From Sphagnum magellanicum (Eukaryota; Streptophyta; Sphagnopsida; Sphagnales; Sphagnaceae): a DNA stretch of 64,000 bases. Shown one piece after another: positions 1-64,000 of the stretch; positions within the stretch are counted from its first letter, which is position 1, and each line of letters opens with the position of its first letter. The stretch is taken from positions 9,811,349 to 9,875,348 of the forward strand of contig CM038918.1 in the NCBI GenBank assembly GCA_021904315.1, given 5' to 3'. Position numbers and translations under genes: made by a program. The notes under the pieces are model-generated. The model was given only the letters and a program-made list of their open reading frames with translations. It searched no databases and was not told where the DNA came from.

Positions 1-637
1 GCCGAAGAATACGTTTGGGCGAGGAGCAATCGTGTCTCATCAGCGACCGAATTCGTCAACGATAGAAGCGCAAAATTGTTAAGAATTGAACATTTCTGTT
101 GTTGTTTCCGCAAGTGGTAGGAATCCGGTGCTCAAAGAAGTCGGGTTTTGGATCAGGTACGTGAGGGGTGAGAAAGTGAGTAATTCGCTGTTTGCTATGG
201 GGAGGATTTTCGAGATTTTCCATTTGTTTTGGTTTTACGACGTCGCATTTCCAATGTAGTTAGAAGTGGTGGTGGTGTGGGCGGCTGTCTGTCTGAGACG
301 AATAAATTCCCAGGATCCGATTTTTAGGGTTTGATGAGTGTTTTGAGGCTTTTAGAGTAGAGCTTTCTTTTTTATCTGTTTCAATGAAGCTCGAAACGAA
401 GATTTTTCTGTGAAGGGTTGGTTTTTCTTCCGCCTTTACCTTCCAGAATCGATGGCATTGTCTCTTCTCCATGGGACTTGTGTTGATTTTGTGATGAAAC
501 ATGTGTTTAGGGTTTTCAGAGTTTGTGATGTCCAAGTTCGCTTGCATGCTTGCGGGTTTTTTGTACCTCTTTTTTCTTTCCGACGGAACTCTGGTGATAT
601 TTGTAAGGAATTGCAGGAGAACGAGAAGATTGAATCT
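1..637 (+). promoter_or_regulatory. RRP5 5' leader with a 5'UTR intron
   Basis: A donor at 157 (GTACGTGAGG after ATCAG) and an acceptor ending at 616 (ATTGCAG) define a likely 460-base intron in the untranslated leader. With that intron removed, the leader (1-156 joined to 617-637) has no ATG before the RRP5 start at 638. The unspliced sequence has several ATGs, including open stretches that I regard as intronic. The core promoter is probably upstream of the window; no TATA box was identified. Confidence 0.6.
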
Positions 638-3600
638 ATGGCTGGGAAGAGGAAAAAGGTAGAGGTTGCTGCTGCAGCAGGAGGGCGTGAGGTGCCAAGG
701 AAACGTACAGCAGTCTCTCCAGGCCAAGCCGCTGAGGAGGAAGATTTTCCTAGAGGTGTGTACTCCTTTTTGTTTTCTCTGGGTGGTGGGTGCTGAAAGG
801 TGGCAATTTATTTCCACATAAGACCCATTGTGTTTATTTTGGGTTTGTACTGAGGGATGTTATTGATTTCCTCAAATTTGGATGTGGGTTGTTGATGGAG
901 GGGCAGGGGGTGCAAGTGCACTAACTCCTGCAGAAATCCAGGAAGCACGTGCTCAAGCTGATGAAGAATTCAAGAATGAGAATAAGAGCCAGTCCAAGAA
1001 ACGTCGAACAGATGTGCCACTGAAAGCGAAGCATAAGAGTTTGACTGAAGAAAACAGCATTCTTTTCAGTCATGGTTTGACAGGAAAGCTTCCAAAGTCT
1101 GTTGACATTCTGCGCTACAAGGTACCCTATCCACATTGCTGATCCATAATCTATTTCCCAAACCTCTGGAAGGCTGTAATTGTTGCTTGTGCCTTTTGAC
1201 AAAAGAGAAAAGAGGAAAAAGTGATCAGCCAAAGTCATATAAATGAGAGTCTCTACCCTGCCAACACAATTGCCAATTGACTACAAATATGGTTGTTATG
1301 TGTCCAAGTATTGAATCCCTTCTTTTGTTGTGCAACTTGCAATGGGCAATGATAGTAGTTTGTCAGAGTGAATTTTTACTCTCTGAACTTGTTTTGAGCT
1401 GCTATGTCCTTTTCTAGAACAATCCTTTTGAACCATCTGATATATTTTGGCAGAGCCTATGTGTGGGAATGAAAATGTGGGGAGCTGTTGCTGAGATCAA
1501 CAACAAGGATCTTGTGGTTAGCCTTCCTGGTGGGTTACGTGGCTTTGTTAGGGCTGAGGAGGCTTCTGAGGTCTTGGCAAAGGACACCAGAAACACCAAG
1601 AAACGGAGGAAAAAGGAGAAGTCATCTGTGACAGGAAACAATCATGGGGATGCTGTTGAGGTGTTAGATGAGGTATTCTTGCAGAAATTGTGGATTAGTC
1701 CCATATGAGTTATTGTGAAGCAAAAGGCAAACCTTTATGCCATTCCATGGGTTATTTATTAAAGTGGGTGGTTGTTCAACTGTTTTTTGCTGTAATGAGT
1801 TTATAGTTTCTGACTATTCTGATTTCCACAAAATTTGATTGCTGCCAGGATGAAGAAGTTGTATCATTGGTGGACCTGTTCAGCATTGGGCAGCTGGTTG
1901 CATGCACTGTTCGTAAATTGGAGCTTTCAAAGAGCAATCAGGAGAAGAAAAGCCGGCGCATTGAACTCTCACTTTGTCTCAATCACCTCTATGAAGGACT
2001 TACAATTGATGCTGTCCATGAAGGCCAGGTGTGCACCCATTGTGACTGTACTACTTAGACAATTTGTCTGCAATTTTCATGTTCTCTTGTCTTGTCCAGT
2101 CTAATGGCAGCCATGTGGTGCACTATTTGGGCTATTAACTTGAATATCCTTCAAATTTGAAGAATGGTACTGAAAACTTGGTTGTCCAAGTATACCTGAT
2201 GCAAAAATTCAACTTTATAATACATTTGCAAGTGTAACTACAATTAGCATTTTTTCTTGGTACAGGAACCTGCGACTATCACAACATGGTTTTCTTAGAG
2301 TATCACTGCATGCCAATTTTGATCTTGGCTTGAAATTTGGGCATTAACATGACATATCTTTTTGGCAGGCTATGACAGCTACAGTCAGTAGTTTGGAGGA
2401 CCATGGCTATTTGCTCTCCTTTGGGGTTCCAGCTATGTCTGGTTTTTTGCTACACAGCAATTATATGGATGGTAAGCTCATTTGTACAGCTGCAGGTGCT
2501 ATCATCATCCCTTGCTGTTTATCTGAAATTGAAGACATTGTGAAGGGATTGCTCACTAATTGTGTGTGCAGGAAAAGAGTCTCCCAAGCTTCATATGGGT
2601 CAACTTGTGCAAGGTGTGGTGGTCTCAGTAGACAAGAAAAGGGGTACAGTTGGGTTGAAAGCAAGCCCATCTTTGGTGGCCTCTACCATGGTATGTTTAA
2701 CCCTCTTGCCTATTGACACAGAACTGGTCTACCCCTCTACTTTTTGTTTTTCGGGCTTTCTGTATTATGTTCATAATGCTGTAGTAGAATTCTAAATGTT
2801 CTGGATATTGGAGTTTTGGGTTGTTGGTCTTGGACTTCATGGCAGGCTAGGAAAACTTCTTACTTCGATGAAACTAAAACCTAGGTGCTGTTGCAAAGGT
2901 GAAAGAATATGCAGGGTTGACTCTAGAGCTTCTTACTCCTGGGTCAATGGTCCATGCACGAGTGCGAGCGGTTACCAAGAATGGACTGCTGCTCTCCTTC
3001 CTCACTTACTTCACTGGAACAGTGAGTTTGAAACTGCATTTTCCCTTTATACTTTCTTTTATGTTGGCTACAATGTCAATGACAGTTCACCTCTATTACG
3101 ACAGTTTATTCTTGAAGTTTTGTTTCTGGTAGCAATTGTGGTCATTATGTACTCCCAGCCATAGCTTCTGATGTTTCAGTGGGGCATTCAGGTGGACATC
3201 TTTCATCTTGAAACTCCTCTACCAGGACCATCGTGGAGTGAAAAGTACTCTGAAAATCAGCGGGTGAGCATCATTCACCTCCCAAACCTGCTACAACGAT
3301 ATTTGGTGCATTTTGTTTGGTTGAGGGGTTAGGATTTAGGGTTTAGCGTTATAATTTTGAATATTGAAAGTGCATGGAACTAATTTAACCAAGTTGCCCA
3401 GTGGTGACTTATGTCCTGTCACGCAAAGATGTATATCCGTGGTAGAGCAGTCTTTGCAGAACCCAACACTGCAAGACTAGAGCCCTAAACTAAGAGTGTG
3501 CTCTTCTGTTGAGGTGAATCTTACAGCCTGTGGTTTGGTATAACAGGTGAAGGCTAGAATCCTCTTCGTGGATCCAGTAAAAAAGTCTGTAGGGCTCAGC

Positions 3601-6600
3601 CTCAACCCACAGCTTATCAACTATACAACCCCTACTATGGTATGTTGGGTTTCTTGAGAACCTGGCTTCTCATAAGGGGTGGTTGGTATCTCGAGGGACT
3701 GCAACTCTCAAAACAAAATCAGCTGGACCTTTGGTTATTGCATTTATTTTATAGCATTTGCTTTATAGCATTTACTTAATCACAGGCATGGTGCTTGGCA
3801 TGATGGTTTTCAGGCTCCAGCTATTGGCGATGTGTTTGAGAATGCAGTTGTACATCGAGTGGATCCAACTTTGGGAATATTAGTGGAGCTCCCATTGAAG
3901 AACTTTTCAGCTGCTGCTTATATTCATGTGAGTCACTTTTCACCAGCATTGTTATTGGGCCTTAGTACATTTTTATACGGGCATATTCTTGGTATATTTT
4001 CAGGCAGTCCAATGGTGCTCTCAGATGGTTTTGAGTCTTGTAAACTTCAAAGGGGTTGTGAAAGTTGAAAATAACAAAGGTTGGATTCATTGGGTTTTTC
4101 TGCTGCAGATTTCAAATGTGTCGGATGAGCATGTTGCAAAATTGGGAAAGAAGTACTGTGTGGGCAAGAAAGTACGCGCCCGTGTTGTTGGTTTCCGAGT
4201 CATGGATGGTCTAGCTATTGCTTCCTTGAAGGTAGGTATTTATGTAGTCTTTGCTGTGGGCTGTTTCTAGCACAGGAGGATTGTGTTCATGTTTAACAGT
4301 GTCAAATTTGAACTTCCCCTAACAGATCTGATTGGAATCTGTGTAGTGCTGCTTGTGGTTTCCTGGTGTATGGGATGACTGATCACCCATGATGAGTCCA
4401 AAATTGGTTGGATGTCCCTGTGCCATCATGATTGAACGCTTAGCAAAAGATTGCTTTTGTCCATTGCAGGATTCTGTGGTGGAGCAGCTGTTGATAAGCC
4501 ATGCAGATGTGAAGCCAGCCATGATTGTCCGAGGCACAGTTGCTGCCACTGAACCATTTGGGTCTTTTATACAGTTGGCTGATGGGCTAAGAGCCCTCTG
4601 CCCTCTTCAGCATATGTCCGACTTTCAAAGGACTGCCCCAAGTGCCAAATTTCAGGTCCTCACCGGTTTCTTTCAATATTTCATTCTCCAACTTGACTCC
4701 AATATATTTGAAACCTCCACAGTAGGGCAGAGACAGCTGTTGGTGATACAGCATGTTTTAGACTGCAGAAAGGCTGATATGCTGGAATTATCCGCCTTAA
4801 ATGCAGGTCGGGGTCAGATTGAAGTTTCGAGTGATGACTTGTCATATCCAAACTCGAAAGATCACTCTTACCCACAAGAAGACTCTGGTCAGTATTCATG
4901 GTTATGTGTCCCTATTTGGTTTCGTTTCAATATTCTGCCTTGAATTTCTCTTCGCTATGTTTTGCACTGTCTGGCAGTGTTTTTGTTGCAGATGCTTGCT
5001 TGCTTGTTTTGGGTCACTAGACTGCCCTCAGCATCCTCTGATTTGTTTCTGTATTGTGGTTCTTGAGATCTTGGGCACATAGATATGTGATGTAGCTCTG
5101 TAGGAGCTATCTTCTGACTAGTTATATGATGCAATCATCTGTATGGAACAATATGTCATTAGGGTTTGGCAGAGAACAGTGAAATACATTGATGCTCTCA
5201 TGCATGGTTAACAGTGCTTGTTGGTCATGTTTTTACATCTTGCTGATGTTGTTGGATCAATCAGATTGCTTACAATTCCAGGTGGTGGTTGTGACAGGTG
5301 ATGTCAAAGCTGAAGCCAATCACAAGCTATGAGGATGCAGTGGAGGGCCTTGTAACTCATGGTTTCATAACTGGCTTTGAAGACTATGGCTGCTTTGTGA
5401 GCTTCTATAATGATGTCAAGGGCCTTGCTCACAGGCAAGCTGAAAACCCCATTCATTTGTCTTGAACTTGAGTCAATGGCCCTTTCAGTGAGATTGTGCA
5501 TTTGAATCACACTGGTCTCAATATTGAGGCTCCAGTCTAGGCATGTTAGCAATGGGTTTCTTAGCCCTCTTCTCAAGGTGACTCTTTCCTTGTTTCGCTT
5601 CTTTTCTTTTCTTGCTTGGAATCAGTGAGTTCAAGCATTACAAGATGCTGAAATGCCAGAGATGCTGGTGCAGGAAGGATCTGGGAATTGATGCAGGTGT
5701 CAAGGCAGACACTGTTTTTGAAGTTGGTCAAAGCATAAAATGTCGTGTGTTACGGTGTGACCCTGCCTCTTGCCGCCTCTCCCTCAGCTTTGTCACCTCC
5801 TCTCACAGGTTTGTCTCCTCTTTGGCAGTAGATATAGAATGACCATGATTGGTAGATGTTACTGCATCATGAACTGTATTTGGCAGACAATGCAATACAA
5901 TTGACTCTCACGTTCTCATGCAGGGGTACTGATCAGGAGGGAGAAGAGACAGGCGTGAAAGTGGGAGAGCTGGTGTCAGGAACTGTTGCCCATGTGGCAG
6001 ATAAGGTGTTTATATTGGATGTAATGACAGACAAAGAATTGATGAAAGGAATTCTGACATTTCCTCACCTGTCAGATACTTCAGGTAACCATTGCAGCAG
6101 GAAATTCAGTTGCTTGCAAAACTTCAAGATTCAGCATAGTTCTCAAGCAGTATTTAACTTTGTCAGCTAATTGAACATCCTGTGTGAGAAGTAGCATTTC
6201 TTAAGGAGGAATGGAGCATTATTCAAGAGTGTTCTGATGGCCAGATACTCCTATTGGGTGTTGCAGGTCATGTTGAGGGACTCAAGGGAATTATCAAAGT
6301 TGGCCACAAGTTGGAGCAGTTGCTTGTTCTTGGTGTGTTTCCAGTTCCTTAACTAAAACATGGTATCAAGAGAGTTTATTTTGTTCAGGAGATCCTGAGC
6401 AATTCTTGAAGGTTTTGGACAATTGGCTGATGTGGTAAAGCTGCAAGTTTGCAGATGTTACAGATAAGCAGAAGTTGATCCTTTCAGCCAAGTATTCGCT
6501 TGTGCATAGAGTGGCAGAACTTCCATCTGACATTTCGCAAGTCCAAGTCCAGGCTGTAATTCCGGTAAAACTCCTTGCAGCTATATTGAGAATTCACCTA

Positions 6601-7213
6601 TTTGCAGACAGATTGTCAAGAGTCCTATGATTGTTCCATGATGACAGATGCTGTGGATTGACAGCTGCTGTCCCTTCACTTCATGATCATCACACATGAT
6701 AAAAAATCAGCTGAGTTTTCACTTCCTGTCTGTTGTATCCTCATAAAAAGGTGGATGTAATGTGTGTGTGGTTCAGGGTTACATAGCCAACATAACAGAG
6801 AAGGGTTGCTTTGTGCGTTTCCTTAAGCACCTCACTGGGCTTGCCAGCATCCCTCAGGTACAAATCGTTTGTTTGCCTCTCTGATTGTAGGAGATTGTAT
6901 CCCATCAGAACTCCAACAAATTTGGGATAGTTGGTTAACATCCCAAAAGATAACAGTGTTGCAAAGACCCATAGAGCACACCTCTGAAAGAAAGCAGTCG
7001 GTACCTTCACAGTGGCACCAGGGGGAAAGTGGTTCTCCCTTATGGTGGCCCAGAATAGGTTTTGAAGTTGAAATTGTTACAGATAGTATATGGCATAACC
7101 TTGCACTTTGTATATAACCGGAAATTTTGTGTTTGTAGGTGGCAGATGAATTTGTCAGTGATGCAAATCATCACTTCACTGTTGGACAATCTGTGCGTGC
7201 CCATGTTCTGGAG
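638..7213 (+). other. RRP5 exon map, exons 1-20
   Basis: Coding exons: 638-755, 901-1121, 1454-1672, 1849-2028, 2369-2471, 2572-2690, 2846-3021, 3192-3263, 3547-3639, 3814-3927, 4109-4231, 4470-4655, 4807-4887, 5298-5434, 5674-5808, 5924-6084, 6267-6332, 6455-6564, 6777-6857, 7139-7213. Each end was placed on a GT-AG pair with continuous phase and an RRP5-like translation. The exception is intron 14, whose donor is GC (CACAG|GCAAGC after 5,434). Exon 7 contains the apparent 1-base deletion. Most introns are 90-430 bases. Confidence 0.8.
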
Positions 7214-10200
7214 GTGGGTGACTGATCATGACTATCAGTGTGTGGTTATTAGTAGCACAAAATGATAGGGAGTTGACTGAGCGTTCGTGCTTCCTGCTTT
7301 CAGCATCTCACAGTGACTTTTTATGTGGGGTTTCATTCATGCATGCAGGTTAACCAGGAGGCATGCAAGTTCAGTGTTAGTCTGAAGCAATCCCTCTGTT
7401 TCTCTACAGATGCATCCCTCCTTCATGGTTACTTCCTTGAAGAGGACAAGGTACTTCCCTACTTTGCACTGTGAACTTTTTTCTCAAGCCTCTAAATTGT
7501 TGCCTTCTATCTGCTCTCTGAATTTGTTCCCCAGATTTGCCGATTAAGAGACCCTCAGCAATAGCCAAGTCAGTTCTTTGCTTTCTCCTATCCCTTGTTT
7601 TGGTCCTCATTTGTCTTCTCCCTTTTGTCTGTTTTTTCTGTTTCTTTCTTCCTATCGTGCATACTCCTTGGTATTCTGTTTTTTCACTCTGTTTTTCTCT
7701 ATGGTTTTCCTGTTAGGGTGTTGGGTATCATGGCTGAGTGTTCCCATTGTTTCCAGACATGTGGCAGAAACTCAGTATGCACCACTGGTCTATACCCACT
7801 GTAGAGAGCTGATGAAGTTTGTGCAAGCTGTGATAGATAAGTTGCTATCATGCATGTTACTGTTGGTCCCTGAACAAGTGAGAGACTCTCACTTTTGTTC
7901 ATACTGCTAGTTTTGTTATTCTTGTTCTTTTAGTTCTACCCTTCCATGTTTTTCTTCTTACCTGTTCTTCATTCCTGATCTGGAAGTCTTTCTTTGACTT
8001 CAAAGAATATGCTTAAACCTTGTTCTGCTTTTTGTAATTGTGAGTATAGTTATTTCTTGAAGCATATTACTTTCTCTTATCTGTTTCATTTATTGTATCC
8101 TTGGTGCGATTCAGCATTTTCAGGAACTTACATTGGATTTGTTTGCTTGGGGTGGTGAATTCAATTGTCGAGCACTTGCCGAGCCTGTTGCTGTATTTAT
8201 TCTGTTCACATTTGAGAAGATAGTGCTGTGTTTGACACAGTGTTAGTTATTGGTTTCAGATTGTAGAAGCCAGTGGAGCATCAAATCTTGAGTGGACGGA
8301 AAGCCTGGCTATTGGGACCTGTGTTGAGGGAGAGATCCAGGAGATTAAAGACTATGGTGTCATTGTCAATGTGCCAAAGCATAAAGACATTGTGGGATTT
8401 GTTACACACTACCAGTGTATGTCAATCATGGAGTGCAAAACTCTCATTCATACATCCCCCTTCCCCCCCTGTATTGAAAGTTGTGTAGCTAGTATGTGGT
8501 GCTGCTGATTGGTTTGATCGTTGTGTGAGCCCAGTTGCTCTGATATGGTACTGATTTGTGTTTGGTGCTGGACTTGTTTCCATCTGAAATTGTTTTTGTT
8601 CAATTTGCTGCAAACAGTGGGTGGGCCAGTGGAAGTGGGACAGACAGTCCAAGCTCGAGTTCTTGATGTTGCAAAGGCAGATGGCATAGTCGACCTAACA
8701 CTGCGCACTCACCTCCTCCAAGTCAAGGAGCCAGAAACATCCAGTGCAAAGAAAGAGAAGAACAAGCTCAAGGTTGTTCATTGTCACTCTTTTTCTGGCA
8801 TGGCTGCTTTAGCATGTTCCAGATTCATTCAGGGTTTGAGCTGCGCAGTGGTTTTTGCTTGGACTATCTAGTCAATTTAGGTGTGCAAAAAGTTTATCTG
8901 TTGTCTTGTTTGTTATTCTTCCATTTTCCTTGCTCTCATTTTCCTGATTGTTTTGTTTGGTCTTTTATTTTTTGGGAAAGGACATAAGTGCAAACAAAGA
9001 GAACTGTGAGTGGTTGATATATGAGACCTCAATTCTGTTTCAGCACTTTGCAAAGTGTTTGATGACAGATTGAGCAGCTCATGTGATCCATCATGACAAG
9101 AACCAATTGGCTGATGGCATGTACCACCCTTGAATCTCAAGTTGGTCAACTGCCTATTTATCAACTTTTGCGAACTGTGAGCCTTTCTGTGACCAATGTG
9201 CAGCACCATGTGAAACACTGTCCCAAAATACTATGGCTGAATCCTCACATGGGTTTTTACAGAAACTGCAAAAAAGACCCAGATACATTGTAGTTGTATC
9301 TGTGATCATTCTGGAGGTGAAATGTCACGCTTCAAGGTCATTGTTACAGTCAGAGAGAATGGTTATCTTGAGATTCTGCAAATTGTATTGTGAGCTGTGG
9401 ATGTAAACTTAGCACAGACATGTTTAATGGATCTTTGATCATCCTTCTAAGAATGCTTTGATGGGAGAGCAGAGAAGTAATCCTGCCACAACGGAGAACT
9501 TGCAGAAGCATCAGAAGGTGACGGCTGTTGTTGAGCTCATCAAAGATGATTATTTGGTAAGCTTTTCCTCATGATGCATTGAAAGTCCTAGCCTTTTTGC
9601 AAGAATTGATTCTTCTCTGTGAATGCTCCTCTCAAGAAAAGTCTTGCAGAATGCTCTTGCCAACAAGGATGTCAGGTTGGGTATGGGAGCTAACATGGCC
9701 ATGAAAGGCTTGAAAAGGATTGTGCCAGGTTTCGATGTAACAGTCAGTGCAGCGATCAAGCCAGAAGCAGTATTTTTAGTTACAATTCTGTACCAAATTC
9801 AAGGATGCAGTATACATATGAGTGGAGAACGTGTGTTGGCTTCCATGATTACTAGAAACCTTGCTTGTAGCAGGAGAGAGATTGATTGTTTTGTGTTGAT
9901 TATTTGTTCTAGGTGCTTTCTCTTCCGGATCAGGGCAATGCCATATGCTTTGCATCAACTGGTGATTATAATCTCCAGGTGAAGGATGCCCATCAGCGGT
10001 ACCAGCCTGGACAGAGGTATGTGTGCTGTGCATCTGTGGTTGTCCTGCAAACCATCAGTCCATGGTACACTGTTGTTGACAACTAAGTCATTTGGCTAAT
10101 TCCATTTAGAACTGTCTGGCAATTTTTTTAATGTGCTTAACCAAGGACTTCTTTTCCTGAAACACTCTTTTCTACTGGTTACTCCCAAACCCAACATGTT

Positions 10201-13200
10201 GAAGCTTAGGAGTGGCATTTTAGTACAGTAGCTAGACTGCAGCTCATGAGCATTGGATCACCAGGAGGGCATAATGACCCAACTGTGATTTGTATCTGTG
10301 CATGGGAACAGGTTGCCAGCAACTGTAGATGAGTTGGCTGAGGAAGGCCCTGGTGGACGCATACTTCTGTTGCTTGGCAGCTTCACTGACCCAGTTGTGA
10401 CAACGGTAGGCCCCAATAAGCGGCCTCGACATGAAAGAAAGATGGAAGTGGGCTCTCTTGTTGATGCTGAGGTACTTCCTGTCCCTATGTCTTTCATGTT
10501 CTTTTTGCTTTGTACAGCCTGCTTGTCAGGTAGTTGGAAGGACAAAACAAACTGTGTTTTATACCCTTGAAGTTCCATGTACTCTGTTCCATTGTCACTT
10601 GTCATTTTGAGGCTATCCCTGTCCAGTTGACAAGAGCTCGGTGAGGCAGGTTCTATCAGTGGAGCAGTTGCACTTGATTCTAAACATCAGCAAAAATGGA
10701 AAGGGTCGGGTGCACATCACTGAGGCAAGTTCCCCCCTTATTTTTCCAACTCCAAGAATCCCCTGGCATTGGGCATTGTATACAAATGTGCAGATTCATG
10801 TTGTTGTCATTCAGACCACCTTTGTGCCCTGTTGCATGTTCACTGAGCACTAGCTCATGCAATGCAAGGTTATCTCTTGATCAATGCTTTACAGGGACTT
10901 AATTAGGGTAGGACAAAAAAGATGGGTTGATTGCTGGAAGCCTTGGGGGCCTTATGAATGACAGAGTTGGATGACCAAGTGATTTAGGCCTCCAGATCTG
11001 ATGGTATTGGTTCTACTCTAGACTTGGGTTGTGATATCACTTAGTTTCTCCTTCAAACAAGGACAGTTTTATGAGCTTTGTACCCATTTGCTATGTGTCA
11101 AGAATTCTTTTTGTGGGTTTGATCAGGTGAAGGATGAGTTTGAAAGTGGAAACCCACTCAGCAGCTTTGTAGTTGGGCAAAAGGTGAAGGCCAAGGTGCT
11201 GGTGAAGCCACGCACAAAGAGAACTGCATCAAGAGCAGGTGTTGGAGATCATCTGTTTGAGCTTTCTTTGCGTCCCTCTCAACTCACAGGTGCTGCTTCT
11301 TGCCCTAGTCTATATTTTTCATGCTCAGTTTCCCACAGTGTGTTTGGTATTGTGAAGTATGTTCAGATGGCAAGCAGGGCTACATGTGCATATGTTGCAC
11401 AGTTTGCACATGCAATGTTTAGATGCTTTATGTCATGTTTATGTAGGGGCAATTTTCATGTAGCTAGATATGCATATACCTACTGAGATGCCAGACCCCA
11501 TAGAGTATATAGGCCAACAAAACAGGAAACTATTAGACATAGGGAGGAGATATTCACTGGAAATTTCTCCTGTTCTGAATCTGGCTTTCAAAGGGCGGAA
11601 CTGCAGATGTACATGAGGGGGAACAAGCAAAAAGCCTTCCCTCATTCGCAACACTAGCCATAGGCCAGGCTGTAACAGCTTATGTCCAGGAGGTCACTGA
11701 GGAGAGGGCATGGCTGTTGGTGGCACCCCATGTAAGAGGCCGCTTGTTTATCCTCGACTCCTCTACAGATCCCACTGAACTCCAGAGCTTCAAAGAGCGG
11801 TTTACGATTGGAACAGCAGTTCGTTGCTGCGTTAAAGCCATAGATCACTCGAAAGGGGCTGTTGACTTCACTCTTGTGGCTACTGACAACAACTTCAACA
11901 AAGCAGAGATTGAAGTTCCTCAAATTGAAGGCCAGGATCCAAGTTCTGAGGATAGTGATGGGAAGAGAGGGGAGATCAAAGAAGGAGAAATACTGGGAGG
12001 TCGGATTTCAAGACTGTATCCAGGTGTTGGAGGCTTGAGTGTACAAATTGCACCTTCTCTTTTTGGTCGGGTTCATATTACCCATATGAGTGACACCTGG
12101 AGAGACAATCCAGTGACCCATTTCAGAGAAGGCCAATTTGTCCGGTGTGTTGTTTTGGAAGTGAAGAAATCAGTTGTTGGAAAGCCACAGATTGACTTGT
12201 CATTGCGCTCTTCTCTTGGTGGGTCTGAAGGATCAGAAGCAACTCATAGTGGACCTGGTGAAACAGAGATTCCAAGGTAATTTTGTATATCTGAATGTTC
12301 CTCCTTGTTATACTGGAAGATTGTGAAAGCTTATTTACAGAGGATGCAGACTGCTCAGGATGTTATTTTCCCTTGTTTATGGATTGCCTCTGTATTGATA
12401 TATGTCTTTGGCTTGTGATTACACCCATGTTTGGGAGCAGAGGCAATGCAACTCTGGCAGTGAACACCATCCAAGATCTCAAGGAGGGTCTTCTTGTTCA
12501 GGTACTAATCTGACTGCAGTGTCCCTCTAAATGAACTGGTTGTTATTTATTCCCTGTGAAATCGTTCTGTAACATATTTTGAAGCTTATTATCCTGTGGG
12601 AGAAAGGTGGTTCCTAAATCATAGCACCAAGTTATCACCTGAGTAGAAATGAAAAAGCAGGAGTGCTCTATGTAGTTATGGGTATTCTAGATCTGAATTG
12701 GCCTGTTGCATGAGGAATAAAGAAGCAAAGTTGCCAGCAATTGAGGGGTCTAAGCCCTTGTCAATTTGATGGTTGGCTTTACAGGGCTATGTTAAGAATG
12801 CTTCCAACAAAGGGTGCTTTGTCACTTTGTCACGCCATGTGGATGCCAGGGTTCTCATCTCGAACCTGTCTGACTCTTACATTGTAGATCCCTCTGAAAG
12901 CTTCCCTCCTGGAAAGCTTGTCACAGGCAGGTGAGGCCCCACTGACTGCCCTTCTCTTTCTGGCTTAATTGATTTACTCTCTTGTCGGTAGCCACTTTGA
13001 ATGATCACTAGCTGCTGCAAGCATTGCCAAAGCAGGTAGCTGCTCTTCCGGTACAAATCTATTGAGGTCAAGATATGGCCAATGGAAGACAAATGAGAAA
13101 TTTGCATGGAGCGCTAGTGGGTTTCAAGGAACCTATAGGCACATGTTTACTTTTGACTGACACATAATTTGCCTGATTTCTGTGTTGTCATTTGATCTGT

Positions 13201-16200
13201 GGTAGTTTCATGACTTCAACAGTTCAGATTGCAGTGTAGATTTGGGCTTTACTTTTACCTTGAAAGCTAGCTACTTGCTGCAGAATTGATCTTCTTGCTA
13301 CAAAGCCTATGGGCAGCAACTGTTGGAGGCACTCTTTTGACTGAACAAATGTGGGGACTATGATCTGCAGAATTGTGAGTGTGGAGCATCTTTCAGGGAG
13401 GGTAGAGATGTCACTCAAAAGCTTAAGCAGTGGCAGTAGTAGAGTACCTGAGGGTGGTATATTGGGACGTCACTTTGCGGACTTCAATGTTGGAGACATT
13501 GTTTTTGGATTGATCAAGCGCATTGAAAGCTTTGGTCTTTTTATCTCAATTGAACAAAGCAACCTGGTAAGATCTCTTTCCCTAGTGTCTCCAATGCCAT
13601 CACAGAAAGCTATGGACATGATACACTGTCAAAAAAATGCCCTTATGGATGCAGTCATGCTCTCATGGTAATTGTTTGGTATGTCATTATGCAGGTTGGA
13701 ATGTGCCATGTCTCTGAGGTTGCTGACCATTATGTAAAGAACATTCAGAAGCATTACAAAGTTGGAGACAGAGTGCGAGCACGCATTCTCAAGGTTTGTA
13801 AAGCTCAGTCACATGTTCTGCATCTGATATACCACTTCCTGTAGTATGCCGTGCAAGTTACAGGGGTTTTAGTGCTCACAAAATGTCCTGGGTCGGTTTG
13901 GGACAGATGGATGAAGGAAATGAGCGCATTTCACTTGGTCTGAAGGAGTCTTATTTTCCAGAGCTGGGGGATGAAATGGAGCCACAGTCAGAAGGTGAAG
14001 CTCCTGATGAAGTCATACAGTCAAATGCTGGAACCAGGATTAAAACAGTTGATGATGTCATGGCAGACAAAGATGAGGATATTGAAGGTGATGAGAATGA
14101 GGAGAAGGAAGAAGATAGTGAAGAAGAAAGTGGAGAAACTGAAGAAGGGAGTGAAGATGATGAAGAGTCTGATGAAGCAGATGTGGAGCCAGATGTTATG
14201 CTAGGGAGCAGGTCCCTGGTGGCACCTCCACTTGAGGTTCAATTGGACAGAGACCTGACAAGCTCAGGGGCACACACTAAAGATGAAAATGAGGAAGATG
14301 CTGCTGAAGAGGACACGGAGGAGGCCAAGAAACTGAATAGACGGGCTAAGAAACGGATCAAGGAAGAGAGGTATTCTAAGTTATGCAATTTTCCTTCACC
14401 ACAGACTGATGGGTATTGTCATGCTGGATTTCATGAAGAAATGAACCCTGTGCAAACCAGAGTATCACTGGTTCAAGTGGCTTGAGCAACATGCTTAAGT
14501 TTTGCTGTATTACATTTCTCAGGGAAGCAGAAATCAGAGCAGCAGAAGAAAAGCGATTAAGGGGTGATCAGGCTCCAGAGACCCTGGATGATTTTGAGGC
14601 ACTCGTCCGAGCATCACCCAATAGCAGCTTTGTGTGGATCAAGTATATGGCCTTCCTGATACAGCTAGCTGACATTGACAAAGCTCGTGCCATTGCAGAA
14701 AGGTTTGTCTCCTCATCTTGTTGTGTCTGATTGCCATCGCTATGGTCTTTATCTTCTTACATTTCCATCACTCATTTACCTTGTGAATTTGTAGCTAAAT
14801 TTTGTTGCTGAATGTGTTGTATTATGGCAGGGCTTTGGAAACCATAAATTTCAGGGAGGAGTCAGAGAAGCTCAATGTGTGGGTAGCTTATCTGAATCTC
14901 GAAAATGTCTATGGCACCCCCCCAAAGGTTTGTGCTAGAAACATGTTTGCATAGCTTGTCACTGCTATTCTTGATGACGGTGATGGTCTGACACACCGTG
15001 GGTAAGAAATATAGGGTTATGACCACACTCATTGTCAGGTCATCATTGACATATTGTTTTGGATTTTTCTTTGCTGTTTCATAGATATGTTTTTTTAATG
15101 CTGCTGATTTGTCCAGGTACCCACCAAAGCTGATGATGTTTGTTGCTGGTGACAAAACAGGAAGCTGTCTTAGAGCTATTTCAGAAAGCACTTCAGTATT
15201 GTGATCCAAAGAAGCTTTACTTTGCCTTGCTGGGCATATATGAGAACCCACAGCAGCCGGAAGGTCCTAAGCATGACATGGCCGACCAACTCCTCAAGAC
15301 CATGACCCGCAAATACAACACTTCTGCAAAGGTAGTTGAACACTTCAAAGCAAACCAGTGACAAGGTCTCTGACCTGAGTAGGTTCATTTTCGCAAGAGA
15401 ACTCTTGCCAGTTGTTTATTTCCAAGGATGCTCCTTCTCCTACTTAAAGTCCCTCCCTGTATACTTACTGAATGCAAGCATCAAACCTGGATCCCTGGAG
15501 CAAGGTGTTGAAAATCAAATTTGTGTACCAGGTATGGCTGAGGCAGATCCAAAGCTTGCTGGGCAGAGGCATGGGTGATGCTGCCAACAAAGCCTTGGAA
15601 CAAGGTCTTAAGAGCCTGCCCCGCCGCAAACATATCAAAGTCATTTCCCGTGCTGCCATTCTTGAATTCCGAATTGGATCACCTGAAAGAGCCAGGATCT
15701 TGTTTGAGGGTATTTTGCGGAATTACCCAAAGCGCACAGACCTTTGGAGTGTCTATGTTGACCAGGTTTTTCTTCTTGTCCTCTTGTTTGTTGGCTTGAA
15801 TCATGCTTCAACTACTCTAATAAATCTCTCTACAAAAAGCTCTCAAGCTCTCAAGCTCTTTTACATCAAAACCTTGACAAGAAAGGTCGTATGTGTGTAT
15901 TTGTTTGCTGAGCTAAAACTTGATTTGCTTTGATCTTTCTTTTGTGTTTTTTTTCTCCTTCATTTTGGGGTTGGGTTTTTTAATTGGATTGAGAAGGACT
16001 CAGTATGAGTGTGATATATATCTCTTGTTGTTTCTCCTTCTGTCGGCATCTAGGAGTCTGCAGTGGATCTATTATTTTGGAATGAGAGAGGTTTTAGGGT
16101 TAATGTTATGCATATTCTCTCATGTAACAGGAAATTAGATTGGGCAATGAATCTGTGATACGAGCACTCTTTGAGAGGGTAATTTGCTTGGAGCTGCCAC

Positions 16201-16667
16201 CTCGAAAAATGAAGGTATATCATCAAGCTCTGATCATTCCAGGGTTATTCATGGAACAGATTTGTTGCATTGATAATCTAGTGTTTTCATGAACAGAAAC
16301 CCAATCTTTGCATGAAGAGCAACTTAAGTTCTGTTTTGTCTGACAAATTTAAAAAATCTGCAAATTTGGTCAATTGGGAAATATGCTAGGATGTACAATG
16401 TGGAGTAGAACAGGGGTGAAAATACTAGAGTTGGGGACTCACATGGACAGCACAAAAGCTATTTGAAGTGGCGATATTTTGAGAGGTCGGAGAACTAGTC
16501 AACAAGTCAGAATAGGATTTGTTATTCAACAATCAAGTTTGGCTTGGTCTTGAATGCAGTTTCTTTTCAAAAAGTATCTTGATTACGAGAAGGCACAAGG
16601 AAATGAAGAAGGCATGGAACATGTCAAGACCAAGGCTATGGAATATGTGGATGCCAAGCTGGGTTGA
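638..16667 (+). CDS. RRP5: RRP5/PDCD11-like rRNA-processing factor (S1 + HAT repeats)
   Basis: RRP5 is a nucleolar RNA-binding scaffold of the small-subunit processome, needed for early cleavages of pre-rRNA and for both 18S and 5.8S maturation. The 40 coding exons read here give about 2,033 residues, close to plant RRP5 proteins (about 1,900). The order is: a basic N-terminus ([10 protein letters not shown]...), about fifteen S1-type beta-barrel modules by my count (exons 3-34), an acidic Glu/Asp/Ser-rich linker (about 14,000-14,330), then HAT/TPR-like repeats (exons 35-40) with the hallmark stretches [26 protein letters not shown] and [11 protein letters not shown]. Conserved S1 pieces include [12 protein letters not shown] and [14 protein letters not shown]. 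Intron phases agree through all exons except exon 7, where the frame shifts by one base near 2,878-2,886. Restoring one base gives a coding length divisible by three. The start at 638 is the first ATG of the spliced leader and the stop is TGA at 16,665-16,667. The family call is very safe; single exon ends could be off. Confidence 0.95.
7349..16667 (+). other. RRP5 exon map, exons 21-40
   Basis: Coding exons: 7349-7450, 8260-8416, 8618-8772, 9452-9556, 9913-10016, 10312-10471, 10650-10724, 11127-11289, 11607-12276, 12441-12501, 12785-12930, 13371-13566, 13695-13793, 13907-14370, 14523-14702, 14831-14927, 15161-15331, 15532-15765, 16131-16214, 16560-16667. Intron 27 uses a GC donor (ACTGAG|GCAAGT after 10,724). 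Exon 29 (670 bases) carries two S1 modules. The longest intron (7,451-8,259) contains nothing that I recognise. Confidence 0.8.
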
Positions 16668-17079
16668 TTTCTCTCATACTTTTAACTAATTCAAATACAC
16701 CCAGCTGAAGGAAGTGTTCAGATTCTTCATCAGGAGCATTATTAGCTGGCTTCTAAGAAGTGAGGACAATCAAAACCTACCTCTTTCATAGGGTATAGTT
16801 TTCTTGCACTAGAAAAGGTTACAGTCATGATGATTGTGCACCTGTCTCCTAATAGTAAGTTTTCCTTGTGAGTGGTTCATGATTCACTTGTCCTACTGGA
16901 CAAATTCTGAAGCACAAGTTCACCAGAAGGCATGCTAAGCAGTTCTAAATTTCCTGTTCAGGGGACTTGAAAACTCCATCTTGTTGCTAATATCAAGCTA
17001 GGTGGGATTTACATTGATGTTCAATCAACTGGAACACCAGGTAAAACAAAAGCAGAGCTTGAGCTTGGAACTTTATCTA
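16668..17079. other. 3' flank of RRP5
   Basis: This is the presumed 3' UTR and downstream DNA. No coding stretch or defined poly(A) signal could be supported. Confidence 0.4.
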
Positions 17080-17086
17080 GTGCAGG

Positions 17087-17142
17087 GCCACATACTGAGC
17101 ACCACTAGAGATGCTCTAATGGGTTATGTTAAGAGCATCTCT
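17087..17142. mobile_element. Abutting MITE termini (GAGCATCTC family)
   Basis: Ten-base inverted arms AGAGATGCTC (17,107-17,116) and GAGCATCTCT (17,133-17,142) point away from each other. Each is bounded internally by TAA (17,117-17,119 and 17,130-17,132), with ten bases between. The bases just before (CCACATACTGAGCAC from about 17,089) also occur inside the complete MITE at 35,096-35,517. The simplest reading is the end of one truncated element next to the start of another of the same family. The far ends were not found. Confidence 0.45.
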
Positions 17143-17599
17143 GCACCCAAAAAAATTTGGCCTACTTTATCTTGCTTTAACCTTATAATCTTGAGGAAAA
17201 GGACCGAAAGGTTTGGAGATGGAAATGTGCATTCCATCAATGGCACCATGCATAGAAGGTAATTTACACTGAATCTTGAGCTTTGCCATGACATTTTGCA
17301 GTTTGCTTTTATTCAGCCAAAGAAATCAGCCCATTGTAAACCTTGTTGATAACATTCCTGACTTTGTGAAAGACGAGAAACATTGTGCATCTGCCCATAG
17401 CAGAAAACTTAGAGCAAATGAGAAAGTTCACTGCCTGTACCACCTGTCCAAGGGAATGCTGGATCTCAAGGAAGAGTTAATGAGGTGCTGTTAATAGAAA
17501 CAACAGTCCAAGTTTATGGCAATAGAAGGATCAAAATGCTCTCTCAACTATTATTTTTTGTCTTGATTACAAACCCTTACAACATATTGGCTTAATGCA

Positions 17600-18720
17600 A
17601 GGATGCATAGGATGAGTTGAGAAGTATATATGGGATGGCTGATGAGATTTCAAACAAATTATTGCAGAAAGAGTTATGGACTTTCAAGATAAAGAAGTAT
17701 GTCAAGGAAAAGTATGCCAAGCACAGTCTCTAGATTCAAGTCATTGGTGGATCAATTGGACGGAGTTGGAGCGGAAGTGAAGGAGCATGACAAGACAATG
17801 AACTCCCTCTTGAACAATTTATTAGAAACATGGGAGATAAATGTCAAAGCCTGGATTGAACAGTCTTCCTCTTTCTATTATGATAGCCAAAATGAGACAC
17901 GAGGAAAATACGGAAGTGAAGGAGCATGACAAGACAATGAACTCCCTCTTGAACAATTTATTAGAAACATGGGAGATAAATGTCAAAGCCTGGATTGAAC
18001 AGTCTCTTCCTCTTTCTATTATGATAGCCAAAATGAGACATGAGGAAAATAACATGAAAGGATCTGAAACTACTACTTTAGCTCTTGATGTGAATTCAAC
18101 CATGAAAAAGTCTAAATTCAAAAGCAAGTGCTTTTTCAGTATAGTATCATGGCCACATGGCCAAGGATTGTAGAAAGGAGGAGGAAGGAAAATGTAAGGA
18201 AAAAAAAAACAAAAAAACAAAGAAAAAAAGGATATGAGAAGTGGTCAGAAGTACCAAAAAAATGGTAAAGTTATATGACAAAATGCTAGAGAAAAGTATA
18301 CTCTTCTACTGAAAAGCATGCTAAGAAGAAGTCTCTAGAATCTAATGACAACCTTACTCTTTCTCGTGATCAAGAATTGTTTAATGAGAGATGAGGAATA
18401 GGTTTGGTATTTAGATTCCGGTGCGATAAGGCACATACATACATGACTTCACACAAGGAATGGTTAATCGACCACAAACCATTCTCTACTAGGAGATTAT
18501 GTTTATGTTGAAGATAATCACAAATGTGAGCTCAAAGGAGTTGGGAGTGATCCCGATTGTTCTCAACAATGGGAAAGTACAATGAGATTGCCAATGTTCT
18601 TCATGTTTAAAAGCTTGCAAAGAATTTATTCTCGGAAATAAGAAAGTGAGACGTAGGTAGGAGGATTCAATGTGCACTTTGTAGAGGAGATTATCCTCAA
18701 CAATAAGTAAGGATCAGCAA
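17600..18720 (+). mobile_element. Decayed Copia-type LTR retrotransposon (gag to protease)
   Basis: Reading across several frames gives, in order: a Copia gag (UBN2-type) segment with RFKSLVDQLDGVG and a LLNNLLETWE stretch (about 17,690-18,000); a broken CCHC zinc knuckle (KCFF then, one frame over, GHMAKDC, about 18,126-18,178); an aspartic-protease site WYLDSGA at about 18,414; and a short piece of the segment between protease and integrase (to about 18,640). Frameshifts and stops lie throughout, and a 139-base tandem duplication interrupts gag. No integrase, reverse transcriptase or LTRs were seen. It is dead. Confidence 0.8.
17772..18051 (+). repeat. Tandem duplication inside Copia gag
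   Basis: Copy 1 spans 17,772-17,910 and copy 2 spans 17,911-18,051, nearly identical. They differ by a 2-base indel (CAGTCTTCC against CAGTCTCTTCC) and one C/T change. The 139-base offset breaks the gag frame. Confidence 0.9.
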
Positions 18721-20265
18721 AGTTACTCATCTTGATAAGTGCAAATGATCTCTTGAAAAATTCCATGAGAAAAGTGGACAAACTTTTTTTGTTTTTTTTG
18801 AAATCTTCCTACTTGGAGGGTATTCATCAACTATCAATGGGACAAAAAAAGTTAAGCATAAAAGTGGTGGGGCTTTACATCCCATTAACACCCTCAAAGT
18901 GAAGCATTCCTCAAGTCCGCCTTTGGTTGGTCATGCCCTTAAACTTTAGTAATGTGCACCCCATTGAATGTTACTTAAGACATGTAATCTCATGCTCCTG
19001 CAAAAAGCATGTTGACAAGCATCACATGAATTGGTCACATGATGGAAAACTGAAAACTAAGCAATACATTGTGAAGAACTAGTGCACTAAAACACAAATG
19101 TGCATGGTTGAAGATAATTTTTACAAAGGGTCCTTTTATTAATTGTAAGCAAGAACATGAAACTTGATGGAAGCAACTAATTATGTGAAGTAACTTGATG
19201 CCTATGTAATGGAAGTGTTGCAAAATCAATTCCTTATCAAGTGATGTATTGCATACATCTAATTTTACTTTAAAAATATTATAATCGTGGCATGCAAGTG
19301 ATATTTTTCCATCCTAGACATAATACCTAGCTTGGTTAAGCACCAATTAATTATTTGTTGGAATTGCTTCTTGCCCACCATGCCGAAAATCTGAGATATA
19401 AGTCCCAACCACACTAGCTTCAAGATAGATATTACGATGTTGGATTCTAAACTATTATTATTTTTTCTGTTGAAAGTGCATGACAAAATTAGAATTTCAA
19501 TTATCATGCACCTTGTTGTTGAACCAGCCTATGTATTATGGGTAGTATTTGAAATGTCCATTATACAAGACTACGAACACGGTCGCCCTGGTCAAGTTTG
19601 TGGCATGCTGCCAGTACCAGAGGACAATCTGTCCTCCATGATCTACCTTTCATCTAATGGACTCTTTGGTCCCAAATGGACGTAAAATTGTAAACAATAT
19701 GGAAATATTTTGAAGTGATATTTTGTAGGTTGCCACCCAAATGCTTGTTTGATAATAGTTGGATGCTCGTGGGTTCTTGGGATTTTTAGATGGTTGCGGA
19801 GCATTTTTAAATCCTAGGTAGTCAAAAAACTATTTAGATTTCAAAACTTTTTCTAGCTTTTTGGTGTTTGGTGAAGATTGTTTTGTGTCAAATTGACTTG
19901 ATCAACTATTTTGCAAATCAGAAGTCGAGATCAAATGTTCAACACTTGAGTAACTTTTTCAAAACTAATGCATGAAATGGATTTCTCCATTCGATGAAAC
20001 CAATAGAATAAAGATCTAGCAACTACAAGTCTGGAGCACATAGTAGAATGTAAGTTTGGGAAATGTATCATGTGGATTGACAAAGAAAAATATATGGCCG
20101 ATGCCAAAATGATGGCACATTGCATGTGATATAATAACCAAGGCATTGTAAAACATGTGGAGAATTTTTTTACTACAATTGGAGAGTGCCTTATAACCAT
20201 GAATATCTGTCCTAGAGGAAAGAGTAAAGATATTTTGCCTATTCTTTAAGAGAGAGGTGAATTAT
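18721..20265. other. Intergenic, no supported feature
   Basis: AT-rich DNA with only short open stretches. A small less AT-rich patch at about 19,560-19,685 could be a piece of an old element, but no family was recognised. Confidence 0.4.
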
Positions 20266-20269
20266 GCCT

Positions 20270-20395
20270 ACTTATATGTGTAAAAAAATCTCTCCCATTC
20301 TTGAGGAGTAGATGTAAGAACCCTCCTCCTCCGGCATGTCATGAGCTTCATATGTTTAAACTTATGATAATCTTTGCCTCATGCTTTACCGTTGA
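20270..20395 (+). repeat. Dispersed repeat, copy A
   Basis: This segment matches the reverse complement of about 33,335-33,465. Shared blocks include CTCCCATTCTTGAGGAGTAG, TAAGAACCCTCC and TTTGCCTCATGCTTTAC, in the same order. It looks like two copies of one interspersed element in opposite orientation, about 13 kb apart. The family was not recognised. Confidence 0.7.
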
Positions 20396-22990
20396 TGGGT
20401 AAAACCCCCACGAGTCAAGAATATTCTCAAAATGCAAGGTTGGAATCAGCTAGTGCCTTGTCATAGGCCTTTATTTTGAGCATTCCTCCACCCATATGTT
20501 TTATTTTACACTTATGATCCATATGAACCATCAAGATTTGGGGCACCTTAATGAATTCGATTAGTTATTGATGAATTAATTATTAACGAATTTGATTAAC
20601 CATTGGTGAATTTAATTGTCCATAACAAATTGGTCCTTGTTCATTAAGAGCTTGACCACTTTTGCTATGATAAATTTGTTCAAGTTCACTCAAAATCTAA
20701 TGAAATACAAAATGAATTGAAACACATATTGATGCAATGTTTAAATCTAAACCTTGATATTATCAAAATGCTCAGTAGGTTGATATTTAATCTTGGGACA
20801 TCAACCAAGCATGTCATATTAGTTTATAAAATTTTTAATTAGTTCAACAAACATGTTTATTTTGGGGCCTTTAATCACATATCAAATTTTTTTGAGTTTA
20901 ATTATTATAAAAAAAGAAAATAAAGGAGAATCATATGACCCACCTCAAAATCATTAAAAAAATTTGTGAGTAGAAACTAGTATTATTGTGTAATTTTGGT
21001 TTTTATAAAAAAATCCTTATTCTAAGTTTTGACATTAAAAAAATTATTTAGAGGTTTTCTAGGTGAAGGTTTGAGTGTGGTTCTTCCAATTTCTAAACTT
21101 TTTAATTTGAAAGAACATTAGGGCTTAGTTCAAAAATTGAGCTTACTTACATGCACACACTCCCCAAAGTTAAAAGTTGTATGGGTACAAAGTTTTCGAA
21201 CAAAATAAAATAGGGGTTATATAGATATGAAGTTCAACAATTACTTAAAATTAATATTTAATAATAAAGTTCAACCTACTTATCAACTTTTTTAAAAAAA
21301 ATCAATTTTCCTACCTAAAGATCTCAATCCTATGTTCAAAAATGATTTTTCATAATTTTAATTTTGATTTTGAATCTAACAAAAAGTTGGTTCCATAGTT
21401 CAATTCTTGTGTCAGTTCCAACAAAAGAATGGCAACTTGGGTCTTGATCACAAGAACTAGACTTCAACCCCTAGAATTTACCCTCCAATCTAGATACCTT
21501 CAATTTTATCAATTTAGTTGATGTTTTCACATTGATAAAAAAATTATTGGTATTTGTAATTTTAAGCCACAAATTTAGGAGGAATTTAATTTTCTACTAA
21601 TTTTTTTTGGGGTGATTGCAAGCAAATAAAGAAGGAAATGAAACGCCCTTACATTTCTAATGGGGTTGTTTCATTATGGGTTGATAAAACTTGTAAAGGT
21701 GATTTTGGAATGCAATAAAACCCCACACATACATTGTTGTATGTTGAAAAAAATATTAATTTAATCCTGTACATGCATGCCTAAGTTATGAATTTCCTAA
21801 AACAAATTTTCATACATATCTAGTGCAGAATTTCAAGGAGGTCAAATAATTCGAACCTTGTTTCGTATTAATTACTTCTCTTTGTCTTCAAATATTTTAC
21901 TAATATTTTTTGCTAATCAAAATATTTAAATACAAAACAAATAGATTTTTTGGGTCTAATTCATGTTATTAAGGTTAACCTTGTTTTATTTTGTATAGTT
22001 TCTAGCACATTGAAAATGAATAATGACCTTTAATCAACTTCGTAACAAAATTTAATGATCGACATCATATCACATGGTTCAACATAAAGGTTTAATGTTT
22101 TTGTATTTTATTTGATTATTCAATTTAATATTGATGTTTATCGTCAATGGGTCATCTAGTAGTTACTAGTGGACATATTCAAATTTCGTGTGGTTTTGAT
22201 TTTATAGCAAAATTTGTACCTAATTCAATGGTCAAATTTCTACCACATTTTTTGTGATGGATGGTTGTGGGTTTAATGGCTTTGTTAATGATAACTTTTG
22301 TTAATATGCATTCTATGTTGTCCCTCATGATTCAAATATCTTGTAATCTTTTTTGGGTTTTAATTTTTAATTTTTTTGAAAATTGATGATTATTTCTATC
22401 CATACACAAGTAGAAAGTCTTAACAACTATGCACATACTTTGGGTCATGGGGTTAAATGCATGGCCAAATGACTTTTACACTCTATTAGGAGTACAATTG
22501 GTGGTCTTCTTGATTTAAATCCTATCAAATTGAATTCTATATTATGTTTGGCTTGCTTTTATATCATGTCTTGCCAAATCAACAACCAAGACCAAGAATT
22601 TTACTAGTTAATTTCAACTTAGAGGGAAAGCCATTGGCAATTTTAATATTAATCAATTGTAATACTTTCTTTGTTAATTCGCTTGATGATATGAAGTTCC
22701 AAGAGTTTCAAACCAACTTATTCTTATTGGATTAGGTAGTTCTAGTGAACTACAATTGATTAAATATACATCTAAATTTTATACATGTATCTAGAACAAT
22801 TACATGTTTGCATGCCCTTTATTTTTACTACTAATATCCATGAATTACACGATAATCTAAACATTTATTTGTGTATTTATGGACTAGTTAGTGAACAATG
22901 TTTTAAAAAAGAATTTCCACTGATAGTTACAATACCCACCTATTCAACCCTTCATACGGTTCGTGAAATCCATCTTTAAACATTATTAGT
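20396..22990. other. AT-rich intergenic, nothing seen
   Basis: Strongly AT-rich with many homopolymer runs and stop codons in all frames. No gene, RNA or element could be supported. Confidence 0.5.
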
Positions 22991-23145
22991 GCAACAACAG
23001 TATTAGCAAAAAAATTCACCATTAGATTATGCAACAACAATATTAGCAAAAATTTCACCATTAGATTGTGCAACAACAATATTAGCAAAAATTTCACCAT
23101 TAGATTGTGCAACAACAATATTAGCAAAAATTTCACAATTAGATT
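22991..23145. repeat. 39-base minisatellite, four copies
   Basis: The unit contains GCAACAACAATATTAGCAAA followed by AATTTCACCATTAGATT. Copies begin near 22,991, 23,031, 23,070 and 23,109, with spacings of 40, 39 and 39. The unit is a multiple of three, so the minus strand happens to read as a repeated 13-residue string. I see no sign that this is a gene. Confidence 0.9.
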
Positions 23146-24924
23146 GATAGGATCTAGAATGGCAACATTTGTGTGAAAATTATGGCTTTGAGTCCTTGTG
23201 AAATATGCATTAAGCATTTGTACTCATTTACCAATTAGCTTAGATTTCTTGTGGGTCCTTAGGCTTATACTTTTTTGAAAAGGGAACGACCGTTGTTTGT
23301 TTGTTTTTTAGTTAAGAAAAGAAGGGACAAAGAATATTAGAAAATGGCTAGATTTCTTTTTTAGGTAAGTCCCACTTTACACCAAGCCCACTTTACTAAA
23401 GGAGTTGAGGCTCATGTGAAGGGAACACTTCAAAACTTTTTGCCCCCTATTTGGCTTTAGATGACCTTTATTTGGGTCTTTTTTTTAATGGACATTTGGT
23501 TGAGTTGTAGAGCTTTGGAGGGTAAGAAAATAGAACTAAATGTTCAACCTTTCATCTTATACATTCATCCTTTTTCTCACTTTTTCTCACCCTTCTCAAA
23601 CTCACCTTAAAAATTTAAAACTCCACCATGGATGAATATTGATGCAAAATTAGAGTAATAATAATTCTTGTGATTTTGATGCTTTGAGGTTGAATGGTTG
23701 ATATCATAGTACATATAATCCATAATACCATAATATATAAATAAAATAATAAATAAATAAATATGATATTAAGTTTCATGGTCTATTAAATACCATGGTT
23801 TATTTAATTGTAATTAGTATGGATCCAAATGGACCATGCAAAAGAAACTCTTATGCATGCATGTGTGAGTGAGCAAGCGGTTTCACGGAGAGGTAACTTT
23901 TGTTCAAGTCATTGTTGTTTTAAAAATCAACACGGAATTTCTTTTTGGTAATTCTTACTAAAAAAATGGGGAAATATTTTTACATATTTAAGAAAAAAAA
24001 TGATATTAATTCTAACAAAATATCACTATTTGTGTAGGATAATGTTTTTGCTGATGGGAAATTTAATAATTTTTTTTTCAAATAAATTAATTGAAGAAAG
24101 TGACAAAAGGAATAGTCACCTAGGGTTTGGTTTGATTAAATGTTGCATATTCCATGGGAAAAAAAATTCTCATTTTTTAATCTTGGCAACAATAGTGGTC
24201 CCTACTAGGGTTGTGAGTTGGGTTTCCGAATTCATGGGTTTGTTTAATTATCATCCATGGGGGGCCAATGTTGAGCCCCAAAATTGGTAGATTTGTTAAA
24301 AAAAATGATCATAATTCTTGATTTTGCACTTGATTATCAAATGTAGAAACTAGAAACCTTTTTTGGGCTAATTTTAGTTACTTAAACCAATAGAATGTTT
24401 AATATATAGGTTCAACCTTAGCCTTGATTAGGAAGTGAATGTAAAACTTCAAGTTAGGCTTGAGCTCACTATGCTTTTTATATAAAGCAAATAATTCTAA
24501 ACTAACTCTTGTCACTAGCTTAATCTCATATAATGGGATATTCAAATTTTTTTTTACCCTAGTTAAATCCTAGTTAAACCCTAGTTTTTTTTACCCCCCC
24601 CCCCCCCCCCCCCTTTGGAAAAGCAAATCAAAAGTAACTTAACTTGCAAAGTAACTTTGCAAAGTTAACTTTGGAGATTTTTTTTTTAAAATTTATTTAT
24701 TTTAAACAGGGAATTTTGTGACAGAATATTCTTTTGCCAAAATAGTTTTCACAAATTGGTGAAAATTTGCCCCCCCAAAAAATCATTGAACCATATGTAT
24801 TCTACTGTTGTTGTTGTAATAATAATAATAATAATAATAATGTCATATGAGGTATGAAATAATTCAATCCAAAGCTTGCCATAATTATGACGATTTCCAA
24901 TACCCAAACATCATATTTTCACCC

Positions 24925-24957
<33 letters not shown>

Positions 24958-26341
24958 TCTAAAACCATGAAGGATTATTTAATGATGAAATTGAGCACGG
25001 GGTAAGCCTATATGATACTTAACCCTCCCAAATAAGGTGCTTGCTCAAGTTCAAAGGAGGAAATAACCATATGGATGGAAACACATTCATCCATGTTTGA
25101 TGATGTTTGAAATCACCATCATTCTTCACTTCTTGTTGTTGGATTTTATGATATTGTTGGAATAGGTAAACAAGTAACAAACAACTTTCATGAATGAGGC
25201 AAATGGTGTTGTGCATCAAGGTGGGGTTGGCGATTAGTATAATATACTAGTTTGTAAACCCATTTTGCAAGCAAAATGATCAAATAAGCAAAAGACTAAA
25301 GTGTTATGTATCAAAGTCCATTTTGTCCATTTCTATTTATCAATTATTTTTAAAAATCAAATGTGCCCCAACACTGAATAAGTGGGGTGTTCTTTGCAAG
25401 GGGCGTTAACCCATGCCAAAAGAGTGGTTTTAGTGTGGAAGAGTGTTTAATGAATGAATGAATGAATGAATCTCCTTAACGAATGCACTTGTAATGGTTT
25501 GCATACAAAAAAGGAAAGCTATGAGAGATAAAAGGATGTCGATTTTAACTAACTTGGGTTAATAAAGCAACTCTTCTTTTGCCAACTTGGGTACAAACCA
25601 CCCTTTTGATGGTTGGAGAAATACCAATTTGGTTGGTTGGTTGGTATTTTAACATTTTTTTTAAAAAAAGTAAAAAGTTGAGTAGTATGGGAAAGCTGAA
25701 GCAATATCCATATCCGAGGTCTCATTGAATTTTACAATGAAATGAACTACTAATTAATTAATTAATTAATTAAATAATTAGTTAGTCTCCCTCCTCACCC
25801 TTGCAAAAATGGAAATTTGGTCCATAGAGAAATAATTTAAAAAATTTGTAAAAATTGGAAGAAAAGGTCAAAGGCTGCCTTTTTCTTTAACAACAAGTTG
25901 CAAAAATCCTTTCCCCTAAAGAAGACAAGGGGTCAATTGGCCCATAAAAGCACCAGCAAGTCCTTTGTGCTTAAAGCATGAGGCCAAAGTGTTAAAAGGG
26001 CAGGAGAGAGTTTCATGAGCATTATTATTCCATGTCTTCATTGGGCTTTTATAAATGTGTATCTCTTCATGGAGATTTTGCGGGGTGTTTTTCCCTTTTT
26101 ATTTATTTATTTACTATTTATATTTATTTATTTATTTAAAAAATGTAACTTAAAGTTGAACAAGTCAATTCAATGCCCCACAACTCTTGTGCAATAAAGC
26201 AATTTAATTTTAAAAAGAAAAAAGAAAAGTCACAAAGCTAGTGCTTGAATTGCGCAAGCAAGGTTTACACACATGTGAACACATCCAAATCATAAGGGAC
26301 AGAAGACAACAACGTCTTTTTTGAAAAAAATGGATGAAAAT
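23146..26341. other. AT-rich intergenic with simple repeats
   Basis: No gene seen. Notable simple tracts are a run of 20 C (24,594-24,613), (AAT)n at about 24,817-24,841, about 30 A (24,926-24,955), (GAAT)n near 25,455, (TAAT)n near 25,751 and (ATTT)n near 26,100. Confidence 0.6.
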
Positions 26342-26606
26342 TGTAATCAAATCATCCATCCTATGACTAAAAATTACACCTTAATTTAAATAATATAAGA
26401 AAATCAATGTAATCAAATCATCCATTCTATGACTAAAAATTACACCTTAATTTCCTACCCCCCCAAGTTCATCCATTCATTAAATAACATAAGGAAATCA
26501 ATGTAATCAAATCATCCATCCTATGACTAAAAATTACACCTTAATTTCCTACCCCCCCAAGTTCATCCATTCATTAAATAACATAAGAAAATCAATGTAA
26601 TCAAAA
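26342..26606. repeat. 94-base tandem repeat
   Basis: TGTAATCAAATCATCCAT starts copies at 26,342, 26,408 and 26,502, and a partial copy starts at 26,596. The second and third units are 94 bases and almost identical. The first is 66 bases and lacks the C-rich segment (CCTACCCCCCCAAGTTC). Confidence 0.9.
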
Positions 26607-27774
26607 TACCCTTTCTATCTCATGCTCACCACTCCAGCAATAAGGACCCTGTGCACCTTAACCCTAAACCCATCAACTCACACCCATTGAACCACCCGCA
26701 TGGTGCCAATAAAAACACACACACACACACACATATACAAATAAATTAGGGTTTAGGGTATTATGATTAATTAAGTTTGGTAGTTTGGCACACATGAAAC
26801 GCAAGCTTAGGCTTTGCACCCAATTTTTTTGGGTCACATCTCTTGAAAAAATAATATTGATATAGATAAATCAATTAAAAAAAGATAAATAAATAATAAA
26901 TAATTCAGTTGAAAAAAAAGAGAAAATGAACATGCGGACATGCCACATGCAAAATTTGGTGTGAAATTTCATCAAAATCTGAAGTTGGGGTTGCAAATAC
27001 CCTTACAAAGGCTTTTTTTTAAAATTAAAAAAAATTCATTAATAATAAAAAAAACAAGAGTTTTGGACTCAGTTTGCTAGATTTAGAGCACAAGTTACTC
27101 TTACTCTTGCAAGTCACCAAAAAAAAAGAAAAAAACATAGTGATTACAAATTTTTTTTTATTGTCCTTCTTGCCTTGTTACTATTTAATGCTAAAATTCT
27201 TTCTTAAGATGCTAGCCAAATTTCACACAACATTAAAAAAAATTGAAAAAATTAAATCACTAAACAAAAAAGGTTTTTTGTCCTGATTATAACAACAAAA
27301 GAAAAGCACAATCAATAATTATTAAAAGAACATTCAAAGAAATTCAAACTAGCAAGAACTTAAAAAATAAAATGCAATATTTCTGAATTTAAAAACAAAA
27401 ACTACAACTTAATAAAACTATAGTGGACTGAACTGAACTGATGGACCATCCAATTGACACAACCTAGTTCTTTAACTTGAAGTTCCCAAAAGATCACATA
27501 ATCAATTCAAAAAGCTTATCTATCCAGCTTTACTAAGGCCCACTTTAGACAAGGGGGTACGGGGGAACCAATTTCCTAGGAACCAATTTGGATTGATTTG
27601 AAGCAAATTGAATCCTTGAGTTGGACTGTATACCTTGTGGTCCCTAGCCTGATTCTTGGTTCTCCAAATCAAGAGCTCTCCTTCTAGCACTGGTTTTTTT
27701 TGGTCTGAACCGATCGATTTTCCCTCCAAAACAGGTGTGCCATGCAGGTTTAGCCTCAATTTGCCACTTTTTGG
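26607..27774. other. AT-rich intergenic
   Basis: Holds an (AC)n microsatellite at about 26,713-26,732 followed by a TTAGGGTTTAGGG motif. A 100-codon minus-strand open stretch at 27,520-27,831 has no recognisable similarity and overlaps a tandem duplication, so it is not called as a gene. Confidence 0.5.
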
Positions 27775-27965
27775 TCTTGGACCCTCGTCTGAAGGCCTTG
27801 TTGGGTGGACCAATTTAAAGCTTTCGACCAATAAGATTGCTTGAATTCATTGATCGCTAGACCTTGGACCCTCGTCTAAAGGCCTTGGGTGGACCAATTT
27901 AAAGCTTTCGACCAATAAGATTGCTTGAATTCATTGATCGCTGGACCTTGTACCCTCGTCTAAAG
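27775..27965. repeat. 84-87-base tandem duplication
   Basis: The block beginning ACCCTCGTCT recurs at 27,781, 27,868 and (start only) 27,952. It contains GGACCAATTTAAAGC and ACCAATAAGATTGC, and the copies are nearly identical, so the event is recent. Confidence 0.9.
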
Positions 27966-27999
27966 TCGCCCTAAGGCTATCCATCCTAAATTCTTCTCG

Positions 28000-28205
28000 T
28001 CTCCTAATAGCCACCCAAAAGCAGCAATTTCCCACAAATCTGTTCCAAAAGGAGTAGTAGTAGTAGTAGTAGTAGTAGTTGTTCTTCTTCTTCCCACGAA
28101 AGAGTCTGTTTTCAAAGAATGGGACAGAGGCCAGGCTAAAAGCCCCATTAGACAACAAAAGTAGTCCAAAAGTGGCGAAATGGGAAGAGTTTGTACACTG
28201 CACCA

Positions 28206-28246
<41 letters not shown>

Positions 28247-28649
28247 CTTTTCTTTCTTCCTCTTCCTCCGCCTTCGTCCCCGCCATGATCTCTGGATCCT
28301 AAGGGATTTGGATCCAAAGCAGCTCCACCAGGTTCTGGCACGAGGTTTTGTCATGAGTCGCCTGCCTGCCTGAGGAAGCTGCAACCCATTTGACAGTGGA
28401 ATCAAGCTGCAAAGTTCAAGTCTCATGATCAGTCTGATCACTAGCTAGCAAGCAAGCAAGCAATCAAGCTGCAAAGTTCAAGTCTCATGATCAGTCTGAT
28501 CACTAGCTAGCTAGCTAGCAAGCAAGCAAGCAATCAAGCTCAGCTGCTGCTGCAGCTGTTGCACCTGCCAACAAATTTGATCACACGGGCGCTGTTACAG
28601 TGCCTCGTGGCCAGTAGCCTAGGTAGCAGGAATATTAAGCAGCTACAAG
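28000..28649 (+). promoter_or_regulatory. Probable leader region of the proline-rich gene
   Basis: Contains an (AGT)n tract near 28,052-28,078, a (CT)n tract at about 28,207-28,242 and a pyrimidine-rich stretch, all common in plant leaders. A tandem duplication lies at 28,401-28,540. A donor at 28,650 (CAAG|GTACGT) and an acceptor at 29,178 (ATGATGCAG, after a T-rich run) would make a leader intron joining to the exon that starts at 29,179. The transcription start is not known. Confidence 0.4.
28401..28540 (+). repeat. 62-70-base tandem duplication
   Basis: ATCAAGCTGCAAAGTTC starts copies at 28,401 and 28,463, with a third start at 28,533. Each copy ends in CTAGCTAG and AAGCAAGC arrays; the second is 8 bases longer through extra CTAG units. 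Confidence 0.9.
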
Positions 28650-29238
28650 GTACGTGTGAAGAAGCTGCTAGCTGGATCGGCAGCTCGAGGATCAGTGGGG
28701 ACGCCGCCTCAGCTCGGAGAGAGAGAGAGGACATGTCATGTACTCGTGGTACTGTGTATCTAGATCAATGGCTTATTATACTTTATACTTCATGCCGCAA
28801 TTGTTTGAACAATATGTGATTATTTTCTGTCTGTCTACAGATCAAACCAGCTTCATGCAGCAATAATTAAATATTTGGATCCGCAATTCTTCAATACTAG
28901 ATTTAATTTCTGGCAGCTACAAGAAATTTTTTTACTTCAGCTTCATCATGTCGGAATGAATTGTCATTTCTGGTTGCATTCACAGCTTCACTAATTCCAC
29001 TCGAGCCGTCCATGATCAGAATGATCAGCAGAAGTTGTAATTATCATGGGCCATGCAGGCGAACTTGAGTTAATATATATGCAATCCATAGCTTCATGCA
29101 TGTGCAGACATCGCTACTGAATTTTTCTTTTGGGTTTGATTTTTTTTTTTTTTTTGGGTGTGTTCAATCATGATGCAGTTACAAGCTGGTGAATCAGCAG
29201 CTGAATCTGTTAATTGGAGATCAAGAGTTGTTGCAGCG

Positions 29239-31762
29239 ATGGGTGGAACTAGATCATCAGCTGCATCAGTACAGCGGCTTATACAACAACAACAACAACT
29301 GCGTCGGCAAAAGCGCCTAGCGTCGTCGTCGTCGTCAACAACAGTGCTAGTGAACTTTGCAGTGTTGTTGTTTTTGTTGTTGTATAGTAGGCGCTGCTGT
29401 GGCGAAGGTATAATAACTAGTGTGCAAGCTGCTGCGGCTCAAGTGCTGCATCTCATTAATCGCACTAGTCTTTAAACTAGTTATGTATAAGTTTTCCAGC
29501 TCCTGTGATTTCAGAAGAAGAATTCAATGAGAGAGGAGTTGCTGCTCGATTGATGCATTTAGGAATCTGTTCTTCAGCTTGTGGATTGCTGCCGCCGCCG
29601 CCTGATGCGGTTTTGTATTTGTGGAGACTCAAGCATGAATATGGGTCAGGGAAGATTTTTCTGCTGTTGCTGATTTTGTGTGGTTTGTGGCTGGCTGGAT
29701 GGCTGTTGTCTGCATGGGCGCACATCATGATGCAGTACTCGCGAGTATTCCAGGTGATGAATCAAGCTCCTTCTAGATCTGTCATGCAGGAGGAGTCCAG
29801 AGAATTGAACCTCAAGTACTTATGAGGAGATTTAGTCCCAGCAGCTCTGTACTAATTTGAACCCAAGCTTCTCAATTTGTCAGAGATAGCTCTGAGCCCA
29901 AGTCCAAGGAAATTTTGATGTATCGGTAGTGTACAAGAGTGCATCATGACTCAAGCTCCAGGGACAAGCAACCCTGCCAGGTCCAGAGCAAGGTTCCTGA
30001 GACTCGATTATACCAAATTTGACTGTAATCTGGGGAGCCAGTTCTGTCAACTGCTGTTCACAAATTTCATGTCAATCTAGTGCTGTTAGAGTGGTTGTAA
30101 AAATGAAGTTTGTACATCATAAAGAAGAAGAAGAAGAAGAAGATTGTGATCATGGAATTAGTCTGATCATGTGCTTCATGATGCGCAATGATCTCATATG
30201 GGTTCAACTGTTCAAGTCCCAGACATGACTTGACAGTATGAAGCCTAGCAATTGGCGGCAAGAGTCGATGATCATGCGCCTTCAGGAGGTAGTTTGATTC
30301 TGGAAAATCATGATGCTCAAATGTCTAGAGAATGTTTGAATTGATTCCTTCTTTGCCCCTGGATTGACATTGTGGATCTTTTCTCCAGGATCGCCACCAC
30401 CACCGCCGCCACCACCACCACCTCCTCCTCCGCCGCCACCCCCCTCCTCCTCCCCCACCTCCACCTCCTCCTCCACCTCCTCCTCCACCTCCACCCCCGC
30501 CTCCGCCACCACCACCTCCTCCTCCCCCACCTCCACCTCCACCTCCTCCTCCTCACCATCCTCCACCTCCACCTCCACCTCCGCCTCCGCCTCCGCCTCC
30601 GCCACCACCACCTCCTCCTCCCCCACCTCCACCTCCACCTCCTCCTCCTCACCATCCTCCTCCTCCACCTCCACCTCCACCTCCGCCTCCGCCACCACCA
30701 CCTCCTCCTCCCCCACCTCCACCTCCACCTCCTCCTCCTCACCATCCTCCTCCTCCACCTCCACCTCCACCTCCGCCTCCGCCACCTCCACCTCCACCTC
30801 CTCCTCCCCCACCACCACCTCCTCCTCAGACTTATCGTCCACATCCCCCACCTCCGCCTCCACCACCACCACCACCTCCTCCTCCTCCTCCTCCGCCACC
30901 ACCACCACCTCCTCCTCCTCCTCCGCCACCACCACCACCTCCTCCTCACTCACCGCCTCCCCCTACGCATCCTTCTTCACCTTCAAGCTCAGGGCCGGCT
31001 CCTACTCCAGCAACGTCACCGGGTTACCCATTAGCTCCTTCTCCAACATTGGGAATTCCTCCTACCGCCACAAGTCCAACACCAGGTTCCGCATCAGTTC
31101 CTTCTCCGACATCAGGAATTCCTCCTCCTGCCACAAGTCCAACACCAGGTTCCGCATCAGCTCCTTCTCCGACATCAGGAATTCCTCCTCCTGTCACAAG
31201 TCCAACACCAGGTTCCGCATCAGCTCCTTCTCCGACATCAGGAATTCCTCCTCCTGCCACAAGTCCAACACCAGGTTCCGCATCAGCTCCTTCTCCGACA
31301 TCAGGAACTCCTCCTCCTGCCACAAGTCCAACACCAGGTTCCGCATCAGCTCCTTCTCCGACATACGGAATTCCTCCTCCTGCCACAAGTCCAACACCAG
31401 GTTCCGCACCAGCTCCTTCTCCGACATCAGGAATTCCTCCTCCTGCCACAAGTCCAACACCAGGTTCCGCATCAGCTCCTTCTCCGACATACGGAATTCC
31501 TCCTCCTGCCACAAGTCCAACACCAGGTTCCGCATCAGCTCCTTCTCCGACATCAGGAATTCCTCCTCCTGCCACAAGTCCAACACCAGGTTCCGCATCA
31601 TCTCCTTCTCCTACAACCAGCCCACCTCCACCACCACCACCACCACCACCACCACCACCCCCACCACCACCACGAGGAGCTGCAACAAAACAGGGCATAT
31701 CTACACTAGTACTGGGTGCTCTTGTATTACTATGCTTTGAAGTTTTCTTTGGAATTCTCTAA
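29239..31762 (+). CDS. Proline-rich AGP/extensin-like wall protein, GPI-anchor-like tail
   Basis: The secure part is exon C (30,389-31,762). In the frame ending at TAA 31,760 it reads about 200 near-continuous prolines (breaks such as HH and QTYRPH), then nine 21-residue units of the type GIPPPATSPTPGSASAPSPT rich in SP/TP/AP glycomodules, about 17 more prolines, and a C-terminal hydrophobic tail (STLVLGALVLLCF...) like a GPI-anchor signal. Such proteins are O-glycosylated on hydroxyproline and sit at the plasma membrane and wall. Upstream, an exon with ATG at 29,239 ends at 29,407 and carries a hydrophobic signal-like segment (VLVNFAVLLFLLLYS). A possible middle exon (29,515-29,753) is phase-compatible with both neighbours but gives a His/Arg/Leu start to exon C. 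Skipping it gives GSPPPP directly, but then a 1-base shift is needed at the C-run near 30,439-30,444. The N-terminal structure is therefore unsettled. Confidence 0.6.
30389..30955 (+). repeat. CCT/CCA/CCG tract encoding polyproline
   Basis: About 560 bases almost entirely of CCT, CCA and CCG triplets, including three near-identical blocks of about 110 bases (CACCATCC breaks near 30,550, 30,650 and 30,740). The plus strand is pyrimidine-rich and the minus strand has dense GG runs, so triplex or G-quadruplex structure is plausible. The minus-strand Glu/Val-rich reading frames here are shadows. Confidence 0.9.
31052..31618 (+). repeat. Nine 63-base coding repeats (21-residue AGP units)
   Basis: Nine consecutive 63-base units, differing by only a few substitutions each (for example IPPPA/IPPPV/TPPPA and TS/TY at the end). 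All keep the frame. The uniformity points to recent expansion or gene conversion. Confidence 0.95.
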
Positions 31763-33334
31763 AAAATAAGGAAAAAAAAATTCCTCTGGAAATGTTATCG
31801 TGGTGTGGAGCTTGCAACATTTGCATAAGTGCTTTTTCTTCCCTTTCTAAGTAAGGTACTACAACTGGAGATCTCAACAACAACAACAACATTGCAACTA
31901 GAGAAGAAGAAGAAGAAGAAGAAGAAGAAGGATCATGCAAGGTTCCTGGAAGAAAGTTCAAATATGATTTTGTTTGCTGCCAACAATTTTCATGCATCCA
32001 AATTCTCAACAATTTCAAAGTGCATTGGATTGTAAATCTTTCATTGTATTTAAGATCAATTGCAAGGGACAATAATACTTGACAAAAAAAAAACAGATGA
32101 GCAAGTAATGTGCATGCGGGTGCGAGCCCCCCCACCCACCTTTGCAACATGCTCTTTGAGCTTCTTGTAAGTTCTTCTTAGGGTTTGAACTTCTACAATG
32201 TTTTGAATTTTAGGGTTTGGAGCTCATGGTTTCAACTTTCAACCATAGGGTTTGGATGGAAGTGAAGGAACCAAAATAGGAATTGAAATTTTTGTGACCT
32301 ATTGTACTATTTATACCAAATAAAATTGAAATTGAAATCTTTTGGAAGGGTTTTAAGTTAGTAATTGCTCCTCCAAATCATCTATCTTCCTCTTTGTTTG
32401 CATTTTGGTGTACTACATACAAGAAGCAACTTATATAAGGGGAATAATTTTGTGTGTTATTGTTGGAACAAGCTTTTTTTTTTTTTTTTTTTCATTTGCT
32501 TACCATGGCTCTAAACTCCTTATTATGAGCAAGTTCAAACTTTAAACCAACAACAATTAAAATAGGAATTGTTCCATGAGGGTTAGAACAATTCCATTGA
32601 TGCTTTTTAATGTACTTTTTTGGATGAAATATAGATGAATTTATGTAGATTCGGCATAATTAATTTGACTTTTAATTAGTATGTGGGGGCACACCATTCA
32701 TTCAAAGCTTGTTGCAAATTGCCAAAAACCTTGCACAATATATAAATATATCATTCTTGATTGGTGAGAGGAAATGATTGGGTCAAGTGTTTTTATTTAG
32801 ATAGTCTAAGGCCTTTTACTATCTTAATTTTGATATTTGTGAATGAAACTTGAGAAAAGTTTGTAAACCGTTTTAGATGTGAGAAATATGACTGGAGGCC
32901 TAAATATCGTTTATGGGTGGAACTAACTAGTTCCCAAAGCATTGAACTCACAATAAGTAGTAGTTTATAGTTTATAATTTGTGGTTTCATAAAACTTGAT
33001 GGCTTTTGTTTGTTACAAAGTCTTTGTTACAAGAACCAAATCATTCTTCAAATTTGAAAACACAAACTACCTTTTTTTTTTTGTTGCAATCATCCAAATC
33101 CCAAACCTTCATAAACCCCTAAAACCTCAAGGCTTTTCATAGTTGATAACCTCATATGCCACATGTGTGGAAGATGAAAGCCTTTTTCCTCGTCCAAAAG
33201 AGACTTGAATATGGATCAAAACAATCTTATTTGCACAACACAATTGAAGGGCAGTTTCCAAACAACGGGGCATAAGAGGAGGTGATAGTGGAATTTGCCC
33301 TCACGTTTTGGGAATGTGCTCCATCCATGAGCTT
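31763..33334. other. 3' flank and AT-rich intergenic
   Basis: Probable 3' UTR of the proline-rich gene for the first few hundred bases, with a (GAA)n tract near 31,902-31,930 and A-runs. After that it is AT-rich DNA with an 18-base T run near 32,475. No gene supported. Confidence 0.5.
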
Positions 33335-33465
33335 TACCAATCGTAAAGCATGAGGCAAAGGTTATTGTGAGTTAACATATATATAAATTAAGAGGTGTAA
33401 TGAAGGGGAGGGTTCTTATAACTACTCCTCAAGAATGGGAGGGATCTTACACCTATATGGATACA
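33335..33465 (-). repeat. Dispersed repeat, copy B (inverted)
   Basis: The reverse complement matches 20,270-20,395 in block order (TTGAGGAGTAG, TAAGAACCCTCC, TTTGCCTCATGCTTTAC). Copy B carries an extra AT-rich insertion between blocks. Confidence 0.7.
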
Positions 33466-35092
33466 ACACAAAATGCATTTATATATTCAAATGGCAAAAG
33501 GTTTGCATGTGATCAATGGAAGGGTCCTCCAACAACTAACAAACCAATCTTCCATGTGAGGAGGTGCTTTCAATTTATAAAAAAAAAAACCTTGGAGTGG
33601 TTAATGAGACAATGACATCACAATCACAACCTCAATCCAAAGGAGTTTGCTATTATGTTTTACACTTGCAAGTGTGTCCCGGATAGTTGCAAATATGTAC
33701 AAAGGTGGCCCAAGTTTTGATTTCCTTGAATTTTTATTGAATATTCACAAAGATTACTCAACATCCAATAATATCTCATGCACTTTAGGTCTAAAAATTA
33801 TAAAATCACCTCCACAAAATTCTATTCGTTGAGAACTTTCCAACAATACCAATATTGCTTCGAAATTTTTTACATTTTTATTTTTTGATTTTGTTGAATT
33901 TTCAATGACAAAATTATTCAATATTCAATAACTCTTGCACTATAGGTTTACACATAAAGAAACCACCTTGTTGCACTTCTACTCATCAAAGGAGGGGGGG
34001 AGATTACATTTCTAATACCCTCTTTGTGAGGGGTACCTATTACACCCATAAGGACCCTTGACAACTGAAACCCCTCTTCCATTTGCTATTGTCTTGGTTA
34101 TGGGGTATAGATACATATATATATCTAATAGCCATAAATTTTGGTTTGTTTCGAATCAAGTTAAAAGATCTAGCTATAAGTTAAATCGAGGTAAAATACG
34201 TTCCCACAACAACACAAGCCCAACACCCACATATGTACATAAGTGAGAGTACATATACACATATGTGTACACTCTCACTTATTATGCATATGTTCATGAA
34301 GTGGAGAAAACCCTAAAAAAAATTATCTTTTTTTTCTTGTATTAATTAAAAAAGGTTGGGGGGGCTAAATGTAATGCACACAAGAGAACCATGTATTTAT
34401 TAGTCTTAAAAACTGGTGCTATCATATTATTTGATCGCATTTACCCCATAGGTCATATCGGGGGCTCTATCAAGTAGACAAGGTTCTTTTAAGGCGGGCT
34501 AATTTTTTGACTTATTATTATTACACATTGTCCCCATGAAGAAGACGGATACAACAAGTGCAAAACCCAATCGAGCCCTGAAATTGAATCCACCCACCAC
34601 TACTGGCCCATCACTAACTTACTTGGGTTAACTAATGGGTGCATTCACACTTGATGTTAAGTTAATGTTAAATGAAAATCTAGGTGGCATCCTAGGTGGC
34701 ACCCAATGTTAAATGAGTTAGAGCTTAATGTTAAGTGAATGTTGTCTTAAGAAAAAAATTAGGGTTTAGGGTTTAAGGTTTCAGTTTTGTATTCAGAGTG
34801 TAGCCTATGATAATTATGATGATTTTCAATATGTCAACTTCATATATTTTCACAAAATTTCATTTCAGTATTTTGAGGATTATTTAATGATGAAACTGAC
34901 CTTAGGGTAAGGTATTCTCTTATTTCACAAGATCCTCTGAAGAGTTTTTGTTTTTGTTTTCCTTTGCCCCCCCTCCAAATTTGTGGTATCAAAAATGTAA
35001 AGAATTAGAAAAGAAAAAAAGAAAAAATAGTTTATTTTTCTAGTTCTGAAAAGAACTTGTTGAAATGTTTTTTAAATCACTGCATTCCCCTA
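33466..35092. other. AT-rich intergenic
   Basis: No gene. Contains a telomere-like TTAGGGTTTAGGGTTT motif near 34,757 and the hairpin listed separately at 34,230-34,292. Confidence 0.5.
34230..34292. repeat. Imperfect palindrome (hairpin)
   Basis: Arms CATATGTACATAAGTGAGAG and, reverse complemented, CATATGCATAATAAGTGAGA flank an 18-base centre that is itself partly palindromic (ACACATATGTGT). The perfect inner arm ATAAGTGAGAGT is 12 bases. Confidence 0.85.
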
Positions 35093-35095
35093 TAA

Positions 35096-35517
35096 GAGCA
35101 TCTCCAACAGTGCTCGGTATGTCACTCTGGATAATAAAATTAAATGTCTAAGTTTGGCTGTTTTTTTTTCGGCAACCCCACCAATAAAACTGTAACTGGA
35201 ACTGCATATACATGGGAACTACTATTACCAAACCATCTGGACCAATTTTTATGATCGACCAATCAAAAATACTGACCCGCAGCCAGGTGCAGTTTATTAC
35301 TCTTTTTTGGAGGTCGACAACTGTGTTGAGCCTTTTACCAGCCACGGCAAGCTCCACGAATTTGGTGCAGAAACACCAATTTCCCGAGCTAAACCGGCAC
35401 ATTTTGACTTTTTCACAATAAATTGTACTGTCTGGAGCCACATACTGAGCACTGGTGGAGGGAAAATATTAAACATTTCCTTTGGCCTGTTTAATGTTTT
35501 CCCTGGTTGAGATGCTC
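35096..35517. mobile_element. PIF/Harbinger-like MITE, 422 bases
   Basis: The element starts GAGCATCTCCAAC and ends GTTGAGATGCTC, giving a short terminal inverted repeat (GAGCATCTC, with AAC/GTT inside). It is flanked on both sides by the trinucleotide TAA (35,093-35,095 and 35,518-35,520), the 3-base target duplication typical of the PIF/Harbinger superfamily. It has no coding capacity. It shares CCACATACTGAGCAC with the fragment near 17,089. Confidence 0.75.
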
Positions 35518-35520
35518 TAA

Positions 35521-37289
35521 GACAGTAATTGCCTGGGCACACACTTCACATAAGTTTAGTTCTCAGGTGTAAAAATGGGTGATGGGGCCATTAAACTTTG
35601 ACAGTAAAACCCAACCGACCTGAATTTGTATTGTGGCATCTCGAAGAGAAATGTAGTTCAAATTCTCTAGAGTTTTTGTTACATTTTATTTTCTTCTCCT
35701 TTAGGGTTTAGGGCAAACCCTAAATCCTACCCAACCTGACATTTCCCAAAGGACAGGAGGCAAGGCTTTTTTTTTTTGTTTTCAATTTTCTGATGTAGCT
35801 GAAGTGGCGATCAACCATAAGATGATTTCGCCATATTTGGCTATAGAATAAATATGAAAGTTGAAAAAAAAACAGGATCCTCCTTCTATATTCTTGGCTA
35901 CCTAATGGAACTTATCATAAAATCTGGTGATCTGGAAACCTTTTTTTTTTTTTTTTTTCAAAATCTGGCAAATTTGGGTCATTTTTTTTTCATGGAAAAT
36001 CCTTTTGTATAGGTCGAAATCATATCTTTCAGGTCAAAATTTGGCAAAATTTCACAAAAAAGAAGAAGAAGCACTGAAGTTCTGGAGGGAGAGCTAGTGC
36101 TGCAGCCACTGACTCTGATTAGGGTTTCTTAATCCCAAGCTTAGTTCTAGGGTTCAATTTGGATTAGGGTTTCATAATAGAAAGATTAGTACTAGGGTTT
36201 TAATTTGAATTTCTAGAACTCAAAACTTATGGGTCATCATGAATCATGATTAAAAATCCAATTATTGGATGCTTTTTTAGTTACTTAATTAAATTGATAA
36301 CTTGGTGCACAATTAAATAGACCCAACAACAAACCATAAATTTCTTAGCTATATGCCCTACTACTACTACTACTACCTTGGCAGGTTTGACACTAATTAC
36401 ATTATTTTTCAAAAAAATCTGAAAACCTCAAAAAATGTTTTTCCACAATAGAGCCAAAAATTGTGAAGGAAAATGTTGAATCTTGGAGCATATATTAATT
36501 TTTTATTGAAATGAAAAATTTCAGAATTAATATATGGCTAACCCTTGGTTAAAATTCTGCCTCAAAAGAGGATGAATGGGCACACCTTACATGGAAAGGT
36601 TTCATTCATCAAAATGAGGAACCCTTACAAGTAGGGTTCCTCCTCTTTGCTCAAATGAAATTAATCACATCCATCCACTTCTAAAGTGCCCCCCCGCCCC
36701 AACATTAGGAGGGAAAATAATAATAATAATAATAATAATTGCCATATTTAGACAATAGACTCTAACATGTTGCCAAAAGATAGCATGGTTCCTAAAGTTT
36801 TTCTACTTTCCTGTAGCCAAATTTGGCTAAGCCCTCACAAATTTGGATAATCAGCAACCCAGGAGGTGTCTTTTTAAATTATTTTAAAAAAATTTATAAA
36901 TTTTATAAATTTACACCCCAATTTTGTCAAGTAAATGGACTGGCTATCGTCATCCACAAGAGGGATGAGTCAAATTAGGCTAAAGGTCAGCCAGCAAAGT
37001 AAAAAGAAAATTTAGGATCTCACTTTGTTCTGGCGATCTCCAGGAGCTTATTGTCTAAATATGGCGAACCTTTGAAAAAAATTCCTGAAATTATGGTGAC
37101 TTTTGCAGTTTATTTTTTCCCAAAAAAAAAAAAAACCATTTGTAAATTTCACACCAGATTTTTAGTTTTATTTCGTTGCCATGGGGCTAAAATTCACCCA
37201 AGAAAATAAACAAATAATTAAATAAATAATTTTAAAAAACTGCACTCAGTGTTTATTTTTAATTTGGGCTTCTTTTTCTTTTTCTTCTT
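35521..37289. other. AT-rich intergenic
   Basis: No gene seen. Contains TTTAGGG-like motifs near 35,702 and 36,120-36,200, (CTA)n near 36,361 and (TAA)n at about 36,718-36,740. Confidence 0.5.
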
Positions 37290-37630
37290 TCTTTTGTCGC
37301 TTTCGTGTTTCCTACGTACCTGCCACCGCTCGCCCGCCCGCTCGCTCGCTCGCGCGTCTTTCCTGCCTTTCACGTTTCTCCGCGCGCGAGGCCGCCGTTC
37401 GCGCAGCACTCGACTTCGCAAGACATCATCTCGACTGATCGGTCGGAACAGAAACTGTAGCGTGTGCGCGCGTCGATGGAAGCTGGATTTTTTTGGTCTC
37501 AGGGCCTTCGCTCTCTTTCGAACCGTTTTTAGTCTTGGAGAAGCTGTGTTGCGGGCCGCGCGAGGACGTGTTTCGGACGTACTGGTTTGAACTTGCATGT
37601 TACTGTATCAGTATGTTGTTCCATACATGT

Positions 37631-37692
<62 letters not shown>

Positions 37693-38153
37693 TTTGCGTA
37701 CGGGACCGCATTTGTAAGTTCGGCTTGTTTTCGCTTTGACAGTTTGTTTAAGTCCATTCATGCTGGCTGCAGACGAAGTTGAGAAGCATTCGCGGTTTTG
37801 TTTTTGTTTGCTTGTGTTGTTTCTGGTTCGTATCTGTAATTTATAGAACGAGAATTAAGAGAAAATTTCTCGTGATCTTGATAATTAGCTCGATCGATTG
37901 ATCGCTCGCGGGTGTAATGAGTCCCGCGGGAGTACGTAATATGTTTCTGAGAGATCAGGATTGCACGGGACACTGAAGCAAGTGCACAGATCAATGTACC
38001 AGAGCAGGCATTCATGGCAGCATTCGTGATCTAATTCTTTTTTCCACCTTCTTGTTGCAGTAGAAAGGAACAAGAAAAAAGCAGCGCGGCGGCCAGCAAT
38101 AGCTCTGCAGCCTGCTGCCTGAAGCGCGTCAGGAACACGGCTGAGCAGACGAC
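37290..38153 (+). promoter_or_regulatory. GC-rich promoter/leader of the unrecognised gene
   Basis: The sequence switches from AT-rich to GC-rich (CGCTCG repeats and CG-rich segments at 37,320-37,560), followed by a (CT)n tract at 37,632-37,685. A donor at 37,714 (TTT|GTAAGT) and an acceptor ending at 38,060 (CTTCTTGTTGCAG) would form a leader intron just before the start codon at 38,154. Confidence 0.5.
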
Positions 38154-41100
38154 ATGGCTTCACCTTGCGAACAGCGCCTGGCTTTCAAATACTCTATGAA
38201 TGTTGAGAAGGCGAAGCTGCAGCAGATCAATGAGGAGCCGGTAAAAGCAGCCGCCGAGCATGACTTGGATTCTAAGTTGCTGCAAACAAACGCGCCAGCC
38301 GAACAAGAAGGCCGCGCTCCTCATGTTATCTCGGCTCCTGTAGTGATCGACAAGCTGCACGAGGCCGTGCAGGAGGATGCAGGTACTACTACAGCTGATT
38401 ACGAGCACGTTGTTGAGCTCCTTGACCTGCACGCAACTCCAGCGAGCAATGGCAGTGTAAAAGACGTCGTCGTTGCAGGCGTTAGTTTGTCACGGCCAAG
38501 CTCTAGTCTCGAGGAATTGGCGCAGCAGCTCCCGGGCGCTACGTCGTCGTCGTCTCATGACCTACTGCTGCATGCAACTCCAGGAGCCAATGGCAGTGTA
38601 AAAGACGTCGTTGTCGCAGGCGGTAGACCGCAGAGCTCTATCCAATTGCCGCAGCTCTCTACGACGTCGTCTCTTGAGCCACAGCAACAGCAGATCAAGG
38701 ACGACGTCGTCGTCGTCGTCGGCATAGATAGCGTGAAGAGAAAGATTGTCATCGAGGCGGGTAAGCTGATGGTTAGAGTGCTAGAACTTGTTCAAGATCT
38801 GCAGACAGAAGGTCCAAGCACCTGCAGCAGAATGCTGGAAAACTCCAAAGCTGCTGCTGCTGCACATGTTGTCGATGTTGTTGCTGCAGCTGATGAACAA
38901 AAACAAGAAGGAGAAGAAGAAGATCGTGAACAGTTGCAACGCCATGAAGGCGCGCCTATAAGCTCCTGTAATGCAGTGATGAAATCGATGCATGAACGTG
39001 CGAATCGTGACGACGACGTCGCTGCCGCTGCCGTCGCTGTAGAGAACTTGAAATTATCTCTTGCGCAGGCGATGAGATTCTGCGACTCCGAGTTCTCGCA
39101 ACTTCAAACATACTCATGCAATCGGACTAGTCCTAAGAGGCCGTCGGCCGAAGTCTCTGCATCAGGTCGACTCATTCATGCTTTAAGCTCCTTGCACCGC
39201 GAACTGCAAGGTAACGCCAGTCCAGGAATCGAGAAATTCTAGTACCTAACGATTCTCTGCATGTCGCGCATTCCAGACGAGTCCAGTGCAACCGATCGAT
39301 GTTGTTATTGCCAGACTAATCTTGTGAAAGGGCAATTGGTTGCAGAGATTAACATGAGAACAGCTGCCTTCTTGGAGCCTTCATCAAGCGACCTTCCTGC
39401 AGCAACAACAGCACCTGAGCTTCATCCTCTTTCTGCAATCTTCAATACAGCAGGATCAGGTCTTAATCCTGCAACACCTGGAGCTGTAAAGCTTGATCCT
39501 CTTTCTGCAATCGGCAATTCAGGACCAGGGCTGCCTGCAACACTAGCAGCAGCTGCACATCTTGATCCTCTTCCTGCAATCTGCAATACAGGATCAGGCC
39601 TTAATCCTGCGACACTCCAAGGAGCTGCACAGCTTGATCCTCTTTTGGCAATTAGCAATACAGCAGAATCAGGCCTTCTTCCTGCAATAATTACACTTCC
39701 AGGAGCCGCACAGCTTATTGACAATCCTGATTCTGCAACCTGCAATACAGGAGCAGTAATGGTGCAGCAGCAGCCTTGCAAGCAACCAGTTCACATTGCA
39801 ACAGTCCCCTTGAGATTCAAGTGCTCTGCCACAAGACCCCCAAGAGCTCAAAGAAGTTCCACATTTCAGGTATGTAATAACATTCATGATACCAGCTGCG
39901 ATCCTAGATGATGCAGATGAAAAATGCATCTAGCAACAGAATGAGATCCTTGAGGTCTACCTGCAATCCTAGATGCTGCAGATGCAAAATGCATAGTGTA
40001 GCAGAAAGAGATCCAGGAGACCTGCTGCAAACCCTAGATGCAAAATGCATAGCAGCAGAAGTGCTCAGGATTTAGTGACACCCACAATCCTAGATCATGC
40101 AGATGTAAAATTGTGCATAGCAGCAGAAAAAGAGAGATCTAACTGTGATCACCATGACACATGCATAAAACAAAAGAGTTCACATGAATGATCTTCTCTT
40201 TGTTTCAAAGGAGAAGCTGGAACCCATCCTCCAGCATGCCAAACCAAGGACAATGATGCATGATCAAAACAAGAACTTGTGGAAATTAGAAACCCAAAAC
40301 CTAGCCTTAATCAGAGATTGCCAGCTGCAGAAGAAAACCAAAAGGATACAGATTGAATCCTTCTTGTCTTAATTAAGCTAAAATTATTAGCTGGATTAAG
40401 CCCACCAGCTGCCAAGCATCACATCTGCACATGATCATGTAAATTGATCATTGCAGCCCCGAGGGTTTGAGCATTAGGTATATTATGAGCTCCATGACAC
40501 TCTTGTTCCACACAGCAGGTTCTAATGAGAAAGAGACGAGGATTAGCAGGATCTACAAAACAATCATGCAGCAGGAGATCCAGATCGGGAAAGAATATAT
40601 GTCAATCCAAGCTCATTTTTTTCCTTGAATCTCATGAGAAAAACTAAATTGGCAATACCCACAAATGGATTTCAGATCTGAACTTGTGACTTGACATGAG
40701 CAACATCATCAGGTTGAGAATTTATTGTGCAAAATGTGATGTGGATGCCAATGCAGATACAGAAAACTTCAGTTGAAGTTGCAGCTACAGGAAACACAAG
40801 CTGCACAGCAGCAAATGATGGTCTGTTGTCAGAGCAGCTGAAAATTGATGTACCCATTCTTCTCTCCAGCTCTGACGATGAGGAAGAAGAAGAAGAAGAA
40901 GAGGTAAACCTTATGGATTTGTTGTACTTTGAATGTCATTTCAACCAAAATTCAACCAGAGTCCATGGGTAAGAAACAGATTGTTTGTTACCAGAGCTTT
41001 CTTTGCACAAGAGTCAAAAGACCATAGAGCTCACCATCAAAATTAGTTAACTTAGGTCTACATGGCATTCATGAAACTCTGATTGCCTTGCCAGACCGCA

Positions 41101-42600
41101 GTGGTGGTTGCTAGCTTGCCAATGAAGCAAGCTACAGGAAGGCGTAGAGGAATGAGCTCTCGAGGCATGGCAAACAACTTGGCTAAGATCAATGGTGTGC
41201 AACAGGCAATTTCTGAATCTCTATCACGTAAGTCAGTCAATCAATAATCAAAGTGATTTCAACTCAGTTGTAGAGAGACTGTTCCATTATGAAACCCATA
41301 GAACTAGCTATTCTGGGAACTTTACATGAGTCAGCAAAGAGAAATCTCACAATCAAAAGACGATTCAGGGTCTCCCTGTGCTAATGATTTGATTCATCAT
41401 GTCACCAGAGTATTGACATAATTGCTGATGGTTTGAAACTGCAGCCACAAGAATGAGAACAGGAGGGGCTGTACCTGCCCGACAAAGAGTGGAGAAACGC
41501 TTACAGGTGGTTGAGAAAGCTCCAACCAACAACCTGCCTCAGCAACATCGTGAAAACATGTTGAGGATTGGTAGTGGCTCAGATAGACTTCATGATCTGC
41601 TTGTCTCTCCCAACATCCAGCCTGCAACCATCCAACGGCGCAGCTCTCCAGTAGGTGGGGCATTCCAGCTCTAAACAAAACTTGAAGACAGCCAAGCATA
41701 CATGTGTGTTGATGATCATGTCAAATTCGTCCATGTAAGTGACATCCTTGTTGTGCTTTTGGCAGCTCGAAAAAAGAGATCAAGGACACCTTCTTCAGAC
41801 TACTGTATAAATCGTCTCACTCTTGATCCCACGTCAGAGGAGTCATCAGAGGAGTCAGACGATTCAGAAGATAGTGCCAACACAGATTCAGAAGATAGTA
41901 CTGACATGGATTCTGACTCCAAATCCTCCTCTCAGGGGATGTCTGGTAGGTTTAAGCCACAGCATGCAGGTAAGAAGCTCCTGAAGTTGCCACCATTGAA
42001 ATCCTTGTCAAGCTTTTTGTTTCCCAGAATTTAACAGTTCAAGGATCTGGAACTTTGAACAACCACATAAAGCAACAGCTGAATTTCTTCTTCACGTATT
42101 TGCTCTTGCTTATCTCTGACTCTATTGCACTTAGGCCTAAGTAAATTGGCAAGGGATTTGAAATTGCCTGCACAACAACTGCAGGAGCAAGAGCCAGCAA
42201 GAGGCAGCGGTCAAGACATGCCCTGGAAGCAACAGAAGCTGATCATCCTCACACTCTAACAAGCCTTCGTACTGCAAGAGAATCCCAGGTAGAAGTTGTA
42301 CTGCCACTTTCATTTGATGCAACAGCTAATCCACAGACTGCAACACCTTCCAGAACCCATGCAAATCAGCATGATGTCTTACATGCAGCAAAAACCTCTA
42401 CCAGGATGGGAAGACATGCCTGCAGAAAATCCTGTGTGGACACCTCATATTATACATCAGCCGTGCCAATATCAGAATCAGCAAGATATCAACCTGCTCT
42501 CTACCCATCTGTGAGGGAGCCAACAATCCCGCCCTTACAACGGCCTGCATCAGGAGCACGTCGCAGGTCAAAGAATCCAAGTCCACATTTCCAAGACTGA
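38154..42600 (+). CDS. Spliced gene of unknown family, probably nuclear protein
   Basis: I do not recognise the family. Exons with matching phases: 38154-39210, 39346-39869, from 40211 (end unclear), 40757-40903, 41095-41227, 41445-41654, 41766-41969, 42185-42600 (TGA). Between 40,211 and 40,757 the joins are unresolved; another coding-like piece lies near 40,519-40,630. Exon 1 is Ala/Val/Asp-rich with an internal duplication (NGSVKDVVVAG twice). Exon 2 holds degenerate repeats around LDPLSAI..NTGSGLNPAT. The third exon (EKLEPILQHAKPRT..., LETQNLALIRDCQLQKK) could form a coiled coil. Later exons add an acidic tail after SSSDDEEEE, basic stretches (GRRRGMSSRG, ARKKRSRTPSS), a Ser/Glu/Asp-rich segment of casein-kinase-2 type, and a basic C-terminus (ASKRQRSR, GARRRSKNPS). 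This pattern suggests a nuclear or chromosomal protein. Shugoshin-like architecture is possible, but no diagnostic motif was confirmed. Confidence 0.65.
38424..38640 (+). repeat. Internal coding duplication in exon 1
   Basis: The segments at about 38,431-38,487 and 38,572-38,628 (141 bases apart) share most bases, including AATGGCAGTGTAAAAGACGT. Both are in frame and encode HATPxxNGSVKDVVVAG. Confidence 0.85.
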
Positions 42601-42897
42601 CATCAAAGAACTCAGTCGTATCTATTTCCACCAGATTGTCCAAGATCAGCATTCCAGTATGGTTTTTGCTACATTTTTTTTCCTTTTCCTACATTTTTGT
42701 TGTGGCCAGAGAGAAATCCCTAAGTTAATATGCTCTTCATCTTAATTTCTGCTGCTCAAATGCAAAGCAAAACCTCAGACTTCTTAAGTTGATGATGCTG
42801 ATTTTCCCGTTCCAACACTATGGAGTAGACAATCCAAGATCCCACAGTTGTAGATCTGCAGTCGAAGTTCTAGCAGACATGAGACAACATGGGTTGG

Positions 42898-42936
<39 letters not shown>

Positions 42937-45490
42937 TAGGTCTTGATCACCAGAGGCTATGGCCTTGTACAAAACTTCACAATCTCAAGCATCACTATGG
43001 AGAACATTAGACATGAGCTTCTCCTCTTCTCTTCTAGTTCTACAGTCTCTTCTACTTCTTCAATTATTTTGAGACACTCCACGAGGACCAAAAGATACAG
43101 ACAGTTGTTTAGAGCTCCTCCTCTTTTTTGTGAGAGCTGAATGTGCAGAACAGAGAAAAAACCATCACCCACAAAACTTGAGTTGTGCACCTGGTGTTTC
43201 TCTTCCGAACATGGGCTACATCTGGAACCCAAACATGCCCAAACCATTCCGATATCAACCCAGAACCTACAATCAACATGCAATCTGCTGGTTACCTTGT
43301 GGGCAGATCACTGTAGATATGTGCTGCTCCAGCTCAAAACAAAGGCCTTCTTATTTGATCCTTGCAAATTGCTGCTGCATCAAAGTTTTTGTAGCACTCA
43401 GGACAAACTCCTTCCACTGCTGTGATGGCCAATTGTTTGCAAACCTCAATTGCAGAGTAGCAAAATGTGCAAATTGATTTACAACTCCCTTCTACGACTG
43501 CTGCCAAGCAAATGTTTTGCAACCACAATTGCAGAGGAGCAAAATGTGCAAGTGATTGTGCAAACTCATTCCACTCTGAAACAAAAAGTTTGCAACCACA
43601 ATTTGCAGAGTAGCAAATGCGGCAGATGATGTTGGCATGGAGATGGGTAGGTCTGCCTGTTGTTGCAATCTGAGGACTAGGTATTCATTAACTTGAGCCT
43701 CGCTACCTGCTGTAGCGTAGCCCATGTACCTACCCGAGGTGCAAGAGTGCCCACACTAGGTTGATACAGCCTGCAGTAGTCATGCAAAACATTGCAAATA
43801 CCATACTGTACAAGCTGATGACCACAGGACCTCCCACTATTGTGAAACATTGTCAGTGTTCACATCCAGGAGCTGCCTTCTTGCCTCCCTCTGCTGCAAC
43901 AGATTGCACCTCAGTTGAGGCTCCTCTTATCTGTTCCTGAAATCTCAGGATCTCCTGCTGCTTGCACAAGAAGCTCCAAGAAAGTGCTAGAGGTCTGGCA
44001 GAGAATTATGAACTGGAGGAAAGAAAGAAGAAAGAGGAGGAAGAACAAGAACTCAGGTACAGAAATGAACAGTTGTTCTTCCAATTATGGCATTGATGTT
44101 TTGGATCTGCAAGGGCTTGAAGGATCAAAAAGGGGGAACAAAAATGCAATACATCATGCTTGTGCTCCTCAGACTATGAAGTTGCAGTTTCTGAAGGAAA
44201 AGAAAAAAAGAAACATATTTTCCTGCAATACATACAATCCATGAAAACACAAGGAAAAGAATTTAGGTTTATGAAAGCTAGAAATGGAGTAGTTCACAAC
44301 ATTGAGGCATCTTCTTGAATATAAAATTTTCTCACAGATTCAGGCAGTGCTGACTTCCACATTACTTCACACATTGCTTCCACAAGTTGCTCGAGCTCCT
44401 CATGAAATCACATAAACTTGTTTTCCTTGGCCTGCAACCTTGAACTTGTGTACACAACTATCTGCAAACAGCACTTCAAACCTGCTGAAGAAGATCAGCC
44501 ACTATCAGCTAAGCAACAATGTGGATCAACAGGGGTTACTTTGGCAGACTCACCTCCGTACTTCAGGACTGGTTGAGCCTAAAACCTTGCAACACCCCAA
44601 GCACCTTTGATTTGATGAGTAACATGCAACAGTGGTTCAATTGGCACCATAGATGGACATCAAACATGTTCAAAGACTCAGATCCAAAGGACACAAGCAT
44701 CATCAGCACAGACAGAGACATATGGACATGGGGTTGTTTATGAAGATAGAACAATTTCACAACTTGGCACCAAAGGCCACTCTTTAGAATGTTCTTCTGA
44801 GCACATGGCAATCTCCCTGAATCCACTGCTTTAGGGTTTGAACTATAAACACACAAAATACTAGTAATTATCTTGAGACCCAGGTCATCTTCTCTCCAGC
44901 AAAAAAATTGTAACCTAGCTGGTGCTACAAGGTTGATCCTTACTGAGCAGATTCAAAGCTCATTCCCCAACTTGAGTGAAAAGAGGACCAAATCCAACAG
45001 GGTCAACACTAAGGCACTGTTTGACCCAACCTACAAAGTTGCTAAAAACAAGGGCAACACATTGCCAACATCATTCTATCTCTGCTTTTTGGAGCCAAAG
45101 CACAACACAAATATGCCTGAGGCTGAATGCCTCAGCCATGGCCAATGATTTCTATTCACAAAACACATCTAGGCACCGATTCCTCCACGGCAGCAAAAAA
45201 CTTGTTTGATTGTTCAGTGCTCATTTCCAATTCCATCACCTTAGAATAGAAGATGAGGAGGTCAATCAGACAGCCTCAACTCCATTTGACACCCCTCCCA
45301 TGATGGACTGTTGAAAAGGTAAACCGATTACTGGAGTACATGATGCAAACAAGATAAGCACGGGCAGTTTTAACAAGCCTTTGTCCCTTCCATTGCTACA
45401 ACCCTCTGACCGCTTCAAATTGTTGACACAATAGCCCTCCACTTCCACATGCCAGATGGGGTCTTCCAAATCATCCTATTAATACCCATC
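42601..45490. other. Non-coding or unrecognised; short open segments
   Basis: Contains a (CT)n tract (42,901-42,931) and a degenerate 73-79-base repeat (three copies, about 43,435-43,625, around AATTGCAGAGTAGCAAAATG). Several plus-strand stretches look codon-like but match no family: about 43,150-43,330, 43,735-43,938, 43,930-44,060 (basic, ends SSKKVLEVWQR..KERRKRRKN), 44,519-44,743 and 44,873-45,148. They may be exons of one unknown gene, remnants of a transposon, or chance. The right end probably includes the STOP1 3' UTR. Confidence 0.35.
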
Positions 45491-48174
45491 TTACTGCAGG
45501 CCATCAGAGCTAGTGTTACCACTAGAACTCTGGAGAAAGTTGTTTGTGAAGAGTCCATGGAGCATTGCTGTATGATTATATGTGGATGTTGGTGGGGATG
45601 TATCATTATCTGAAATCCCACTGCCACCTAACTGCAATCCCATCTCACCAGTGCCACTCCTTAGACCCATTTCCAAACCATTCTCTGTGGCTCTAGAAGA
45701 GCCACCAGCAGAACCAAAAGTACCACCACTAGCCCCTGAGCCAGACATAAACCCAGCACCAGTGTCATTCCCAACACTGAATTCAGCATCCATTGGGCCA
45801 TTACCCTCCTCCATCTCATCCATTGGTGTAGCAGGAGTGTGCCCTCTGAACAAACCAATGTGTCCAAACAGCTTGTCCTTCCTTGAAAAAGTGGTCCCAC
45901 ATGAACACTGCCATTTATCACGCCCACAATGCTTCTCATGAGTTTTCAAATCTGCAACAACAGAAAACTTCTTCAGGTTGCACTTGGTGCACATCAGCAT
46001 CTTGGGGCAATGACTGCGGCGGTAGTGATTCTTTACACACAGCATTGTTTTCAGAGGGAGGAACTTGCGATGCTTCTTGTTTCTCTTGCAACCCGGATAA
46101 GGACAGGAATACCGTCGGGGCTGAATCACTACGGTGCCCTGAGAAGCCTTTTCAGGCTTTGCAAGGGCTGCTGCAGTTTTGTACTCATCACCATGGCCAC
46201 GCATATGCATTCTCAAGTTTGCATCCCTCTTGAAGCCCTTTCCACAAATTTCACAGAAGTGAGTGTGCTCTGCCAGAATTTCCCTGGCATCCATCTCAAC
46301 CAAATCATATGAGCCTGGAGGTAGGTTTTCAACTACTCCATCATCCTCTTCTGCACCCAAAGAAGGATCGTGCTCCTCAAGCCTTGCATTCATCCCACTA
46401 GATTCATGAACCCCAACAGAATTGGACACCCCATCACCAACCAAGGAGTTGGCTGCCTCATTGGATGTGTCACCTCCTCCAACACCAAATCCACTGCCAT
46501 GAGGCTTTTCAAATAGAGTTTCCAACTGGACTCGGAGTGTCCCCTTTGACAATCCATCCTGCCCCACTTGTTGCCCTCCTAGCTGCTTCTGCTGTGCAAG
46601 TTCTGACCCAACTCCATGTCCAGAACCAATAACTCCTCCATTGGAAAACCCAGGACCAGCATTCTGCAGCCCACTTCCTCCTGATCCTCCTGCTGCTGCT
46701 CCTTCTCTCCCACTACCAGAACCACCTCTCCCAATACCTTCTGGACTTGAGAAATTATTCGCGAGGAGATTGTTTCCAAGCAACTCCCCCAATGAGGTCC
46801 CCAGACTTGTTCCTAATGGACAATCAAATCCAGATTGTTGAAACTGGTTCAAGCTTTGGTTGCCTCCCACATTCAGAAGCTGGCTTAACTCCAAATTCGG
46901 TGCCTGATTCTGGTCAACCACTGGAACCTGCTGTGAAAGCATTCCTGTGGCTGCTGCTGCAAGCTGGGCCAAAATATTGGACACTGCAGCAGATGCTGCT
47001 TGCTGCTGTGCAATGACCACTGTAGCATTTGACTGGCCCTGGACGGACTGAGTCAAGAGGGGCACCAAGGCCTGCAATTGCTGGATCTTTTGCTGAAGCA
47101 TAGCAAGGCCATTCATAAGCACTTGCACTGGCACCCCACCCCCTACCAAGTGGTTGGTTGTGTTACTGTCTTGCAAACCTTGGTCTGCCATCTGTCCACT
47201 GAACTGTTGCTGCTGTTGTTGATTGAAGCCCTGACCAACATTGGACACTTGTTGCAAGGTTTGAAACACTCCTGATCCCCCTCCATTTAGAGATTGTGAC
47301 TGCTGCTGTTGTGAATGTGCATGAGATTGCTGCTGATTGTGCACAGATCATAGAGTCACAAAGCCAAACAGTACCCTCTTTTAGACCACCCTGACAAATT
47401 AAGGACATCTTTCCATTGGGCTGCTATGATCACAGATTCTGTGAACACAATAGCTTTCCATTATGTTTTATCAACTAGCTGTGCTCACGGTCATCTCACA
47501 GCTCTACCAATCAAGCATTGACCAATTACAGGAGTTGTGAGAGCTATGAGTCAAACTGTGACTCACCATACAGTGACATCTGTCCCTTTTTTTCATGAGA
47601 ACATGTTTTCCCAAAGTTCCTAACATAACTGATTACATATTTCCAACACACTTGCAGCTTTCCAACAGAAAGCCACTATTATTGCAGCAAGAAACAAAGT
47701 CCTATGTGAGTGGCTTTCCATTAGGCTGCCGTGATCACAGCAAACCATGTGTGACCGTGATCACAGCAGCCTAATGGAAAGAGATTCTTAGCACTCTCTG
47801 TTGTTGGTGTGAAAACAGATGCAGACTTAGTTGTGCAGAACAAAGCAACCATTGTGGTGCCCACGAGTTGTCAAACAAGCAAACATGAGAGGCAAGTAAA
47901 TATTTTCCAGATTTGAAGTGAACTGATCGTGCAAAAGTGCAATCAACTACGAAGCAGGTACCTGAGAACTGCCACCAAGAGGAAACCCAATCGATGAAGC
48001 ATTTGAAGAAGTCTGATTTTGGTGATGTTGTGAGGGTTGTGCGAAATTCTTCATCTGTTGACCAAGAAGAGAGAACGTGGCCATGTTGCTGGAAGTCCCA
48101 CTACCGGAAGATGACTCCCGACTAGGACCAGAAGGGGTTCTGCAATCCGATTGACCACCACTGTGCAGCATCAT
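45491..48174 (-). CDS. STOP1: STOP1-like C2H2 zinc-finger transcription factor
   Basis: STOP1 factors are nuclear activators that control tolerance to protons and aluminium in roots of flowering plants and are conserved in other land plants. Two coding exons (48,174-47,962 and 47,332-45,491, phase 0, intron 629 bases) give 684 residues, somewhat longer than usual. Exon 1 starts [16 protein letters not shown]. Next come Gln-rich segments, the family helix [19 protein letters not shown], a Gly/Ser-rich middle, then four clustered zinc fingers at about residues 428-565: a canonical C2H2 ([20 protein letters not shown]), a long-linker finger ([15 protein letters not shown]), the [16 protein letters not shown] finger, and [20 protein letters not shown]. 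These match the STOP1 signature closely, so the family is certain. The Gly/Ser-rich C-terminus is poorly conserved in the family. The acceptor of exon 2 (within AATCAGCAGCAA) is less sure. Confidence 0.93.
47409..47781. mobile_element. TIR element or hairpin in the STOP1 intron
   Basis: The motif CTTTCCATTAGGCTGC followed by CGTGATCAC occurs at 47,714-47,738 and inverted at 47,757-47,781 (24 of 25 bases pair, 18-base loop). A third, direct copy with a few changes lies at 47,409-47,433. The outer copies (47,409 and 47,781) would make a 373-base element with 25-base terminal inverted repeats. The inner pair alone makes a strong hairpin. No clear target duplication was seen. Confidence 0.7.
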
Positions 48175-48999
48175 ATCTCAGCTGCGCCTTCATGTTCCCA
48201 TTTGCCTCTACACTTGTTGACAAAGCAAAGCAAGCAAGCACGCTCGAAGTCTAATAGAAGTAACCTGAGTACACCGATACAAGTGCAACAAAAGAACCCC
48301 ACACAAAAGTGCACCGATTCATTGCTACTTCCCGCAAAGGGTTAAGACCACCACCAAATTCTGTTCCCAGTTTCCCTTTGTCATGATACCACCTCTCTAA
48401 AACAAGTCTTTCAAACCCTTCCCTGCATTGAAGAAAAAACAAAACAGCACTTCAGGGATTTAGACTAGATTAGATTAGATTCACAGAAAACTCTTCACCA
48501 AACCCTAAAACTGACAGTACTTGAAGGCACAATAGTGTTGTCAAGCAAGCTCCACCAGAGATTCTACAAACTGTCTTAAGCTCCTCCTCGACAATAGATC
48601 TATCTGTCCGCGAAGACAACAGATCGATCCGCGGGCGACGGACGGGCGCGCATCCGCAATCACACGAGCGAGCGATTCCGACGCTCTTCGATGCATCGAA
48701 GTGCGTGTACGCGTTTTCTTCCTGTGGGTTCTTCTTTCTTTCTTTCTTTCCGTTGTCTTTTGCTTCTGTCCGTCATCATCACCATCTTCTTCTTCTTCTT
48801 TCCTGTTTTGTCTTGTTTTTCTTTTACTCTGTGGACCCCAAGAAGACTTTTGCCAAATTTCGCCAAAATAATGAGAAAATTAAATATACAATACAATATA
48901 TTCTGTCACAATATATATTCCCAATTTTTTTGGAAAAAAAATCGCCAACTTTCAAGGGAAAAAAATAATTCTGAAATAATCGTTCTTCGGATACTAAGT
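48175..48999 (-). promoter_or_regulatory. Leader/promoter side of STOP1
   Basis: A GC-rich stretch at about 48,590-48,710 (CGCGGGCGACGG, GGGCGCGCATCC) lies 420-540 bases upstream of the start codon and probably marks the transcription start. The intervening DNA may include a leader intron. No specific site was identified. Confidence 0.4.
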
Positions 49000-49400
49000 A
49001 GTCAATGATGCAACATTCCAAATTTGGAAAAATAAAAATAAAAATTGACTCGGTGGGTGGGTGTGTGGGTGCGTGACACGACACCAAACCTATAATCAAT
49101 ATTTTTACATTCAATTAAAAAAATTTGTCACCATTTCACGCTAAATCCTTCCTAGGATGGGTCTCATCTGAAAAAATTTAATACAATTTTTTATTTATTT
49201 ATTTTTTTAAAACTTACTCGGTGGAACCTACGATCTATATTTGGCATTCCGTTGAAAAACATGCCGAGGGCATTCAATACTAAATCCTTCAATCAATGAC
49301 ACACAACACGTGAAATTTGGCAAGAAAATCACTCGGTGGGGGGTGGGTGAGTGAGTGACGATGGAACTTACAATTTGGGGGTATTCGGACTTTTTCGGAA
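49000..49400. repeat. Degenerate repeat around ACTCGGTGG
   Basis: ACTCGGTGG recurs near 49,049, 49,217 and 49,331, two of them followed by GGTGGGTG-type strings. Surrounding words such as CTAAATCCTTC and the GACAC/AACAC blocks also repeat. Probably an old tandem or element remnant. Confidence 0.5.
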
Positions 49401-49512
49401 GACCCCAAAATGGTGGACTTTTTTGGAATTAAAAAAAAATTGTTGTGAACGAGCAATCTGCTCTTTGACGTGTAGTGAAGGTGCCAAATTTGGCACCAAA
49501 CAAAAAAAAATT

Positions 49513-49600
49513 GGCCCCACACCCCACCCCACCCCTCCCCTCCCCTCCCCCGGGCCATCTCCCCCCCCGGGCCCTCTCCCCTCTCCCCCTCTTTTGCCCA
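49513..49600 (-). other. C-rich tract, G-quadruplex-prone on the minus strand
   Basis: CCCCACACCCCACCCCACCC is followed by CCTCCCCTCCCCTCCCCC and further C-runs. The minus strand has many consecutive runs of four G with 1-2-base loops. It lies about 1.4 kb upstream of the STOP1 start. Confidence 0.75.
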
Positions 49601-49619
49601 TCGGTCCATCTTTCGCTCA

Positions 49620-51499
49620 TCTTTTCGCTTTCTTTCAGTTTTTCTTTTTGTTCCCGCTGGTTTTCGATGATTCATGGTGGGCGTGTGGCGCACACTCGCG
49701 CCCACCAGTAGCACATCCACCACGTGGCATTCTTTAATAATGACTAATTACTATTATTATCCAGGCGGCTTCTTTTTTTTTTTTGGTTTTGTTTTGGGGG
49801 CTTTTTTTTTTTTTTTTTTTTTGTCCTTTCATTTGGACTACTTACTACCTAATGGCCTCTGGGTTGAATACCGTCCGAGGAGCCAAAATTAGGAGACCTG
49901 CCAGTCAAGTGGGGAAAGGTCAATACGACCACTTGAGGCTTTTTAGTTTTGGTCTGTAGGTATGTGCCAGTTTTGGTCGGTTCTTTACTTTTGAGATAAC
50001 CTCTGGTCTAGGGTACTTTTTTTCTTTTTCTTTTTTTTTTCCGATTTGGACGAACCCCTAGATATGGATTTTATTTATTTTTATTTTTTGGGGGGGGAAT
50101 ATGTAGGAACCTTTGGATACGGGTTTAAGTTTAATTTCAAAAATAGGGTGGTTCTCATATATCGAACTTTTCATTTTCTTTCAAGGAGTTGATTCTGGTT
50201 CCAATCACGGTTTAGGGTTTTAATTAGGATGACTCAAAATGTTTCAAAGCAATTGTAGATTTTTTTGATTTTTTAAATTTTTTTACTGCAAACATATATG
50301 ACTTACATTGTAAGTTGCAAAAGATTATAACTAAATTGTTTACTAATAAGTCTAAAATACACGTTGCACACTATTTCTTCATAAATTTAACATGGCAAGC
50401 ATTTAGGCATTCGACAAACTTACAACCCTGACCCCACATAATGCGTTAAGCATTGCCATCAAACGATATGACATATGACTAACTGACTTCAAACAAAATC
50501 ACAAATATTGTTAGCTCAAGAACTTTAAACAAAAGAATGCAATAAACCAACAAACTCATTTCAAGCATATCACACAACTATACACACTTCAAACAAAAGC
50601 AATTGACTTCACTTGACACATCAAAAGACAAGTGTTGGATTCACTAGCCAATAACTAGCATCACATATACAATTGCCTATACCAACAACCAACAACATAC
50701 AATTGACCATCAACATGATAAAGTCACAAGCATTTCAAAGAAATAAAACCTCCATAATGTAACATAACTGACATGACTTCAAATACATGACAATCTCAAC
50801 CAAAAACTTCACATTACAACAACATTAACCAGCAACAAAATTATAACATACATGTCAAATTTCAAAATATAAATTTTGTTTGACTAGCAACATACAATGG
50901 ATTTCAAAAACATACAACCTTCAAGAACAAATTAAAGAATCATAAATCACATATGACACACTTGAAGAACATATGACATCAATTGTAAATATGGGCCTAC
51001 CATGCAACAACAATGATTTGAAAACACACTTTCACAACAAAATGACCAACATCAACAAACAACATACATAGCCCAACCCTAATTAAAGACCAGATGAAGT
51101 CTTATGTTTTATCATCACTAGGAAAAAGTAGAACCTACATTATTTACACATCTACACCCCAATTTCGTGTTGGCAATTAGCATATCTTAAATCTCATCAT
51201 AATCCTCTTCAAACAGTTCCTTCTCCTCGATGAAACAGGTTTTCACATGAACATGTCGCTCGAGCATAAAACCTAAAGTTGGAACTTCAAGCATGAAAGG
51301 AAATTTTCGTTATAATCATGCACAATTAAACTCATACCCTAGGCCCTAATGGATGAATGATTTGTTACATCCATTTTATATATGGATGAAACTTTTAATG
51401 CATCATACATCTTAACAACATATGGCCAATCCATGAACCATAAATTTAAAAAATGGAAACCAAAATCAATAGATTATTTTTTTAATGTAAAACATATTT
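49620..51499. other. AT-rich intergenic, low-complexity CAA-rich part
   Basis: T-runs near 49,770-49,825 and 50,030-50,060. From about 50,450 to 51,100 the DNA is rich in CAA/ACA words with no open frame of note. It may be the downstream part of the MULE-like element, but no terminal repeat was recognised. Confidence 0.4.
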
Positions 51500-54400
51500 T
51501 TTTATTTCCAAGTGGCATTAACAACAAGTGGCCAATTAGTTTTATCACACATGGACCATGCTATGAAAGATGATAAAACTAAATGTCCATAGGGAATTAC
51601 ACCATCTCTAGCCCATTCGAATCTCTCACTGCCATAGCTTTTTGATCTCATTGATACGTAGTGTAGGTTGGTTAATGAAATCATTTGTCTTGTGATCACA
51701 ATACATCCTAGTTCTATAAATGAAATACAAATGTTTGCAAGGGATAAATTGTCCTCTATTCTTGAAGGTTGTTAACATGAACACAAAATCAAGATAAATT
51801 CAATTTGGGATCACCCCAATTGTCACTTCATACATCATGGTCATCATTCCACCATGAGATTTGATTTAGTAAGCATGCCCATACCCAGGATTAGGAACAT
51901 CCTTCACTCACAAAATGGTAGTTGTTAGGGTTTTACTAGATAACCACCTACTATCATGATCCTTTCCAGGTGGAGCACGATGCACAATTTTGTTGTCATG
52001 TTTTAAAGTTGGAATGTCATCTACATCTAGATTCACAATCCCCACTTCTACCAGTGCACATTTAACAATTGAAATCTAGCCTCTTCCAAGGATGCCACCT
52101 CCATGCAAGTGAGCCATGTACTAATGAAAATTGGCCAAATATCTAGATTTTAAGGTTTTCCCTTCACAGAATCTTGAACATCTCCTAACACACATTGATT
52201 CTTATCATCAAGGCAAAACCACATTGATTTATACATGGCCTCTTTATTAGTTGCAGGTTTGAACCAACCATGAAACATAAGGGTTGGAGTGCGAGATGAA
52301 GATTTTGTTATTTTGGCCTCACATTTGTGCCTTTTAAATTGGATGGCTAAGCAACATATTTTTGAGTTTGCAATCGTCCTTGCAATGGAAGACTTCTTGA
52401 TTACATATGGTTTCCAAAATATCCAAAGCTTCCCGGCCATGGCCATTTGACCTTAATGGAATCCCACTTCGTATAAGGGAATCTAAGGATTCAAGTACAA
52501 CAACACTCTTTTGCACCCTTGTAGAATGATCCCCATGTCATGGCAATGTGAATCGTGGGGGCAACCAATCATGGTGTTAAGCTTCTTCTTAGAAGAACTA
52601 AATCTTTTTTCACTTTCCACGCCAATTGACCTACTATATATGCAAAGGACTCCCAAAAATGGAATTTATAATTGCTTGTGCTATTTTTTTAAAATCACCA
52701 AATCTATGTGTAGCTTTTAGACACAATTCCATTTGATCTAATCCTATTCCTTTCAATCTACCCATCAAATGCATTTGTAGTGAATTTGCTACTCCAAAGC
52801 CCTAACAAAATCATCAATTGTTGCATTAGAAAGGTCCTTTCCTTTTTTACCAAATTGTTGCAACCAAGTGTTGTGAATTGTTTCAAACAAGTTGTAGTAG
52901 GCATGTTGGCATCCTCTTCAATTGTCAAGCCTTGCACAAATGAACAAAATTTAATTTTAAACATGAGATTGTGTGATCAGATAATAGGCATATATTGAAC
53001 ATGTATGATTAAACAAAATCTAGTTAAATTTGTGAATAGATAGGAAATGAAATGGGGACAAAAAAACAAGTACTTTTCGAGTAAAATTTCCCCATTGATG
53101 AATGCAAAAATGCCAAAAGGACAACCAATGGTTGAGGTTTTCAAGGTCAATCCTTGATGCTATTCTAGATGAATGCCACCAAGACTTGACAACCTCAAAA
53201 TTTGCGTTTACTTCATTAAGTGTTTTGGAATTCTTATAGTTGTTACAAATTTCCATGTGTTTTGTCTACAAATGTGGCACCCAAATAAGCCTATTGGTGT
53301 GAATCTCCATGGATTGAACCCAATGGAAAAAGCAAGTCCTTTTTCTGTTGTGCAATGGTTGGGAAGGGTTTCTTAATGGGCCAAACACATTGTGGACAAC
53401 ATTCCAATTTGCTTAAGCATTATCAATCATGAACCCTTTAAATTGTGGCATGTCAACTCCATTTGTTTTCATGACCTTCACAAAGGCCCTCCACATGAAA
53501 ACTTGAGATTCCACATCCTCTAATTACTTGTCACACATTGCAATTGTCATGACTCTAGCATAGCTCAGGTCATAGACATGGCATGCCATGGTAGTCCAAC
53601 CCAAAACACATTTACAATGGTTAAACATTAACCATGTTCCTTGTACCCACCTAGTTGCATACATGCAACAAGATTGATTCCACTCCCTTCGCCTTTTGTG
53701 GACATCTTAAACAAATGTACTTTTGACAAACCTTGACCAAAAAAGACATTGTTTTGGATGTGGTCATAAGGGCTATCATTCTTCAATTGAAAATGTTATC
53801 CAATGGGCCATGTTTAGCATTCCCATGTTTGAAGGTTAATACAAGATTCTTGAAGTTGGGTGAAGAAAGTGCTAAAAACATGTCTATTAGCCCATGAAGA
53901 TGTGCCCCTTGTCACTTTGTTGTGGTCGGTTCACCAAAACCAAACAGCTATTTCAACTATAACTTTGGTTGCTATAAAACATTTTTGAGTCATGATTGAT
54001 TTTTTTCCACCTCTAGCCTCATTAATTCTTTTGTAATCATAATTGATTCACAACAACCACCAATTGAAACATGGTGATTGTGTGAACCAAAGTGGATGCA
54101 TGCCCTAATCACAATGGGTAACTTGTGCACAACATAGTAGATCCTAGCATTGAAGGTGGAAACACAAGAAGGGGGGTTCTTATAGTACCGACAAAGAATT
54201 ATGGAATGTGTAGGTGGCACATGTCCAAGTTGAAAAGAATTGTCCATTGATCCTTCCCAATGAACTTCGTTGATTTTTCCATCCCACACTAAACCTAAGC
54301 AATTTTCAACCAACAATGCAAATGACCAGCATAGGTTGCTTGTGTGAAAGTCAATGCATAGTCATTTTTTATATTACTTATTTTCATTACACACCAAGGA

Positions 54401-55530
54401 CGACCATTATGTTTCCTATCCATACCTTGCATTATCATGGTAAAGTTTATGGAAAGGGGAGGTAGTTCAAACAAGATGTTTCCATCAAACTCTTGAAACA
54501 AAAAGGTCATCGGAACAATCAAAATCAATGTCTTGAATCTCACTTCTACATCGCAACACCTTTTTCATCTTTTGTAAGTATTCAATGACACTATGGGTTT
54601 GTGAGTTGGACTTCACATAGAATGGAGGTGAGTTGAAATAAACCTGCAAAAATTGAAATGATGACAAAAGATCAAATGGCACTAGAGGAAAAATAGGAGC
54701 AAATTGAGATGATGACATAATTTCAAATGGCACCAACAGAGAAATAGGAGCAAATTGAGATGATGGCATAACCTCAAATGGCACTGGGGGAAAAATAGGA
54801 GCAAATTGAGATTATGGCATAATCTCAAATGGCATTGATGGAGAAATAAGAACAAATTGAGATGATGGCATAACCTCAAATGGCACCAGAGGAAAAATAG
54901 GAACAAATTAAAATGATGGCATAACTTCAAATGGCACTGGCAAAAAAATAAGAGTAGATTGAAATGGCAAAACATCAAATGGCACATGCTAAAAAATAGG
55001 TGCAAATTGAAATGATGATGGAACATCAAATGACATTGGTAGAAAATTAAGTGCAAATTGAGATGATGATGGAACATCAAATGGCATGGGGGTGGGAAAA
55101 CATTTGGCACTTACAAGAGAATTAATTACAAAGTTTGACAATGTTAAATGACACATAGAAAATGAAAGGTGTGCTTGTTGGTGGTCCCTCTAGAACCAAA
55201 GGCCCTAAAATGGTAGCACCATTGTGCTTTACAAATCTTGAAAGAAGAGTTGGATATAGAAGCACCATGACATCGTCATCATCTATGTCATCATTAAGGT
55301 CGAAAATAAATTGAAAATCAAGAGGTTCAACTTTCACTTGTGTAGTAAATTGTTTTCTTGTCTCGCTTGTATTAATCCTTGCAATCCAATCAAATAGAAA
55401 TTGCAAAGGCGATGACATGTCCTCACCATGAACTTTGTAATTTCTTGTAGAAACTTTCCAAACTCTACCAAAACCCAAATGTAATGGATGTTGGAAAATG
55501 GCATCAACAATAATCCCATTTTCATTGTGG
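51500..55530 (-). pseudogene. Broken MULE-like (DDE) transposase
   Basis: Reading the minus strand downward and changing frame as needed gives, in order: an N-terminal part (55,478-55,122); 17-residue Pro/Phe-rich repeats; a segment with SVIEYLQKMKKVLRC; VIRACIHFGSHNHHVS (about 54,100), typical of the DNA-binding part of plant MULE-type transposases; a catalytic-like stretch WTTMACHVYD...MTIAMCDK (about 53,600-53,530) and FKGFMIDNA (about 53,430); RKRTCFFHW; and SWWHSSRIASRIDLENLNHW followed by a WHF...QWGNF piece (about 53,190-53,080). The C-terminal part fades near 51,500. Many stops and shifts make it non-functional. Assignment to the MULE/DDE group rests on motif order recalled from plant transposases, not on a search. 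Confidence 0.65.
54660..55100 (-). repeat. 51-base coding minisatellite in the transposase
   Basis: TCAAATGGCA-type words recur at 54,672, 54,723, 54,774, 54,825, 54,876, 54,927, 54,975, 55,026 and 55,077. Every spacing is 51 bases except one of 48, so all keep the minus-strand frame. The encoded unit is 17 residues (like VPFEIMPSSQFAPIFPL). Confidence 0.9.
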
Positions 55531-56659
55531 AGCTCTCATTTTACCAAAAGAAAGTGAACATGCAATTTGAACCTCTAATGAACACATGGTCAAAAACCGC
55601 CACAAAACCATTTATTTTAATGTCTATGGATAATGCAAGAACATTTTCAAACAAAGAACGAAAGATTACAGAACTTGAACTAGATCCCACCATGATGCAA
55701 AAATTGAAGTAAATCTCAATAAATATATTAAATTCAATCCCAATTGTAAAATTCTAGAAATCAATTACCAATTTTTTCACAATGTTGGTTGTTGTAAACA
55801 TCAATGGATATAAGAGACATAGGAAGTTTAGGTTAAGAAAACATCTAAAATTAGTGACGCCTCTAGGTGGTAAAAAATTCCATGTGTCAATAAGGTTTAA
55901 CAACAATTGATCGATTTAGAGTTCTTGGAATTAAACAATACTTAGGGTTTCAAAGAAGTTATTGATGCATTTAACATTGTGAACATGATGATGAAAACCC
56001 AAAAGCCCTAAACCTTGAACCCTACTCATGGATCCAATATTGGGATTGTGGAGACATTTTATGACCCAAAGAACATTATTTACATTAAAGAAATGCCCAA
56101 ACTTTGAAAATTCCAACTACTATTACATTATGAGGTTGTGTTCCATTTTTAGGCCATTGGGATGGTGAGAAATTTGTTTTCTCCCCAAAAAAAATTGGTA
56201 CTCAAATTGCCATAATGATACATGATTTTGGTGGTTGTCATCATTTGAAGTGGTACCTTCTAGTTTTGGGGATTATCAATATTTGAAGTGATATTTTAAT
56301 GAGAATGTTGCCTAAAATTGATTTTTGTTGAACATTTGTATAACATTTTCATTGCACAAAACATAAATGATGTTATTTTTTATAAAGTTGCCCAAAATTT
56401 TAAATTGTTCATGTGTATTATCATATATGGAAAGAAGGATAGACTAGGATTTTGTTTGTCACAAAGATGTTTTTTAAACCATATTTTTTTAACAATTGAG
56501 GATTGCATAAATGTCTTTTTTGATGTGCTCACCAACGAGGACTCTTGAAATGTGTTAATAACATGAAATAAAACACAACAAGATTTTCATAATTTCTCAA
56601 CTTGTGCAAATGATTTTTACTCCAAAATCTATTTTAGATTTCAATTTAAGCCTCAAGGA
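55531..56659. other. Spacer between divergent broken genes
   Basis: AT-rich, no gene recognised. It would hold both promoters if the MULE-like and ParB-methyltransferase genes belong to one element. Confidence 0.4.
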
Positions 56660-56795
56660 AGTCGAAGAAAATTGCCTTGGCCTTCGACCTTTGCACCCCC
56701 TTCCCCCGTTCCCCCTTGGGTTTGAACCCACAACCACAAATATTGTGTTTGGAACAATACACTATACCACCAAGCCAATGCTCAATAGTTAAAAA
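56660..56795 (-). mobile_element. Candidate tRNA-derived SINE
   Basis: On the minus strand, CTTGGTGGTATAGTG resembles a polymerase III A box. Some 40 bases later GTGGGTTCAAACCC is a near-perfect B box. The segment is too diverged for a folded tRNA (no convincing acceptor or anticodon stems) and continues into a non-tRNA body, as in plant SINEs. The 3' end and target duplication were not identified. Confidence 0.5.
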
Positions 56796-57149
56796 GTGGG
56801 GAAAATAGGAATATTTATTCCTCCTAAAGTCCATTTAACTACTTTAAAAACCTTACTTTTGCTACCTTGTCTTTGCCCTCCTTTGCTTCTTTCTTCATCT
56901 TCCTTCATGTTTCCCTCTCTATCTTTTCTTCCTCACATTCCTTCATTCCAAAAGAAAAGGTGTCGTCACAAGGATTTTTACTTCACCACAAAGAGACGAC
57001 GGTTGTTCACTATGGGAAGAAGGAAGGAATTGAAAGCACTTTCAAATGAACACAAAGGTCAAGCTACTTGGGACAAGGTATGCACCCTCCATTTTCCACC
57101 TCCATTTTCCAAGCTTCCACAACTATATGCATTGACACATATGGGTTTT

Positions 57150-58260
57150 TAAGTTTGTTTATTTTTGTCTCTTTTCCATATGCATTGATGCATACACACT
57201 TGAGGTTTTACAAACTTTTTTCTATAGATTTTTTTCTAATTTCCAAACATTTCCTTTCTAGATTTTTCCAACATTTTGGAAGGTCTCAAGCTATGTGGTT
57301 TTCACATTTTCCATATGCATCGATGCATATGCATTTGTAATTTTACAAACTTCTTTTCTACGGATTTTTTTCCATTTTTCAAACATTTTTTCTCTAAACA
57401 TTTCCAAAATTTTAAAAAGTCCTGAGCTATGTGGTTTTGAGGTTTTATGTATGTGTTGGTGCATATGCATTTGAAGTTTTACAAACTTCTTTTCTACGGA
57501 TTTTTTTCCATTTTTCAAACATTTCTTCTCTAAAATTTTCCAAATTTTTGAAAATTCTTGAGCTATGTGGTTTTGAGATTTTATGTTTTCCTTATGCATT
57601 GGCGCATATGCATGAAGTTTTACAAAAAAAATTCTATGGATTTTTTTCCATTTTTCAAACATTTTTTCTCTGAAATTTTCCAAAATTTTGAAAAGTCTTG
57701 AGCGCTATGGTTTTGAAGTTTTATGTTTTACATATGCGTTGGCACATATGCATTTGAATTTTTACAAACTTCTTTTCTGTAGATTTTTTTCATTTTTCAA
57801 ACATTTCTTCTTTGGATTTTTTCCAACATTTTGGAAGGTCTCAAGCTATTTGGTTTTCATGTTTTCCACATGCGTTGGTGCATATGCATTTGAAGTTTTA
57901 CAAACTTCTTTTCTACACATTTTTTTCATTTTCAAACATTTCTTCTTTGGATTTTTCCAACATTTTGGAAGGTCTCAAGCTATGTGGTTTTCAAGTTTTC
58001 CATATGCATTAGTGCATATGCATTTGAAGTTTTATAAACTTCTTTTTTGAGGATTTTTTTCATATTTCAAACATTTCTTCTCTAGATTTTTCCAACATTT
58101 TGGAAGGTCTTGAGCTATGTGGTTTTGAGGTTTTCTATATGCCTTGGCGCATATGGCTTTTGAGCAAGTCACAAACTTCAACGATTTTCAAGTTTTCATG
58201 TTTGTTTTCTAGAATTTTGCTCATTTTTCTATGCTTCCGACCTATGCAATTTTGAAAGTT
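57150..58260. repeat. About 135-base minisatellite in the first intron
   Basis: Each unit carries a word like GAGCTATGTGGTTTT followed by a CATATGCATT..GCATATGCATTT palindrome, TTTTACAAACTTCTTTTCTA and CATTTTTCAAACATTT. Anchor positions are 57,291, 57,427, 57,563, about 57,703, 57,846, 57,980, 58,114 and about 58,244. About eight copies, moderately diverged. Confidence 0.9.
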
Positions 58261-60754
58261 TTCTATATGTGCCAATGCATATGGCTTTTGAGCTTTGCAA
58301 CCTCCAAGTTTCTAATTTATTTCCCCCACTTTTCTAAGTTGTGCACCAAGTTAAGTCATTTGGTTTTTTAACTTTCCAACTTCTTTGTTTGGTCTTTTTC
58401 CACTTTTCAAAGCTTCCTTGGGCTATGTCATTTACATGTTTCTCCACATACATCAACACATATGGCTTTCCAAGTTTCTTTTATTTTATTTATTTTATTT
58501 CCTTTATCTTACACTAGGACCTTTTCAAGTTTTTGAACTTCACGATCTTGTTTTCAAGCTTACACAACCATATTGGTCCCATTTCTTGTGATTCATTGTT
58601 TTCATTTTTTCCCATTATACATAAAAGATTTTTTTTTTTTTTTGTTGGATGATGCTACCACTTTGCATAATTTGACCAAACTGACAACAACTTTAATTGA
58701 TGAAATTGATGCCAACAGTTGGACTATTGATGATTATGAAGAACCAAAGTATTTTCAAACATACCCACCTTCACTTGATGTTAAATAGCCCTTATTCTTG
58801 AAGAAAAACATGATCTAAATATTGTTTTTAGGTCCTTTCTCATTGAAGACAAAATCATGGAAATTCCATTATGCCGCATGATTTCCATGCAAGTTGTAAA
58901 ACCTACACTTATGAATGACATCTTGAAGCTTAGAGGAGACTTCTAGTCAAGCTACCACCTTGGAGCTACAATATTTTGTGTTTCATTTGAAGATATTGAT
59001 GGATGTGTTGTTGATGTCACCTAGGAGAGGACAAATAGTTGGGATGGTCATTGGAAAACAATGATTGAAGAGTTTGAAGAGTTTTTACAATCCAAACCCT
59101 CTTTGCATCACCTCATGGGGAAGATGTTCCATGTATGGGATGGAATCATAGACTTCAAGCTTGGTATCCATACATCAATGAGGTTCATGCAAAGAATAAA
59201 TCAAGGCATGTTCAGGTTACAAGTTGGGTGCTTGATGTAAACAAGAACAATCGTGGTGCTCTTCGATCCATTATGGATGGAGTCAATGTGTGAATACAAT
59301 TGATTGTTCCCTCAATATAATTATTTGTTTTTGACATAGCAACAATCCCTCAAATTTTCATGCTTTTCTTTATGGTCATACAAGGCAAAGTTCAAAGGGT
59401 ACATGTCACATCAAGGTTTGTGCACTTCGTATCCAAAGTCAAAATGGTGGGTCTCACACCTTTGACTGAATGGAAACATGTGTTGAAGAAGGAACAATAT
59501 GATGAATGCATCAAGAAATTGGGAAGACATGGTATAATTTGTCTATTCATGCCATGACAAAAATCTTGTTCAAGGTATAATTTAATCCTTCTATACATTA
59601 CTCCATGGATTCACAATTATCATTGTGCTATGAAATTTCATGCAATTTTTACATGAACAACCTACTCATGAATCGTTTGTTTCCATGCCATTAATGGATA
59701 TGTTATTTGTGGGGCATTGTTTTTGGGTTTATAGCATGAAATTCTTGATGCACAACGCAAGGCAAGAGAAGATTACAAACAAGGTATTGATGGTCCTAGG
59801 ACTCAAGGGGGTCTTCAAGAAGCTATGATGCAAGTTGGGCTCAAAGTAAGAGAACAACATAAAAGCCAATTAGTGAAATTGCTCCTTGTTGTTGATCCTT
59901 CTTTGGGGGAAGACTTCTTTGCCCAATTCAAGGTTTATTAATCACGCGCAAAAGTTGGTAATGAGGAGATGACCTAAGAAAAATTAGTGAATGTCACCAC
60001 AATTAGAGTGGATCCATAAGAAAAAATGGAATGGTTCAAAATTTTGGAATGGGGACCAAGCAATTCGAAACCAAAATTTCTTTCCACCTAGGCCAATAAG
60101 TGAGCCAACATTGGATCCTTGGTTGAATAGGAAGACACTCTGGTGGCAAGTACATACTCCCATGCACTTGCATCTTTTTTTCTTACATGACTTTTCAATA
60201 TGCATGAATGAATGTGTGTTCAATTGTTGACACATGAATGTTTGGTAGCTCCACAAGGTTGCATCGGTTCAATTTGCTCTTTACACCATTCAATGAGGGC
60301 AATTTCCATATTGCTTTGGGAGAAAGACTTGGTGAGATTTTGGGGGATTATATGGACACATGGAAAATGACTCATTTCAATGAGTTTTTTTTTGTGAATT
60401 TGTTTACCTAGTGGGCCATTTCAAGGTAATGATTGGGAACAACAACCCAATGGTGAGAAAGCAACTAGAAGAATACTCTTCAAGTATGAAATTATGAACA
60501 AAATGTTTTCTTTCTCCTTGCTCCCACCTACTCTCTTTTTTCAAACATTTTTACAATTATTCACATTGTGTGTTTTGATTACATGGATCATGGAAATCCA
60601 TTTGTGTCATTTTTTTAGGTACGTGAGGTTTGTGCTCAAACCAGAAAATTGCCTCAACTCTAAATCAAAGTTCCTCATGGCATGGAAGTTTGGTGCACCA
60701 CCAACCATTATGTACACACTTAAAATTGAAGCAAACTAGGGTTGAAAACATCGT

Positions 60755-60777
60755 GGGGGGGGGGGGGGGGGGGGGGG
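60755..60777. repeat. Run of 23 G
   Basis: An uninterrupted G homopolymer inside the broken ParB-methyltransferase gene, just before the MPKGIIPYEE segment. Its true length is likely uncertain in any assembly. Confidence 0.9.
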
Positions 60778-63049
60778 TTGGTATTTGGATATGCCCAAAG
60801 GCATAATCCCATATGAAGAGACATCTCTTCATGAAGAATGTGTTGTTAAACAAGCCATAAGTGATGCTGGCAGTGCTTCAATTGAAATTTCTCCCCATGA
60901 TGATTTGGAGCAAGCAGAACAAATTGCTTCACAAGCAACTTTTGTTATGGCTCAAGCCATTCCTTCATCATTGGTTAGGCCTAAAGGACATAAAAGAAAA
61001 AGACAAAAAAGGAAAAAGGTGGATACAAATGTGGGTGACTATTCTATTGGTGCCCATGGAAGTTCTATGCAAACAAGGGTTCCTATCCAAATGATGGTTC
61101 CAACTACAAGTGTTCCCAACCAAGTGGGTGCCACCCATATGATGCGATACCCTTTGTTTTTGCAATTTTGGGAATTATCAAATGAAGATTGTCCCATGTA
61201 ATCTATGACGTTATTGAGGCTCCCAAGTCCCCACACATGGCCTCAAAGATTTGATGGACTTCTTCAAGAATGTAAGGAAAAAAATAACATAGTTTCAAGG
61301 GAAAATTTTGATTACAATTTCCTTGTACACATTTGTCATATCCTAACACATTTTCTTGTTTCATTTGTTTGCCTATGCAGTTGCCAAGATCATGGTTTAG
61401 TGTTGTGGATGGTGTTTCTATACAATTATTTGTGGACTTGATTATTGTTGATTATCCAATAAGGATGCCAATCGATGGCTGCTTGGATGGCATGCAAATG
61501 CCACCTTGGAATGCATTTGACAAACATTATTTAGAATATGCATTTTCAATGGCCAATGACTTGTTGGATGACAATGGGTGTTTGGCTTTCTTGCAAAGTT
61601 TTGATGATGCATCTACCATGGAATTGTTTTCTTTTACAAGGGTAGTAAGGTTTCTATCCTTGCCAAAAAGTATACATGCATCAACAACATCCCTATGCAC
61701 ACTTAATCAGGAAAGGTATTATATGCTTGCACTTTCTTTGAATTCATTTTTTTGACTACATGTGTCAATAATATGGATGTATACTATGGAATTTCAAGTG
61801 GATTGATGTGGCCTATTTGTGTTTGACTTTGTTTTTTTTGTGCAAATGTCTTCACCAAGCTTGGGCGATCCTTCAAATTTCATGAGTCTAGACGACTAGT
61901 CAACCCACTTGGAAATCCTATTAAGTTGGATGTAATTTACATTCACATTCCAGATGATCATCTACCCGTGAAGCCTACACATAAAGCTTGGAGGGGTGCA
62001 CAAGATCGTAGTCTTGCATTCATGTAAGTGTTATTAGAGACATGTTCACCTCCTTGTTCAAGGATATTGGATTTCACCATTCGCACAAGTTTGTGTTTAA
62101 ATCTTCATGGTGAAAATCCTTTAAGGTGTACCACATGGGATGAAAAAGGTTTAGTCTTTACTACAATTTTTTTTTACCATATGTTTTGATCCCCATAAAA
62201 AATAATGAGTCAAAAGTTATTAAAATTTTCAAAAGGACTATATCTTAGACCATTACAATTTTGGATTCCGTCATTTTCATCCATAAACGTGTCTTTACAT
62301 GGTAAAAAAAGACTGGGTAAAAAAGACAGAAAAGGGTGACATTGTGACAAGATTTTGGTACATTTAAAGAATTTGGACCTTTTAAGTCAATTCAAGTGTC
62401 TTAATAATTTAATGTACATTCTTAACTTTTGGTTGCAAAAACTAAAAAAGTTAAAACATGCACCTTTTTGTGATGTAGGATCAACGTTCATTATTTCATG
62501 TGAATTAGGCTATCATGTGTTTGGTTTGGTAGGGGACAAAATTTTATATGCTACACATTTGTATGCATTGAAACAAAATGTGGGCACTATGGTGCGTTTT
62601 GTGGTTATTCCATCCATGAGCCTACCTCCTTCACACTCATTGGATCCACTTACTCCTAAGGTGGCATGCAAGTTTGGTTTGAACTTCAACAAGCCTTTTT
62701 AGTGCGTACGTCTTGTATTTGCAAAAAGAACCATGTTTTAGGATTTTCATTTCATTGTTGGAATATCCTTCAACATAAATATTGCTAACATATTGATTTC
62801 TTTGTTGATAGCGATTCAACCAATATGGGCTTGTGTGGACCATCTTGGATCTTACCCCCAAGTCCACCTTCCTGTTGTTTTTTTGCCTAAACAAGTGGAG
62901 CAAGAAGCCTTACGTTCCATTATAGAGGTTGCTAGTGAAGATGATGAAGAGTTCTTGGCATCTAGAGATAAAGATTTTAGATTTTGCATGGGTAAGTCCA
63001 TAGAAGCTATTGTTGATGATGAGGAAAAAAGTAGAATTTAATAGAAAGT

Positions 63050-64000
63050 GGTTGTGACAAAAAGAAAAATGAAAAATGAAAAAGCTTAAAAGATAATGAT
63101 TGTGACAAAAAGAAGAATGAGAAAGCTTGGTTGAAAAGCTCAACAATGATGGTGATGAATGACTTAATAAGACAAAATAAACAAAACAACCTAAACCTTA
63201 AACCTAAAGATTATCTAAAGTCAAAGGTGAATATTTGGGCTTTGCAAAACTAATAGTTCCTTAGTACCAAATCCATTAGGGGATCTTAAAGAACAATGGT
63301 TCATAGGTTCTGGATTTAAACTTTGATTTTCAACTTGCAAATGGGTTTAGGTTTACTTCTATTTATCCAAAATTGGAACCACCAGATCTTACCTGTAAAA
63401 CTAGATATCTAACCAACATTGGCATGTACCAAGGTTGGACAATGTTGATTTTTATTTTTTAAAAATTTGAGAACATTGGTTTTAGTTCTCACATGACATT
63501 TAAAAATCAAATTAATTTTCTTTAAAAAAGAGTTTCATAATAGAGAACTAATCAAGGTATGAACTTTTGGAAAAATAAAAATCAATTGATTTTTTAAGTG
63601 TTAGTTCTAACAAATTTGAAGGTCAATCAATTTTCAAAGGCAATTTTCACAAATTAGTTATCAAAAATTCAATTATTTTTAGTAAATATTTTAAAAATTA
63701 TTACAAATTTAATAAAAAATCCAAGCAATAACAAGAGAAGAGTCAAGTAACACAACAAAAGAAGCTAAGCAACAAATAAGAAAAAACAAACAATAACAAG
63801 AAAAATTCAAATAACACAACAAGAGGAACCAAACATGAATAACCAAAAAAAAAAAACCACAAAAAGAAGAATGGACTAGCCATAAGAAAAGTCAAGTAAT
63901 ATAACAAAAAAAACCAACCAACAAAAAAAAAAAAAAAAACCAACAACAAGAGAAATTGAACAACAACACAACAATAATAATCAACCGATAACAAAAAGAA
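63050..64000. other. AT-rich end, CAA/AAC-rich degenerate repeat
   Basis: No gene seen. From about 63,720 a loose repeat of about 66-80 bases (CAATAACAAGAGAAGAGTCA..AACACAACAA) recurs near 63,793, 63,875 and 63,943. This composition resembles that of about 50,450-51,100 on the far side of the MULE-like/ParB-methyltransferase region. Confidence 0.4.

Follow-up and report, generated by a model that had tools for sequence, protein, structure and literature searches.

What does a broken gene that appears to join a ParB-like domain to a DNA methyltransferase, a fusion known from phages and bacteria, represent in the genome of a moss? The question arises from a 64,000-nucleotide stretch of Sphagnum magellanicum (contig CM038918.1, positions 9,811,349 to 9,875,348; hereafter the window). 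An earlier note, made from the letters alone, described such a gene there and proposed that it had been captured long ago by a mobile element and might be a source of unusual DNA methylation. Our analysis leads us to regard the region, on balance, as probably a dead copy belonging to a plant repeat family that is old, dispersed and high in copy number and has a ParB-methyltransferase-like gene.

The window contains a broken gene with introns

Between 56.7 and 63.0 kb on the + strand lies a broken gene with introns, in which a ParB-like segment is followed by a basic linker, a motif-IV-like segment and a motif-I-like segment. Its features are as follows, with the evidence for each in brackets.

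56688..63041, + strand: decayed repeat-family copy, gene plus 5' flank (blastn to L060, L061, L062 and L064; own-genome DNA search); 56688 is the start of homology to copy L064 on contig C13 and 63041 the last open frame, and neither need be an element end
57012..57077, + strand: first exon MGRRKELKALSNEHKGQATWDK, then GTATGC (homologous exon in L064 only, E 8e-4)
57078..58650, + strand: large first intron, containing a minisatellite at 57172-58163 (136-bp unit, 7.2 copies)
58651..58784, + strand: coding segment DATTLHNLTK...PPSLDV, 5' of the ParB-like domain (tblastn to L060, L062 and L064)
58785..59291, + strand: ParB/Srx-like domain with an insertion of ~40 aa ahead of the GNHR-like box (GNHR-box profile match to phage ParB domains)
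59390..59557, + strand: conserved coding segment RVHVTSRFVHFVSKVKMVGLTPLTEW... (seen by eye in L060, L066 and L068)
59735..59941, + strand: conserved coding segment EILDAQ...VKLLLVVDPSLGEDF (tblastn to L060-L064)
59991..60150, + strand: conserved coding segment IHKKKWNG...PTLDPWLNRKTLWWQ (tblastn to L060-L062 and L064-L068)
60409..60739, + strand: two more conserved coding segments, GPFQGNDWEQQP and RFVLKPENCLNSKSKFLMAWKFGAPP (tblastn of the 60398-60739 frame to L060-L064 and L066); the second part is inverted in L060 by tblastn
60746..61201, + strand: GGWYLDMPKG segment and basic linker RPKGHKRKRQKRKK (tblastn to L060-L062, L064 and L067); the first part is inverted in L060 by tblastn
61381..61714, + strand: methyltransferase-like N part, with the motif-IV-like VDYPIR and the GCLAF strand (hhalign, family profile against beta-class columns 34-117)
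61827..62025, + strand: methyltransferase-like middle part LVNPLGNPIKLDVIY...AWRGAQDRSLAFM, with GTAAGT at 62024
62109..62380, no strand assigned: inserted 272-bp high-copy repeat (at least 29 genome matches at 86-88%, best 40 of 928 candidates scored), its ends partly inverted (20 bp, 85%)
62457..62702, + strand: methyltransferase-like C part, with the motif-I-like FCDVGST ... HVFGLVGD (hhalign to beta-class motif I columns 230-264)
62742..62991, + strand: C-terminal coding segment, with GTAAGT at 62992 (tblastn to L060-L062 and L064)

Every string quoted in the earlier note is present, VDYPIRM and GCLAF within 61,381-61,714 and APFCDVGST within 62,457-62,702. Splice-like sites are GTATGC after the first exon, CTATGCAG on the 5' side and GTATT on the 3' side of the motif-IV exon, and GTAAGT at 62,024 and 62,992; an acceptor for the second exon of this copy is not recognisable. 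From the ParB segment to the C-terminus, the order of segments is kept in L060, L061, L062 and L064 (tblastn) with two exceptions: about 300 bp are inverted in L060, and L061 is missing the upstream portion of the ParB exon.

The reading frame itself is ruined. The ParB-like segment has in-frame TAG codons at 58,944 and 59,022, and the frame changes near 58785 and again near 59141; IPLCRMI and FHVWDG (59,127) share one frame and NHRLQAW (59,144) lies in another. The window copy is a dead copy, not a working gene.

The two halves probably belong to one gene of a dispersed family

The search for further copies that the earlier note had suggested returned well over 100 loci in the moss's own genome. 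The ParB piece has at least 151 matches (150 of 344 candidates scored) and a methyltransferase piece of another subfamily at least 149 (150 of 202 scored), and there are 29 matches to the motif-IV exon. Relatives at the DNA level are 71-82% identical among the matches listed. Removing by hand five rows that were second pieces of the same locus from the 150 listed leaves at least 145 ParB-like loci, spread over 20 contigs.

We then compared the positions of the two halves. Of the 145 listed ParB-like loci, 50 are followed on their own strand by a methyltransferase-like match at a distance of 1.2-7.3 kb, and no pair within 8 kb is in the wrong order or on the wrong strand; the other 95 have no methyltransferase match in reach among the matches listed. 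Random placement, with assumed sizes for contigs C18 and C19 (16 and 17 Mb), yields a mean of 0.26 pairs, with none of the 500 trials giving more than 2. The pairing is far above random, and the two halves probably form one joint gene of a dispersed family. All family copies read across both halves are broken, with none intact. The number of loci rules out a single captured gene; what survives of the capture proposal is a dispersed family that has probably moved, not one old capture.

Evidence for mobility and for duplication of a host gene

Five copies of one subgroup (L060, L061, L062, L179 and L180; on C3, C4, C16, which has two, and C17) have a common 3' end within 4 bp, and the DNA beyond it differs, which suggests that the family was probably mobile. 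Neither the window copy nor L064 shows this end, which slightly weakens the case for mobility and strengthens that for a gene family. We considered whether an element might stop abruptly at 62,995 and discarded the idea; the alignment shows that L064 and L060 continue there and that the window copy has a gap. We found no terminal inverted repeats (TIR) between the common 3' end and the upstream stretches, and no transposase, recombinase or reverse transcriptase was recognised by eye in the stretches of 4.5-9 kb that were read. A Ty3-like polyprotein adjoins L068.

These loci could instead be host genes, a large family evolving by birth and death through duplication and not self-mobile, with the window copy a pseudogene, a reading that we consider possible but rather unlikely. 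Retained introns, the lack of any TIR or transposase found and purifying selection between copies would all fit it, as would the long stretch, 5' flank included, that the window copy and L064 share without the 3' end of the other subgroup; the spread over 20 contigs, the five copies that end at one point and then diverge, and the failure to find an intact copy among those read across both halves speak against it. The selection, which counts for our preferred reading as well, is seen in dN/dS values of 0.17-0.46 for 19 of the 20 within-subfamily ParB pairs with defined dS (22 pairs in all, 2 with undefined dS), which argues for past purifying selection; the pair with the lowest dS gives 0.98. 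For the middle part of the methyltransferase, all nine pairs between subfamilies with defined dS fall at 0.18-0.41; methyltransferase values within the window's subfamily scatter from 0.23 to 1.65, a point against our preferred reading. All are approximate, being calculated by the simple NG86 method with the transition bias of decaying copies uncorrected.

Under our preferred reading, that of a dispersed repeat family, the copies would have spread as mobile DNA, and since introns are retained they would have been copied as DNA. A further step, which we offer only tentatively, is that the family represents a kind of plant mobile element not described before, formerly abundant in a moss genome, whose signature protein combined a ParB-like domain with a degenerate beta-class methyltransferase.

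Profile comparisons modestly support both domain assignments

The Pfam search of translated pieces that had been proposed as a check was negative for single copies. PF02195 matches none of 21 family members at E<=1 and nothing in the whole genome; the ParB part of a real phage fusion, L093, likewise falls under the Pfam cut-off (23.7 bits). N6_N4_Mtase (PF01555) gives no hit for the window pieces or for eight pieces of other copies, and no family of Pfam, PHROG or PDB is hit by either the pieces or the profiles. Pfam hits below threshold (among them thymidylate synthase, LAGLIDADG, PAS and kinase) were rejected as isolated and different from copy to copy, and two PDB profile hits, uL3m (E 0.13) and CD200R (E 0.75), were likewise set aside.

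Multi-copy profiles proved more informative. With hhalign, the ParB profile of the family matches a broad phage ParB set (33 fusion N-termini plus 9 other ParB) with P 0.0026 for the whole and 0.00039 for the GNHR half, scores reached by 0 of 150 shuffled controls in each case; the match spans 12-30 columns, at hhalign probabilities of 11.5% and 35.5%. Here FHVWDGNHRLQA of the family aligns to the column of MEVLAGNHTLKA, the GNHR/GERR-like box II. It was after a narrow YbdM-type ParB profile had failed to match (P 0.2) that we built the half profile and the broad set. Alone, the N half (box I side) gives P 0.68 against the broad set, and the ParB piece, set against the full fusion profile, reaches P 0.044 and 0.016 on 7 columns.

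On the methyltransferase side, the profile of the motif-I piece matches the beta class with P 0.0013 (0.39 against the ParB profile; 0 of 150 shuffles) and that of the piece from motif IV onwards with P 0.0012 (0.61 against the ParB profile; 1 of 150 shuffles), each at an hhalign probability of 19%. Against the fusion profile, motif IV gives P 0.064, and 5 of 150 shuffles reach its score; one shuffled profile that scored >130, an evident artefact, is retained in the shuffle counts. The N part falls on template columns 34-117 and the C part on 230-264, so motif IV, the TRD and motif I follow one another as in the beta class. The methyltransferase had been called permuted, but beta-class enzymes ordinarily have motif IV ahead of motif I.

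These comparisons modestly support, at the profile level, a ParB-like domain adjoining a beta-class methyltransferase-like domain, and the proposed pairing of domains stands to that extent. Could the likeness be chance, the protein being an unrelated plant repeat protein with neither domain? Negative single-copy family searches, profile P-values of only ~0.001, the missing motif IV aromatic and the one ParB yardstick that failed are consistent with this idea. We nevertheless judge it unlikely, as each of three segments aligns with the expected part of the expected family, their order is also the expected one, and shuffled and unrelated profiles served as controls.

Relation to known fusions and elements

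Retroelements with cytosine methyltransferases and DIRS elements with an adenine methyltransferase domain offer one comparison. Like these transposable elements, the moss family has a methyltransferase-like gene in a dispersed repeat; unlike them, its copies keep introns, and no reverse transcriptase or recombinase was seen in them. A bdelloid rotifer enzyme, N4CMT, is an N4-cytosine methyltransferase. Like the moss family, it places a bacterial-type amino-methyltransferase in a eukaryote; it is reported together with a 4mC mark (PMC8885841), whereas the moss family occurs as a multicopy repeat, carries a ParB-like domain and has a degenerate motif IV.

A further comparison, in architecture, is with phage and bacterial ParB-N6/N4-methyltransferase fusions. 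In Arthrobacter phage Shambre1 gp1 (L093, 461 aa), as in the moss family, a ParB-like domain is N-terminal to a beta-class amino-methyltransferase, and the boxes GNH.L.A, motif IV and motif I come in the same order. In contrast to these fusions, the moss genes contain introns and are high-copy and decayed in a plant; their ParB part has an insertion of ~40 aa, and BLAST searches with it found no similarity; several extra conserved segments lie between the domains, and the motif IV aromatic is missing. Bce_0392 of Bacillus cereus is a bacterial example (as cited in PMC5512222), and in PMC12704722 such fusions are reported for bacteria, archaea and phages, with eukaryotes appearing among ParB-fold hits.

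The presence of such fusions in phages (PMC12704722, section 7) might suggest that the copies are what is left of a large DNA virus that inserted repeatedly into the plant genome. This is very unlikely: the genes have introns, the ParB-like profile as query found no relative in IMG/VR, and no virus structural gene was recognised by eye in the stretches read. More broadly, the ParB-like part as query found no relatives in IMG/VR, phages or GTDB prokaryote genomes.

We found no prior description of a ParB-methyltransferase plant repeat family in the open-access literature searched. If our reading is true, a high-copy plant family would be a new place for this architecture, a transfer long ago out of a phage or bacterium would be indicated, and the copies would form a datable record of the fate of a DNA-modification protein in a plant genome.

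The motif IV aromatic residue is absent in every copy where it could be placed

In none of 18 copies (13 placed clearly and 5, from other subfamilies, by alignment; L010, L066 and L070 were not placeable and were left out) is the fourth residue of motif IV aromatic (Y, F or W), and all 11 yardstick enzymes have Y there. DNA methylation by the family is doubtful for this reason, and the suggested source of unusual methylation finds no backing in a broken copy. An active DNA methyltransferase gene at the window locus, for which the motif I G-S/A/T-T box kept in the family might speak, can be dismissed: stops, frame changes and the 272-bp insertion break the frame of this copy, and the missing motif IV aromatic also speaks against it.

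What might the intact protein have done? It would have been a multi-exon product with a ParB/Srx-like domain, a long basic-patch linker and an intron-cut beta-class amino-methyltransferase-like domain, and was probably the element's own DNA-handling factor. By analogy with relatives, in which it is an NTP-dependent clamp or nicking domain, the ParB-like part would hold DNA, and the methyltransferase-like part would bind SAM. The protein may have marked or hidden element DNA or, given that no copy in which motif IV was read retains its aromatic, have acted as a non-catalytic reader. On the more tentative reading of a new class of mobile element, a phage-type DNA-protection or partition factor would have become a eukaryotic element's SAM-binding DNA-handling protein, perhaps one that evaded host 5mC silencing. 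Of the 9 alignment rows that cover the G-S/A/T-T box of motif I, 6 retain it, and an acidic residue follows strand 2 in 7 of 11 rows, with V replacing the usual E in the window copy.

Two halves of one gene family

Across the window's own genome (439 Mb, 31 contigs), the ParB-like and methyltransferase-like halves belong together. At 50 of the 145 listed ParB-like loci, the same strand carries a methyltransferase-like match 1.2-7.3 kb further downstream, at a median distance of 2.8 kb, and no pair within 8 kb at these 145 loci departs from this order and strand. When positions were drawn at random, the mean was 0.26 pairs, and none of 500 trials gave more than 2. For the remaining 95 loci no methyltransferase-like match within reach is listed, perhaps because many of them are fragments or because the capped search misses divergent exons.

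For the copy in the window (G000:C12:9811349-9875348), the earlier note's claim of a broken plus-strand gene was borne out: the motifs it quoted are present in their frames, along with two TAGs and changes of frame. Splice-like sites stand at several exon ends. Among the other genes of the window are ones for zinc fingers like those of STOP2 and for S1 domains of RRP5. The features are as follows, with L064 and other L numbers denoting further copies or pieces in this genome.

30340-31740: long low-complexity proline/serine array, 63-bp tandem unit, several frames open
56680-56790, minus strand: tRNA-like stretch (GGCTTGGTGGTATAGTG...GGTTCAAACCC) common to the window and L064; resembles a tRNA-derived SINE, also in its boxes
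56,688-63,041, plus strand: the decayed gene copy
57172-58163: minisatellite in the first intron, with a 136-bp unit also found in L064
61,381-61,714: motif-IV exon
61,827-62,025: middle methyltransferase-like part
62109-62380: 272-bp high-copy repeat inserted in the copy, where it separates the second methyltransferase-like segment from the third; ends partly inverted, at least 29 genome matches at 86-88%, probably a MITE
62,457-62,702: motif-I part

Copy number and decay

The motif-IV exon has 29 own-genome matches, the ParB-like piece at least 151 (best 150 of 344 candidates scored) and a methyltransferase-like piece of another subfamily at least 149 (best 150 of 202). At the DNA level, with the best 40 candidates scored per list, the window copy has at least about ten relatives at 71-79%, and a single short piece reaches 82%. 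For a stretch from another subfamily, at least 52 other matches at 72-82% are listed; no younger copy is among these own-genome matches listed.

The segments from the ParB-like exon to the C-terminus are collinear in L060, L061, L062 and L064, and the intervening non-coding stretches align too; L060 has a stretch of about 300 bp inverted, and in L061 the ParB exon is missing its 5' portion. Among these four, only L064 matches the first exon, and L060 and L062 carry minisatellites upstream of the ParB exon with units other than the window's. Every copy read over both halves (the window copy, L060-L066, L068, L069 and L071-L073, the tally leaving out L067 and L070, which could not be judged) has at least one stop or frame change, and single exons stay open for up to about 290 codons. 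In L038-L059, many in-frame stops are TAG at sites that encode W in other copies, the change that deamination of methylated cytosines in the opposite strand would produce.

Contig C20 (4.7 Mb) holds 11 of the 145 listed ParB-like loci, or 2.33 per Mb compared to 0.31 per Mb elsewhere. We take this contig to resemble a small sex chromosome, where old repeats would persist. Also on C20, a Ty3-like polyprotein (RT to integrase; L068 190-2164) lies directly upstream of a ParB-like exon, probably as a nested insertion.

Domain identity and catalytic motifs

Single copies have no family match in Pfam, PHROGs or PDB, and profiles of the family have none in PDB. We compared these profiles with four yardsticks: 11 beta-class enzymes, with YhdJ of E. 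coli among them; a narrow, YbdM-type ParB set; a fusion set seeded from Arthrobacter phage Shambre1 gp1 (Pfam N6_N4_Mtase 6.8e-16, ParB_N 5.1e-5), with 43 non-redundant of 48 long open frames from 80 IMG/VR loci plus Shambre1, picked by methyltransferase motifs and not frame by frame for the ParB domain; and a broad ParB set (33 fusion N-termini and 9 other ParB), built after the narrow one gave no match.

The motif-I profile aligned with beta-class motif I (P 0.0013) and not with ParB (P 0.39); column shuffles matched the observed score in 0 of 150 cases against each of two yardsticks. The motif-IV profile is collinear with the beta class from motif IV on (P 0.0012; 1 of 150 shuffles, an artefact), reaches only P 0.064 against the fusion profile (5 of 150) and does not align with ParB (P 0.61). 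The ParB piece matched neither the narrow set (P 0.2) nor methyltransferases (P 0.54); it matched the broad set at the GNHR box (whole P 0.0026, C half P 0.00039, N half P 0.68), with 0 of 150 shuffles in both ParB tests. These comparisons give real, if modest, support for both identities.

Position four of the DPPY motif, an invariant Y in all 11 yardstick enzymes, is aromatic in none of the 18 copies that allowed its placement. In 13 of these, all of the window's kind, the placement is clear; in five of other subfamilies it rests on alignment; and L010, L066 and L070, where the motif could not be placed, are left out. Of the 9 alignment rows that cover the motif I box, 6 retain G-S/A/T-T; the acid after the following strand is present in 7 of 11 rows, with V in the window copy. 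The simplest reading of these residues is a SAM-type site with doubtful catalysis.

ParB-methyltransferase fusions with the domain order of the Sphagnum family are described for phages and prophages in PMC12704722 and PMC5512222. When IMG/VR, phages and GTDB genomes were searched with the ParB-like part, none yielded a relative. On both Pfam score and catalytic motif the family falls outside PF01555, and we therefore file it as a variant of this kind, not a member of the enzyme family. Its protein may bind DNA and SAM in an enzyme-like way.

Selection and mobility

For the ParB-like exon, dS is defined in 20 within-subfamily pairs, and dN/dS is 0.17-0.46 in 19 of them; the lowest-dS pair, L060-L033, gives 0.98. 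The middle methyltransferase-like part gives 0.18-0.41 in 9 of 12 pairs between subfamilies (three undefined), and within the window's subfamily the three methyltransferase-like parts scatter from 0.23 to 1.65. Selection thus acted on the protein during the family's divergence, and copies decayed once they had landed.

No terminal inverted repeat was found between the upstream stretches and the 3' end of L060, L061, L062, L179 and L180, and this 3' end is not seen in the window copy or L064. Because these five share that end to within 4 bp and then run into differing DNA, the subgroup's structure speaks for transposition.
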